IMG/VR virus record: IMGVR_UViG_3300043469_001079
Coordinates: 1-39,567 of that record
Direction: 5' to 3' (one strand)
Source of the DNA: a virus
Length of the DNA stretch: 39,567 nt
Part shown: piece after piece, positions 1 through 39,567 of the stretch
How the letters are laid out: each line of letters starts with the position of its first letter
Numbering within the stretch: position 1 is the stretch's first letter
Translations under genes and position numbers: made by a program
Notes under the pieces: model-generated
What the model was told of the DNA's origin: nothing
The model's database searches: none
What the model saw: the letters and a program-made list of their open reading frames with translations, nothing else

Positions 1-1164
1 TGACAAGAACTTTTTAAGGATATCTTGATAGTCATGTTTGGCATCAAATCCTGTAAATTCTTTTGCTGGAGGTAATTCTTCAAACCTCAGAGTAGCACCA
101 TCAAACAGTAAACCTTTCTTTACATTAGCAGAACCATACCTATTCTTAAGTATGCTAATACTCCTGTAATTATCACCAAGGAATTCTGTATTGTAATCTT
201 TGTGTGATTTAATCCCATAACGGTCAGGTGCAAACAAACCAAGCACCACGTGACAATCTCGTTGAGTGATTTTGATATCACCCAAACCATCTAATGATGG
301 TTCAAGTTTATCTTCAATACTCTCACCTTTGACTGTGTATTGTTGCTTTTCTTTATCTGATGCTTGTTGTTGTACATTCACTACAGTGAACCCCCAATGC
401 TTAGACATTTGTTTTCTGCAGTACTCTGTTGAATAATGCTCAATAGTTTCATACCAACTCTTAAATTGTTTCTCTTGAGAGAGTAGAGAGATATGGTCAA
501 CTACCACAATGACATGTTCATTAGATGTGTTTTCATAGTGTGAATACACTTCAACTTGCTCCGTTACAGGGTTACCTGTTACATCCAGTAACTTAGTACC
601 ATCCTTGTTGGTTTTCTCAAACTCCTTAGTAACATAATGATGCTTACCTATCTTTTCTGAGTAGGCTCTGCAATGTTTGTATATTCCATAAGGGTTAGAG
701 ATGGTATCAACAATCTCCACATTTGTGAAGAAGTCCTCCATCTCTTGTTGATTACTCTCCAACATCTGGATAATATCTGGATTTAGTTTACAACTCTCAT
801 CTACATTCTGAAGAATATGCATATTCAATCTCTTATGATATTTCTGTTCAGTGAAGTACAACATAATTGAATCAAAGAATTCTTGTTTGGATTCTTCTAA
901 TGCAAACCACATTACTTTGTATTTGTAGTTTGGATTAATCTTAGAATATAGATAAGGGACAATTGCAAAAAGGAATTTAGTTATCTGAGTTTTACCAACA
1001 CCTGAGTTGGCAGTTACTAGAAACTGGTTACCTTTTTGGATAGCAGGAAGATAACGAGAGAGGGCAGGTAGAAATGGCTTAAGAGGTACACCATTTACTA
1101 TTCCTTGCTTCTCTTGTTCATAAAGAACTTCATAATTCTTTATTAACTCTTCTACATTAATCAT
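1..1164 (-). CDS. DnaB-type replicative DNA helicase (3' end outside window)
   Basis: Reading 388 codons without a stop to the window edge, this encodes a RecA-fold ATPase. The Walker A motif is TANSGVGKTQ near residues 50-60 and a hydrophobic Walker B strand ends in VVVDHIS near residue 225. A late segment (GDIKITQRDCHVVLGL) fits the strand and loop seen near the C-terminus of DnaB/gp41-type helicases. The family unwinds DNA at the phage fork as a hexamer. The start ATG overlaps the stop of the gene upstream (ATGA), so translation is probably coupled. The usual DnaB N-terminal domain seems missing or very short. The function is quite secure as a DnaB/RadA-like ATPase; replicative use is inferred from the SF2 helicase and polymerase genes upstream. 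Confidence 0.8.
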   Translation of the reverse strand, partial: MINVEELIKNYEVLYEQEKQGIVNGVPLKPFLPALSRYLPAIQKGNQFLVTANSGVGKTQITKFLFAIVPYLYSKINPNYKYKVMWFALEESKQEFFDSIMLYFTEQKYHKRLNMHILQNVDESCKLNPDIIQMLESNQQEMEDFFTNVEIVDTISNPYGIYKHCRAYSEKIGKHHYVTKEFEKTNKDGTKLLDVTGNPVTEQVEVYSHYENTSNEHVIVVVDHISLLSQEKQFKSWYETIEHYSTEYCRKQMSKHWGFTVVNVQQQASDKEKQQYTVKGESIEDKLEPSLDGLGDIKITQRDCHVVLGLFAPDRYGIKSHKDYNTEFLGDNYRSISILKNRYGSANVKKGLLFDGATLRFEELPPAKEFTGFDAKHDYQDILKKFLS

Positions 1165-1613
1165 AGATCAATATCTTGTCTATTGGGTAGGAAGTCAGTA
1201 GAACTCTCATCCTCATACCAAATCTTCCAATCACCATCACGAAAATAGTTTAGGATTGTTTTGGGGTGCGTGAGTTTCTTGTAATACTTAATTGTGCAAG
1301 CTGCCAAACGTTCGATATCAATTCCCTCTGAAATGATTTTTACGAACTCTGTTTTAGCAGATGGAGTGTAGGACAAAACTGTATATCTTGAGGTGCCAGA
1401 GTTGGCAAAAGTGGGGCAGCCATTTTGTTTTAATACATGGACGAACTTCTCAAACATCTCCTTATCACTCTTCACTTTCATCTTGTCTTTCAACTCAACA
1501 ACACCACTTGCACCAACATCTCTCACCCACTTGTTACTAACAATAATCTTATTGCTTACAATGGATATGTATCCATTATCCAGTAACCATTTGTGTACGG
1601 AATCTATAGTCAT
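1161..1613 (-). CDS. Hypothetical protein between two helicases
   Basis: A 150-residue protein of unknown function. I chose the ATG at 1613; a longer version would need a TTG start six codons upstream. It begins MTIDSVHKWLLDNGY, a helical segment, and has a mixed basic and aromatic C-terminus (YYKKLTHPKTILNYFRDGDW). It overlaps the end of the SF2 helicase by 38 bases and the start of the DnaB-type helicase by four (ATGA), so it is made together with both. A helicase loader or accessory factor would fit this position, but no motif proves it. Confidence 0.6.
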   Translation of the reverse strand: MTIDSVHKWLLDNGYISIVSNKIIVSNKWVRDVGASGVVELKDKMKVKSDKEMFEKFVHVLKQNGCPTFANSGTSRYTVLSYTPSAKTEFVKIISEGIDIERLAACTIKYYKKLTHPKTILNYFRDGDWKIWYEDESSTDFLPNRQDIDL

Positions 1614-2799
1614 AAATAAATTTAGGGTCAATTCTTTCTAACGCTGTTTCTACATAACCCTCATCAACAGTTCCCCTCATCCTAAAGATGTATAGTTCAG
1701 GTGCCTCACTCCTCAATACCCTACCTAACACTTGTGAACTACTAACAGAACCATTGTCCACTTGAATCATAAATCCAGCATCAATGTTATGCAAATTTAC
1801 ACCTTCTCGGAACATCTTCACAGCAAATAATTTGTTAATTTTTGCACTGTTGAAATCATTAATCATGTCCTCACCATCATTGTCACTCTTAGAATGAATG
1901 ATACACTCTGAAGTACCAAGTTCCTCGCATTGCTCAATATTAGTAGCAAAGCAGATGGTTCTCTTACTCTCATATTCTTTCATTATCTGCTCCACTCTTT
2001 CTGTCTTACACATACCAATGAAGGTCTTACGTTCACCAGCTTTATGTAACCATCTATTCTTAGCAAATGGTTGACGTAGAGAGAAGTAAACTTTCTTCAA
2101 GTAATCAATCTCATTACTAAGCATCTCATAGTATTCTTTCTGTGTACACTTAATATGCAATACATAAGGTTTACCACTCAAGCTTTTTAGCATACTCCAC
2201 ATATCCTTAGCATCAATGACAATAGGCACCAACCCTTCAGCTTTCTTACCACCCTTTGTCTTAACATAGATTAGATTAGACACAGTATTATCTAATGCAC
2301 AATCTACAAGATAAATCTTAGGGCATGGTAAGATACCAAGATTGATTGCATCTGATGTACTAATAGTCCACCAGTGTACAGTGCAACTATCACAATACAA
2401 ACTCTTGATAATCTTCTTCACCTCATCTTCAATAGTACCACTAAGGAAGATGTTCTTTTTGCTCTGAATACTTCTAATGTGTGCTGCTCTTGTATCACTA
2501 ACACTTCTATGACACTCATCTAAGATGAGGACATCACAGCTAGTATTAGCATGCTTCTTCAATGAAGCATAACAAAAGATGTCTACATCTTGTAGTTCAA
2601 TCTTGTGTTTCTCCATCTCCAACCTCCAGTTTTCAATGTGAGAGGTTTCAGCACAAACAATTTTTACTTTGCCACCTATCTCTTTGGCAGCAAGTAATGC
2701 AGATAATGTCTTGCCCACACCAGTACCAAACTCAAGTACAAGATTGTCAACAGTATGAATAAGTTCAGTGCATTTCTTTTGAATATCATCTCTTGTCAT
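1576..2799 (-). CDS. SF2 (DEAD/SNF2-like) DNA helicase
   Basis: A 407-residue superfamily 2 ATPase. Walker A is GTGVGKT at residues 25-31, the motif II box is DECH at 94-97, motif III is LSGT at 119-122, and the C-terminal RecA lobe carries the motif VI arginines in QVLGRVLRS near residue 360. Such phage enzymes (UvsW-like, or the SNF2-type helicases of crAss-like phages) remodel forks or recombination intermediates. It is compact, with no clear extra domain. The gene begins inside the end of the upstream small gene (14-base overlap) and runs into the next small gene, so it belongs to the replication operon. The helicase call is firm; the exact role is inferred. Confidence 0.85.
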   Translation of the reverse strand: MTRDDIQKKCTELIHTVDNLVLEFGTGVGKTLSALLAAKEIGGKVKIVCAETSHIENWRLEMEKHKIELQDVDIFCYASLKKHANTSCDVLILDECHRSVSDTRAAHIRSIQSKKNIFLSGTIEDEVKKIIKSLYCDSCTVHWWTISTSDAINLGILPCPKIYLVDCALDNTVSNLIYVKTKGGKKAEGLVPIVIDAKDMWSMLKSLSGKPYVLHIKCTQKEYYEMLSNEIDYLKKVYFSLRQPFAKNRWLHKAGERKTFIGMCKTERVEQIMKEYESKRTICFATNIEQCEELGTSECIIHSKSDNDGEDMINDFNSAKINKLFAVKMFREGVNLHNIDAGFMIQVDNGSVSSSQVLGRVLRSEAPELYIFRMRGTVDEGYVETALERIDPKFIYDYRFRTQMVTG

Positions 2800-3172
2800 C
2801 TTCTTTTATTGGATTGTTTTTAATGTACTCCACTTGATCACCAATCTCCTCATCAAATTGCCCTCTTGCTGCTTCTAACATTGCAGGGATAGATGCAATA
2901 ACAGCAGGTGGATCACATACAAATGATTTAGTTACCTCATCTACTGCTACACTTAACTCCATCATTAGTTCTTCATCACGAGAGAACAACAATGTAATAG
3001 GATCACCTACTACTTTTAGTAGTTCATCATGCAAGTTCTTAGCATGGTGCTTTACTTGTTGTCTAAATTGAATTGTATCACGTAGGTCATCTAATGATTC
3101 AATTAGTGATTGCGATAGTACCAACACTCTGAATAGTGCTAATGTATCTTTAATTTGTTTCTCATTCATCAT
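2786..3172 (-). CDS. Hypothetical helical protein
   Basis: A 128-residue protein that I do not recognise. It looks almost wholly alpha-helical and acidic, with long amphipathic stretches (KDTLALFRVLVLSQSLIESL near the N-terminus) and no Cys-rich or nucleotide-binding motif. Two adjacent ATG codons could start it. It overlaps both neighbours by 11-14 bases, which places it inside the replication operon directly before the SF2 helicase. Confidence 0.6.
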   Translation of the reverse strand: MMNEKQIKDTLALFRVLVLSQSLIESLDDLRDTIQFRQQVKHHAKNLHDELLKVVGDPITLLFSRDEELMMELSVAVDEVTKSFVCDPPAVIASIPAMLEAARGQFDEEIGDQVEYIKNNPIKEDDKR

Positions 3173-3446
3173 CTTCTACTTTTAATCCGTAGGCTATATT
3201 TATTGCCCAGAATTGATTCTCTGCCAACACTGGATGGTATCCAGCTTTTTCAAATACATTCATACAGTATTCCTTCCATTCTTGATGTTGTAAAAAAGAA
3301 ATGGTGAGAGCTTCATCATTGCCCTCACCATATATCTTTTCAATATCAGGGTCTTTCAACCCAACAATATCAAATTGCTTAAGAATTAGTTGGTGTATTG
3401 TTTTTTCTAGGTCTGCCACGTTTCTTTTTCTCTGGTGATTGAACAT
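3162..3446 (-). CDS. Hypothetical protein, start uncertain
   Basis: About 94 residues from the ATG at 3446; a longer form would need TTG at 3479. Both overlap the upstream AT-hook gene by 68 bases or more, which is unusual even here, so a later non-ATG start is possible. The C-terminal part (EWKEYCMNVFEKAGYHPVLA) looks like a folded alpha/beta protein. No family is recognised. It ends in a Glu/Asp tail and overlaps the next gene. Confidence 0.5.
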   Translation of the reverse strand: MFNHQRKRNVADLEKTIHQLILKQFDIVGLKDPDIEKIYGEGNDEALTISFLQHQEWKEYCMNVFEKAGYHPVLAENQFWAINIAYGLKVEDDE

Positions 3447-3726
3447 TAGGTAGGTAAGCTTTTGCTTCAAAGTTATCAAGCCACTCTTGACTCACATCAA
3501 TTAGTCTTTGATATGCCTGAGTTTCCTTCTCCATTAAAGCAAGAATCTCTTTCATGTCTACAACTATCTGATGTTCTGTATCAAGATCTTTCTTTGCTAA
3601 CTCCCTAGTTGCTTCTACTACCTCCTTCAACATCTTAATCTCAGATAATTTAGTAGAGATGTAGGCTGCTAGACTAATTGAACATAATACTAATACGAGG
3701 TTTACTATTGTTAATGCTACTAACAT
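3379..3726 (-). CDS. Membrane-anchored coiled-coil protein with C-terminal AT-hook
   Basis: A 115-residue protein with three visible parts. Residues 1-25 form a hydrophobic helix (MLVALTIVNLVLVLCSISLA) that should insert in the inner membrane. Residues 27-85 are a charged helical, probably coiled-coil stretch. The tail contains KKKRGRPRKNN, which matches the AT-hook core (RGRP flanked by basic residues) that binds the minor groove of AT-rich DNA. The simple reading is a protein tying phage DNA to the membrane, which is an inference. The ATG start is clear and the gene follows a zinc-finger gene after four bases. Confidence 0.65.
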   Translation of the reverse strand: MLVALTIVNLVLVLCSISLAAYISTKLSEIKMLKEVVEATRELAKKDLDTEHQIVVDMKEILALMEKETQAYQRLIDVSQEWLDNFEAKAYLPNVQSPEKKKRGRPRKNNTPTNS

Positions 3727-3730
3727 AATT

Positions 3731-3916
3731 TTAATTTTTATTTTGTTTGTTTAACCAATTGTTGAATTCTTCTCTCCATTTTTCATCCACTCTTCCATAT
3801 TGAGGAGATTCAATATGAAGATTGTTAGGTTTACATTCCATGCAAGTGTGTTCAAATGCAGGGTTGAAATGCCCACAAACATTGCAGGTCCATCCAGGGT
3901 AAAGTTGTTCAGTCAT
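3731..3916 (-). CDS. Small RanBP2-type zinc finger protein
   Basis: A 61-residue protein with one zinc finger near its N-terminus. WTCNVCGHFNPAFEHTCMEC fits W-x-C-x2-C-x3-N-x6-C-x2-C exactly, the pattern of RanBP2-type fingers, which bind single-stranded RNA or proteins in known cases. The rest is acidic and aromatic with no second finger. It overlaps the upstream gene by eight bases. What it binds here is unknown. Confidence 0.7.
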   Translation of the reverse strand: MTEQLYPGWTCNVCGHFNPAFEHTCMECKPNNLHIESPQYGRVDEKWREEFNNWLNKQNKN

Positions 3917-4115
3917 GTATTATAAAGGTTAAGTTTAGTCCTTCCATTAACATACGTTGCTGTAACATCATCAATGCTGTACCTTCCATAGTATTCTGTT
4001 GAAAGTTATACATATGACCACCAGTAAAAACAAAGTGACCAGATGTATTCTTAGGTAGGTTAGTTGATTGAAGATAGTTATACAATCTAGTGTTATGTAC
4101 GAGGTTGCAAATCAT
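3909..4115 (-). CDS. Hypothetical small protein
   Basis: A 68-residue protein from a clear ATG with no recognised family. It is rich in Met, Asn and Gln in the second half (MYNFQQNTMEGTALMMLQQ) and has no membrane segment or metal site. It sits nine bases after the upstream gene and overlaps the zinc-finger gene, so co-expression is likely. Confidence 0.5.
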   Translation of the reverse strand: MICNLVHNTRLYNYLQSTNLPKNTSGHFVFTGGHMYNFQQNTMEGTALMMLQQRMLMEGLNLTFIIHD

Positions 4116-4124
4116 CCCATAAAT

Positions 4125-4376
4125 TTACAACGTAAATCTGTAAATTTCAAATTTAGTATCCCATGCAACTAATAACTTGTCACCTTTGTTATGGTATAAC
4201 AAACTACCTACATAGGGTACTTCACTTGGTAGATCTTTATAATAAACAAACTGCTCTCTTGTAGCACCTTCAGGGTAACCACAAAAGTCATCTAGTTTAA
4301 CAATCAGATCATCCAGTGTACCAGCTATACAAACTGGATCACCATCTTCTTTGTCTATTGCAATAAATACATTCAT
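4125..4376 (-). CDS. Hypothetical small protein
   Basis: An 83-residue protein starting at MNVFIAIDKEDGD. I chose this ATG because it falls one base after the upstream stop, with AAAGGAGA about ten bases before it; an in-frame Met 17 codons earlier would overlap the upstream gene. The sequence looks like a small alpha/beta fold with many acidic residues. No family is recognised. Confidence 0.6.
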   Translation of the reverse strand: MNVFIAIDKEDGDPVCIAGTLDDLIVKLDDFCGYPEGATREQFVYYKDLPSEVPYVGSLLYHNKGDKLLVAWDTKFEIYRFTL

Positions 4377-4377
4377 C

Positions 4378-4617
4378 TTATTCTCCTTTAAATTCAATAC
4401 ACCTGACAGAAAATCTACACTCTTCACCTTCTGTTTGAGGGTCTTTGTAGTAATACCACCCTTCTAAATCATCAGGGTACTTTGGATTGTAAGCTTCATA
4501 TCTGATAGGTGTATCGTTATTATACTCATTGAGTGCTTGTTCTAGTAACTCTCTATTAGGTGCACCTAGTACAGGAATACCATCCCATGTTGCAACATAC
4601 ATAAATTTTTGATTCAT
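4378..4617 (-). CDS. Hypothetical small acidic protein
   Basis: A 79-residue acidic protein rich in Tyr and Trp (LEGWYYYKDPQTEGE near the C-terminus). It overlaps the upstream stop by four bases (ATGA) and is followed after one base by the next gene, so it is part of a coupled series of small genes. The N-terminal pattern (YVATWDGIPVLGAPNRELLE) resembles that of the following product (FIAIDKEDGDPVCIAGTLDDL). They may be distant paralogues, which is only a guess. Confidence 0.6.
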   Translation of the reverse strand: MNQKFMYVATWDGIPVLGAPNRELLEQALNEYNNDTPIRYEAYNPKYPDDLEGWYYYKDPQTEGEECRFSVRCIEFKGE

Positions 4618-4979
4618 TTTCTTGCAGCTTCTCTTAATTCTAATTCTCTTTCAACCTTTTTATATATTTCAGGGTCACCATATTCATTTAACCAATCATC
4701 AATCATTGTTGGTTCTTCAGGTGTTTCTTGTTTAGGTTCTTCTTTTGTATTTAGTTTAGCGTAGATGATTCTACCTGTGAATTTAGGATGGATAATAGTT
4801 TCAAACTCTACTTCAGGTGATGATAGTACACGAGATTCGAAGTTATCAAACTTCTCTTTCATCTCAGCAAAGTGGGTGAGGTCATCAGGGTGTAGAGGTA
4901 TCCAATCTGGAATTGATTCATCCATATGGTTCATTACACCCCAACCCCATTCCTCATGTAGGTTTATTGTTCCTTTCAT
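4614..4979 (-). CDS. Hypothetical acidic protein
   Basis: A 121-residue acidic protein. It begins with a Trp-rich stretch (HEEWGWGVMNHMDESIPDW), has a Pro/Glu linker near residue 85 and ends in a helix rich in Glu and Arg. No family is recognised. It overlaps the next gene by an ATGA junction. Confidence 0.55.
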   Translation of the reverse strand: MKGTINLHEEWGWGVMNHMDESIPDWIPLHPDDLTHFAEMKEKFDNFESRVLSSPEVEFETIIHPKFTGRIIYAKLNTKEEPKQETPEEPTMIDDWLNEYGDPEIYKKVERELELREAARK

Positions 4980-4980
4980 C

Positions 4981-5181
4981 TTATTCTAATTTATATGTTT
5001 CGTTGTAGTATTGTTCACATTGTCTTCCATGAGTAGGAACATCGTGTCCACCTTCCCAATAAGCATTTTCAATCTGCTCCTTCTCCATTACTTTGGCTTG
5101 TTCAATTTCATCCATCATACTATTTTTGATACGCATTGGTAATTGCTCTACCAACCATTCTACTGCTGTTTGTTGTTTCAT
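4981..5181 (-). CDS. Hypothetical small protein
   Basis: A 66-residue protein. The ATG at 5181 overlaps the upstream stop by four bases (ATGA), the usual coupling pattern in this operon, so I prefer it to the Met three codons earlier. The N-terminal half (QQTAVEWLVEQLPMR) and its Glu-rich helix recall a family of small proteins common in Bacteroidota phages, but I cannot name a function. Confidence 0.6.
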   Translation of the reverse strand: MKQQTAVEWLVEQLPMRIKNSMMDEIEQAKVMEKEQIENAYWEGGHDVPTHGRQCEQYYNETYKLE

Positions 5182-5654
5182 AGTTCCCATGAATATTTTT
5201 TCCGAGGTCGCACTTCAATTACTTCACTTGGATCAACCATTTTTTGTTTCTTTAGTTTTGTGTATGCTGTATGATACAACCACCCAGCATCCATGGTATG
5301 TTGTAGAAAAGCAATGAAGTTTTCAACACCTGCTTGGTTCAAACTTAGTTTTAGACTTTCAATAGATTCTGGATTACGTTCGTAACATCCTCTAAGGAAT
5401 GCTTCGTTATCCCAAAACAACTCTATCCATGGTTTACCTGATGTCTTATCTGTTACTTTAACACCCATCCCAATATCATCATAAAGTGGTTGTCCTGTTT
5501 CAGGATCGATGGCTATTGTTGCTTCAAAGCAGTAGTCTTGGTCTTCGTATATGATAGACTGAGTATGTATTACGTCTACTGAATGTGGTTCTGGTTTTGC
5601 GTCTGGTTGTTCCTTAACATACCATACACCGTTAATTTGAATTCTCTCTTCCAT
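5178..5654 (-). CDS. Hypothetical protein
   Basis: A 158-residue protein with no recognised domain. It has a beta-rich first half and a helical second half (YERNPESIESLKLSLNQAG), then a basic end with RPRKK. The start ATG lies one base after the upstream stop and its own stop overlaps the next gene. Confidence 0.6.
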   Translation of the reverse strand: MEERIQINGVWYVKEQPDAKPEPHSVDVIHTQSIIYEDQDYCFEATIAIDPETGQPLYDDIGMGVKVTDKTSGKPWIELFWDNEAFLRGCYERNPESIESLKLSLNQAGVENFIAFLQHTMDAGWLYHTAYTKLKKQKMVDPSEVIEVRPRKKYSWEL

Positions 5655-5655
5655 T

Positions 5656-5907
5656 TTACAACTTTTCTATTTCTTGTTTTACTTCTTTCCAATAGAGTTG
5701 GTTAGATTGAGCTTCTTTGTAACTCCAATCGCCTCTACAATCACTTCCTCCTATTTCAATGTAAATGTGAGGATTTGAGTTTAATATCTCATCAACTGCA
5801 ATCAATGCGCATTGTTTGTTTACATTGTCATAATTGTATCCAGCAATACCATCTGTTTGTTGTCTAAATTTATCAACTAATTCTTTTGCTTTTTCTTTTG
5901 GTGTCAT
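5656..5907 (-). CDS. Hypothetical small protein
   Basis: An 83-residue protein starting MTPKEKAKELVDKFRQQ, a strongly amphipathic helix, followed by an acidic region and a Trp-containing C-terminus. The pattern KAKELVDKF...ALIAVDEIL recurs in many small phage and mobile-element proteins of Bacteroidota whose function is unknown to me. It sits four bases after the polymerase stop and is probably co-expressed with it. Confidence 0.6.
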   Translation of the reverse strand: MTPKEKAKELVDKFRQQTDGIAGYNYDNVNKQCALIAVDEILNSNPHIYIEIGGSDCRGDWSYKEAQSNQLYWKEVKQEIEKL

Positions 5908-5911
5908 AACT

Positions 5912-7855
5912 TTAATTTATTTCGTTAATGATTTCATTTGCTTTATCAATATAGTATTGATAATTGATTTGTCTTTCATTGATTGGCATTGGTGTAATAT
6001 CATTAGCCAATGTTACAGTGAAGCCAGCACACAGATCTGTAAACTTTTGTACACCATCTTCTACTTTCATCTTTCTAATTCTATATCCTTCAATAGTATC
6101 ATCAGAGATAATAGTAGGAATAGAAACATAGAATCTACAACTCTTTTGAATTGGTGTAGAACTTAGTATTATACTCTCTTGCTTTGGTTTAACATAAGGT
6201 TTACCAGTTTTAGGAGAGTGAGTGATGGTTTTAATTTGTACAAGTTCATGTATGTTGGTAAACTTATCATCAATCTTGAAAGCTGTACAGAAATCATGGA
6301 TATCAGGGTGTGTTGGGATGTAATCTTCTGGTTTAATACCATCAATATAATATTTTTGTAAGGCAATGGCTACAATGGGGTTAACAAATCCTTTCAGAAT
6401 ACCACCCTGTGGTAGAAAACACCCTTTGAATTTTTGTTTGCCACTCTTAAACTTACAATAATAGTTGTTTACATCTTTAAACACAATCTGATCTACAATC
6501 TCTGTTTCAATACCAATGTTGGTATATTCAGCAAACTGTCTATTGATTTCATGTAAGAATTCTTCCTTACCATTCTCACACAATACCATGTAACCATCTG
6601 TGTTAGTGTATATCACTTGATAACCATGCATTTCTAGCATCTCTGTCACCATTAGGATATACAACTGACCATTGATAGTCACCTGTAGTTGTGCTTTTCT
6701 GTCTTCCAACCAATATGTTTCAGAGTTTAGTAGACCATAGATAGTATTTACAGCAATCTTTAATCCATCTGCTTTGATGGGGTCAATCTTTTTTGCTGAA
6801 ATCCTGTCCTCTACAATCTTACGTAGGGTAGAAAGGAACAACTCTTTATCCTCAATGTGGTGCGGAACTACACCAAGTGTAAGCATCAAGTAAGGATAGT
6901 ATGAACCAAAATCTAAATCATATATAGTATACTTATCATCTGTTCTGAATACTTTATGTTTGATAGCACCATGAATGCCACCCATTGCAATATCATGTGT
7001 TACAAGTTCACTACTAAATTGTAGTTTCAACTTTGTATCATCACTAACTTCAATGCTACTAATTTCTTCTAGAAATGAATTGTACTTCTCTGTTTTGAAT
7101 TTAACCTTCTCAGAGATTACATCCTTTATTTTAATTGGTTCTGAATACTTTGTTCTCTTATTACGTAGGGCATCAACATCAACACCAGCATCCTTAAAAT
7201 ACTTATCAAGGATATCTTTAGCAATCTTAGAGTCAGCACTACTTGTTACATCTACACCATAGGTGGATGTAAGCTTCTCTCTTAGTACTAGTCTACCTTT
7301 GATAGCATCAAAGATTGCCTCTGTAATGCTAACATCATTCATGTTGTATTCCATTACCAAATCAGGGTCATCCACGTTAGCTTCATGATGAATTGGTAAA
7401 TCTTGTAGTTTATTCCATTTAATATTAACACCAACTAGTTTCAAGGATTTAGATGTATAACCCTCACGGATTACTTCCATAAGGTCAACACTCTTGAATA
7501 GTCTGTGATATTTGAATGGTGCCAAATACTTACTGTAATTCCATTCATCTTTTTTAGTGATGATAAAGTCAGCAAGATTTTTAATGGCGTAGGTAAGGTG
7601 TTCAACACTCAATTCTTTGAGTTGATCTTCCTTAAGAATAAGATAAGCAAGAATAATATCATCAAAGTGAAAAGAGTTGTAGCCAACAAATGTACAATCC
7701 CTGTTCTTGGCAAAGAATTGTAGTAATGCAAGGTAATCATTCTGTTCACCATGACATTTGAATTGATAAAAAATGCCACCTCTTTTGAAGGTAGCACTAA
7801 AGAAATTTTTGTAGGTTTCTAAATCGTAGAATACTACATTATCCTTGTTGATCAT
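5912..7855 (-). CDS. Family B DNA polymerase with 3'-5' exonuclease
   Basis: A 647-residue replicative polymerase. The proofreading domain shows ExoI (YDLET, residues 10-14), ExoII (YNSFHFDD, 59-66) and ExoIII (YNMND, 170-174). The polymerase domain shows motif A (DFGSYYP, 315-321), motif B (KIAVNTIYG, 366-374) and motif C (YTNTDG, 416-421). Motif C has Asn in place of the first Asp of YGDTDS; the second, catalytic Asp is kept, and NTDG forms are known in other phage polymerases as far as I recall. It is shorter than RB69-type enzymes (about 900 residues). The ATG overlaps the upstream gene by 17 bases. Confidence 0.92.
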   Translation of the reverse strand: MINKDNVVFYDLETYKNFFSATFKRGGIFYQFKCHGEQNDYLALLQFFAKNRDCTFVGYNSFHFDDIILAYLILKEDQLKELSVEHLTYAIKNLADFIITKKDEWNYSKYLAPFKYHRLFKSVDLMEVIREGYTSKSLKLVGVNIKWNKLQDLPIHHEANVDDPDLVMEYNMNDVSITEAIFDAIKGRLVLREKLTSTYGVDVTSSADSKIAKDILDKYFKDAGVDVDALRNKRTKYSEPIKIKDVISEKVKFKTEKYNSFLEEISSIEVSDDTKLKLQFSSELVTHDIAMGGIHGAIKHKVFRTDDKYTIYDLDFGSYYPYLMLTLGVVPHHIEDKELFLSTLRKIVEDRISAKKIDPIKADGLKIAVNTIYGLLNSETYWLEDRKAQLQVTINGQLYILMVTEMLEMHGYQVIYTNTDGYMVLCENGKEEFLHEINRQFAEYTNIGIETEIVDQIVFKDVNNYYCKFKSGKQKFKGCFLPQGGILKGFVNPIVAIALQKYYIDGIKPEDYIPTHPDIHDFCTAFKIDDKFTNIHELVQIKTITHSPKTGKPYVKPKQESIILSSTPIQKSCRFYVSIPTIISDDTIEGYRIRKMKVEDGVQKFTDLCAGFTVTLANDITPMPINERQINYQYYIDKANEIINEIN

Positions 7856-8024
7856 CTAACCACTCCTGTAATCTTTTAATAGATGGAAATATATGATTCT
7901 TGATAGTATCATCACTCTCATCTAATTCTCCTAGATTATCTACACATTCCATGTAGTGATGTTCTTCATGAGGGTAGAGATAATCAACTACCTTCCTGAG
8001 ATCATTGATTGGTAATTTCTTCAT
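7839..8024 (-). CDS. Hypothetical small acidic protein
   Basis: A 61-residue acidic protein (MKKLPINDLRKVVDYLYP at the N-terminus) with a His/Glu patch HEEHH and no known family. It overlaps the polymerase start by 17 bases, so the two are translated together. A polymerase accessory role is possible but not shown. Confidence 0.6.
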   Translation of the reverse strand: MKKLPINDLRKVVDYLYPHEEHHYMECVDNLGELDESDDTIKNHIFPSIKRLQEWLDDQQG

Positions 8025-8032
8025 TGCTTTGT

Positions 8033-8218
8033 TTATTTAGATTCTTTGAAGTATGAAACAAATCTACGCTTTAAACTTGTAAGGTCAAAATTTAATTGCC
8101 AATATCTACTAAGATATCTTTGACATATTTCTGGATTATTCTTAATCCAATCATATCCTTTATGCAAATAGATATGATTGTAAGCAATCCAATCAATAGG
8201 TTTAATAATATTCTTCAT
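8033..8218 (-). CDS. Hypothetical small basic protein
   Basis: A 61-residue basic, aromatic protein starting at the ATG at 8218; the longer form would use GTG at 8230. It is rich in Trp and Tyr (YDWIKNNPEICQRYLSRYW). No domain is recognised. It overlaps the end of the acidic gene upstream. Confidence 0.5.
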   Translation of the reverse strand: MKNIIKPIDWIAYNHIYLHKGYDWIKNNPEICQRYLSRYWQLNFDLTSLKRRFVSYFKESK

Positions 8219-8423
8219 AAAATTTTTCACTTACTTCTTTTTCAAACTCTTCTTTGTTTTCTGGTTCATCATCCTCGTATTCAAATTGATCAATACAATA
8301 GTTATCCCAGTCATTCCAATTAACATGAATGCAGCAAGCAATACCTTTGTAATCTACATCAATTCTGTAGTCAATGTTTGTTGCTACTCTGTTACTAAAA
8401 ATAGATTCTTGTTCTTCATTCAT
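8202..8423 (-). CDS. Hypothetical acidic small protein
   Basis: A 73-residue acidic protein from the ATG at 8423 (a TTG nine bases upstream is the alternative). The second half is dominated by Glu and Asp. It overlaps the end of the dCMP deaminase gene by eight bases, so it is cotranslated with it. No family is recognised. Confidence 0.5.
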   Translation of the reverse strand: MNEEQESIFSNRVATNIDYRIDVDYKGIACCIHVNWNDWDNYCIDQFEYEDDEPENKEEFEKEVSEKFYEEYY

Positions 8424-8826
8424 AATGTTCAACTTTAATGTTTGCTTTTTCTAATAGTTCAATCCCTTGTTGATTTCTGTACAGTTCACTGTAATACACT
8501 TCTTTAATACCAGATTGTATGATTAGTTTACTGCACTCAATACATGGGGAAGTAGTTGTAAAGAGAATTGCATTCTCACTAGAATAATGGCATCTTGCAA
8601 CCTTTGTGAGTGCGTTTGATTCTGCATGAAGTGTGGTTGGTAGTGTTCTGCCATCACACTCACAATCATTATCAAAGCCTCTCGGAGATCCATTGAAACC
8701 AAATGCAATGATGTTTCGTCCTGATTCATCTACAATTATACAACCAACCTTCTTGTTATCACAATATGAGAGTTCAGCAACTCTCTTTGCTAAATCCATG
8801 TATAGCAATTTAAAGCGGTCCGTCAT
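8416..8826 (-). CDS. dCMP deaminase
   Basis: A 136-residue zinc-dependent deaminase. The catalytic HAE lies at residues 67-69 and the second half of the zinc site is PCIEC at 94-98, as in the cytidine/deoxycytidylate deaminase family. The family converts dCMP to dUMP, which feeds thymidylate synthesis during phage replication. An additional Cys pair (CECDG near residues 55-59) fits the allosteric or structural zinc site of T4-type dCMP deaminases. The start overlaps the small Cys-rich gene upstream. Length is close to the usual 140-190 residues. Confidence 0.9.
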   Translation of the reverse strand: MTDRFKLLYMDLAKRVAELSYCDNKKVGCIIVDESGRNIIAFGFNGSPRGFDNDCECDGRTLPTTLHAESNALTKVARCHYSSENAILFTTTSPCIECSKLIIQSGIKEVYYSELYRNQQGIELLEKANIKVEHYE

Positions 8827-9001
8827 ACAAGTAATTTAAACCATCATCTTTCATCATGTTAATCAAGCTGTCAGCTTCTTTTTCCTCCCAATCAAGTTGA
8901 TCTTCATACATTTCAACTTGTAGTTTATCCACACAAGTAGAACATATCTCAATACCATCTGGTAAATCCATACCACATGGGCACTTATTTTCTGTTTTCA
9001 T
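8810..9001 (-). CDS. Small zinc-ribbon-like protein
   Basis: A 63-residue protein with an N-terminal CPCG...CSTC arrangement (Cys at about 7, 9, 17 and 20) that could hold one zinc ion, followed by an acidic helical tail. It overlaps the start of the deaminase gene by 17 bases. No family is recognised; the zinc site is inferred from the Cys spacing. Confidence 0.6.
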   Translation of the reverse strand: MKTENKCPCGMDLPDGIEICSTCVDKLQVEMYEDQLDWEEKEADSLINMMKDDGLNYLYDGPL

Positions 9002-9012
9002 ACTATTTTGTT

Positions 9013-9228
9013 TTAATCTACTTCAATATCTTTTAGTTCTACATTTTCACCTTGGGTGTGTCTATACACTGTCGTAAAAAACTCACCTAGTAATTTGTAA
9101 TCTTCAGGTATCATTGTACAAAAGTCAAATGCAGGAATAGCATCGTGTATTTTACCTTGCTTGACCTTATCATACTTATCATTTGGGTCATATTCAAATA
9201 CGGTATGACCTCTAAAAACATACTTCAT
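9013..9228 (-). CDS. Hypothetical small acidic protein
   Basis: A 71-residue acidic protein starting MKYVFRGHTVFEYDPND. It has no recognisable domain and no membrane segment. An ATG start sits just downstream of an A-rich leader. Confidence 0.5.
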   Translation of the reverse strand: MKYVFRGHTVFEYDPNDKYDKVKQGKIHDAIPAFDFCTMIPEDYKLLGEFFTTVYRHTQGENVELKDIEVD

Positions 9229-9237
9229 ATTTTATTT

Positions 9238-9321
9238 TTAATATACTATACAAAAAGCAAGCAATAATGTTAAGACAATCATTGCTGAAGCAAAGAATAG
9301 GGCAAATAACATTTTTTTCAT
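9238..9321 (-). CDS. 27-residue single-pass membrane microprotein
   Basis: ATGAAAAAAATG opens a 27-codon frame coding one hydrophobic helix after a Lys pair, ending in CIVY and TAA. It has the form of a tiny inner-membrane protein. The leader AATAAAGTT is AT-rich, and the frame exactly fills the space between the tRNA-like element and the next gene. The call rests on this composition and on similar microproteins elsewhere in the window (16019, 19037). Confidence 0.5.
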   Translation of the reverse strand: MKKMLFALFFASAMIVLTLLLAFCIVY

Positions 9322-9335
9322 AACTTTATTTTTAG

Positions 9336-9416
9336 TAGTCAGGGTAGGGCTCGAACCTACAACGATGCAACCACTTAAGGATGTGATGCCATTTTCACAT
9401 TACGCATTACCTGACT
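9336..9416 (-). tRNA. Non-canonical tRNA-like element with an 8-nt anticodon loop
   Basis: An 81-base element with a perfect 7-bp acceptor stem (AGTCAGG with CCTGACT), discriminator A, and a textbook T arm (GTAGG, loop TTCGAGC, CCTAC). The anticodon stem pairs as ATCAC with GTGGT and encloses ATCCTTAA, an 8-base loop with CCT after the expected U33 plus one extra T. The D arm (ATGC...GCAT) has a long loop without GG, and the variable region is about nine bases. It may be a degenerate Arg(CCU) tRNA, a quadruplet-reading tRNA, or a tRNA mimic. The T arm and acceptor are solid; the middle is uncertain. Confidence 0.5.
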
Positions 9417-9595
9417 ATGTTGCAACTATTATCCTTTAAGGAGTCAGTAGGTCAGTTGCCAACCTATCCTAGCCATACGCTCTAGGCTCTACAGTATGCA
9501 TCGTTGAGAGGCCAAGAGGAACTACGATCCTGTGTACTTAAGGAACAATACTTTGTTAAATTATAACTTTACTTTTATTGTAATATGTAAAGCTA
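9417..9595 (-). other. Non-coding interval with tRNA-derived fragments and inverted repeats
   Basis: No ORF is supported here. The minus strand repeats pieces of the neighbouring tRNA-like element: CCTTAAGT occurs in both, and AACGATGCA (near 9498-9506) is the exact complement of TGCATCGTT inside the element (9361-9369). CTGACT near 9441 could pair with its AGTCAGG. A CCTAG/CTAGG hairpin lies near 9465-9485. It reads as a decayed or rearranged tRNA cluster, or one larger structured RNA. Confidence 0.4.
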
Positions 9596-9973
9596 TTACT
9601 TTAATGCATCAACTATTGCACAGAATAATTTATCTTTCTTTTGCTGAAATTCAGGTAGTTGATTAAAGGATACAATACAAGGATGAGTTTTTGCTTCTGC
9701 ATCTTTTACTTCTCCATATACCCAACCTCCTTTAATCTTATCTTCCATCCAAGCATTGTGCTGTGCATCTTCCTTAGCATCAGGATTTTCTAAACGAAAC
9801 CTAACTCCCGTGATAGCTGAATCTTGTTGCCACTCTTCAGCATCCTCCCAATCCTTTTGAGAAAAATCTTTATTTGCCTCACACCATGCTTTATTTGCTT
9901 GATGACAAACTTTAGCAATATCAATTACTTTATAATTAGCAATTGGATTTCTTCCTACTTTCATATAACTCAT
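9596..9973 (-). CDS. RyR-domain protein
   Basis: A 125-residue protein consisting almost entirely of one RyR (ryanodine receptor) repeat. The signature includes CHQANKAWCEANKD, a DWEDAEEWQQDSAITGVRF segment, then HNAWMEDKIKGGWVYGEVKD and THPCIVSFNQLP. In animal channels this repeat lies in the cytoplasmic part; in bacteria and phages single-domain versions are common and their role is not established to my knowledge. An in-frame Met three codons in could also start it. It lies just downstream of tRNA-Arg. Confidence 0.85.
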   Translation of the reverse strand: MSYMKVGRNPIANYKVIDIAKVCHQANKAWCEANKDFSQKDWEDAEEWQQDSAITGVRFRLENPDAKEDAQHNAWMEDKIKGGWVYGEVKDAEAKTHPCIVSFNQLPEFQQKKDKLFCAIVDALK

Positions 9974-9987
9974 ATTTTAAAGTTTAG

Positions 9988-10059
9988 TAGTTCCACCTGG
10001 ACTCGAACCAGGAATATCTCATTAGAAGTGAGAGGGTATATCCCTTTACCTATGGAACC
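9988..10059 (-). tRNA. tRNA-Arg (anticodon UCU)
   Basis: A 72-base tRNA with all arms. The acceptor GGTTCCA pairs with TGGAACT (first pair G-U), discriminator A. The D stem is GGTA/TACC. The anticodon stem TCTCA/TGAGA encloses CTTCTAA with anticodon TCT. The variable loop is TATT and the T arm CCTGG-TTCGAGT-CCAGG. CCA is not encoded. It reads AGA, which is a frequent Arg codon in the genes of this window. Confidence 0.93.
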
Positions 10060-10064
10060 AAAAT

Positions 10065-10082
10065 GGGGAGTGTTACCTCCCC
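10065..10082 (-). terminator. Hairpin over the stop codon of the 45-residue basic protein
   Basis: GGGGAG and CTCCCC pair around a 6-base loop that contains the stop codon; on the minus strand ATTTTGG follows. It may end the mRNA or separate it from tRNA-Arg just downstream. Confidence 0.5.
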
Positions 10083-10210
10083 TGCGACCTATACTTCTTT
10101 TTATAGTTCTTACTTCTTTTGTTTTTTGAAGTACGAGTTTTAGAATGAATACCAGGTCTTGATTTTTTTGGGGATCCTACAAAGGATGACCCCGAAGTTT
10201 GTTTAGCCAT
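10073..10210 (-). CDS. Small Lys/Ser-rich basic protein
   Basis: A 45-residue, very basic protein (MAKQTSGSSFVG at the N-terminus, then SRPGIHSKTRTSKNKRSKNY). The pattern RPG-H-K-T-SKN-SKNYKK-YR-QGR is familiar from small proteins in crAss-like and other Bacteroidota phages, but their function is not known to me. Nucleic-acid binding is likely from the charge. The start AGCCTATGGCT is a clear ATG and the stop lies under a hairpin before tRNA-Arg. Confidence 0.75.
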   Translation of the reverse strand: MAKQTSGSSFVGSPKKSRPGIHSKTRTSKNKRSKNYKKKYRSQGR

Positions 10211-10219
10211 AGGCTAAAA

Positions 10220-10546
10220 TTACAGATACTCTTTCACTTGTGCAAGTGTATAGTTAACATTATCATGATATTCTTTGTACTCCTTACGTAATGACTCGTA
10301 AGAAGTCCAATCAGTAATGTGTTTTACATCTGAAAGTATTGCTCTCCAGATCTCTCTTGCTTGTTTGTCAAGTGCCTCTGCAATTGATTTGGCAGTAGTA
10401 GAATCAGAGATTAAAGTTGGTGAACCTTTCTCTGCTCTTCTGAGTAGTAGATAAGAACGCTGTTCCAACTGATATTTACTCTGAAACAACTTATCTACTA
10501 ACTCTCTTTGCATATTGATGAAACAGTTTTGTTCTTGTGTGTACAT
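10220..10546 (-). CDS. Hypothetical helical protein
   Basis: A 108-residue helical protein from the ATG at 10546, four bases after the upstream stop; an earlier TTG would overlap that gene. It is rich in Gln, Glu and Arg (ELVDKLFQSKYQLEQRSYLL). No family is recognised. It follows the Myb-like gene and probably shares its mRNA. Confidence 0.6.
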   Translation of the reverse strand: MYTQEQNCFINMQRELVDKLFQSKYQLEQRSYLLLRRAEKGSPTLISDSTTAKSIAEALDKQAREIWRAILSDVKHITDWTSYESLRKEYKEYHDNVNYTLAQVKEYL

Positions 10547-10550
10547 ATCT

Positions 10551-10877
10551 TTAAAATTCAAAAATTACTTTATTGTCAATTACCCTAACAGATTTAATAT
10601 CAAATGAAATCTGTCCTTTACTACCAAATCTTAGTGGTTCCACTGATGTGCTTACAGGGTGAATTTTAGTGGGTAATGCTTTCTTTGGACTGTCAATCTT
10701 GTTCTTAGCAATAACACTATAATACCTTAAGCTTACAGCACCTCTGGTTCTACCTGTTAATTCTTTAGCAGTAGCACCAAATGCTTCTTGTTTTGTACTA
10801 TAAGTAAGTACATTTTTTTGAATCAGTGCGTCCTCTTCTTTTGTCCACACACAATTCTTTCTGTTTTCTTTGCACAT
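10551..10877 (-). CDS. Myb/SANT-like DNA-binding protein
   Basis: A 108-residue protein. Residues 9-55 (VWTKEEDALIQKNV ... ELTGRTRGAVSLRYYSVI) match the Myb/SANT-like helix-turn-helix: an initial Trp with acidic residues, a middle helix and a recognition helix with R-G-A-V. The rest is a basic linker and a short beta-rich tail. Single Myb-like domains of this kind in phages are thought to bind DNA as regulators. It follows a terminator region, so it may start a new transcription unit. Confidence 0.7.
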   Translation of the reverse strand: MCKENRKNCVWTKEEDALIQKNVLTYSTKQEAFGATAKELTGRTRGAVSLRYYSVIAKNKIDSPKKALPTKIHPVSTSVEPLRFGSKGQISFDIKSVRVIDNKVIFEF

Positions 10878-10936
10878 ATTATTGTTTTTACTGTGCTGTT
10901 CTTTTTACTTAGGGTGAAAAAGATTAACCATAAAGA

Positions 10937-10961
10937 AAGCCCTCCTTTATGGGGAGGGCTT
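10937..10961 (-). terminator. Rho-independent terminator
   Basis: A 9-bp stem AAGCCCTCC/GGAGGGCTT with a 7-base loop; the minus strand continues TTCTTTATGG. It lies between the 72-residue gene and the Myb-like gene, separating two minus-strand units. Confidence 0.8.
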
Positions 10962-10964
10962 GAT

Positions 10965-10983
10965 CCATAAGAGCTACTTATGG
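10965..10983 (-). terminator. Second hairpin in tandem with the terminator
   Basis: CCATAAG and CTTATGG form a 7-bp stem around AGCTA directly after the stop of the 72-residue gene on the minus strand. It has no T tract of its own, so it probably backs up or stabilises the terminator next to it. Confidence 0.45.
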
Positions 10984-10993
10984 AGTGGTACGA

Positions 10994-11212
10994 TTATTTA
11001 GTAGTAACAGCTTTCTGAGGTGGCTTTACTCTATAAGCATAACCAAATTGGTCTAGCTGAAAGTGTGCCCACTTGTCGTTGTGCTCTTCCTTATGATACT
11101 CAGCTGCTCTGCTTGAAAGTTTTACTTTCATGACAGTTTTACCTTTCTCTAAGTCTTCTACAATAATCTCGGCATATGGAATACCGTTTGATTCTCTAGT
11201 GTAACCAGTCAT
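10994..11212 (-). CDS. Hypothetical small protein
   Basis: A 72-residue protein (MTGYTRESNGIPYAEIIVED) with a beta-rich start and a basic, Pro-containing tail. No family is recognised. It is flanked by a candidate promoter upstream and tandem hairpins downstream, so it may be expressed alone. Confidence 0.65.
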   Translation of the reverse strand: MTGYTRESNGIPYAEIIVEDLEKGKTVMKVKLSSRAAEYHKEEHNDKWAHFQLDQFGYAYRVKPPQKAVTTK

Positions 11213-11231
11213 ATAAATGAATTTAAGAATC

Positions 11232-11265
11232 CAAATATAGTACTAATTAATAATAGGGAAACAAA
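11232..11265 (-). promoter_or_regulatory. Candidate Bacteroidota-type promoter
   Basis: On the minus strand TATATTTG (11232-11239) matches the TAnnTTTG -7 element, with TTTG at 11262-11265 placed 22 bases upstream as a possible -33 element. The start of the 72-residue gene lies 19 bases further on. The pairing of both boxes in an intergenic gap supports the call; spacing is slightly long. Confidence 0.5.
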
Positions 11266-11292
11266 CTGTTATTCACATATCAATCACTTGTA

Positions 11293-11601
11293 CTAATTAT
11301 CGCATGAATCACACGCAGAAATAGGAAACAAGTGCTTATCTAGCCAAGCATACAGAATATCCACTTGTGTTTGCACCATAAAGATACCCTCTGCTGATGA
11401 GAATTGTCTACACCATTTCTCTCTAAAATTAGAAATCATCTTCTCACATGATACATAATGATAAGCACGATTCTTTTTGTTAGAGAACACATGGATTAGA
11501 TAGGTTACTTCACCCAACATTTTTGGACGAAGTGGATCTACTTCAATAGATGGGGTGACTTTATTTAGCCACCCCCTCATATCATTTAGAATCGTCATCA
11601 T
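11293..11601 (-). CDS. Hypothetical protein
   Basis: A 102-residue protein with paired Cys residues at the C-terminus (SACDSCDN) and a basic, aromatic middle (KKNRAYHYVSCEKMISNF). Two adjacent ATG codons are possible starts. It overlaps the end of the upstream gene by 20 bases and lies downstream of the VWA gene, so it could belong to the MoxR-VWA cluster. Function unknown. Confidence 0.55.
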   Translation of the reverse strand: MMTILNDMRGWLNKVTPSIEVDPLRPKMLGEVTYLIHVFSNKKNRAYHYVSCEKMISNFREKWCRQFSSAEGIFMVQTQVDILYAWLDKHLFPISACDSCDN

Positions 11602-11902
11602 CTAACTTTCTTTTGAGTGCATCCAAACCCTTTAGCAATTGCTCAAGTGGATTACCACCATTACGAGAACTTGCAATAGCATTACCATAAAGAAATGCCA
11701 TGTACCACAACTCAGTAGCATTGTTAGCATACCTAGACATCAAGTCAGCTGCTTCAGAGAGTCTTTCAGCTCTTGAGTGAGCATCTTTTACAATCTCTGT
11801 TAATTCATCTGATCTTTGCTCAGATAAACCAATGCATTCTACCAAAGATTCGTTTTCTTCTACCTCGTAAACCACGAAGCTAGGTTTTTTTAGTTCTTCC
11901 AT
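11582..11902 (-). CDS. Hypothetical acidic helical protein downstream of VWA
   Basis: A 106-residue protein starting MEELKKPSFVVYEVEE. I chose this ATG because it follows AAAACAAAACA, the A-rich leader seen at many starts here; the open frame extends upstream only through the VWA terminator. It is helical and acidic, ending in a run of Asp. It lies 92 bases after the VWA stop, beyond a terminator. Read-through would make it a third part of the MoxR-VWA system, which is an inference. Confidence 0.65.
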   Translation of the reverse strand: MEELKKPSFVVYEVEENESLVECIGLSEQRSDELTEIVKDAHSRAERLSEAADLMSRYANNATELWYMAFLYGNAIASSRNGGNPLEQLLKGLDALKRKLDDDDSK

Positions 11903-11970
11903 TGTTTTGTTTTTAGGAAGTGAATGTCCACTTATAGCAGGACATATCTCTATTTTTTGTAATGAAAAAT

Positions 11971-11994
11971 AAATAGGGGTTTTACCCCCTATTT
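11971..11994 (-). terminator. Rho-independent terminator after the VWA gene
   Basis: A 9-bp stem AAATAGGGG/CCCCTATTT with a 6-base loop lies next to the VWA stop codon; the minus strand continues ATTTTTCATT. It closes the MoxR-VWA transcription unit. Confidence 0.8.
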
Positions 11995-13245
11995 TTAACG
12001 GTTGAATTGTTCGTAGATACCACCAGATTTCTCGCACATCTTTTTCATATTATGGTTTGTAGAACCAAGAATGAAACCATGTACAACAAAATCAGGGGTG
12101 TAGTGTGGTGAGACATAATCATCTCCATCATTAATCACACAAATCTGTGGTTTAATAGAGTCGATAGTTATATTACCATTTAGAGTACCACTTTTGATGT
12201 CAGTGATTGCCTGAGTGACAGCCTTCTCAATGTCAGTAGCACCTCTGTCAAATTGAAAGAGTGTATGAAAGTTTTCTAATACTTCATCAGCTTCCTCCTT
12301 GTTTCTAACAGGGATCCATGAATTTTCATCAAGTTGATCTTCAAAAGTACAAATGAATAGTTCAGCTTCACCTCTTACCACTTGATCAATACGATTAAGT
12401 AGAAGAGCTTTCACCCACTCCAATTTGAAATTATCATTCATACTACCAGAATCATCAATCAAGAAAGCAAGACATTGCTTCTTAATAGTGTACTTGATGT
12501 GTTCTTTGGGCATCACTTGTTTAGTAGCAAGCTTATACTGATAGTGAGGCATTGCTCTCTGTACAGGTGATACTTTCAAAGATTGAGAGAAGTCAGTAAG
12601 TGGTACCACCTTAACATCAGTGGATAGAGGATTAACTTTCCATGTAATCTCCTTGTGTGCTGCTATCTCATTCTCATAAATTTTGAGACGAGCCAGTTTG
12701 TTCAACACATTAAGTTGACGTATGTCAAGTTTAGCTACTGCTACACTTTTAAGTGTATCCTTATCATCAGTGCCAAATGTTTTAGCAGTGTAGGATCCAG
12801 AAGGCATGAGCTTCTCATATCTATCCAAATCAGCATTAATATCTTGTGCTAATTTAGAACCACAACTACTATCTCTTTCACTGAATAGATCAATTGCTTC
12901 GTTATCATCTTCACAACCATTTTCTTTATCTTGATTAGCAGTGCTTTTTTGATTGTAGATAGTAGCAATGATAGATAATGCTTTAGCCATAGGAGTACGA
13001 CCTTCATAGGAGTAGTCTAGTTTAGATAAGAAATCTCTTAGATTCTTCTCATAACCAGGCTTACCATAACCAGGACCATCAAATGCCTCTGCAACGTTAC
13101 CCCCATACATAATATGGGAGTAAGCATTGCAAATTTCCTGAGCCATTGTTGGAGAATAAGCACCTCTAAAACCCATCCCTCTAAAGAAGGAGTTGATTTG
13201 GATTCTAGATGGTGTTATATAGTAAGGATGTGGGGTGGTGATCAT
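11995..13245 (-). CDS. VWA-domain protein paired with MoxR-type ATPase
   Basis: A 416-residue protein. Its C-terminal von Willebrand factor A domain starts near residue 255; the metal-site motif is DDSGSMN (Asp264, Ser266, Ser268), with GATDIEKA near residue 338 and a later Asp in VINDGDDY. The N-terminal 250 residues contain a Gly/Tyr stretch and helical regions of unknown role. Paired MoxR and VWA proteins act together in chaperone or metal-chelatase systems (CobS/CobT-like), where the VWA part binds the ATPase or the target. The ATG overlaps the ATPase stop (ATGA), so the two are made in step. The domain call is firm; the target is unknown. Confidence 0.85.
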   Translation of the reverse strand: MITTPHPYYITPSRIQINSFFRGMGFRGAYSPTMAQEICNAYSHIMYGGNVAEAFDGPGYGKPGYEKNLRDFLSKLDYSYEGRTPMAKALSIIATIYNQKSTANQDKENGCEDDNEAIDLFSERDSSCGSKLAQDINADLDRYEKLMPSGSYTAKTFGTDDKDTLKSVAVAKLDIRQLNVLNKLARLKIYENEIAAHKEITWKVNPLSTDVKVVPLTDFSQSLKVSPVQRAMPHYQYKLATKQVMPKEHIKYTIKKQCLAFLIDDSGSMNDNFKLEWVKALLLNRIDQVVRGEAELFICTFEDQLDENSWIPVRNKEEADEVLENFHTLFQFDRGATDIEKAVTQAITDIKSGTLNGNITIDSIKPQICVINDGDDYVSPHYTPDFVVHGFILGSTNHNMKKMCEKSGGIYEQFNR

Positions 13246-15032
13246 AACTGTTGATCCTCCTCTACATTCTCTAAAGCCTTGTCTTTGAAGAAGTTATGAT
13301 GTGTATCACAACTATCCATTAGACGTTGCTTCTCCTCGAAATAAGATTCTGTTACAGTAATCTTATCCAATGCCTTACGAATTCTAGCAAAAGATTTACT
13401 AGCCTTCAAGCATTCGGTGTGATCAGTGATGGTAGCTTCTGTTTTAGCATACAGTTCATTGATCTGTATACAATAACCATCCAACAAATCTTTACTAATT
13501 TGATCTTGCTTTGCAGCATCCTCAAGTGTAGCAAGTTCATCGTATGCAGAAGATGGTACTTCAGCAATGTATTTTAATCCAGCTGCACCAACAGTGGAAT
13601 AAATCTTTGCCATCTTTACAGCAGTACGTGGGCTAATAGTGATGCCTTCTGAGTAAAGAGTACCACAAAGTTTTGCAACTGTGTTGTAGTTCTTCACTTC
13701 AGTGGATGAACCAAATAGTAAGTTAAACATACTCATGTAGTTACCTTCATGATATGCTTGCCACTTTACTTCTAGTTCAAGAGGGAACCTTTCCATAAGA
13801 GCTTTGATTGACAAGTCATCTGCTATCTGTGTACGAGAGTGATTGGTATTAATAACAATCATCTTAGTTTTGATAGGGAAGATTTGACTACCATTACGTA
13901 AGCACTTGGAAGTAAGAATGTCCTTCAATGTTGTTAGTACATACACTGGTGCATCAAATGCCTCCTCGAACACAACATATTCATGATTCATGAATGAGTG
14001 TTCTACAAGGTATTCAATCTTACCAGTGGTGTTGAACAACTGCATATCCATACCACCTAACAACTGTTCAGTTGTGGTGCCAGGACCAAGAGCTTGGACA
14101 AATGGCTCAATACCAAGAGAGTTAAAGAATTCAATTGACATCTCTGATTTGCCATGACCACCAGGACCAAACATAACACAGTGTTCTCCACACTGCATTG
14201 CAGTATAGAGCATCTCTGCTACATCTTCTGAGTAGGCAAACCTTGATGAGATTTGACTCTTGACTTCTTGGAATTTGGATTCCGTGATTTGAAAAGTGTT
14301 TTTCATATTGACTTTTTTAAAGTGTTCTTCTCTAATGATATCCAACTTATGAATGTTCTTGATACCTTCATCTGTTAATACAGGTGAGAAATCAATAGTA
14401 TGAAATGCAGAGATTGGTACAGATAAATCTACACCTGCTTTCTCACAGTTCTTGATAAGTGTATCTTTAATTTCATCAGTGAAACTAGCTGATTTCTCTA
14501 TCAATGTAGATGATGGTAATGATTGATAACCAATTGTTTTGAACATAAAATTAAAGATACTTTGATCACCCATTTCATTCATTGGACCTTCAATCTGTTC
14601 CCAATGATCAGCTCTTATTCCTTCAGTTTGTGAGAAATCTAAGAATTCATCACTACCACGATTTCTTATGAAGTCATCTTGAACAAGATTAGCAATCACT
14701 CTTGGAAATTCATTCATGAATTCAGTACCAGTGATACGGTCTTCTTGAGGTACAGGTACAGCAAGAGTTTGAAGAATTTGATCTTGAATGTACTCTGAAT
14801 CAGTGGATCTTGAAATGTCGTTCCAAAATTCATGTTTTTCAGGGGTGTGAGCCCATGTAAATCCAGCAGAGATAAATTGTTGCCAATCAGATTCATTATC
14901 TATCAAATGATCAAAATCATTATCTGCTGATTTGATTCTTTCCAAGATAATATCTTGAGCATTTTTTGATAACTCTCCAAATATTCGTTGAGTTTCTGTT
15001 AGGCTTGTTGTTGTTGTTTTCTTTTTAGCCAT
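13242..15032 (-). CDS. MoxR/CobS-like AAA+ ATPase
   Basis: A 596-residue ATPase. Walker A is GPGGHGKS at residues 289-296; the Walker B strand is EYVVFEEAFD near 351-360, with Glu where the first Asp usually stands; a sensor 1-like strand MIVINTNHS lies near 395. The segment LLGGMDM is the MoxR-type hairpin region. The first 285 residues have no recognised domain and make it about twice a minimal MoxR protein. MoxR ATPases work as hexamers with VWA partners to load cofactors or remodel proteins. The start follows AAACAAAACAAA, and a small basic ORF and terminator precede it. Confidence 0.85.
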   Translation of the reverse strand: MAKKKTTTTSLTETQRIFGELSKNAQDIILERIKSADNDFDHLIDNESDWQQFISAGFTWAHTPEKHEFWNDISRSTDSEYIQDQILQTLAVPVPQEDRITGTEFMNEFPRVIANLVQDDFIRNRGSDEFLDFSQTEGIRADHWEQIEGPMNEMGDQSIFNFMFKTIGYQSLPSSTLIEKSASFTDEIKDTLIKNCEKAGVDLSVPISAFHTIDFSPVLTDEGIKNIHKLDIIREEHFKKVNMKNTFQITESKFQEVKSQISSRFAYSEDVAEMLYTAMQCGEHCVMFGPGGHGKSEMSIEFFNSLGIEPFVQALGPGTTTEQLLGGMDMQLFNTTGKIEYLVEHSFMNHEYVVFEEAFDAPVYVLTTLKDILTSKCLRNGSQIFPIKTKMIVINTNHSRTQIADDLSIKALMERFPLELEVKWQAYHEGNYMSMFNLLFGSSTEVKNYNTVAKLCGTLYSEGITISPRTAVKMAKIYSTVGAAGLKYIAEVPSSAYDELATLEDAAKQDQISKDLLDGYCIQINELYAKTEATITDHTECLKASKSFARIRKALDKITVTESYFEEKQRLMDSCDTHHNFFKDKALENVEEDQQL

Positions 15033-15044
15033 TTTGTTTTGTTT

Positions 15045-15164
15045 TTATTGGTTAAACTTATTTTTCTTTTTTCGATTGTACACTTTACCAGAAGGTTTGA
15101 TTTGGGTAATCATCTTCCTTCTAATAAGTTGCATTAGGTTCCGCTTTGATTGTTCTTGTTTCAT
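15045..15164 (-). CDS. Small basic protein upstream of MoxR
   Basis: A 39-residue, very basic protein (MKQEQSKRNLMQLIRRKM at the N-terminus, KKKNKFNQ at the end). It starts at ATG right after a terminator with a T tract and stops 12 bases before the MoxR gene. It may be a leader for the MoxR-VWA unit. The reading frame is complete but short, so confidence is moderate. Confidence 0.5.
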   Translation of the reverse strand: MKQEQSKRNLMQLIRRKMITQIKPSGKVYNRKKKNKFNQ

Positions 15165-15171
15165 TGGTTAA

Positions 15172-15203
15172 ATAAAAAAAGCACCCATGCATGACTGGGT
15201 GCT
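15172..15203 (-). terminator. Rho-independent terminator with T7 tract
   Basis: An 8-bp stem AGCACCCA/TGGGTGCT with an 8-base loop; on the minus strand seven T follow directly. It ends the transcript that would contain the cloverleaf RNA and insulates the MoxR unit. Confidence 0.88.
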
Positions 15204-15247
15204 GATACAATATGAAAACACAATAATAGAATCTTCATGCAGATTTG

Positions 15248-15313
15248 TGAGGGTAGTGGATTTTGCTTCCACGCTTGATGCAATGCATCTGTACTTCTTT
15301 ATACGATACCCTC
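15248..15313 (-). ncRNA. Cloverleaf-like RNA between two terminators
   Basis: A 66-base element folds like a tRNA. GAGGGTA pairs with TACCCTC (7 bp) and is followed by A; GTA/TAC forms a D-like stem; GATGC/GCATC forms an anticodon-like stem with only ATT in its loop; AAGC takes the variable position; GTGGA/TCCAC closes a 7-base loop AGCAAAA. The T loop does not match TTCRANY and the anticodon loop is too small for decoding. The element lies between terminators at 15325 and 15172, so it could be a separate small RNA. It may be a tRNA mimic or a decayed tRNA. Confidence 0.5.
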
Positions 15314-15324
15314 TAAACAAAACA

Positions 15325-15339
15325 ACTTGGAAAACAAGT
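15325..15339 (-). terminator. Terminator after the 74-residue membrane protein
   Basis: ACTTG/CAAGT stem with loop TTTTC on the minus strand, followed by TGTTTTGTTT. It closes the upstream two-gene unit before the cloverleaf RNA. Confidence 0.6.
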
Positions 15340-15357
15340 GGTTCTGTTTTTAAATTT

Positions 15358-15582
15358 TTACTTCTCTATTTTATCAATCTCGTTATTAAACCACTCAATA
15401 CAGTATGAAGCAAAAGCAACAAAGAATGTTAGTGTTAGTCCAACACCACACACTTTGTACATGTGTAGTTTTTCTTCAAGTGATACCTCAACGATTTTGA
15501 ATTTGATGATGAGGAACAAGAAAAGTAAAAGAGCAGCTACAACACCTGTAGCCACTCTTATTAGATTGTGATAAATCATCAT
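15358..15582 (-). CDS. Small two-helix membrane protein
   Basis: A 74-residue protein with two clear hydrophobic segments, about residues 9-27 and 46-62, joined by a charged loop (KIVEVSLEEKLHMYK). Both ends carry charge, as in small inner-membrane proteins. The ATG overlaps the upstream stop (TGATG). It is not obviously a holin, and lysis genes lie in the right arm. Function unknown. Confidence 0.65.
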   Translation of the reverse strand: MMIYHNLIRVATGVVAALLLFLFLIIKFKIVEVSLEEKLHMYKVCGVGLTLTFFVAFASYCIEWFNNEIDKIEK

Positions 15583-15827
15583 CAGAAATCACTGTTAAAA
15601 AGATTATCTTGATGTTCATCTTTGTTTAGTTCAATGAAATCATCATCATCTAATGAAGAGATAATGTTGATCTCTGCTGAACGGTACGAACGTAGTTCTT
15701 TTAACAAAGTTGAAATGATGATTGGCACTGAATCTGGTGCACGTTTGGTTACATCTGCAATGAATTCATCATCAGCAGAGTTGATAAGGAAGTTGATGTC
15801 CTCCCAAATTTGTTTTGTCTTTGACAT
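15582..15827 (-). CDS. Hypothetical acidic protein
   Basis: An 81-residue acidic protein (MSKTKQIWEDINFLINSADD), helical at first with a run of Asp near residue 60. It is coupled to the next membrane protein gene by a TGATG overlap and follows the lipoprotein gene by 18 bases. No family is recognised. Confidence 0.6.
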   Translation of the reverse strand: MSKTKQIWEDINFLINSADDEFIADVTKRAPDSVPIIISTLLKELRSYRSAEINIISSLDDDDFIELNKDEHQDNLFNSDF

Positions 15828-15845
15828 TGCTTTGTTGTTTATGTT

Positions 15846-16022
15846 TTACCAATTTGAATTTGAATGATTGTGTTGCCTTGCTCTTTGATGATGTCTATGC
15901 TTGGCTACTTTCTGATTGTGTTTTGAATCTTTCACACAACCTTTGGTTCTTGAATAACAAGATGACAGAAAAATGGTGATCAGAGTATATCCAATCACCA
16001 TCAAGATTAATCTTACTTTCAT
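15846..16022 (-). CDS. His-rich small lipoprotein (paralogue A)
   Basis: A 58-residue protein with a signal peptide (MKVRLILMVIGYTLITIFL) and lipobox ending in SSC at residue 22, so it is probably lipidated and exported. The mature part is short and basic with eight His. It shares GCVK, HN, VA and a final NW with the 51-residue lipoprotein at 18785, so the two are paralogues. The start overlaps the upstream microprotein stop (ATGA). Exported phage lipoproteins often act in superinfection exclusion; that role here is only an inference. Confidence 0.7.
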   Translation of the reverse strand: MKVRLILMVIGYTLITIFLSSCYSRTKGCVKDSKHNQKVAKHRHHQRARQHNHSNSNW

Positions 16023-16102
16023 TTTCTGTACCGTTTATTTTTCTGTTCGGTGGTTGCCATACCTAATAGGATTAGGAATAGGAGGATGATTACTGCTAAC
16101 AT
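16019..16102 (-). CDS. 27-residue membrane microprotein
   Basis: A complete 27-codon frame coding one hydrophobic helix (MLAVIILLFLILLG) with a basic tail (EQKNKRYRK). It starts after AACAAAACAATT, the typical A-rich leader, and its stop overlaps the lipoprotein start (ATGA). Coupling with a lipoprotein suggests that both act at the envelope. Confidence 0.6.
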   Translation of the reverse strand: MLAVIILLFLILLGMATTEQKNKRYRK

Positions 16103-16438
16103 AATTGTTTTGTTTAGTTTTGTTTTGTGTTTTACACCTAAAACTTTCTGACTTTATGTCCTTAATACCTTGCTACCAAAATACAACTATGTTGCCTAGC
16201 ATACAACCTCAAGCCCAATATTGGCATAGTCAGGTTTACATAGTACTTAATGTGTAGACTTATTAGTAAGATAAGTGAAAGAAACTGGTGCCCTCAACAT
16301 CTTGGGAAGTTATTGAGTTTTTTATTTGATTTGTTTGAAAATGCTATGTTATTTTTCAATCAAAAGGATTGTAGAAGGGATGGTGAATTAGAGTGAAAAG
16401 GGGGCAATTGTGATATACCCCCCTGTTCACACGTTCAA
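16103..16438 (-). other. 336-base non-coding interval with structured leader
   Basis: No ORF is supported. In minus-strand order it holds a terminator, a weak copy of the promoter-like motif (16368-16383), then inverted repeats: CCCAA at 16302-16306 with TTGGG at 16214-16218, a 6-bp hairpin ACTTAT/ATAAGT with a 7-base loop (16258-16276), and ACTATG/CATAGT near 16190-16230. The microprotein start follows an A-rich stretch. It may be a long structured leader or a small RNA. Confidence 0.4.
16396..16423 (-). terminator. Rho-independent terminator after the 117-residue gene
   Basis: GGGGG and CCCCC pair around a loop of about 13 bases; the minus strand continues CTTTTCAC. It lies 16 bases past the stop codon. 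Confidence 0.7.
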
Positions 16439-16792
16439 TTATGGCAATTGAGAGTCAGAAGTAGTAGGTTCTGACTGCTTAACTACCTGTTGCACTGGTT
16501 GTGAGCCTGCTAATTTAAATAAATTAGCCTGCAACATCTCCATTGCACTCACCTTCCCCATGTTTGAGTACGAGAAAGTGGCACCATACTCATTCGTACC
16601 TGTAGGTGTGACACCCAGCATGTAGTTATTTCCTGGTTCAATACCAAGATTTCGAGCAACTGTACCATCTAGTACTCTGGATCTTTCTGGCAGTACACCA
16701 TTGATACCATTGAGATAAAGTGGCATCTCACCATTCTTGTTAGGAGATGCAGTGGTTGGGTTAAAGAAACCCACGTTTACTAAGTAAACCAT
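16439..16792 (-). CDS. Hypothetical protein, DSQLP family, copy 1
   Basis: A 117-residue protein that pairs with the product at 17291. Both begin with a short beta segment (MVYLVNVGFF), share PER-RV--GT-A near the middle, then Y--------G-NEYG and end in SDSQLP. The shared tail after a flexible, Gln-rich linker suggests a docking peptide, as in single-stranded DNA-binding proteins, though no OB-fold can be proved. It has its own upstream motif and downstream terminator. Function unknown. Confidence 0.7.
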   Translation of the reverse strand: MVYLVNVGFFNPTTASPNKNGEMPLYLNGINGVLPERSRVLDGTVARNLGIEPGNNYMLGVTPTGTNEYGATFSYSNMGKVSAMEMLQANLFKLAGSQPVQQVVKQSEPTTSDSQLP

Positions 16793-16840
16793 AGTCTTGT
16801 TACATTTAGATTGTTAGACAAAAAAGATACTGTGGATTAT

Positions 16841-16850
16841 TAATGGTAGA
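16841..16850 (-). promoter_or_regulatory. Promoter-like motif copy upstream of DSQLP copy 1
   Basis: Core TAATGGTAGA on the plus strand (transcript sense TCTACCATTA), 48 bases upstream of the start at 16792. The CCATC part seen in other copies is replaced here by a C-rich tract. Confidence 0.5.
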
Positions 16851-17095
16851 GGAGGGGGGGCTGGTGCGTGGGGGGATGGGGGAGGTAACAATAGTATGTT
16901 GCAAAAGCTTACCATCAGGGAGCTTAGTGAGTAGGTTGCTTGGTCAGTTTTGAGGGGGAAAGTTAGCTGTTTATTAGATGTACTTCTCTCGTGTATTATA
17001 TATAACACGCGGGGTCGCGTTAACTCATTCACTTGCAATAGGTTACAAACGCTCGAGAGGGAAAAATTGACCACTTTTTGGTGAAAAGTGCTGAT

Positions 17096-17118
17096 TTTTT
17101 CCCAAAATTTGGGAAAAA
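17096..17118. repeat. Palindrome TTTCCC-N7-GGGAAA, site 1
   Basis: TTTCCCAAAATTTGGGAAA with extra T and A on each side. It begins the first of two tandem 55-62 base repeats (17096-17160 and 17161-17215) that also share ACCTTGAAT and GTGACATTT. The fixed arm spacing points to a dimeric DNA-binding protein. Confidence 0.7.
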
Positions 17119-17160
17119 TGGATTTTGAAATACCTTGAATTTGGGTGACATTTTACCTAC

Positions 17161-17182
17161 TTTTCCCACATTTTGGGAAAAA
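17161..17182. repeat. Palindrome TTTCCC-N7-GGGAAA, site 2
   Basis: TTTCCCACATTTTGGGAAA, the start of the second tandem repeat. The spacing of the arms equals that of site 1. Confidence 0.7.
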
Positions 17183-17230
17183 GATTTTACCTTGAATCAG
17201 AGTGACATTTCCCCACCTGCCTACCCTCAT

Positions 17231-17248
17231 TAGTGGTAGACAAGATGG
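17231..17248 (-). promoter_or_regulatory. Promoter-like motif copy with no gene directly behind it
   Basis: Core TAGTGGTAGA plus GATGG (transcript sense CCATC...TCTACCACTA). Transcription from here would run leftward through the two tandem palindromic repeats. The only frames behind it are a 25-codon and a 40-codon ORF that lie inside the repeats. Confidence 0.5.
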
Positions 17249-17252
17249 ATCT

Positions 17253-17270
17253 CACACCCTAATGGGTGTG
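17253..17270 (-). terminator. Terminator-like hairpin after DSQLP copy 2
   Basis: A 7-bp stem CACACCC/GGGTGTG with loop TAAT, about 20 bases after the stop at 17291 on the minus strand. There is no long T tract. Confidence 0.5.
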
Positions 17271-17290
17271 CCCCGAAAGGCAGCCCCCAA

Positions 17291-17632
17291 TTAAGGGAGC
17301 TGACTATCAGAGTCTGTGGTACTCACAGCTTTAGGTGCAGCAGGTGCAGCAACATTAGTGCGAGCAAATGAGATGATGTCTGCGACAGACAACTCATTCA
17401 GCACAAGGTACGTGTAGTTGGTACCATATTCATTGCTACCCGACTCATCAATCTTCATCAGATAGGAGTGGTGCAATTGCAAACCTGCACGCTCTGCGAG
17501 AGTACCTGACATAACACGAGCTCTTTCAGGAATAGGAGCACCGTGGATAGAGGTTAAATACACAGAGGAGAGACCATTTTTGTCGAGCTTGGTACCCTGA
17601 CCAAACAAAGACACGTTTACGAAGTATAACAT
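17291..17632 (-). CDS. Hypothetical protein, DSQLP family, copy 2
   Basis: A 113-residue paralogue of the product at 16439. It begins MLYFVNVSLFGQG, has PERARVMSGTLAERAG near residues 35-50, then GSNEYGTNYTYL, an Ala/Pro-rich linker and the tail TDSDSQLP. The two copies differ most in the linker. A motif copy lies 12 bases before the ATG and a strong hairpin lies further upstream, so it is probably transcribed alone. Two divergent copies kept side by side suggest a dose or partner effect. Confidence 0.7.
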   Translation of the reverse strand: MLYFVNVSLFGQGTKLDKNGLSSVYLTSIHGAPIPERARVMSGTLAERAGLQLHHSYLMKIDESGSNEYGTNYTYLVLNELSVADIISFARTNVAAPAAPKAVSTTDSDSQLP

Positions 17633-17644
17633 AGCAGTGATTTT

Positions 17645-17664
17645 TAATGGTAGAAAAAGGATGG
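17645..17664 (-). promoter_or_regulatory. Promoter-like motif copy upstream of DSQLP copy 2
   Basis: Core TAATGGTAGA at 17645-17654 with GATGG ending at 17664. In transcript sense it reads CCATCC, T-rich, CTACCATTAA, then ATG after 12 bases. Confidence 0.6.
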
Positions 17665-17714
17665 ATTATTTTTAGTAGGTTGCTACACGCAGTCAAGGGG
17701 TTCCCCAAAGGGAA

Positions 17715-17734
17715 GAGAGGGGTTTCCCCCTCTC
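17715..17734 (-). terminator. Terminator hairpin after the 103-residue lipoprotein gene
   Basis: An 8-bp stem GAGAGGGG/CCCCTCTC with a 4-base loop, lying seven bases beyond the stop; the minus strand continues TTCCCTTT. Confidence 0.65.
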
Positions 17735-17740
17735 AACTAA

Positions 17741-18052
17741 TTACTCGCAGATATCACGCACAACAGCAGTGGCATAGAATACAGAGTAAATCATTCTACC
17801 TGATGTATCTGTGTCATACCATGTTTCAGGCATATCTCCACGGAAGTTACCATAGTAGTGTGTGGTAGTACCATAACCACTCATGTACACATCCTTAACA
17901 ATGATGGTATCACCAACTTTGTTCATGGATAAGTCAGCATCAATCTGCTGAATCTGACCTTCAAGTCTTTCTACTTTCAAGGTCTTCTCTCCTGTGCAGC
18001 TCGACAATCCAATTGCCAATGCTGCAAAAAATAAAAACGTTTTCATATGCAT
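17741..18052 (-). CDS. Lipoprotein of about 100 residues
   Basis: A 103-residue exported lipoprotein. The signal peptide is MKTFLFFAALAIG and the lipobox LSSC places the lipidated Cys near residue 19; the real start may be the Met at residue 3 (18046). The mature part has a helical stretch (LKVERLEGQIQQIDADL) and then a Tyr-rich beta region (SGYGTTTHYYGNFRG). No domain is recognised. A motif copy precedes it and a hairpin follows. Envelope-located early phage lipoproteins can block other phages; here this is inference. Confidence 0.75.
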   Translation of the reverse strand: MHMKTFLFFAALAIGLSSCTGEKTLKVERLEGQIQQIDADLSMNKVGDTIIVKDVYMSGYGTTTHYYGNFRGDMPETWYDTDTSGRMIYSVFYATAVVRDICE

Positions 18053-18059
18053 ACTTTAT

Positions 18060-18078
18060 TAATGGTAGAAAAAGATGG
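18060..18078 (-). promoter_or_regulatory. Promoter-like motif copy upstream of the lipoprotein gene
   Basis: Core TAATGGTAGA at 18060-18069 and GATGG ending at 18078. The core lies only 7 bases before the ATG at 18052, or 13 before the Met at 18046. Confidence 0.6.
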
Positions 18079-18083
18079 AATAC

Positions 18084-18107
18084 AAAGGGAGATGTTACTC
18101 TCCCTTT
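18084..18107 (-). terminator. Terminator hairpin after the 80-residue gene
   Basis: An 8-bp stem AAAGGGAG/CTCCCTTT with an 8-base loop lies right after the stop at 18111, directly in front of the next motif copy. Confidence 0.65.
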
Positions 18108-18110
18108 TAA

Positions 18111-18353
18111 TTATCCTACAACATCTCCAATTATCCATTTATTGATTGCATTAATATAATGTCTTTCAAACCAATGGTTGGCATAACTATCAGATTCCAT
18201 ACACCTGCAAGTTATCTTAGAGTATTGTCCATAGAAAGCATACTTCTTATCATTAACATAGAAGTTGCCTGCGTGTAACCAATCATTGTTGAGTCCACGC
18301 ATAGGAAAGCATTCATTCAAAGCTTTCTCTAATTCGAGTTTTATCTGTTCCAT
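18111..18353 (-). CDS. Hypothetical protein
   Basis: An 80-residue protein starting MEQIKLELEKALNECFPM. The open frame extends 27 codons further upstream, but this ATG is right: the extension would code the motif and the preceding hairpin, and the motif core lies 12 bases before this ATG. The protein has a helical start and a Tyr/His/Trp-rich end (YANHWFERHYINAINKWI). No family is recognised. Confidence 0.65.
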   Translation of the reverse strand: MEQIKLELEKALNECFPMRGLNNDWLHAGNFYVNDKKYAFYGQYSKITCRCMESDSYANHWFERHYINAINKWIIGDVVG

Positions 18354-18365
18354 AGCAATGATTCT

Positions 18366-18383
18366 TGATGGTAGAAGAGATGG
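18366..18383 (-). promoter_or_regulatory. Promoter-like motif copy that fixes the start of the 80-residue gene
   Basis: Core TGATGGTAGA at 18366-18375 with GATGG ending at 18383. The T tract of the preceding terminator (TTTTACC) joins directly to this motif. Confidence 0.6.
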
Positions 18384-18387
18384 TAAA

Positions 18388-18408
18388 AGAGGGAGATATA
18401 CTCCCTCT
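18388..18408 (-). terminator. Terminator hairpin after the 98-residue gene
   Basis: An 8-bp stem AGAGGGAG/CTCCCTCT with loop ATATA; the minus strand continues TTTACC. It abuts the next motif copy. Confidence 0.75.
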
Positions 18409-18411
18409 CTG

Positions 18412-18708
18412 TTAATAAGGGAGGTCTCCCTCAACTACTGGAATGACCATGTTGTCCACCTCTACAGTGGTACCAACATAGCACTTCTCTTCCAATAGTT
18501 GAGAGATACCCCTCAAGTCACCTCGCTCAGAAAGCTTCCAACTTTCATTAGAATACTGAGCATAGAATAAGGATTGATCCCTATACAAAAGATAGGCATC
18601 TACCCAATACCCATCAACTGCAACCTTGATCATTTTCAAGATTTCAAATTCAACATGGGTGTTCTCCCCAAATTCTGTTGGGAGAGAAATAGTTACTCTT
18701 TGATTCAT
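18412..18708 (-). CDS. Hypothetical protein
   Basis: A 98-residue protein (MNQRVTISLPTEFGENTHVE) that looks beta-rich, with many acidic residues and Tyr/Trp. Its middle (DAYLLYRDQSLFYAQYSNE) resembles the YAFYGQYSKIT stretch of the next protein, so the two could be distant relatives. No family is recognised. A motif copy lies 25 bases upstream. Confidence 0.65.
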   Translation of the reverse strand: MNQRVTISLPTEFGENTHVEFEILKMIKVAVDGYWVDAYLLYRDQSLFYAQYSNESWKLSERGDLRGISQLLEEKCYVGTTVEVDNMVIPVVEGDLPY

Positions 18709-18733
18709 AATAAATAGATTTAGTATACTTATT

Positions 18734-18751
18734 TAATGGTAGAAAAGATGG
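18734..18751 (-). promoter_or_regulatory. Promoter-like motif copy upstream of the 98-residue gene
   Basis: Core TAATGGTAGA at 18734-18743 with GATGG ending at 18751; the start codon follows after 25 bases on the minus strand. Confidence 0.6.
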
Positions 18752-18756
18752 TTTAA

Positions 18757-18773
18757 AGAGAGCAAAGCTCTCT
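18757..18773 (-). terminator. Terminator hairpin after the 51-residue lipoprotein gene
   Basis: AGAGAGC and GCTCTCT pair around three bases, about 12 bases past the stop; the minus strand continues TTAAACC before the motif. Confidence 0.6.
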
Positions 18774-18784
18774 CTCTCCCCACA

Positions 18785-18940
18785 TTACCAGTTGTGTGAG
18801 GAGTTGCGGTGGTGAGCTCTGTAATGAGCTCTTTTGGCAGCCACTCTTTTATTGTGGTCTGCTTTGCCCACACAACCATGTGTGGACATGCAACTAGTTG
18901 TTCCCAGAACAACAGCTGCTAATAGTAATAATGTTTTCAT
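18785..18940 (-). CDS. His-rich small lipoprotein (paralogue B)
   Basis: A 51-residue protein with signal peptide MKTLLLLAAVVLG and lipidated Cys in TTSC at residue 17. The mature part (MSTHGCVGKADHNKRVAAKR, then a His/Arg-rich end and a final NW) matches the 58-residue lipoprotein at 15846: GCV-K--HN--VA---H-RA---N-S--NW. The second Cys and many His could bind a metal or heme, which is a guess. It has its own motif and terminator, unlike paralogue A, which sits in an operon. Confidence 0.7.
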   Translation of the reverse strand: MKTLLLLAAVVLGTTSCMSTHGCVGKADHNKRVAAKRAHYRAHHRNSSHNW

Positions 18941-18951
18941 ACAAGTTTATT

Positions 18952-18961
18952 TATTAGTAGA
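18952..18961 (-). promoter_or_regulatory. Promoter-like motif copy upstream of paralogue B
   Basis: Core TATTAGTAGA, 11 bases before the ATG. The CCATC part is shifted further away (CATCC at 18976-18980 in transcript sense). Confidence 0.5.
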
Positions 18962-18977
18962 TGTGTAAATAAAAAGG

Positions 18978-19022
18978 ATGCTTCTGTTACCAAGTATGCA
19001 TCAACCTCTGAGTCTTACTCAG
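18978..19022 (-). terminator. Two hairpins after the 56-residue membrane protein gene
   Basis: CTGAGT/ACTCAG with loop CTT (19008-19022), then GATGC/GCATC (18978-19002) followed on the minus strand by CTTTTTATTT. The second has the terminator form. Confidence 0.6.
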
Positions 19023-19036
19023 GTGGGCAGAGCTAG

Positions 19037-19207
19037 TTACTTAGAGGATTCTTCCTTAAGTAACAAGTAAAAGGAGGAGGCTCCCATTACAAAGAACAAT
19101 GCAAACAGCATGTTCCACGCTCTGGCATCTGTAAGTATTAGATACATACAGCATACCATGAATAGTGCAAGTAGCACTAGACATACCCTACGAATTACCG
19201 TAGTCAT
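19037..19207 (-). CDS. 56-residue two-helix membrane protein
   Basis: A complete frame from ATG at 19207 coding 56 residues with hydrophobic segments at about 8-25 and 32-50 separated by TDARAWN, and a charged end (KEESSK). This is a small inner-membrane protein in form. A motif copy lies 12 bases upstream and hairpins follow, so it obeys the same single-gene layout as its neighbours. Function unknown. Confidence 0.6.
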   Translation of the reverse strand: MTTVIRRVCLVLLALFMVCCMYLILTDARAWNMLFALFFVMGASSFYLLLKEESSK

Positions 19208-19219
19208 AGTATATTTATT

Positions 19220-19237
19220 TATTAGTAGACAAGATGG
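19220..19237 (-). promoter_or_regulatory. Promoter-like motif copy upstream of the 56-residue gene
   Basis: Core TATTAGTAGA at 19220-19229 with GATGG ending at 19237. Confidence 0.55.
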
Positions 19238-19252
19238 TTTATATAAAAGAAG

Positions 19253-19272
19253 AGTACCCCCGAAGGGGTACT
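19253..19272 (-). terminator. Terminator with UUCG tetraloop after the 98-residue gene
   Basis: AGTACCCC/GGGGTACT closes TTCG on the minus strand, a very stable C(UUCG)G loop; TCTTCTTTTAT follows. It lies five bases after the stop at 19277. Confidence 0.85.
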
Positions 19273-19276
19273 ACTC

Positions 19277-19573
19277 TTAGTTACATGAGAAGTAGGTTTC
19301 TTTGTCTACTCCATCAACACGGCACACACCTTCATATTCTGCTACTGTTTCAAAGTACCAGAACTCTTCAGTGATAGGATCATACCAGGCACCATCGCCT
19401 AGTACAAATCCATATCCATCACGATATGTTACATCTTCTGGAAGATTAAACAAATTATTAGGACAACGCATACATCTCTCATCAGGATGTAATTGTACCA
19501 TGTTCTCAAATGTTTCTTCATCTAGTTTATGAGTTAAGACCCAGTCTTTTCTCATAGCATCACGTAGTGTCAT
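19277..19573 (-). CDS. Hypothetical protein, first gene of the minus-strand arm
   Basis: A 98-residue acidic protein (MTLRDAMRKDWVLTHKLDEE) with a Cys pair CMRC at residues 34-37, further Cys near the end and Trp/Tyr-rich beta segments. A zinc site is possible. It is the first minus-strand gene after the divergent region, preceded by a motif copy and two palindromes, so it may be among the earliest expressed. No family is recognised. Confidence 0.65.
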   Translation of the reverse strand: MTLRDAMRKDWVLTHKLDEETFENMVQLHPDERCMRCPNNLFNLPEDVTYRDGYGFVLGDGAWYDPITEEFWYFETVAEYEGVCRVDGVDKETYFSCN

Positions 19574-19603
19574 AGTTTTTTTAGTTTATAGTGTATATTT
19601 AAT

Positions 19604-19613
19604 TATTGGTAGG
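19604..19613 (-). promoter_or_regulatory. Promoter-like motif copy at the divergent region
   Basis: Core TATTGGTAGG with GATACTGG behind it, 30 bases before the start at 19573. It is the weakest of the nine better copies. Confidence 0.45.
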
Positions 19614-19695
19614 GATACTGGCATGCCCATAGTAGTTGGGGGGAGTTGTAGAGGAGCAGGTCACTCCCCTCGTAAACATAGGGGGGTAAAAAATT

Positions 19696-19714
19696 TTTCC
19701 CATTTTTTGGGAAA
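19696..19714. repeat. Palindrome TTTCCC-N7-GGGAAA, site 3
   Basis: TTTCCCATTTTTTGGGAAA in the divergent intergenic region, same arms and spacing as the two sites at 17.1 kb. Confidence 0.7.
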
Positions 19715-19747
19715 TAAATCACATATAGTACTAAAAAATTTTTAAAA

Positions 19748-19766
19748 TTTCCCAATATTTGGGAAA
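19748..19766. repeat. Palindrome TTTCCC-N7-GGGAAA, site 4
   Basis: TTTCCCAATATTTGGGAAA, ending 16 bases before the ATG of the RepL-like gene. It could be an operator or a replication-protein site. Confidence 0.75.
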
Positions 19767-19771
19767 ATGTA

Positions 19772-19779
19772 TATATTTG
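19772..19779 (+). promoter_or_regulatory. TATATTTG box directly before the RepL-like start
   Basis: It matches the Bacteroidota -7 element TAnnTTTG and ends three bases before the ATG, so the mRNA could be almost leaderless. No clear TTG -33 element is seen at the usual distance. Confidence 0.45.
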
Positions 19780-19782
19780 TCT

Positions 19783-20286
19783 ATGGATAAGAAGGAACAA
19801 AACCCTTTTGTAATTGATCATGATTTGAATTTACTTAGAGTGATAGAGAATCAATATCTTGGGAAGAAGGGTGCTTTTGATGAGGATGGAGATATTACAG
19901 ATTATGCTAAGATTACTACAGTGGTTGCTACTAGGTTTGTTGAAAGGGATAGAAAGATTACTTTGTATAAGGTGGAGAATATTAAAACCCTTATTGCCTC
20001 ACTCACACCTATTGCTACTAAGTTGTATTTGTACGTTGTCTTTTCACTTACAGAAGGGTGTGATTATATTGAGTTGCAACCAATGAGTTTGTATAAGGAA
20101 TTGAAGGTTTCAAAGAACACACTATATAAGGCTATAGAAGAGTTGGAAACTTACTCTATTATTGCTAAAAAACGTAACGGAGAATTCTGGATTAACCCAT
20201 TTTTGTTTTTCAATGGAAATAGGATTGATTACTTTCAAAAGCAATACCCTGATAATGTGCACATTGCTGCCACCCTTAAACGTTAA
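19783..20286 (+). CDS. RepL-like winged-helix replication or control protein
   Basis: A 167-residue protein from the ATG at 19783 (the longer frame starts at TTG inside a palindrome). Residues 70-150 read as a winged helix: a helix pair with MSLYKELKVSKNTLYKAIEE as the recognition region, a wing KKRNGEFW, then INPFLFFNG. The last phrase is typical of the RepL family, which starts rolling-circle-type plasmid replication and occurs in crAss-like phages. It is the first plus-strand gene and lies next to palindromes 3 and 4, so it may bind them. RepL by pattern only; a transcription regulator is the alternative. Confidence 0.65.
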   Translation: MDKKEQNPFVIDHDLNLLRVIENQYLGKKGAFDEDGDITDYAKITTVVATRFVERDRKITLYKVENIKTLIASLTPIATKLYLYVVFSLTEGCDYIELQPMSLYKELKVSKNTLYKAIEELETYSIIAKKRNGEFWINPFLFFNGNRIDYFQKQYPDNVHIAATLKR

Positions 20287-20295
20287 ATACTTTTT

Positions 20296-20949
20296 ATGAA
20301 CAACACACCAAAACCTGAAGGTCCAAAACAACCAATCAAATCACTTAATGCTACTCTCACTGAAGAACAAAAGGAAGCAAAGCAGTTGATCTATAATAGT
20401 AAGGTTACTGTGCTCTATGGTAAAGCTGGTACTTCTAAATCATTTGTTGCTGTTAATGCTGCACTTGATATGCTACTAAAAAAACAGGTGGAGAGAATTA
20501 TTATCATCAGGCCCACTGTTACATCAGAGAACATTGGCTTCCTACCTGGTGATGTTAAAGAGAAGATGATCCACTACTTCATTCCAATCTTACAGAATAT
20601 GAACGATCTTGTTAAGAAGGAGAAAGTAGAAGAGTTGCTAAAAAAAGAAGCTATCCAAATTCTACCACTAGCCTTCATTCAAGGGGTGACGATCAATGAT
20701 GTGGCTATTGCAGATGAGGCACAGAATATGACCGTACAACAAATGAAGCTGCTTCTAACCAGGGTGGGTAAGAATGGTAAGCTAATCCTCACTGGGGATA
20801 CAGATCAAGTGTTACTACCACCTAAAGAGAAAAGTGGATTTGACAAGTTACTAACATTGCATGGCCAGATCCCCAACTTCAGTACCTTTGAATTAAAACA
20901 AAATTATAGAGATCCTTTTGTAAAACAAATTTTAGAATTGTATAAATGA
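20296..20949 (+). CDS. phoH: PhoH-like ATPase
   Basis: A 217-residue P-loop ATPase of the PhoH family, common in phages. Walker A is GKAGTSKS at residues 42-49, RPTVTSENIGFLPGD follows at about 72-86, Walker B is IADEAQN at 138-144, and LTGDTDQ near 165-171 fits motif III. The role in phages is not settled; the fold is related to SF1 helicases and some PhoH proteins act on RNA. It ends in an ATGA overlap with the next gene. Length is normal for the short PhoH form. Confidence 0.9.
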   Translation: MNNTPKPEGPKQPIKSLNATLTEEQKEAKQLIYNSKVTVLYGKAGTSKSFVAVNAALDMLLKKQVERIIIIRPTVTSENIGFLPGDVKEKMIHYFIPILQNMNDLVKKEKVEELLKKEAIQILPLAFIQGVTINDVAIADEAQNMTVQQMKLLLTRVGKNGKLILTGDTDQVLLPPKEKSGFDKLLTLHGQIPNFSTFELKQNYRDPFVKQILELYK

Positions 20950-21221
20950 CACATGAGAGTAAAATAGAGTATGTGTTGGATAAGCTTTCGTTGCTACCAA
21001 TCCCACATGTATATACTAGAATGGTTGGCAAATGCACCCCACAAGGAAGTGTTAATAGATTAATGGCTCTATCTTACTTCTTAGGTCAGTTGGATCTGCT
21101 ACATCACCCTGAGTTAGCACCCACTTATACTACAGCAATATTAGAGATTGATATTAAGGAAATTTTAAAACTAATGAATTATGAACTACCTGAAAACCAA
21201 AATTGCGGGGATCAACCCTGA
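20946..21221 (+). CDS. Hypothetical protein
   Basis: A 91-residue protein starting in an ATGA overlap with phoH. It looks helical with Leu/Pro stretches (VLDKLSLLPIPHVYTRM) and no clear motif. It overlaps the following gene by 41 bases in another frame. Confidence 0.6.
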   Translation: MTHESKIEYVLDKLSLLPIPHVYTRMVGKCTPQGSVNRLMALSYFLGQLDLLHHPELAPTYTTAILEIDIKEILKLMNYELPENQNCGDQP

Positions 21222-21510
21222 CAAGGATATTGAACTAGCTAAGTTAGAGAAAGATCTAATGGAGGAGAACAAGTGGAATGAGAACTATGATCCCACTTTA
21301 GACCCTGAATTTATTGCTGCTGAGAAAGATACCATCTCATTTGTTGAGGGGTATATCCTTGTAGATGATATTAAATCATTTGTATTCACCACTGATGGGT
21401 ATATCAATATTATGTACACTGAGAAAGTAGGAAGAAGTCAGGTAACGATCGAACATGATAAGGAAGATTTTGTTACTACTATGTCTGCACTACATAATTG
21501 CTATCATTAA
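21181..21510 (+). CDS. Hypothetical acidic protein
   Basis: A 109-residue acidic protein (MNYLKTKIAGINPDKDIELA) with a helical start and a beta-rich C-terminal half (SFVFTTDGYINIMYTEK). It overlaps its upstream neighbour by 41 bases and is followed by a terminator, so it ends the repL-phoH unit. No family is recognised. Confidence 0.6.
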   Translation: MNYLKTKIAGINPDKDIELAKLEKDLMEENKWNENYDPTLDPEFIAAEKDTISFVEGYILVDDIKSFVFTTDGYINIMYTEKVGRSQVTIEHDKEDFVTTMSALHNCYH

Positions 21511-21529
21511 AAATTGTGACAATAGTTTA

Positions 21530-21554
21530 AAGGGGGGTTATCAAACACCCCCTT
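21530..21554 (+). terminator. Rho-independent terminator
   Basis: AAGGGGG/CCCCCTT stem with a loop of about 11 bases, followed by ATTTATTTAT. It ends the repL-phoH unit. Confidence 0.75.
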
Positions 21555-21563
21555 ATTTATTTA

Positions 21564-21571
21564 TATATTTG
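21564..21571 (+). promoter_or_regulatory. TATATTTG box before the 116-residue gene
   Basis: The same sequence as at the RepL-like gene, ending four bases before ATG and directly after a terminator, so a new transcript is likely. Confidence 0.5.
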
Positions 21572-21575
21572 AAGT

Positions 21576-21926
21576 ATGAAAAAAGTATCAATTAATATCA
21601 AGAAGGAATACAGTACTATCGAAGATGGAATTTTTAATTATTACAAATTGCTACTAGTAGGATTGAACAACATTACACTCTCTGATAAAGAGTTACAAGT
21701 GTTGGTTAATCTATCAAAAAAATCTTATCATTCCTCGCTACTCCCTGAACTAGCTGATGTTGTTGGATTTAAACATCAAGTGTTGAAGAACACTTTGACT
21801 AAGTTAAAGAAACTCACCCTTATCTCTTGTACAAAGAACACCTATTCTATTCATCCAGGATTAAAGTTGGATAGTAGTTCAGATGGTATTGAAATTAAAT
21901 GCTCATTGAATGTTAGTAAACTTTGA
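21576..21926 (+). CDS. Winged-helix-like DNA-binding protein
   Basis: A 116-residue protein. Residues 35-95 (LSDKELQVLVNLSK, then LPELADVVGFKHQVLKNTLT and the wing KNTYSIHP) have the order expected of a winged helix, with GFKHQVLKN as the likely recognition helix. The N-terminus is basic and beta-like. It resembles the DNA-binding part of the RepL-like protein in layout only. It lies behind a terminator and a TATATTTG box, at the head of the long late operon, so a late-gene regulator is plausible. Confidence 0.55.
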   Translation: MKKVSINIKKEYSTIEDGIFNYYKLLLVGLNNITLSDKELQVLVNLSKKSYHSSLLPELADVVGFKHQVLKNTLTKLKKLTLISCTKNTYSIHPGLKLDSSSDGIEIKCSLNVSKL

Positions 21927-22266
21927 CCTAATCCCACAAATGACTGCCTGTAGGGTGGGAGTGGATGAAAATATTTGTAGAGAGGTGATTATGTTTCATT
22001 GGAAACTAGTTAGTGATCTACTCTCCTCTTGTGTGTATACTAAGGTGAGGGTTAAAGGGTTTGCTAATTTTGAAATGAAAAGGATTTTCTTGAAGAAGGT
22101 TTATGCTAAAACCTTACATAATGTAGAAGCAGCAAACGAGAATCTCCTTCAGTTTCCAAACTCTAAACGTGCACAAGATTTAGTACTCTCTGCTAATAAG
22201 AATGCAGAGTTAATTACAGAGATATATTTAAAACATTGGATAGAATATGCTAACGAAACAGCTTAA
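21910..22266 (+). CDS. Hypothetical basic protein
   Basis: A 118-residue protein beginning MLVNFDLIPQMTACRVG, with basic middle part (YTKVRVKGFANFEMKRIFLK) and helical end. The phrase VRVKGFANFEMKR recalls the arm region of HU/IHF proteins (V-V-G-G-F--R), which crAss-like phages encode near here, but the match is weak. It overlaps both neighbours. Confidence 0.5.
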   Translation: MLVNFDLIPQMTACRVGVDENICREVIMFHWKLVSDLLSSCVYTKVRVKGFANFEMKRIFLKKVYAKTLHNVEAANENLLQFPNSKRAQDLVLSANKNAELITEIYLKHWIEYANETA

Positions 22267-22537
22267 AGAAATTATGCAAGGTTGGGGTAATGCCTTCCTT
22301 GATAAACTATCACTTCTCCCTGAGAAGATTAAAGAGGAAGCAGAAAGTAGATCAAAGATCTGTTCTACATGCCCTATTCGCACAGATAATATTTGTGATC
22401 CTAATAAGAAAGGGGTGAATGCAAAAGGAATCCCTTTTTATGGATGTGGATGTTTTATAGATAAGAAGGTGCTTTGCATGGATTGTGATTGTCCTGGATT
22501 ACATTGGAAAGCTTTTGATGTAAATAAAATTAAATAA
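22247..22537 (+). CDS. Cys-rich zinc-binding-like protein
   Basis: A 96-residue protein with a helical N-terminus and about nine Cys in the second half: KICSTCPIR, then ICD, YGCGCFIDKKVLCMDCDCPG. Two zinc sites are likely. Proteins with this CSTCP...GCGCF...C-C-CPG-W pattern are common in Bacteroidota phages but have no assigned function that I know. It is followed after one base by the endolysin gene. Confidence 0.65.
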   Translation: MLTKQLKEIMQGWGNAFLDKLSLLPEKIKEEAESRSKICSTCPIRTDNICDPNKKGVNAKGIPFYGCGCFIDKKVLCMDCDCPGLHWKAFDVNKIK

Positions 22538-22538
22538 T

Positions 22539-23006
22539 ATGCTTACTACGAATCAAATTATTGCTAAGTATGGCAAACCAGATGATGATGGCTCTGATTA
22601 CTTAGTAACCATCAATCTCCCTTATCCAATGAAACTAGCTTGGGATACTAAAACTAGTGTTACTAAGATGAGGGTACATAAACTTGTAGCAGATAAATTT
22701 GTTGCAGTGTTTAATGATCTACTTGCTCACTATGGTTTGAAAGAAATCCAAAGATTAGGCATTGATCTATTTGGTGGATGTTTTTCTTTCCGTAAGATGA
22801 GGGGGGGATCAGATTATTCTAGACACTCCTGGGCAATTGCTATTGACCTAGATCCAGCAAGAAACTCACTAAAAGCTACATCTAAAACTGCTCAGTTTGC
22901 AAAACCTGCATACAAACCCATGATTGATATTTTCTACAAACATGGTTTTATCTCTTTAGGTAGAGAGAAGAATTATGATTGGATGCACTTTGAGGTAGGA
23001 TCATGA
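22539..23006 (+). CDS. Peptidase M15-like endolysin
   Basis: A 155-residue enzyme of the VanY/M15 metallopeptidase type. The zinc ligands sit in SRHSWAIAIDLDP (His96, Asp103) and DWMHFE (His150, preceded by Trp), the usual SxHxxGxAxD and WxH motifs, though the Gly is Ala here (SWAIAID). Such phage enzymes cut the L-Ala-D-Glu or D-Ala-D-Ala bond of peptidoglycan. There is no signal peptide, so it would need the holin encoded about 1.1 kb downstream. Length and motif order fit a single-domain endolysin. Confidence 0.85.
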   Translation: MLTTNQIIAKYGKPDDDGSDYLVTINLPYPMKLAWDTKTSVTKMRVHKLVADKFVAVFNDLLAHYGLKEIQRLGIDLFGGCFSFRKMRGGSDYSRHSWAIAIDLDPARNSLKATSKTAQFAKPAYKPMIDIFYKHGFISLGREKNYDWMHFEVGS

Positions 23007-23194
23007 AGAAGATAGAAGAAAAATATCTAGTCAACTGGCATGAGATACAAGATGTAGAACAGTTGATCAATATTCTCTCACTTGGTATTAAAGGGTTTAT
23101 GGTTACTAACCCTGATATGCCTACTAAAACACTTATCAAAAAATTAAAAAAACAAAATTTAATAAAAGATTATGAAACTAATCCCACAAAATGA
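23003..23194 (+). CDS. Hypothetical small basic protein
   Basis: A 63-residue protein in an ATGA overlap with the endolysin gene. It is helical with a Lys-rich end (KTLIKKLKKQNLIKDYE). Its end overlaps the next gene by 23 bases. No family is recognised. Confidence 0.55.
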   Translation: MKKIEEKYLVNWHEIQDVEQLINILSLGIKGFMVTNPDMPTKTLIKKLKKQNLIKDYETNPTK

Positions 23195-23495
23195 TGTAAT
23201 CATCCTTGAACAACCTGAGTTCATGCACAAACTAGCTAATTCAAAAATTGAATTATCTCCAAATTCTAAAGAGCAATTGATTGAAGAGTTCTACAAAGAG
23301 CACTCAGGATTGTTTACAGTGAAAGCTGTAGGGCCTATTGTAAAGGATTCATCATATCCTGGACTTGTTCCTGGTGCTAGAGTAAGGTTGAGTGATACTA
23401 TGTATATCAAGCCATTTACTATCAAAGATGGTGACAAGGAACTCACCTATGTAATGACTAACGCTCACAACATTTCTATAGTTTTGGCGGATTAA
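23172..23495 (+). CDS. GroES-like protein
   Basis: A 107-residue protein with the order of a co-chaperonin: N-terminal strand LIPQNDVIILE, a long mobile-loop-like helical insert, then FTVKAVGPIVKD...PGLVPGARVRLS (compare the V-AVGPG-PG-RV-F pattern of GroES) and a last strand ISIVL. Phage GroES homologues such as T4 gp31 help fold the capsid protein with the host chaperonin. It lies in the late operon ahead of the head genes, which fits. The similarity is by pattern, so it should be tested by profile search. Confidence 0.55.
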   Translation: MKLIPQNDVIILEQPEFMHKLANSKIELSPNSKEQLIEEFYKEHSGLFTVKAVGPIVKDSSYPGLVPGARVRLSDTMYIKPFTIKDGDKELTYVMTNAHNISIVLAD

Positions 23496-23504
23496 TTATA
23501 ATCT

Positions 23505-23774
23505 ATGAAATCTCCAGCTTGGACACGCAAAGAAGGTAAATCTGCATCAGGTGGATTAAATGCAAAAGGGGTGGCCTCTTATAGAAAAGCTAACCCTGGA
23601 TCTAAGTTAAAGATGGCTGTTACAACAAAGCCTTCTAAACTAGACCCTGATAGTAAAGATGCTAAACGTAGAAAAAGTTTTTGCGCTAGAATGAGTGGAG
23701 TGAAAGGACCAATGAAAAAACCTAATGGTAAACCCACTAGAAAAGCATTGGCCTTGAGGAAATGGAACTGTTAA
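23505..23774 (+). CDS. Small basic protein, DUF6321-like
   Basis: An 89-residue basic protein (WTRKEGKSASGGLNAKGVAS, RRKSFCARMSGVKGPMKKP, ALRKWNC). This pattern is a well-known small phage and cyanophage protein family that I recall as DUF6321, with unknown role. It opens a run of small Lys-rich genes. DNA or RNA binding is inferred from charge alone. Confidence 0.75.
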   Translation: MKSPAWTRKEGKSASGGLNAKGVASYRKANPGSKLKMAVTTKPSKLDPDSKDAKRRKSFCARMSGVKGPMKKPNGKPTRKALALRKWNC

Positions 23775-23793
23775 CCCTTAAAACTATAAAACA

Positions 23794-23958
23794 ATGATGA
23801 AGAAATCTGCATCCAAAAAAACAATGCCAGCTAAGAAAATGATGGCTGCTAAAGCAATGTCTGCAATGCCAATGATGAAAAAAGGTGGCAAATCCATGAT
23901 GAAAAAAGGCGGAATGTCTACTTACCGTAAAGGTGGTAAGTCAATGAAAGGTTGTTAA
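23794..23958 (+). CDS. Met/Lys-rich 54-residue protein
   Basis: A complete frame with ATGATGAAGAAA start after TATAAAACA. The product has about 13 Met and 16 Lys in 54 residues (AAKAMSAMPMMKKGGKSMMK) and ends in KGC. The repeat MMKKGG(M/K)S occurs twice. It resembles low-complexity proteins found beside DUF5872-type genes in phages. It is very basic and probably disordered. Confidence 0.65.
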   Translation: MMKKSASKKTMPAKKMMAAKAMSAMPMMKKGGKSMMKKGGMSTYRKGGKSMKGC

Positions 23959-23960
23959 TC

Positions 23961-24119
23961 ATGAAAAAGCACCCTGGATTTAAAGCAGTTCAGAGTTCTA
24001 TCGCAAAGAAGCAAGGCATCAGCAAGAAAGCTGCTGGTGCCATTCTTGCTTCTGCTACAAGAAAGGCCTCTCCTGCTGCAAAGAAAGCTAACCCTCGACT
24101 TAAACGTGTAAAAGGATGA
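23961..24119 (+). CDS. Small basic protein, HPGFKAVQ type
   Basis: A 52-residue basic protein (MKKHPGFKAVQSSIAKKQGI, then KKAAGAILASATRKASPAAK, NPRLKRVKG). This sequence pattern is widespread in small phage proteins whose function I do not know. It starts two bases after the previous stop and overlaps the holin start (ATGA). Confidence 0.75.
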   Translation: MKKHPGFKAVQSSIAKKQGISKKAAGAILASATRKASPAAKKANPRLKRVKG

Positions 24120-24508
24120 AAGATTGGTTAATTGGTCTATTGCTTGCAGCGGCTGCATCATTAGCCCCAGCTACTCCTTTGTTCATTACTGCATCTCTGT
24201 TAATTATATCAGATTTTGTATTTGCAATTTGGAGATGTCATAGAACTGGTGTAGCAATCACTTCTAGGAAGATGTCTAACATCATCCCTAAATTATTACT
24301 TTATAACATTGCTATTCTTCTCTCTTATCTTGTTGAAGTTCATGTGTTAGATAAAAGTATACCTCTAAGTAAACTTGCTGTAGGTGTAATAGCTATGGTG
24401 GAAGGAAAGAGCATTGATGAGAGTTTCAAATTACTTTTTGGATATAGTATTTACGAAACTATGATGAAAAGAATTAGAAGACCACAAGAATCTGACACAA
24501 AGCCATGA
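24116..24508 (+). CDS. Holin
   Basis: A 130-residue membrane protein with hydrophobic segments near residues 4-18, 21-40, 58-75 and a shorter one near 88-95, and a basic tail (MKRIRRPQESDTKP). The phrase VEGKSIDESFK fits the phage holin family found in Bacteroides phages. It would open the inner membrane so the M15 endolysin can reach peptidoglycan. The start overlaps the upstream small basic gene and the end overlaps the next one, so lysis and basic-protein genes are interleaved. Confidence 0.8.
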   Translation: MKDWLIGLLLAAAASLAPATPLFITASLLIISDFVFAIWRCHRTGVAITSRKMSNIIPKLLLYNIAILLSYLVEVHVLDKSIPLSKLAVGVIAMVEGKSIDESFKLLFGYSIYETMMKRIRRPQESDTKP

Positions 24509-24684
24509 CAACAAAAAAATCAAAAGTTAATGCAGCTGGTAATTATACTAAACCTAGTATGAGGAAAACGTTGTTTAACAAAATTAAAGCTGGCTCAAAA
24601 GGAGGAGATCCTGGAGAGTGGTCAGCACGTAAAGCTCAAATGCTTGCTGTTCAATATAAAAAAGCTGGAGGGGGATACAAATGA
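24505..24684 (+). CDS. Small basic protein
   Basis: A 59-residue protein (AGNYTKPSMRKTLFNKIKAG, then GEWSARKAQMLAVQYKKAGG). The pattern AGNYTKP-MR-L---IKAG-KGG-PG-WSARKAQ-LA--YK--GGGYK is common in small phage and marine virus proteins, function unknown. It overlaps both the holin gene and the next gene by ATGA. Confidence 0.75.
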   Translation: MTTKKSKVNAAGNYTKPSMRKTLFNKIKAGSKGGDPGEWSARKAQMLAVQYKKAGGGYK

Positions 24685-24851
24685 AAGGTGTAAATCATTA
24701 TAAGAAAGATGGTACACTACATAAAGGTGGTTACCATAAGATGCCTGATGGATCATTACATTCAGGAAAAACACATGGTAAAACAAGTGTAAAGTTATTT
24801 CATTTGAAAGAACTCTCTCAAACAGTTCAAAATAAAATAAAAAAGAAATGA
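24681..24851 (+). CDS. Small His/Lys-rich protein
   Basis: A 56-residue basic protein (MKGVNHYKKDGTLHKGGYHK, then MPDGSLHSGKTHGKTS) with repeated DG-LH-G units. It overlaps neighbours at both ends by ATGA. The short repeats KDGTLHKGG and PDGSLHSGK suggest internal duplication. Function unknown. Confidence 0.65.
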   Translation: MKGVNHYKKDGTLHKGGYHKMPDGSLHSGKTHGKTSVKLFHLKELSQTVQNKIKKK

Positions 24852-25066
24852 AGTTCTCTAGTGGTGGTGAAAAACATAAAGTTTACAAAAAAACCAACAA
24901 GATTGGTAAAGGTAAACCTGGTGATATTATGGTAAATCATCCTAATAAAAATAAAGGTAAATGGGATACTATCAACCTCACACAAAAAGCAGGAGTTAAG
25001 ACAGTGAAGCAAGGTGTAGCTGCTACTAAAAAGTGGCATAAAGCAAACCCTTATAAAACTAAATAA
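24848..25066 (+). CDS. Small basic protein
   Basis: A 72-residue basic protein (FSSGGEKHKVYKKTNKIGKG, with HPNKNKGKWDTINLTQKAG and KKWHKANPYKTK). The pattern GD-IMVNHP---KGKWDTINLT is one seen in small phage proteins. Composition fits nucleic-acid binding. It is followed after one base by the DUF5872-like gene. Confidence 0.7.
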   Translation: MKFSSGGEKHKVYKKTNKIGKGKPGDIMVNHPNKNKGKWDTINLTQKAGVKTVKQGVAATKKWHKANPYKTK

Positions 25067-25067
25067 A

Positions 25068-25304
25068 ATGGCATTAGCTAAATCCCAACAATCTCTTAAG
25101 AACTGGACCTCACAGAAATGGCGGACTAGTGATGGTAAACCCTCTAAAGGTAAAAAGAGGTATTTGCCAGATGCTGCATGGAAGGCACTCTCTCCTGGTG
25201 AGAAAGCTGCAACTAATGCTGCTAAATCAAAAGGGAATGCAAAGGGTAAGCAGTTTGTGGCACAACCAAAAAAGATTGCATCAAAAGTTAAATCGTATAG
25301 ATAA
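25068..25304 (+). CDS. DUF5872-like small basic protein
   Basis: A 78-residue protein whose pattern (SLKNWTSQKWRTSDGKPSKG, RYLPDAAWKALSPGEKAATN, KGKQFVAQPKKIASK) matches the DUF5872 family of phages and algae-infecting viruses, function unknown. It closes the run of basic genes and overlaps the next start by one base (TAATG). Confidence 0.8.
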   Translation: MALAKSQQSLKNWTSQKWRTSDGKPSKGKKRYLPDAAWKALSPGEKAATNAAKSKGNAKGKQFVAQPKKIASKVKSYR

Positions 25305-25525
25305 TGGATACACAATACGAAATCTTACAAATACTCCAGAATTTAATGCAGTACTATCCAGAGTATCCAATTGCTAGGCACATTGCTTTGGCAACAGATG
25401 AAGATCCACTAATGAAGTACAATGATAAAACTTTATTAGAGGCACTTCAAAAGTATGAAGAAGGACTATCATTCTCAGGTGGGTTGGATGACAACTTTGA
25501 TTGGGATGATACAGCAGAATATTAA
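25304..25525 (+). CDS. Hypothetical acidic protein
   Basis: A 73-residue acidic protein (MDTQYEILQILQNLMQYYPE) with a helical start and Asp-rich end (GGLDDNFDWDDTAEY). It stands in contrast to the basic run before it. Its position before the terminase genes hints at a packaging or head role; nothing in the sequence proves it. Confidence 0.6.
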   Translation: MDTQYEILQILQNLMQYYPEYPIARHIALATDEDPLMKYNDKTLLEALQKYEEGLSFSGGLDDNFDWDDTAEY

Positions 25526-25534
25526 AAACAATCT

Positions 25535-26068
25535 ATGTTTCATGTAAATAAAGGACAGGTTAGTATTGACCAAGAAATCCTGTTAGTACCAGAGTATAAT
25601 GTAGTACACAAAAAATGGAAAGATAAATCTCTGTTTGTCTTTGCTTATATATATCATCTAATAGACTTCAAAGCATTAGGTTATAGTAACCTCTCTGAAG
25701 TGGATAGAAAAGTGCAATGCTTAAAAGATTTCTGTCCTGGAGATTTGTTTTCTCCAGATGATCCCCTTATCTTAGCTGCTATTAAGAAGTATGAGCAATT
25801 GCAGGAAACACCATCCATGAGGTTGTATCAGAGTGCATTTAAACTAGTAGACAAATTAGCAGAGTACTTTACAGAGGTACAGTTTAGTGCTTATGATGAT
25901 GATAGTGATTCAGATAAAAAGGCAACCAATGCAATGAAGAACTTAGCAGCATTAGGTAGTGCAGTGAAGTCACTAAAAGATCTAAAGGATGTAGTAGAAC
26001 AAGAGATTGCACAATCACAAGTGAGAGGTAATAGATTCGTATCTAATAGAGAACGACCAAATAAATAA
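25535..26068 (+). CDS. Probable terminase small subunit or packaging partner
   Basis: A 177-residue protein placed directly before the large terminase. It begins with a beta-rich part, has helical middle segments (YQSAFKLVDKLAEYFTE, then KNLAALGSAVKSLKDLKDVV) with an acidic Asp/Ser run, and ends with basic residues (SNRERPNK). The helical part could form the oligomer ring of small terminases. No HTH can be shown. The call rests mainly on position. Confidence 0.5.
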   Translation: MFHVNKGQVSIDQEILLVPEYNVVHKKWKDKSLFVFAYIYHLIDFKALGYSNLSEVDRKVQCLKDFCPGDLFSPDDPLILAAIKKYEQLQETPSMRLYQSAFKLVDKLAEYFTEVQFSAYDDDSDSDKKATNAMKNLAALGSAVKSLKDLKDVVEQEIAQSQVRGNRFVSNRERPNK

Positions 26069-26073
26069 TAAAT

Positions 26074-28167
26074 ATGCAACTATACCAGGAAGAAATAGAC
26101 CCCTGTAATGATGAGAGCAAGTTTCCATTGCTCTCAAAATATTTTGATACAGACTATACACCTGGTAATTATATTTGGTCAAAGACAAATGAATTTAAAG
26201 AAGCAGTAACTTATTTTTTAGAATATGGAACATATTGCCCATACGTATATGGTTCTCCTGCATACGAACAGTTTTGGGATGAAGAGGAATACAAGATCAC
26301 TAATGGAATGGTTAACTCGGATGGTCACTACATCTGTGGTGATATGTACTACTACCTTAATTATTCACTCATTTATAACAAACAACAAAGGAAATCAATA
26401 GCCCCTGATTTCTGGGATAGTGATGCCTACTACTTTATTGAAGTGGAGAAGGCAAAGATTAGAGGGTTACACTTTGGTGGTACTAAGGCACGTCAGCGTG
26501 GATACTCACTAAAGAATGGTGCCCTACTTACTAAGAAGTTTTACTTCGAACCTTATTCAATCTCTTACATTGCTGCATTTGTTGGTGATAAAGCTGACAA
26601 AACTTGGGAGATGATTGAAACAAATGCTAGGCACTTAGATAAGAATACACCTTGGCATAAAAATAAAAACCCCTATACTAAAGATTTCTGGAAATCTCAA
26701 TTCCAAGAGAAAGATGATTATGGTAAAGTTAACTGGGAGGGCTATATGTCTGAACTCCACAAAGTTACACTTAAAGATAATCCATCAAAAGGGGTGGGTG
26801 GTGCAGTGTCATTGTTCTTTTATGAGGAACCTGGACTTGCTCCTACTTTGCTTAAGACCATAGAATACGTGAGACCAGCATGTATGGATGGTGATTATGT
26901 AACTGGTCAAATTATTGCTACTGGATCTGTGGGTGAAATGAAAGACTGCGCAGATCTTGAGAAAATATGTTATCAACCAAAAGAATATGGATTCGCAGAA
27001 TTTAAGAACATTTTTGATGAAGGGAAACAAAATACTACCTGTGGGTTTTTCCATCCAGCGAGTTGGTCGTATAAAGGATACATTGACGAGGAAGGAAACT
27101 CAGATGTGCTCGGAGCTACTAAACGGATCAAGGAGAAAAGAGAGGCAGCTAGAAAAAAATCTCCAAAAGATTTCGTGTTGGCTGTCACACAAGAACCACT
27201 TTCCCTCGATGAAGCATTCCAAGTTAGGGAGGTTAACAAGTTTCCAGTACAACTTATTAAAAAACAACTCCAAAAATTAGAAGATGCTAGTTATAATGGT
27301 ATCTGTGTAGAATTAGATTATGATGGTCAAGGAGAGATATCATGGAGAGTAGCAGAGAATAAGAAACCTGTACATGATTTTCCTGTAAGAAATGATTCAG
27401 ATAAAGAAGGAGTAATACAGATATTTGAATTTCCTGTTACTAATGCACCTTGGGGGTTATATGTTGCTGGCATCGACCCATATAAATTTGATCAGGCTAA
27501 ATACTCTGACTCTCTTGGAGCAGTATATATTCATAAACAAGTACACAATATTACAGAGGAAAGTTTTCAAGATGAAATGGTTGCCTGTTACACTGGTAGA
27601 CCAGAGTCAATAGAACAATGGTATGAAAATGTAGTCAAGTTGTTGATGTTCTATAATGCTACAGTATTAGTTGAAAATGATGTTAATGATCTGATACAGT
27701 ATATGTTACGTAGAAATCTAAGTATGTATTTAGCTAAAGCTCCAGGATGGATTAAAGAGATTGCCCCCAACACCTCTGTTACTAGTGAGTATGGTATTAG
27801 AGCAACACAAAAGAATATTGACTTCTTTGATAACTCTTTAATTAAGTATTGCACAGAGGAGATTGGTAAAGATTTTGATGAGGAGGGAAATGTAATAGAT
27901 GTACATTACGGAGTAGAAAGAATCAAAGATATCATGCTATTAAAAGAAATGTTGTATTATAGACGAGGAGGAAACTTTGATAGAATCAGAGCATATGGTA
28001 TTACCTTAGCATATTCAAATGGTATGGCTCGCACAGTAGTAGTAGGAACCAATAGACTAGAAGATGAATATGAGAGCATGTATAATAAGAAAAGACAAAA
28101 AGGTTCCCGTATGTTTGGATCACACAAAGGGCATTTTCAAAAAACTAAATTTGGTTTATTCCGATGA
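26074..28167 (+). CDS. terL: Terminase large subunit
   Basis: A 697-residue packaging motor. The ATPase part shows TKARQRGYS at residues 137-145, a degenerate Walker A lacking GKT/S, and Walker B SLFFYEE at 246-252, with ATGS at 282-285 in the coupling position. The nuclease part starts with GIDPYKFDQ (Asp468) and later VENDVNDL. The family packs DNA into the prohead and cuts concatemers. The gene lies between the small-subunit candidate and the portal gene, with a four-base overlap into the latter (ATGA). The odd P-loop is noteworthy but is seen in other large terminases. Confidence 0.88.
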   Translation: MQLYQEEIDPCNDESKFPLLSKYFDTDYTPGNYIWSKTNEFKEAVTYFLEYGTYCPYVYGSPAYEQFWDEEEYKITNGMVNSDGHYICGDMYYYLNYSLIYNKQQRKSIAPDFWDSDAYYFIEVEKAKIRGLHFGGTKARQRGYSLKNGALLTKKFYFEPYSISYIAAFVGDKADKTWEMIETNARHLDKNTPWHKNKNPYTKDFWKSQFQEKDDYGKVNWEGYMSELHKVTLKDNPSKGVGGAVSLFFYEEPGLAPTLLKTIEYVRPACMDGDYVTGQIIATGSVGEMKDCADLEKICYQPKEYGFAEFKNIFDEGKQNTTCGFFHPASWSYKGYIDEEGNSDVLGATKRIKEKREAARKKSPKDFVLAVTQEPLSLDEAFQVREVNKFPVQLIKKQLQKLEDASYNGICVELDYDGQGEISWRVAENKKPVHDFPVRNDSDKEGVIQIFEFPVTNAPWGLYVAGIDPYKFDQAKYSDSLGAVYIHKQVHNITEESFQDEMVACYTGRPESIEQWYENVVKLLMFYNATVLVENDVNDLIQYMLRRNLSMYLAKAPGWIKEIAPNTSVTSEYGIRATQKNIDFFDNSLIKYCTEEIGKDFDEEGNVIDVHYGVERIKDIMLLKEMLYYRRGGNFDRIRAYGITLAYSNGMARTVVVGTNRLEDEYESMYNKKRQKGSRMFGSHKGHFQKTKFGLFR

Positions 28168-30836
28168 TTATTGAAAAAATAACTAAAAAAGCAAAGTATG
28201 CTAATGTAATTGATAAATACGATTTATTTATCCCTGATCAATTTGCTCCTGTACAAGAGAAGGAAACTCCTGATTGGATTAAAAGTACATTAGACTACTA
28301 TTCAAATATTGCATACTCACAGTATTGGAATAATCAAACTTTAAAAAAGAATTATGATTTGCTAAATGGTATTCTAGTAAAAGAAGATTACTTCACTGAA
28401 GATTACCAAGAGGTGGTAGATTTCTTAGATGAAACCTCTGCTGTAGAACTACCAGATTATGTGAAGCACTATCCAATGATGAACCCTCCACTTAATACTT
28501 TAATTGGAGAGATTAGCAAACGTCCTGATAATGTTAAAGTTAAAGCTGTTGATGAGCACACTTACAATGAAGTGATGCGGATGAAAGCAGAGTTAATGAA
28601 TGAATTATATTCAAAAAGAATTAATGAGGTAATTCAAAGATTAGCTACTAAGATTGGATTACAACAAAAACTAGAGCAACTACAAAATAGTCAGCCAGCT
28701 AGTGAAGAAGAAGCTCAACAAATTCAACAACAAATTCAACAAGTTCAAGCTCAATTTGAAGAACTTCGTCCAGAAGAGTTTGAAAACTATTTTAATAAAA
28801 GATACCAACCTATTGCTGAACAATGGGGGAACTTGAAGTTGGAGCAAATGAAACTCCAATTTAATATTAAAGATAAATCTCAAGAGGCATACAGAGATCT
28901 TACTACCGTGGCACGTGAGTATCACCATATTTATGTAGATCGTTCTAAATTTGGATTTAGTTATGAAGTGTTGAATCCTGTGAAAACATGGTTCCTCACT
29001 GAACCTGATCCTAAGTTTACCACTGAATGCTACGCTATTGGCTACATTGATTCAATGGAGTTAAGTAAGATTATTGATAGATTTACTCTTACAGAGGAGG
29101 AGATTATCCATTTGAAGGAACATAGAGATGATGTTCTTAGAAACCCTAACTCTGATATTAATATCTTTGAAGATAAAAGTACAGGGTATGACTCTGTAAA
29201 CTATGCTACTCACAATCCACTTAAAACTGAATATGAAGCAACTATCAGAGCAGAGATGGAGCAACAACAACTCCTTGACTCTTATGATCCTGCTGGTAAC
29301 AGATATAACCCTATTGGCTACTTGGGTTATGAATCACGTAACCATCGCTACACTGTAGTTCAATGTTACTTTAAATCTAAGAGAAAGATTGGTAAACTTA
29401 CCTACATTGATGAGCAGGGTATGGAACAAGTGGACATCATTGATGAATACTACAAAGAAGATCCAAAGAATACTACTATCAATATTGAATGGGAGTTTGT
29501 AAATCAGTGGTACTCAGGTTATAGAATTGGTAGAGCAATCTATGGAATGGAACCATTGTACTACACTGAACTTCCACCTATTGTTGGTGCATTCTATAGA
29601 GCTAAAAATACAATCCCTAAATCTCTTGTAGATCAGATGAAAGTTTATCAGATTATTTATAATATCTGCTTAAACCAACTTTATCTCCTACTTGAAAAAG
29701 AGGTGGGTATTGCAATGTTATACAACCTACGTCAGTTACCTAGATACAAAGATATGGAGGACGAGGATGCACTAGAGAAGATGACTATGTTAGCAAAAGA
29801 ATCTGGTGTGGTAGGTGTAGATGACTCCCCTGAAAATACTAAAGGACCAAGTACATTTAACCAATTTACTCGTCTAGACCTTACTCGCACACAAGAGATT
29901 CAATCACGTATCTCTCTTGCTGCATGGTGTAAAGAAGAGTGTTGGTCATTACTAGGCTTCACCCCACAAAGATTAGGTGGTGTAGCTGCAACAGAGACTG
30001 CCACTGGTATCAACACATCTCTTACACAATCATTCTCTCAAACTGAACCTATTACTAACTTACATGAAGAATGCATGAATTTAGTATATCAGCAATTACT
30101 TGACACTGCATTGTATGTAGAAAGTAAAAAACCTGTTAGTACAATTAAGTATGTAAACTCTGATATGCATGATGTATTTGTTCAGGTTAATACAGAGGAT
30201 ATTAAACTAAAAGATTTACAAGTGTTTGTTTCTAATCGCTCTGAAGATAAGAAAAAGCTAGAAGAGATTAGACAACTATCTCTTGCATATGCACAGAATC
30301 AGCTTCATCCTTACTATACTACTATGATTCATAACTCTCAATCTGTTTCTGAGATTAGAGATATGTTACAAGGTGATATGAAGAAGAAAGAACAACAAGC
30401 ACAACAGCAACAACAAATTGAACAACAGAAGTTACAACAAGCTCAACAGATTGAGGAACAAAGAAGACAAATTGAGTTGGAGAAAGAACAACGTAAGATG
30501 CAATTTGATGCTGAACAAAAGGAACTTGATAGAAAGAAAGATTTGTTGATTGCTCAGATTGGTGCTAATAAGTTTGCTAAAGATCAGGATATCAATAAGG
30601 ATAATATTCCTGACTCATATCAGATAGCACAATTTGATGCAGATTATCAGAAGATGTTTGCTGATGTAACAAACCAACAACAAAAGTTGCAAATGGAGAA
30701 AGAAAAGTATAATAATGATTACGATATTAAGAAAGAAGAACTAAGATTAAAAGAATCTGAGATTGCTTCTAAAGAAAGAATAGAAAAAATTAAGTCAGAT
30801 ACAGTATTGAAAAATAAAGTACAAGGAGAAAAATAA
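28164..30836 (+). CDS. Portal protein
   Basis: An 890-residue protein that by position and length is the portal, the ring at the head vertex through which DNA passes. It has an N-terminal mixed domain, a long Gln-rich helical insert near residues 165-200 (SEEEAQQIQQQIQQVQAQFE) and a C-terminal 150-residue Gln/Lys/Glu coiled coil. The core includes FTPQRLGGVAATETATGINTS near residue 600, a phrase seen in portal proteins of large Bacteroidota phages. The ATG overlaps the terminase stop. Long Q-rich coils at the C-terminus are known for crAss-like portals as far as I recall. Confidence 0.8.
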   Translation: MIIEKITKKAKYANVIDKYDLFIPDQFAPVQEKETPDWIKSTLDYYSNIAYSQYWNNQTLKKNYDLLNGILVKEDYFTEDYQEVVDFLDETSAVELPDYVKHYPMMNPPLNTLIGEISKRPDNVKVKAVDEHTYNEVMRMKAELMNELYSKRINEVIQRLATKIGLQQKLEQLQNSQPASEEEAQQIQQQIQQVQAQFEELRPEEFENYFNKRYQPIAEQWGNLKLEQMKLQFNIKDKSQEAYRDLTTVAREYHHIYVDRSKFGFSYEVLNPVKTWFLTEPDPKFTTECYAIGYIDSMELSKIIDRFTLTEEEIIHLKEHRDDVLRNPNSDINIFEDKSTGYDSVNYATHNPLKTEYEATIRAEMEQQQLLDSYDPAGNRYNPIGYLGYESRNHRYTVVQCYFKSKRKIGKLTYIDEQGMEQVDIIDEYYKEDPKNTTINIEWEFVNQWYSGYRIGRAIYGMEPLYYTELPPIVGAFYRAKNTIPKSLVDQMKVYQIIYNICLNQLYLLLEKEVGIAMLYNLRQLPRYKDMEDEDALEKMTMLAKESGVVGVDDSPENTKGPSTFNQFTRLDLTRTQEIQSRISLAAWCKEECWSLLGFTPQRLGGVAATETATGINTSLTQSFSQTEPITNLHEECMNLVYQQLLDTALYVESKKPVSTIKYVNSDMHDVFVQVNTEDIKLKDLQVFVSNRSEDKKKLEEIRQLSLAYAQNQLHPYYTTMIHNSQSVSEIRDMLQGDMKKKEQQAQQQQQIEQQKLQQAQQIEEQRRQIELEKEQRKMQFDAEQKELDRKKDLLIAQIGANKFAKDQDINKDNIPDSYQIAQFDADYQKMFADVTNQQQKLQMEKEKYNNDYDIKKEELRLKESEIASKERIEKIKSDTVLKNKVQGEK

Positions 30837-30918
30837 GCTATAAATATAAGTGAGGATCTAATATCTTTACTTTTATTTTGGAAATAGAAGAATTTAATCA
30901 CAATTTTGAATTATAAAT

Positions 30919-32121
30919 ATGAGTACAAAAGAAAATTTTTTAAGCAGCCTAGGTGTAGATAGCACAGAAACAATTGATGCATCAACACTTTTAGAGGATT
31001 TCAATTTAGGTGGTGAGGTTACTATCATTGATCCTAACAAAGATGAACCTACTACAACACCTAAAAGTGAGGAATCAGATGACAGAGATCCTAGTAAGGA
31101 TAAAGGTGCAAAGTTTTTAGAAGAACAAGATGATATCATGGATCTTCTTGAAGATTTTAAATTAGAAGAGGATGATGATAAATCAGAGTCAACTAAAGCA
31201 CCTGTTAAAGAGAAGAAAGTAGTTACACCAAAAGTAGAGAAGGATGAGGAAGAAGTAAACTACTTTGAAGTGATGGCTAAGAATCTTAGTAAGATTGGTA
31301 TTCTAGATCTTTCTAGTGATGAAGAAGATGAAGATGGTGAACCTCAACCTATTGATTGGAATGAGGATACCTTTGTGCAAAAGTTTGAAGAGAGTACAAA
31401 GAAAATGGCTAACACTTTAATTGAGGAGGCATTTTCTAAACATGGAGATAAGAACTCTGACTTTTTGTGGAAAGTAGCAATGGAGGGTGTTGACCCTGAA
31501 GCTTACTTTAAAGCAATGAAATCACAAGAGTTGGTAGAGAAATTTGATATTTCTACAGAGAATAATCAAGAGAGAATCATGTATGAATATCTTAGAATGT
31601 TAGATCCAGAACGTACCCATGAAGAGTTAGTAGAAGAGATCATGGATTTAAAAGATCTCAATAAACTTGATAAGAAAGCTGAAGTTGCAAAAACAAAGCT
31701 TACTAAATATTTTGAACAAAGACAAGAACAAGAAGTACAAAAAGCACAACTAGAACAACAAAGAAGAGAGGTGGAAAGAGAACAATTTAAGAGTGTAATT
31801 GAACAAACAATTAACACTGCTATTGAGAAGGGTGATATTGATAATATCCCATTTTCAAAAGAAGATTCCACCCTAATCTCTTACATGACAGAAACTCCTT
31901 ATAAAACTCATGATGGTAAACCTGTTAGTGAGTTATATAAAGATTTCGTAGAAGCACAACAAGATCCCAGCAAACTACTTAAACTAGCTAAGTTTTTAAA
32001 GAGTGGTTTGAAAGTAGACACAGCAATCAAGAAAGCAGTTAAAGAAGAGAAACAGAAAATGTGGGATTTTGGTGTAGGTAAAAAGAAACAATCTTCCTCA
32101 CGAGGTGGATTTTTGGATTAA
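30919..32121 (+). CDS. Capsid scaffolding protein
   Basis: A 400-residue, strongly acidic protein with little order at the start and a Gln/Glu coiled coil near residues 255-300 (KYFEQRQEQEVQKAQLEQQR). The end is basic (KMWDFGVGKKKQSSSRGG). An acidic helical protein with a basic C-terminal tip directly before the capsid gene is the usual form of a scaffold that guides shell assembly and is later removed. An 82-base gap separates it from the portal gene. No protease is seen nearby. Confidence 0.7.
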   Translation: MSTKENFLSSLGVDSTETIDASTLLEDFNLGGEVTIIDPNKDEPTTTPKSEESDDRDPSKDKGAKFLEEQDDIMDLLEDFKLEEDDDKSESTKAPVKEKKVVTPKVEKDEEEVNYFEVMAKNLSKIGILDLSSDEEDEDGEPQPIDWNEDTFVQKFEESTKKMANTLIEEAFSKHGDKNSDFLWKVAMEGVDPEAYFKAMKSQELVEKFDISTENNQERIMYEYLRMLDPERTHEELVEEIMDLKDLNKLDKKAEVAKTKLTKYFEQRQEQEVQKAQLEQQRREVEREQFKSVIEQTINTAIEKGDIDNIPFSKEDSTLISYMTETPYKTHDGKPVSELYKDFVEAQQDPSKLLKLAKFLKSGLKVDTAIKKAVKEEKQKMWDFGVGKKKQSSSRGGFLD

Positions 32122-32149
32122 ACTCATTTTTTAAAAAAATTATAAAACA

Positions 32150-33745
32150 ATGGCAAACTCTCTTGGTTCCCCCAAAAGATACGTGGTAGGAGAAACTTCC
32201 TCCTTCTATCGTAATGCTATCGGTAAATTTACTGATAGTAATCACTTGTATTCGTTGTATAACGAAGCTCCTGAAAAATATGATAGAGATATCATTGAAT
32301 TGTTCAACCAAACTAAGTTGTACAGCAATGACTTCTTGAATCTTATTACTGCAGCAGAGCCGTTCTATCTTTCTACTCACTCTGATTCTTTTACTTACCG
32401 TATTCGTAAGGGAGTTGAGTATCCAAAGATTATTGAAAACCTTTCTTCTGGAAGTGCTAAAACTGGTATGGACGGAATGGAGTTTTCTTTGGTATTTGAT
32501 AGAAAAGCATTTGTTCATGGTGATCGTATCACTGCACACCGTATTGAGCAAAACTCTTTGTTGTATGTTACCTCTGATCCTGTTCCTTATGGTAAAGGAT
32601 GGAAGTATACTTTTATCATCACTGGTGGAGATGCTGATGCTTTCGTAGAAGCTGCTTATTTAGCTGTTGGTACTGAGTACTTTAAAATTGATAACGTAAT
32701 TGGTGAATTTGATACTAAATTGTCAGGTCTTGGTTTGACAGATGGTGAACTTGAAGTGATGCACACTTTGGGTGAATCTTTTGGTGTTGAGCACACAGTT
32801 ACTGAATGGGCTGAAATGCGTCAGTTAGTAGATGGTAATGGTAAGAAATTCAATATCCCTTTGAACAAGGATAGAGAAGGAAATGCTAAAGATATTACCT
32901 TCATTGGTAAAACTACTTCTGGACGTAATGGTAAAGACCAATTGGTTGACTTGCGTTGGGCTAAAACTATTGACTTGATGTTGAAGAAAGAAATGCTTGA
33001 CATGAAAGTTAATAAGTTGATCTGGGGTAGATCTGGTGTTGTTCCTGGACAAAATGGACAAGGTACTACTTTGGTAGGATCTGGTTTGTATGAGCAAATG
33101 GAACAAGGTAACGTTGTTAAGTACAATCGTGGAGAGTTTGGTGTAAACTTGCTTCGCACTGTATTTGGTGATTTGTTCTATCGTAGAAGAACTTTCTCTG
33201 AAAGAAAAGTAACTATCTATACTAACGAAGCTGGTATGGATTTGATCAACTCTACTTTGCAGAAAGAATTGTTCAACCAAGGTTTCCAAATTGATCCTGC
33301 TACAGCTGGTATGTTGCATGGTATCAACCAAAATAAACCTTCTATGAATCTTGGTCTTGGTTATGCATTTGACCACTTCTTGACCACTGAAACAGGTATG
33401 GTTAACTTCAAGCATATGCCTGCTTTGGATGATCCAATGGGTAACTTGGAATATGGTCCTGGTAAAAAATCTGCTCCTATGTTCATGGTATTTGATGTAT
33501 CTGAAGGTTCTGATGGTGCTTCTGCTCCACAACGTATCCGTGAAGTACGTCACAGAGGAATGCCTGGAATGACTTGGGGTTATGAGCAAGGTACTGTATC
33601 TCCATTTGGATTTGGTTCTATGCAAGGTATGCAATCTGCACACAGAAATCCTTGGTACACTATGTGGATGAAAGATCGTGTAGGTATTTTCTTGGAAGAT
33701 CCTTCTCGTACTGTAATCATCAAAGAACAGCCTCAATTGGGCTAA
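32150..33745 (+). CDS. Major capsid protein
   Basis: A 531-residue protein in the capsid position, right after the scaffold and followed by a strong terminator. The N-terminal part (EKYDRDIIELFNQTKLYSND) looks like an N-arm; the middle and end look like an HK97-type fold, with RKVTIYTNEAGMDLIN near residue 360 as the P-domain strand and helix often seen in capsid proteins. The leader TATAAAACA fits high translation and codon use is enriched in TTG, GGT and ACT compared with neighbours. The function is inferred from position, length and this codon bias. Confidence 0.82.
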   Translation: MANSLGSPKRYVVGETSSFYRNAIGKFTDSNHLYSLYNEAPEKYDRDIIELFNQTKLYSNDFLNLITAAEPFYLSTHSDSFTYRIRKGVEYPKIIENLSSGSAKTGMDGMEFSLVFDRKAFVHGDRITAHRIEQNSLLYVTSDPVPYGKGWKYTFIITGGDADAFVEAAYLAVGTEYFKIDNVIGEFDTKLSGLGLTDGELEVMHTLGESFGVEHTVTEWAEMRQLVDGNGKKFNIPLNKDREGNAKDITFIGKTTSGRNGKDQLVDLRWAKTIDLMLKKEMLDMKVNKLIWGRSGVVPGQNGQGTTLVGSGLYEQMEQGNVVKYNRGEFGVNLLRTVFGDLFYRRRTFSERKVTIYTNEAGMDLINSTLQKELFNQGFQIDPATAGMLHGINQNKPSMNLGLGYAFDHFLTTETGMVNFKHMPALDDPMGNLEYGPGKKSAPMFMVFDVSEGSDGASAPQRIREVRHRGMPGMTWGYEQGTVSPFGFGSMQGMQSAHRNPWYTMWMKDRVGIFLEDPSRTVIIKEQPQLG

Positions 33746-33764
33746 TCTAAGATTGGATAATTTA

Positions 33765-33794
33765 AAAAGTGGGGGTATTGTATCCCCCACTTTT
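33765..33794 (+). terminator. Strong terminator after the major capsid gene
   Basis: An 11-bp stem AAAAGTGGGGG/CCCCCACTTTT with an 8-base loop. It may cap the abundant capsid mRNA and lower expression of the connector genes behind it. Confidence 0.88.
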
Positions 33795-33831
33795 ATTATC
33801 TAACTTAGCGATCAATTAAGTTAAAATATAT

Positions 33832-34791
33832 ATGGATAAGATTGTAAAAATTAAACCACTTCCAAAAAAAGGTGGTCAGCATCAGTTCACACTTCAGAGT
33901 TCATTAAGAAGAGGTGGATTATCAAGAGTACCAGGAACAGTTGTAACTATTACTCCCTACTATGATCAAAACTTTAAAAAGTATTGGACAGGATTAGATG
34001 AGGAGTTTAAGAAGATTAATCAGATTCCTGATGAAGATGAAAAAGAAAAAGAAAAAAACAGAATTAAAACGTTGAGATTAAAATTAGAAGAGGAAACAGG
34101 ATTAGATCTTACTGCTAGATCTGATTATTATAGAAATATCTCATCACCAAAAGATACAAATTCTAGAGTAGGATATTCATTACGTGATGGTGAAAATGTT
34201 TTTAATCTATCAATTCCTGAACAATATATTACATTTCTTTGGTTAAGTAATCATCCAGAAATTGCTCCATCGTTACAATCTTGGGAGAAAGGTTTGTGCC
34301 CCTCTCATATTAGTTGGTATGTAGAAAATGTAGTAGAGGAGAGAGAATTGAAAGTATCTAAGAAAAAAGAACAAAATCGTGCAGCAGTATCTCTTGAGAA
34401 TATGAGTGATACTAAACGTAAGAAAATAGCAATTATTATTGGTGATCTTGGAATTACTAATAGAACCTCTCCTGAAGATGTATATAATACTTTAGATGAT
34501 TATATCAAAACTGAAAATGTAGGAACCAAGTATATTGCTACATTTAATACTTTGAGTAGTTTATCAGATGATGTTATTGAAGCTAAGTATTTAGTAAAAT
34601 GTTTACTACAAGAAGGACTTGTAAGAAAATTTGTAGGAGGTATTGTTAGAGAGTGTGAAACATGTCCTGCTATTGCACAATCAGAAGAGGAATTAGAATT
34701 AAAGTTTTCTGATCCTGCAGAACAGGATTTATATATATCTTACTCAGAAAAACTAAAAAATCACTTATCTCTAAGATATGATCTCATCTGA
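33832..34791 (+). CDS. Putative head-completion or connector protein
   Basis: A 319-residue protein behind the capsid gene. It begins with a basic stretch (MDKIVKIKPLPKKGGQHQFT), has a charged helical part near residues 60-90 (EDEKEKEKNRIKTLRLKLEE) and a later helical half. No domain is recognised. Position is that of ring or head-closure proteins. It overlaps the next gene by 14 bases. Confidence 0.55.
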   Translation: MDKIVKIKPLPKKGGQHQFTLQSSLRRGGLSRVPGTVVTITPYYDQNFKKYWTGLDEEFKKINQIPDEDEKEKEKNRIKTLRLKLEEETGLDLTARSDYYRNISSPKDTNSRVGYSLRDGENVFNLSIPEQYITFLWLSNHPEIAPSLQSWEKGLCPSHISWYVENVVEERELKVSKKKEQNRAAVSLENMSDTKRKKIAIIIGDLGITNRTSPEDVYNTLDDYIKTENVGTKYIATFNTLSSLSDDVIEAKYLVKCLLQEGLVRKFVGGIVRECETCPAIAQSEEELELKFSDPAEQDLYISYSEKLKNHLSLRYDLI

Positions 34792-35479
34792 ACATCTTTC
34801 TAAACGAATTGACGAGTTTCTAAATAAGTCAGGTACTAATGATAATTTTAAAATATCTACACCTGCTAAAGTTAGAGCTATCAATTCCTCTCAACTTATC
34901 CTTATTAAACGTAAGATTGGAATGAACAATATTTACAAAAAGGGATTTGAGAGTTTTAGAAAGAGATTTGATGATCTTGACTTTTTAATTAAAGATGCTG
35001 TAGAGGTGCCATTGTTTAGTAGCAATGGCATGCTCTATGCAGATACCTCTGGTTTAGAGGATTACATGTTCTATATTAAATCATATTGCTTTGCTGATAA
35101 AGGAACATGTACAAATAGAAGATTGCGAAACTATTTAGTAAAGCGTGCAGATTTAGAAAACTATATTAAGTCAGACACCCATATGCCATCATTTGATTGG
35201 CAAGAACAACTAGTAACAATGGCTGACAATAAAATTCAAATCTATACTGCTAGTGACTACACTGTAAATAAGCTATATTTAGATTATATCCGCCAACCAA
35301 AACAAGTTGATATTAAAGGATATAAAAAAGATGGTGTAGATTCGCAGACAGTTGATTGTGAGTTCCCTGAACATTTAGAAGATGAATTATTAGATATTAT
35401 AGTTGAGCAATTAGCAATGACAATTACAGATCAAGCTCAAATTCAGTTCTCTCAATCAAGACAACAACGTAATGAATAA
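34778..35479 (+). CDS. Putative head-tail adaptor protein
   Basis: A 233-residue protein of mixed fold, with basic N-terminal half and a C-terminal helix (EHLEDELLDIIVEQLAMTIT) that resembles the end of phage head-tail adaptors. The overlap with its upstream neighbour suggests equal production. Function by position only. Confidence 0.55.
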   Translation: MISSEHLSKRIDEFLNKSGTNDNFKISTPAKVRAINSSQLILIKRKIGMNNIYKKGFESFRKRFDDLDFLIKDAVEVPLFSSNGMLYADTSGLEDYMFYIKSYCFADKGTCTNRRLRNYLVKRADLENYIKSDTHMPSFDWQEQLVTMADNKIQIYTASDYTVNKLYLDYIRQPKQVDIKGYKKDGVDSQTVDCEFPEHLEDELLDIIVEQLAMTITDQAQIQFSQSRQQRNE

Positions 35480-35511
35480 CCCTTTTTTGTTTAACAAATA
35501 AATTTAAAACA

Positions 35512-36891
35512 ATGGACTTTAGAGTCACACACTTCCTTTCGGGGACTGCAGTTACTGCTGATGGAACACAAGTTGCAGGAGCTTCTTCTGTAACAGCTAA
35601 TGCTTTATCAGTTGTACAAATGAATGGATCAGAAGTTGGATTAGCTGTTGCTGGTAGCAATGTTACAGCTGGCTGTGATGTACTTCAATTTTGGCAAGGA
35701 TTGGATATCACTGATCCTATTCAAAAAGAATTGAGATATATCAAATCTGGTAAAATCAAAACATCTAACATTCTCTCTGTAAAAAAATTAGCTGGTTCTA
35801 CTTCTAAGAATCCAATGATTAAATTCCTTGGTGCAGAAATTACAGCTGCTACATATGCAGATTACATTGATACTTCAAAGTGGGCTACTACAACTGATAC
35901 TGTAGGTGAAGTTGCTGCATCTACAGTACTTGATAGTTTATTTGGATCTAATTGTACCACTTTAAATATTGTTTGTGATAAAGAGTTTTCTCTTACTGTA
36001 CGTGCTCAATCAGCTAAAGCAAATACAATTTCTCCATTTGGTTTGACCAAGACTTACACTCGTATGGTGAATTGTTGCAATGATTGTTCCGATACTTCTT
36101 TTAAATCTTCTTATGATGCAATTAGTCAAGTATTGCAAGATATGGCTGCAGATGAAACAATGTCTGAATATGTTATTCCAAAATATATTTATGGTTGGTA
36201 TTTGACTACATCTGGTGTTAAAGCATACTTTAAAGTAGCTTATAATGCTGCTACTCCTATTAGTGCTTCATACGTTCCTACTGATGCTGCTGCTGAAGTA
36301 GTTGGAGAAGATTTTGCATTTGGTATTGTACTTGAAGGTGTTGATCAACCAAACTGGAAAAATACTGCTGATATCACTTTGTTCCCATTCCGTAAGGATG
36401 CAGTAAAAATCTTTGCTCAAACATTTGTTGGACCAATGGCTAATGCTATTCCTCATAATGGTGGAACTCAAGAGCCGTTGTTGGTTGCTGATATGTGTGA
36501 TAAAGGTGAAACTTATACTATCAATTTTGCATTCCCACGTTTAACTGGTGAAGAAGTAAGACACATTGAACATGAATATGCTACTTATTCTCAAAAGTAT
36601 GGTCAGCGTTTCCAAGGTGTAAAATATAATGCATTAGCATTTCCTTCTTTCATTCCTTCAGGAAATGAAAACGTAGCTTATACTTTGTATTATATTGAGT
36701 ATTTGCCAATTGTTGATAACTCTTATACTTCCACTCAAGAGATGACGCAATTAACAATCGTTGCATTGCCATCTTCATTAACTAGTGAAATTACTGCAAT
36801 GGATGCATTGTTTACTGATGCTGTAGCTGATTTAGGTTTAGCTCAAACTCTTGTAACATTGTCTACTATTGATACTAATCCATACGCATAA
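35512..36891 (+). CDS. Abundant structural protein, possibly major tail protein
   Basis: A 459-residue protein, Ala/Thr-rich and beta-like, with a cluster CCNDC near residue 183. It begins after TTTAAAACA, has capsid-like codon use and is followed by a strong terminator, which suggests high expression. These traits and the place after the connector genes fit a major tail protein or tail tube. No sheath motif is seen. I do not recognise the family. Confidence 0.55.
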   Translation: MDFRVTHFLSGTAVTADGTQVAGASSVTANALSVVQMNGSEVGLAVAGSNVTAGCDVLQFWQGLDITDPIQKELRYIKSGKIKTSNILSVKKLAGSTSKNPMIKFLGAEITAATYADYIDTSKWATTTDTVGEVAASTVLDSLFGSNCTTLNIVCDKEFSLTVRAQSAKANTISPFGLTKTYTRMVNCCNDCSDTSFKSSYDAISQVLQDMAADETMSEYVIPKYIYGWYLTTSGVKAYFKVAYNAATPISASYVPTDAAAEVVGEDFAFGIVLEGVDQPNWKNTADITLFPFRKDAVKIFAQTFVGPMANAIPHNGGTQEPLLVADMCDKGETYTINFAFPRLTGEEVRHIEHEYATYSQKYGQRFQGVKYNALAFPSFIPSGNENVAYTLYYIEYLPIVDNSYTSTQEMTQLTIVALPSSLTSEITAMDALFTDAVADLGLAQTLVTLSTIDTNPYA

Positions 36892-36912
36892 TCTAACTCT
36901 AATTAAAATGAG

Positions 36913-36935
36913 AGGGGGCAATAGCCCCCTTTTAT
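36913..36935 (+). terminator. Terminator after the 459-residue structural gene
   Basis: AGGGGGC/GCCCCCT stem with loop AATA followed by TTTATTTT, a classical rho-independent form. Confidence 0.88.
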
Positions 36936-37017
36936 TTTGCTATAATCAAAAGATAACAACAACATCTATAATCTAAGATGTAAGTCTATTTAAAAACTTA
37001 AAATGTAATTTTACTCT

Positions 37018-38268
37018 ATGTCTTGTTTTGATGGTAATATTTATTTAAGGAAAGATTACATTGTATGTGATCCTGACTATGGTGTCTCATTGACAGATCT
37101 TATTGAGAAGGTCGTATCTAATCTTGTTATTAGTAACACCCAATCAAATGCCTTCTCATGTTCACTACTTTCCTCTTGTGGAATTGGAGCACTAAGTGAT
37201 GTAAGTTCTAATACCCCAGTTCTTAATAATGTATTAAAATGGACTGGAACAGAATATGCACCATCTACTTTAAATCTTTCTAATTTAGCTACTGTTAGTG
37301 ATGCTGCAGATACTTTAAATAATACCACTGATGTTGGTAGACCTTTAGTGTGGAGTGATCAAAATAAATGGGTTCCTGGTAATATACCTGCTGCTACGAG
37401 TACTGTAAAATTAAATGTTGGAACAACCTCTGATCAATCAGATGAATTAACTTTAACAGATAATACATCAACTACATCAAAATTAACAATTCAAGGTAGT
37501 GGTAAAATTGCTGTCACATATGATTCTGATACCAATACATTTACTATCACTGACTTTACCTCTCCTTTATTTAATAATTTTTTAGCAAAAGTTAATAATG
37601 GAAGTGGAACAACTAGATATTTTGGAGAAACTTTAGCTTATGTAAACTTTACATATAGTGATGTATCAGCTTATGCTTCTGGTGTAAATGTTGCTGCTGG
37701 TATTAAACTACAATGGAAAGATGGTTCCTCTTATACTAATCTAGCTACTGGTATTGCATATACTAATGGTGGTGCAACAGGTGGTCAAACAATGACTTAT
37801 ACATTAGCAGATGGAAGTTTTGCTGATGTAACTAAAACTATATTTGGTTCTGAAAGTTTTAGATTAGAAGGTCAATCAACACAAGCTGGAGCATTTTATT
37901 CAGCTGTATCAAATATCAAATGGATTACTAACTACTTCTATGGTTATGTAACATCTAAAACATATTCTTTTGTAGCAGCAGATTTAACAGGTACAGCAAA
38001 TGCTGCTGTTACTAGATTATCTGGGGGTACAAATGTTGATAAAAAACCATTTGATTTTAGTTTTCCTACTCCTGCAGGTAAATTTATTTGGATGGCAGTT
38101 CCGACATCTCTTATTTCAGGATCATCATTTATTTCTGGTGGATTTCCACTAGCTGAGACTACTAGACAAACAATTGCATCTGTAACTAGTGGAGGTACTA
38201 CAATTAGTTATACCATCATTATTAGTGAAAATACTTTAAATTCTCTAACAACAATTAATTTTTCATAA
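37018..38268 (+). CDS. Tail or fibre protein
   Basis: A 416-residue protein rich in Ser, Thr, Asn and Gly. It begins with a compact part (MSCFDGNIYLRKDYIVCDPD), then repeats of the type DAADTLNNTTDVGRPLVWS, and a beta-rich C-terminal half. Such composition is typical of tail fibre or appendage proteins. It lies after the terminator of the structural gene and immediately before another fibre gene. Confidence 0.65.
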   Translation: MSCFDGNIYLRKDYIVCDPDYGVSLTDLIEKVVSNLVISNTQSNAFSCSLLSSCGIGALSDVSSNTPVLNNVLKWTGTEYAPSTLNLSNLATVSDAADTLNNTTDVGRPLVWSDQNKWVPGNIPAATSTVKLNVGTTSDQSDELTLTDNTSTTSKLTIQGSGKIAVTYDSDTNTFTITDFTSPLFNNFLAKVNNGSGTTRYFGETLAYVNFTYSDVSAYASGVNVAAGIKLQWKDGSSYTNLATGIAYTNGGATGGQTMTYTLADGSFADVTKTIFGSESFRLEGQSTQAGAFYSAVSNIKWITNYFYGYVTSKTYSFVAADLTGTANAAVTRLSGGTNVDKKPFDFSFPTPAGKFIWMAVPTSLISGSSFISGGFPLAETTRQTIASVTSGGTTISYTIIISENTLNSLTTINFS

Positions 38269-38269
38269 T

Positions 38270-39160
38270 ATGCCATTTCCTTTCGGTTCAATTCCTCTTA
38301 CTGGTGCTATTGGAGTAGGTAACTCTGCTGATACATTTGGTACCCACTATGATTACTTAGGTGTTGGTGGATTTAGATCTGTTGCAGATAGCACTGAAAT
38401 GCAAGGTATTCCTGCTTTGAGAAGAAGAAAAGGAATGTTAGTCTATAAAGTTGATAGTAATGTTATTTACAAATATATGTCAGCTGATGGATCTGATATC
38501 AATACTATTCAAACAGATTCTGCTGAAACATCAGGATGGACTCCCCTTTCTTTTGGTGGATCATCTTTACCTTCATATGATGATGGTAAATTTTTAAAAT
38601 CTGGTACTGCTTCAGCTTCATGGGTAGCACTTGCAATTAGTGATGTAGCATCATTACAAGCAGCATTAGATTTAAAACTTGCTTCAGCAACTGCAGCCAC
38701 TACTTATGCTCCACTTGCTTCACCAACATTTACAGGTACAGTATCAGGTATTACAAAAGCAATGGTTGGTTTATCAAACGTAGATAATACCTCTGATGTT
38801 AATAAGCCTGTCTCTTCTGCTACTCAAACTGCATTAGATCTTAAATTAAACATTACTGCTTCTACTGAAACAGGTGGTGGTGGTACATTAGCATTAGTAT
38901 TTTCAAATACTGATACTATTTATGGTAGTGTAGGTACTGCTAAAACAGGCAATATTACTACTAGTATTACATCTGCAAAAGTGGGTGTTACACATATTGT
39001 TATTCATAATAATACCACTACTGCTCCAACTATTACTGCTGCTAATGGTACATTATCTAAACTATCTGGAAGTGGTTCATATAGAGTAAATGTAACTAAT
39101 GTTATTTATTTTACATGTATTGATGCATCTACTATTGTATATTCTATAAATCAAATTTAA
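38270..39160 (+). CDS. Tail fibre protein
   Basis: A 296-residue protein with an N-terminal attachment part of about 95 residues and the fibre signature DLKLASATAATTYAPLASPT, with a second copy beginning ALDLKLNITA. These repeats form the trimeric shaft in phage fibres. The C-terminal 90 residues are beta-like and could form the tip. It starts one base after the upstream stop and so is probably made together with that fibre protein. Confidence 0.75.
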   Translation: MPFPFGSIPLTGAIGVGNSADTFGTHYDYLGVGGFRSVADSTEMQGIPALRRRKGMLVYKVDSNVIYKYMSADGSDINTIQTDSAETSGWTPLSFGGSSLPSYDDGKFLKSGTASASWVALAISDVASLQAALDLKLASATAATTYAPLASPTFTGTVSGITKAMVGLSNVDNTSDVNKPVSSATQTALDLKLNITASTETGGGGTLALVFSNTDTIYGSVGTAKTGNITTSITSAKVGVTHIVIHNNTTTAPTITAANGTLSKLSGSGSYRVNVTNVIYFTCIDASTIVYSINQI

Positions 39161-39164
39161 TAGT

Positions 39165-39567
39165 ATGTCATTAAGAAGGTCAATGATATTTTCTTTAGGT
39201 AATAATCCACCTTTAGATGAGGTAGGTGCTACATCATCCAATACACTTGTAGCATTTGGATTAAGAAGATTAAGTAGAAGTTATGCAAGTGATGTTTGTT
39301 TAGATGTTAGAAATAGTAATGGTGCAATTGGTGAACTAAGTTTTGATAGTAATGATGAAGTTAGTACATCTTCTATGGTTAAAGTTACAACTGTAGGTAC
39401 GTCAGGGTTTACAGTAAATAATTCTTATTCTCTATCTACATTTGCATCAAATGGTAATGGAACAGTAACTGTGAGAAGATGGTATGATCAATCTGGTAAT
39501 GCTAGACATATCTCTCAAACAACTGTAGCTAATCAACCTTTTTTAATGCAAGGTGGAAATTTTGAAT
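39165..39567 (+). CDS. Fibre protein with arabinofuranosidase-like domain (3' end outside window)
   Basis: An open frame of 134 codons running past the edge, starting MSLRRSMIFSLGNNPP. The part AFGLRRLSRSYASDVCLDVR, then TVTVRRWYDQSGNARHISQT and QPFLM, matches the alpha-L-arabinofuranosidase B catalytic-domain pattern (LRRL-SSY-G--V-VR ... V--WYDQSGN-----Q). Such domains occur in phage tail fibres and may bind or cut host surface sugars. The catalytic residues cannot be judged because the gene is cut. The start is two codons behind the previous stop. Confidence 0.7.
   Translation, partial: MSLRRSMIFSLGNNPPLDEVGATSSNTLVAFGLRRLSRSYASDVCLDVRNSNGAIGELSFDSNDEVSTSSMVKVTTVGTSGFTVNNSYSLSTFASNGNGTVTVRRWYDQSGNARHISQTTVANQPFLMQGGNFE

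What the first reader, a model, noticed from the sequence alone, without database searches (positions are those of the whole stretch)
16368..19613. A conserved intergenic motif heads single-gene units in the minus-strand accessory block
Nine copies (cores at 16841, 17231, 17645, 18060, 18366, 18734, 18952, 19220 and 19604) plus a weak one at 16368 share, in transcript sense, CCATC, a short T-rich stretch and CTACCATTAA. Eight sit 7-48 bases before a start codon. I see no such copies in the rest of the minus arm. It does not match the host TAnnTTTG/TTG promoter, so a phage-specific promoter, perhaps for a virion RNA polymerase or a modified host enzyme, or a translation signal is possible.
Basis: partly seen in the sequence, partly recalled or inferred. 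Interest (0 to 1): 0.85.

Follow-up and report, generated by a model that had tools for sequence, protein, structure and literature searches.

The report
Repeated promoter-like motif in crAss-like phage
An uncultivated crAss-like phage carries a row of small single-gene units, each starting with the same short DNA signal and mostly set off by a transcription stop, which looks like the phage's own private 'on' switch; if so, it is a candidate for the still undescribed switches of this very abundant group of gut and environmental viruses.

Summary
A motif far beyond chance sits at nine minus-strand sites between 16.84 and 19.61 kb, plus a decayed tenth at 16.37 kb. Unbiased motif discovery on minus-arm gene starts recovers it; the plus arm gives nothing above shuffled controls.

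CCATC is in only six of the nine and marks copies that follow a hairpin terminator. The core CTACCATTAA is followed by a second conserved element, T-(A/G)-(C/T), at fixed positions 18-20. That element persists in units whose ATG lies a further 14-19 nt downstream, so this is not a ribosome site at fixed distance. The host TAnnTTTG box is absent.

One relative (L021, 99% identical terminase) carries homologous cassettes in a different order, each headed by an alignable variant, ATACC(C/A)T, with the same spacing.

Best reading: a phage-specific promoter making very short-leader mRNAs (predicted start at position 19, 2-4 nt before ATG in most units), arranged as shuffling promoter-gene-terminator cassettes, like T4 PeSLs and AR9/P23-45 phage-polymerase promoters. 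Which polymerase reads it is unknown; the virion RNA polymerase of Crassvirales is a natural candidate. Transcription was not tested.

The parts
19593..19621 (-). motif copy 1 (head of the block, before gene 19573): CCAGTATCC-CTACC-AATAATTAAA-TATAC; ATG 19 nt further
   Evidence: 5' flank GCCAGTATCCCTA shared with the L021 head although a different gene follows there
19277..19573 (-). single-gene unit, 98 aa, no known family
   Evidence: 59% identical homologue in L021
19253..19272 (-). terminator hairpin AGTACCCC-TTCG-GGGGTACT + T tail
   Evidence: kept after the homologous gene in L021
19209..19237 (-). motif copy 2: CCATCTTGT-CTACT-AATAAATAAA-TATAC, then T-ATG
19037..19207 (-). single-gene unit, 56 aa membrane-type protein
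   Evidence: 66% identical homologue in L021
18977..19002 (-). hairpin GATGC...GCATC + CTTTTT (weaker terminator)
   Evidence: same sequence after the L021 homologue
18941..18960 (-). motif copy 3: CTACT-AATAAATAAA-CTTG, then T-ATG; no CCATC
18785..18940 (-). single-gene unit, 51 aa lipoprotein-like
   Evidence: 84% to L021, 45% to window 15846-16022
18756..18775 (-). hairpin AGAGAGAGC-TTT-GCTCTCT
18723..18751 (-). motif copy 4: CCATCTTTT-CTACC-ATTAAATAAG-TATAC; ATG 14 nt further
18412..18708 (-). single-gene unit, 98 aa, no known family
18388..18408 (-). terminator hairpin AGAGGGAG...CTCCCTCT + TTTT
18355..18383 (-). motif copy 5: CCATCTCTT-CTACC-ATCAAGAATC-ATTGC, then T-ATG
18111..18353 (-). 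single-gene unit, 80 aa, no known family
18084..18107 (-). terminator hairpin AAAGGGAGA...TCTCCCTTT
18049..18078 (-). motif copy 6: CCATCTTTTT-CTACC-ATTAATAAAG-TATGC, then AT-ATG
17741..18052 (-). single-gene unit, 101-103 aa lipoprotein-like; likely start is the second ATG at 18046
   Evidence: weak phrog_29411
17715..17734 (-). terminator hairpin GAGAGGGG...CCCCTCTC
17634..17664 (-). motif copy 7: CCATCCTTTTT-CTACC-ATTAAAAATC-ACTGC, then T-ATG
17291..17632 (-). single-gene unit, 113 aa; paralogue of 16439-16792; predicted beta-rich fold with a conserved SDSQLP tail
   Evidence: SSB/OB matches not significant
17253..17301 (-). two hairpins, AGCTCCC...GGGGGCT and CACACCC...GGGTGTG
17220..17248 (-). 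motif copy 8, partly decayed: CCATCTTGT-CTACC-ACTAATGAGG-GTAGG; no ORF close behind
16830..16849 (-). motif copy 9 (second head): CTACC-ATTAATAATC-CACAG; ATG 37 nt further; C-rich flank, no terminator before it
16439..16792 (-). single-gene unit, 117 aa, paralogue of 17291-17632
16355..16383 (-). weak, decayed copy: CCATCCCTT-CTACA-ATCCTTTTGA-TTGAA behind a hairpin; no ORF close behind

Best explanation
Each copy is a promoter used only for this accessory, probably early-expressed block. The DNA element is CTACC-ATTAA-(N2)A(N4)-T-(A/G), with an upstream CCATC box in most copies that follow a terminator. A polymerase that does not use the host -7 box starts at the purine at position 19 of the element, giving mRNAs with 2-4 nt before AUG in five of eight units and 16-39 nt in the other three. 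In the internal units transcription of each gene ends at the hairpin after it and the next promoter follows within a few tens of bases, so the block is a string of promoter-gene-terminator cassettes that can be swapped or reordered by recombination at the shared element. Shown: the motif, its position, one-strand bias and absence from the plus arm, hairpins before all seven internal copies, the fixed second element, and the reordering with a motif variant in L021. Inferred: that it is a promoter, the start site, early timing and recombination.
For: De novo discovery finds the motif only at minus-arm starts; the next-best PWM hit (13.2 bits against 16.6-24.2 for the nine) is in coding sequence. 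Internal copies follow hairpins in the top 0-2.5% of minus-strand folding energies, while minus-arm terminators elsewhere (15203-15180, 11994-11971) have no motif, so it is not a terminator tail. Columns 18-20 are conserved (0 of 4000 rotations), including T-A-C in all three units whose ATG is 14-19 nt further (two of the three are orthologous). The two copies with no gene behind them have lost exactly the 3' half. L021 has four homologous cassette heads with ATACC(C/A)T and the same 19-20 nt span, in the order B-A-C instead of A-B-C. Host TAnnTTTG is absent from every copy. Phage polymerase promoters with this architecture are known: AR9 late AACA-(6N)-T-A/G with start at A/G and AR9 early AT-rich box-(6N)-G (PMC5312081); P23-45 AT-rich motif (PMC10770324).
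Against: No transcript data. Only one relative shares the block, and L024/L025/L028, 81-84% identical in terminase, lack the array. crAss001 and phi14:2 show no equivalent motif in the arms examined. The window has no RNA polymerase gene, and the relatives' recovered contigs stop inside a giant virion protein. Five of eight ATGs are locked 20-22 nt from the motif start, which a translation signal would also give. The 2-4 nt leaders would be unusual for this phylum (leaderless mRNAs 5.5% in F. psychrophilum). L021, with 99% identical terminase, uses a different variant, which a single polymerase would have to tolerate.
Confidence: 0.6

Rival explanations
1. A translation-initiation or mRNA-leader element: the block is read as one or a few long transcripts and the motif, in RNA, promotes initiation or mRNA stability, like the start-associated sequences of cluster K mycobacteriophages.
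For: Five of eight window copies and three of four L021 copies have the ATG 20-22 nt from the motif start. Bacteroidetes lack Shine-Dalgarno sites, so an alternative element is conceivable. SAS show that phages carry such repeats at starts.
Against: In four copies across window and L021 the ATG lies 34-57 nt away, with the 3' element kept in three of them. Strong terminators stand directly in front of the motif. Other minus-arm genes are presumably translated without it. It has no Shine-Dalgarno core, unlike SAS.
Confidence: 0.17
2. A promoter for host RNA polymerase carrying an alternative or phage-modified sigma, with TACCATTA as a degenerate -7 box, so no phage polymerase is involved.
For: TACCATTA keeps TAnn.TT of TAnnTTTG; flavobacteria have alternative motifs such as TAnnTTGY. 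One clear host-type promoter lies in the same arm at 11264.
Against: No copy has TTTG in place, no -33 TTG stands at the right distance in the stems upstream, and 4 of 6 box letters is what an AT-rich site gives easily.
Confidence: 0.15
3. A recombination or cassette-boundary site first of all: short shared sequence kept because it lets accessory genes be exchanged, with no transcription role.
For: The L021 and window cassettes are reordered with breakpoints at or next to the motif; two copies lie at places without a gene.
Against: The element is asymmetric, always in one orientation, and its 3' half decays where no gene follows, which a pure recombination site would not need. Flanks of the copies are not alike, so there is no sign of recent duplication.
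Confidence: 0.05
4. Part of the terminator (a 3'-end signal of a phage polymerase), not a promoter.
For: All seven internal copies and the decayed 16368 copy follow hairpins; P23-45 virion polymerase terminators carry a conserved motif.
Against: The two head copies (19612, 16849) have no minus-strand gene ending just before them; hairpin terminators elsewhere in the arm lack the motif.
Confidence: 0.03

Closest known systems
PeSLs (promoter early stem-loops) of T4-like phages (Arbiol 2010, Comeau 2014; read here only as cited in PMC4503421 and PMC3950731)
   Same: Composite terminator stem-loop plus promoter between small accessory genes in a shuffled region
   Different: Different promoter sequence, unrelated phage order, not shown to be transcribed, and the promoter is not the host consensus
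Early and late promoters of phage-encoded RNA polymerases in AR9 (PMC5312081) and P23-45 (PMC10770324)
   Same: Short conserved element followed by a fixed gap and T-A/G or G at the start; many copies upstream of one temporal class
   Different: Sequence differs; no polymerase gene in hand; predicted leaders here are 2-4 nt in most units, whereas AR9 leaders are 26-491 nt
Halovirus HF2 intergenic repeats and the HGTV-1 repeated motif (PMC8707807, PMC3950731)
   Same: Repeated intergenic element at gene heads; in HF2 shown by reporter to be promoters
   Different: Viruses of archaea; different AT-rich / TATA-like motifs
Start-associated sequences (SAS/ESAS) of cluster K mycobacteriophages (PMC3203893)
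   Same: Repeated element just before start codons of non-structural genes
   Different: SAS carry an AGGAG core pairing 16S rRNA and lie 3-7 bp from the start; this motif does neither

Membership tests
T4-type PeSL | Stem-loop terminator joined to a promoter in intergenic space between accessory genes | tested here: inconclusive
   Hairpin plus motif at 7 of 7 internal sites; promoter activity untested
T4-type PeSL | Promoter is a host-sigma-type early promoter | tested here: not met
   No TAnnTTTG in any copy
T4-type PeSL | Associated with gene shuffling between relatives | tested here: inconclusive
   One relative, L021, with swapped order of two cassettes; only one comparison available
Host (Bacteroidetes sigma-A) promoter | TAHHTTTG at -12 to -5 | tested here: not met
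Cluster K start-associated sequence | 13-bp GGGATAGGAGCCC with SD core, 3-7 bp before start | tested here: not met
Virion RNA polymerase promoter (AR9/phiKZ/P23-45 kind) | Transcript 5' end at a fixed distance from the motif, rifampicin-resistant | not testable with these tools
   No transcript data; T-R at positions 18-19 fits the layout
Crassvirales (the phage) | Terminase, portal, major capsid and family B DNA polymerase of crAss type | tested here: met
   (terminase about 32% to gut crAss-like phages)
Crassvirales (the phage) | Giant virion RNA polymerase gene | tested here: inconclusive
   Relatives' contigs end in a giant virion protein, phrog_37948; polymerase gene itself not recovered

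The most novel reading that the evidence does not exclude
The motif is the recognition sequence of the crAss-type virion RNA polymerase, which starts nearly leaderless mRNAs from a string of exchangeable one-gene cassettes, and the motif and polymerase co-diverge between close relatives (CTACC in the window, ATACC in L021).
Probability: 0.2. Interest if true: 0.85.

Novelty: new variant of a known kind. Interest (0 to 1): 0.55.

Why it matters
The virion RNA polymerase of crAss-like phages has a solved structure and is known to transcribe early genes (PMC10136315, PMC10770324), but the open-access papers read here name no promoter sequence for it. A defined motif with a predicted start base and a natural variant is a direct substrate for testing which enzyme reads it. 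It also suggests that the fast-changing blocks of short unknown genes in this phage order can be organised as promoter-gene-terminator cassettes.

Tried and rejected
IMG/VR pattern scan for CCATCYTN(1-3)TCTACCATTAA: 16 contigs with one hit each and no array, judged chance. Searches for relatives of the MoxR-like ATPase, the 98-aa gene and the OB-like paralogues found none; the RepL-like, PhoH and 56-aa gene searches added no contig with the block beyond L021. Two genome-contig scans with the terminase found none. BLAST against named phages: no DNA match to the block. Motif search in crAss001 and phi14:2: no consensus resembling it; crAss001 gp104 has a single CATACCATTAAAATG upstream, which chance can explain. 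An automatic scan of other fetched loci for start-associated motifs: the window ranks first among sets of more than six starts; L047 has a six-start hairpin-like repeat. A host-promoter reading and a terminator-tail reading were tested and set aside. Kozak-like A at -3: 1 of 5 short-leader units, 3 of 3 long-leader units, 12 of 25 other genes; suggestive only. AF2 for the 98-aa protein failed (pLDDT 45); Foldseek with the 117-aa model gave nothing significant.
Full report
Where it lies. The window is a 39,567-bp virus record of a crAss-like phage: terminase about 32% identical to gut crAss-like phages, crAss-type portal, major capsid protein and family B DNA polymerase, and two divergent gene arms with a change of GC skew between about 14 and 20 kb. 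The block (16.4-19.6 kb, minus strand) begins at the divergence point, next to a RepL/DnaD-like gene and PhoH on the plus strand.

The observation. All nine cores are real. Seven of nine outscore every other position of the window on both strands in leave-one-out scoring, and the two weaker ones are matched by three positions each. Unbiased motif discovery on upstream regions returns the same motif for the minus arm (LL 96.5 against 71-83 for shuffles) and for block genes alone (102.6 against 53-59), and nothing for the plus arm (79.7 against 70-79).

Anatomy. Aligning eight gene-bearing copies with four from L021 shows two conserved parts: positions 1-10, (C/A)TAC(C/T) followed by an AT-rich ATTAA-like stretch, an invariant A at 13, then T (11 of 12), purine (12 of 12) and C or T (11 of 12) at 18-20. 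A rotation test puts the best three-column window downstream of the core at 18-20 (0 of 4000 rotations reach it). That null does not fully remove ATG-linked signal, so the stronger point is that the three copies whose ATG is 14-19 nt further on still read T-A-C at 18-20; two of these three are orthologous. Position 19 is therefore my predicted start, giving leaders of 2-4 nt in five units and about 16, 21 and 39 nt in three. The two copies with no ORF behind them (17239, 16368) have lost this 3' half.

Terminators. All seven internal copies (17239-19228) have, in the 80 nt before them, a 45-nt window in the top 0-2.5% of minus-strand folding energies; the two head copies differ (a C-rich flank; a moderate hairpin before 19612, none before 16849). 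Minus-arm terminators outside the block (15203-15180, 11994-11971) are not followed by the motif.

Relatives. L021 (11.1 kb, terminase 99% identical) carries homologues of three block genes (59-84% identical) in the order B-A-C instead of A-B-C. Gene and following terminator travel together, while the head flank GCCAGTATCCCTA stays at the head in both phages. All four L021 heads use ATACC(C/A)T with the same spacing. L024, L025 and L028 (terminase 81-84% identical) keep related divergent-region sequence but no array. No further relative with the block was found in IMG/VR, GTDB genomes or named phages.

What it is not. It is not the host promoter: TAHHTTTG at -12 to -5 (PMC6847099) is in none of the copies. 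It is not a ribosome-binding site at fixed distance, because the ATG distance varies while the internal geometry does not. It is not merely a terminator tail.

What it works like. The layout, a short element, a gap of about seven and T followed by a purine, is like the AR9 late promoter AACA-(6N)-T-A/G with its start at the purine (PMC5312081). The terminator-promoter arrangement between shuffled small genes is like T4 PeSLs (cited in PMC4503421). I do not file it as a PeSL because the host-type promoter is missing, nor as a virion-polymerase promoter because that cannot be tested here. In crAss-like phages the virion polymerase transcribes early and middle genes in a rifampicin-resistant way (PMC10136315), which makes it a natural but unproven reader. 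crAss001 and phi14:2 show no equivalent motif in the arms examined.

Verdict. A genuine, lineage-specific, promoter-like element heading promoter-gene-terminator cassettes. Promoter function by a non-host-consensus polymerase about 0.6; virion-polymerase recognition about 0.2 overall.

Noticed in passing
17060-17200 and 19696-19780: TTTTCCCAA...TTGGGAAAA palindromes on both sides of the cassette block; L024, L025 and L028 carry them beside the RepL-like gene. The stretch 16850-17200 aligns with the single divergent region of L024/L028 (including CGTGT..ATAT..ATACAC), as if an origin or operator region had been split or duplicated by the block.
   Followed up: partly
16439-16792 and 17291-17632: Paralogous 117/113-aa proteins (36% identical) with a conserved SDSQLP end; the AF2 model is beta-rich and its best, non-significant, PDB matches are mostly SSB/OB folds.
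   Followed up: partly
15846-16022, 17741-18046, 18785-18940: Three small lipoprotein-like ORFs, two of them paralogous (45%); possibly envelope or superinfection-exclusion functions.
   Followed up: no
L021:1280-1400: L021 appears to have lost most of the RepL-like gene found in the window and in L024/L025/L028; only a remnant is left next to PhoH.
   Followed up: no
11205-11264, minus strand: Clear host-type promoter TTG-N-TATATTTG before the 11212 gene, inside the minus arm.
   Followed up: no
9330-9430, minus strand: tRNA-like tail GGTTCGAGCCCTACCCTGAC paired with an upstream GTCAGG that ARAGORN did not call; possibly a divergent tRNA.
   Followed up: no
11995-15032, minus strand: MoxR-like AAA ATPase next to a von Willebrand factor A protein, the pair known from MoxR-vWA systems, in a phage.
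   Followed up: no
L117:41851-42060 (crAss001 gp104 upstream): Single CATACCATTAAAATG before the first early gene of crAss001; resembles the core but chance can explain it.
   Followed up: partly
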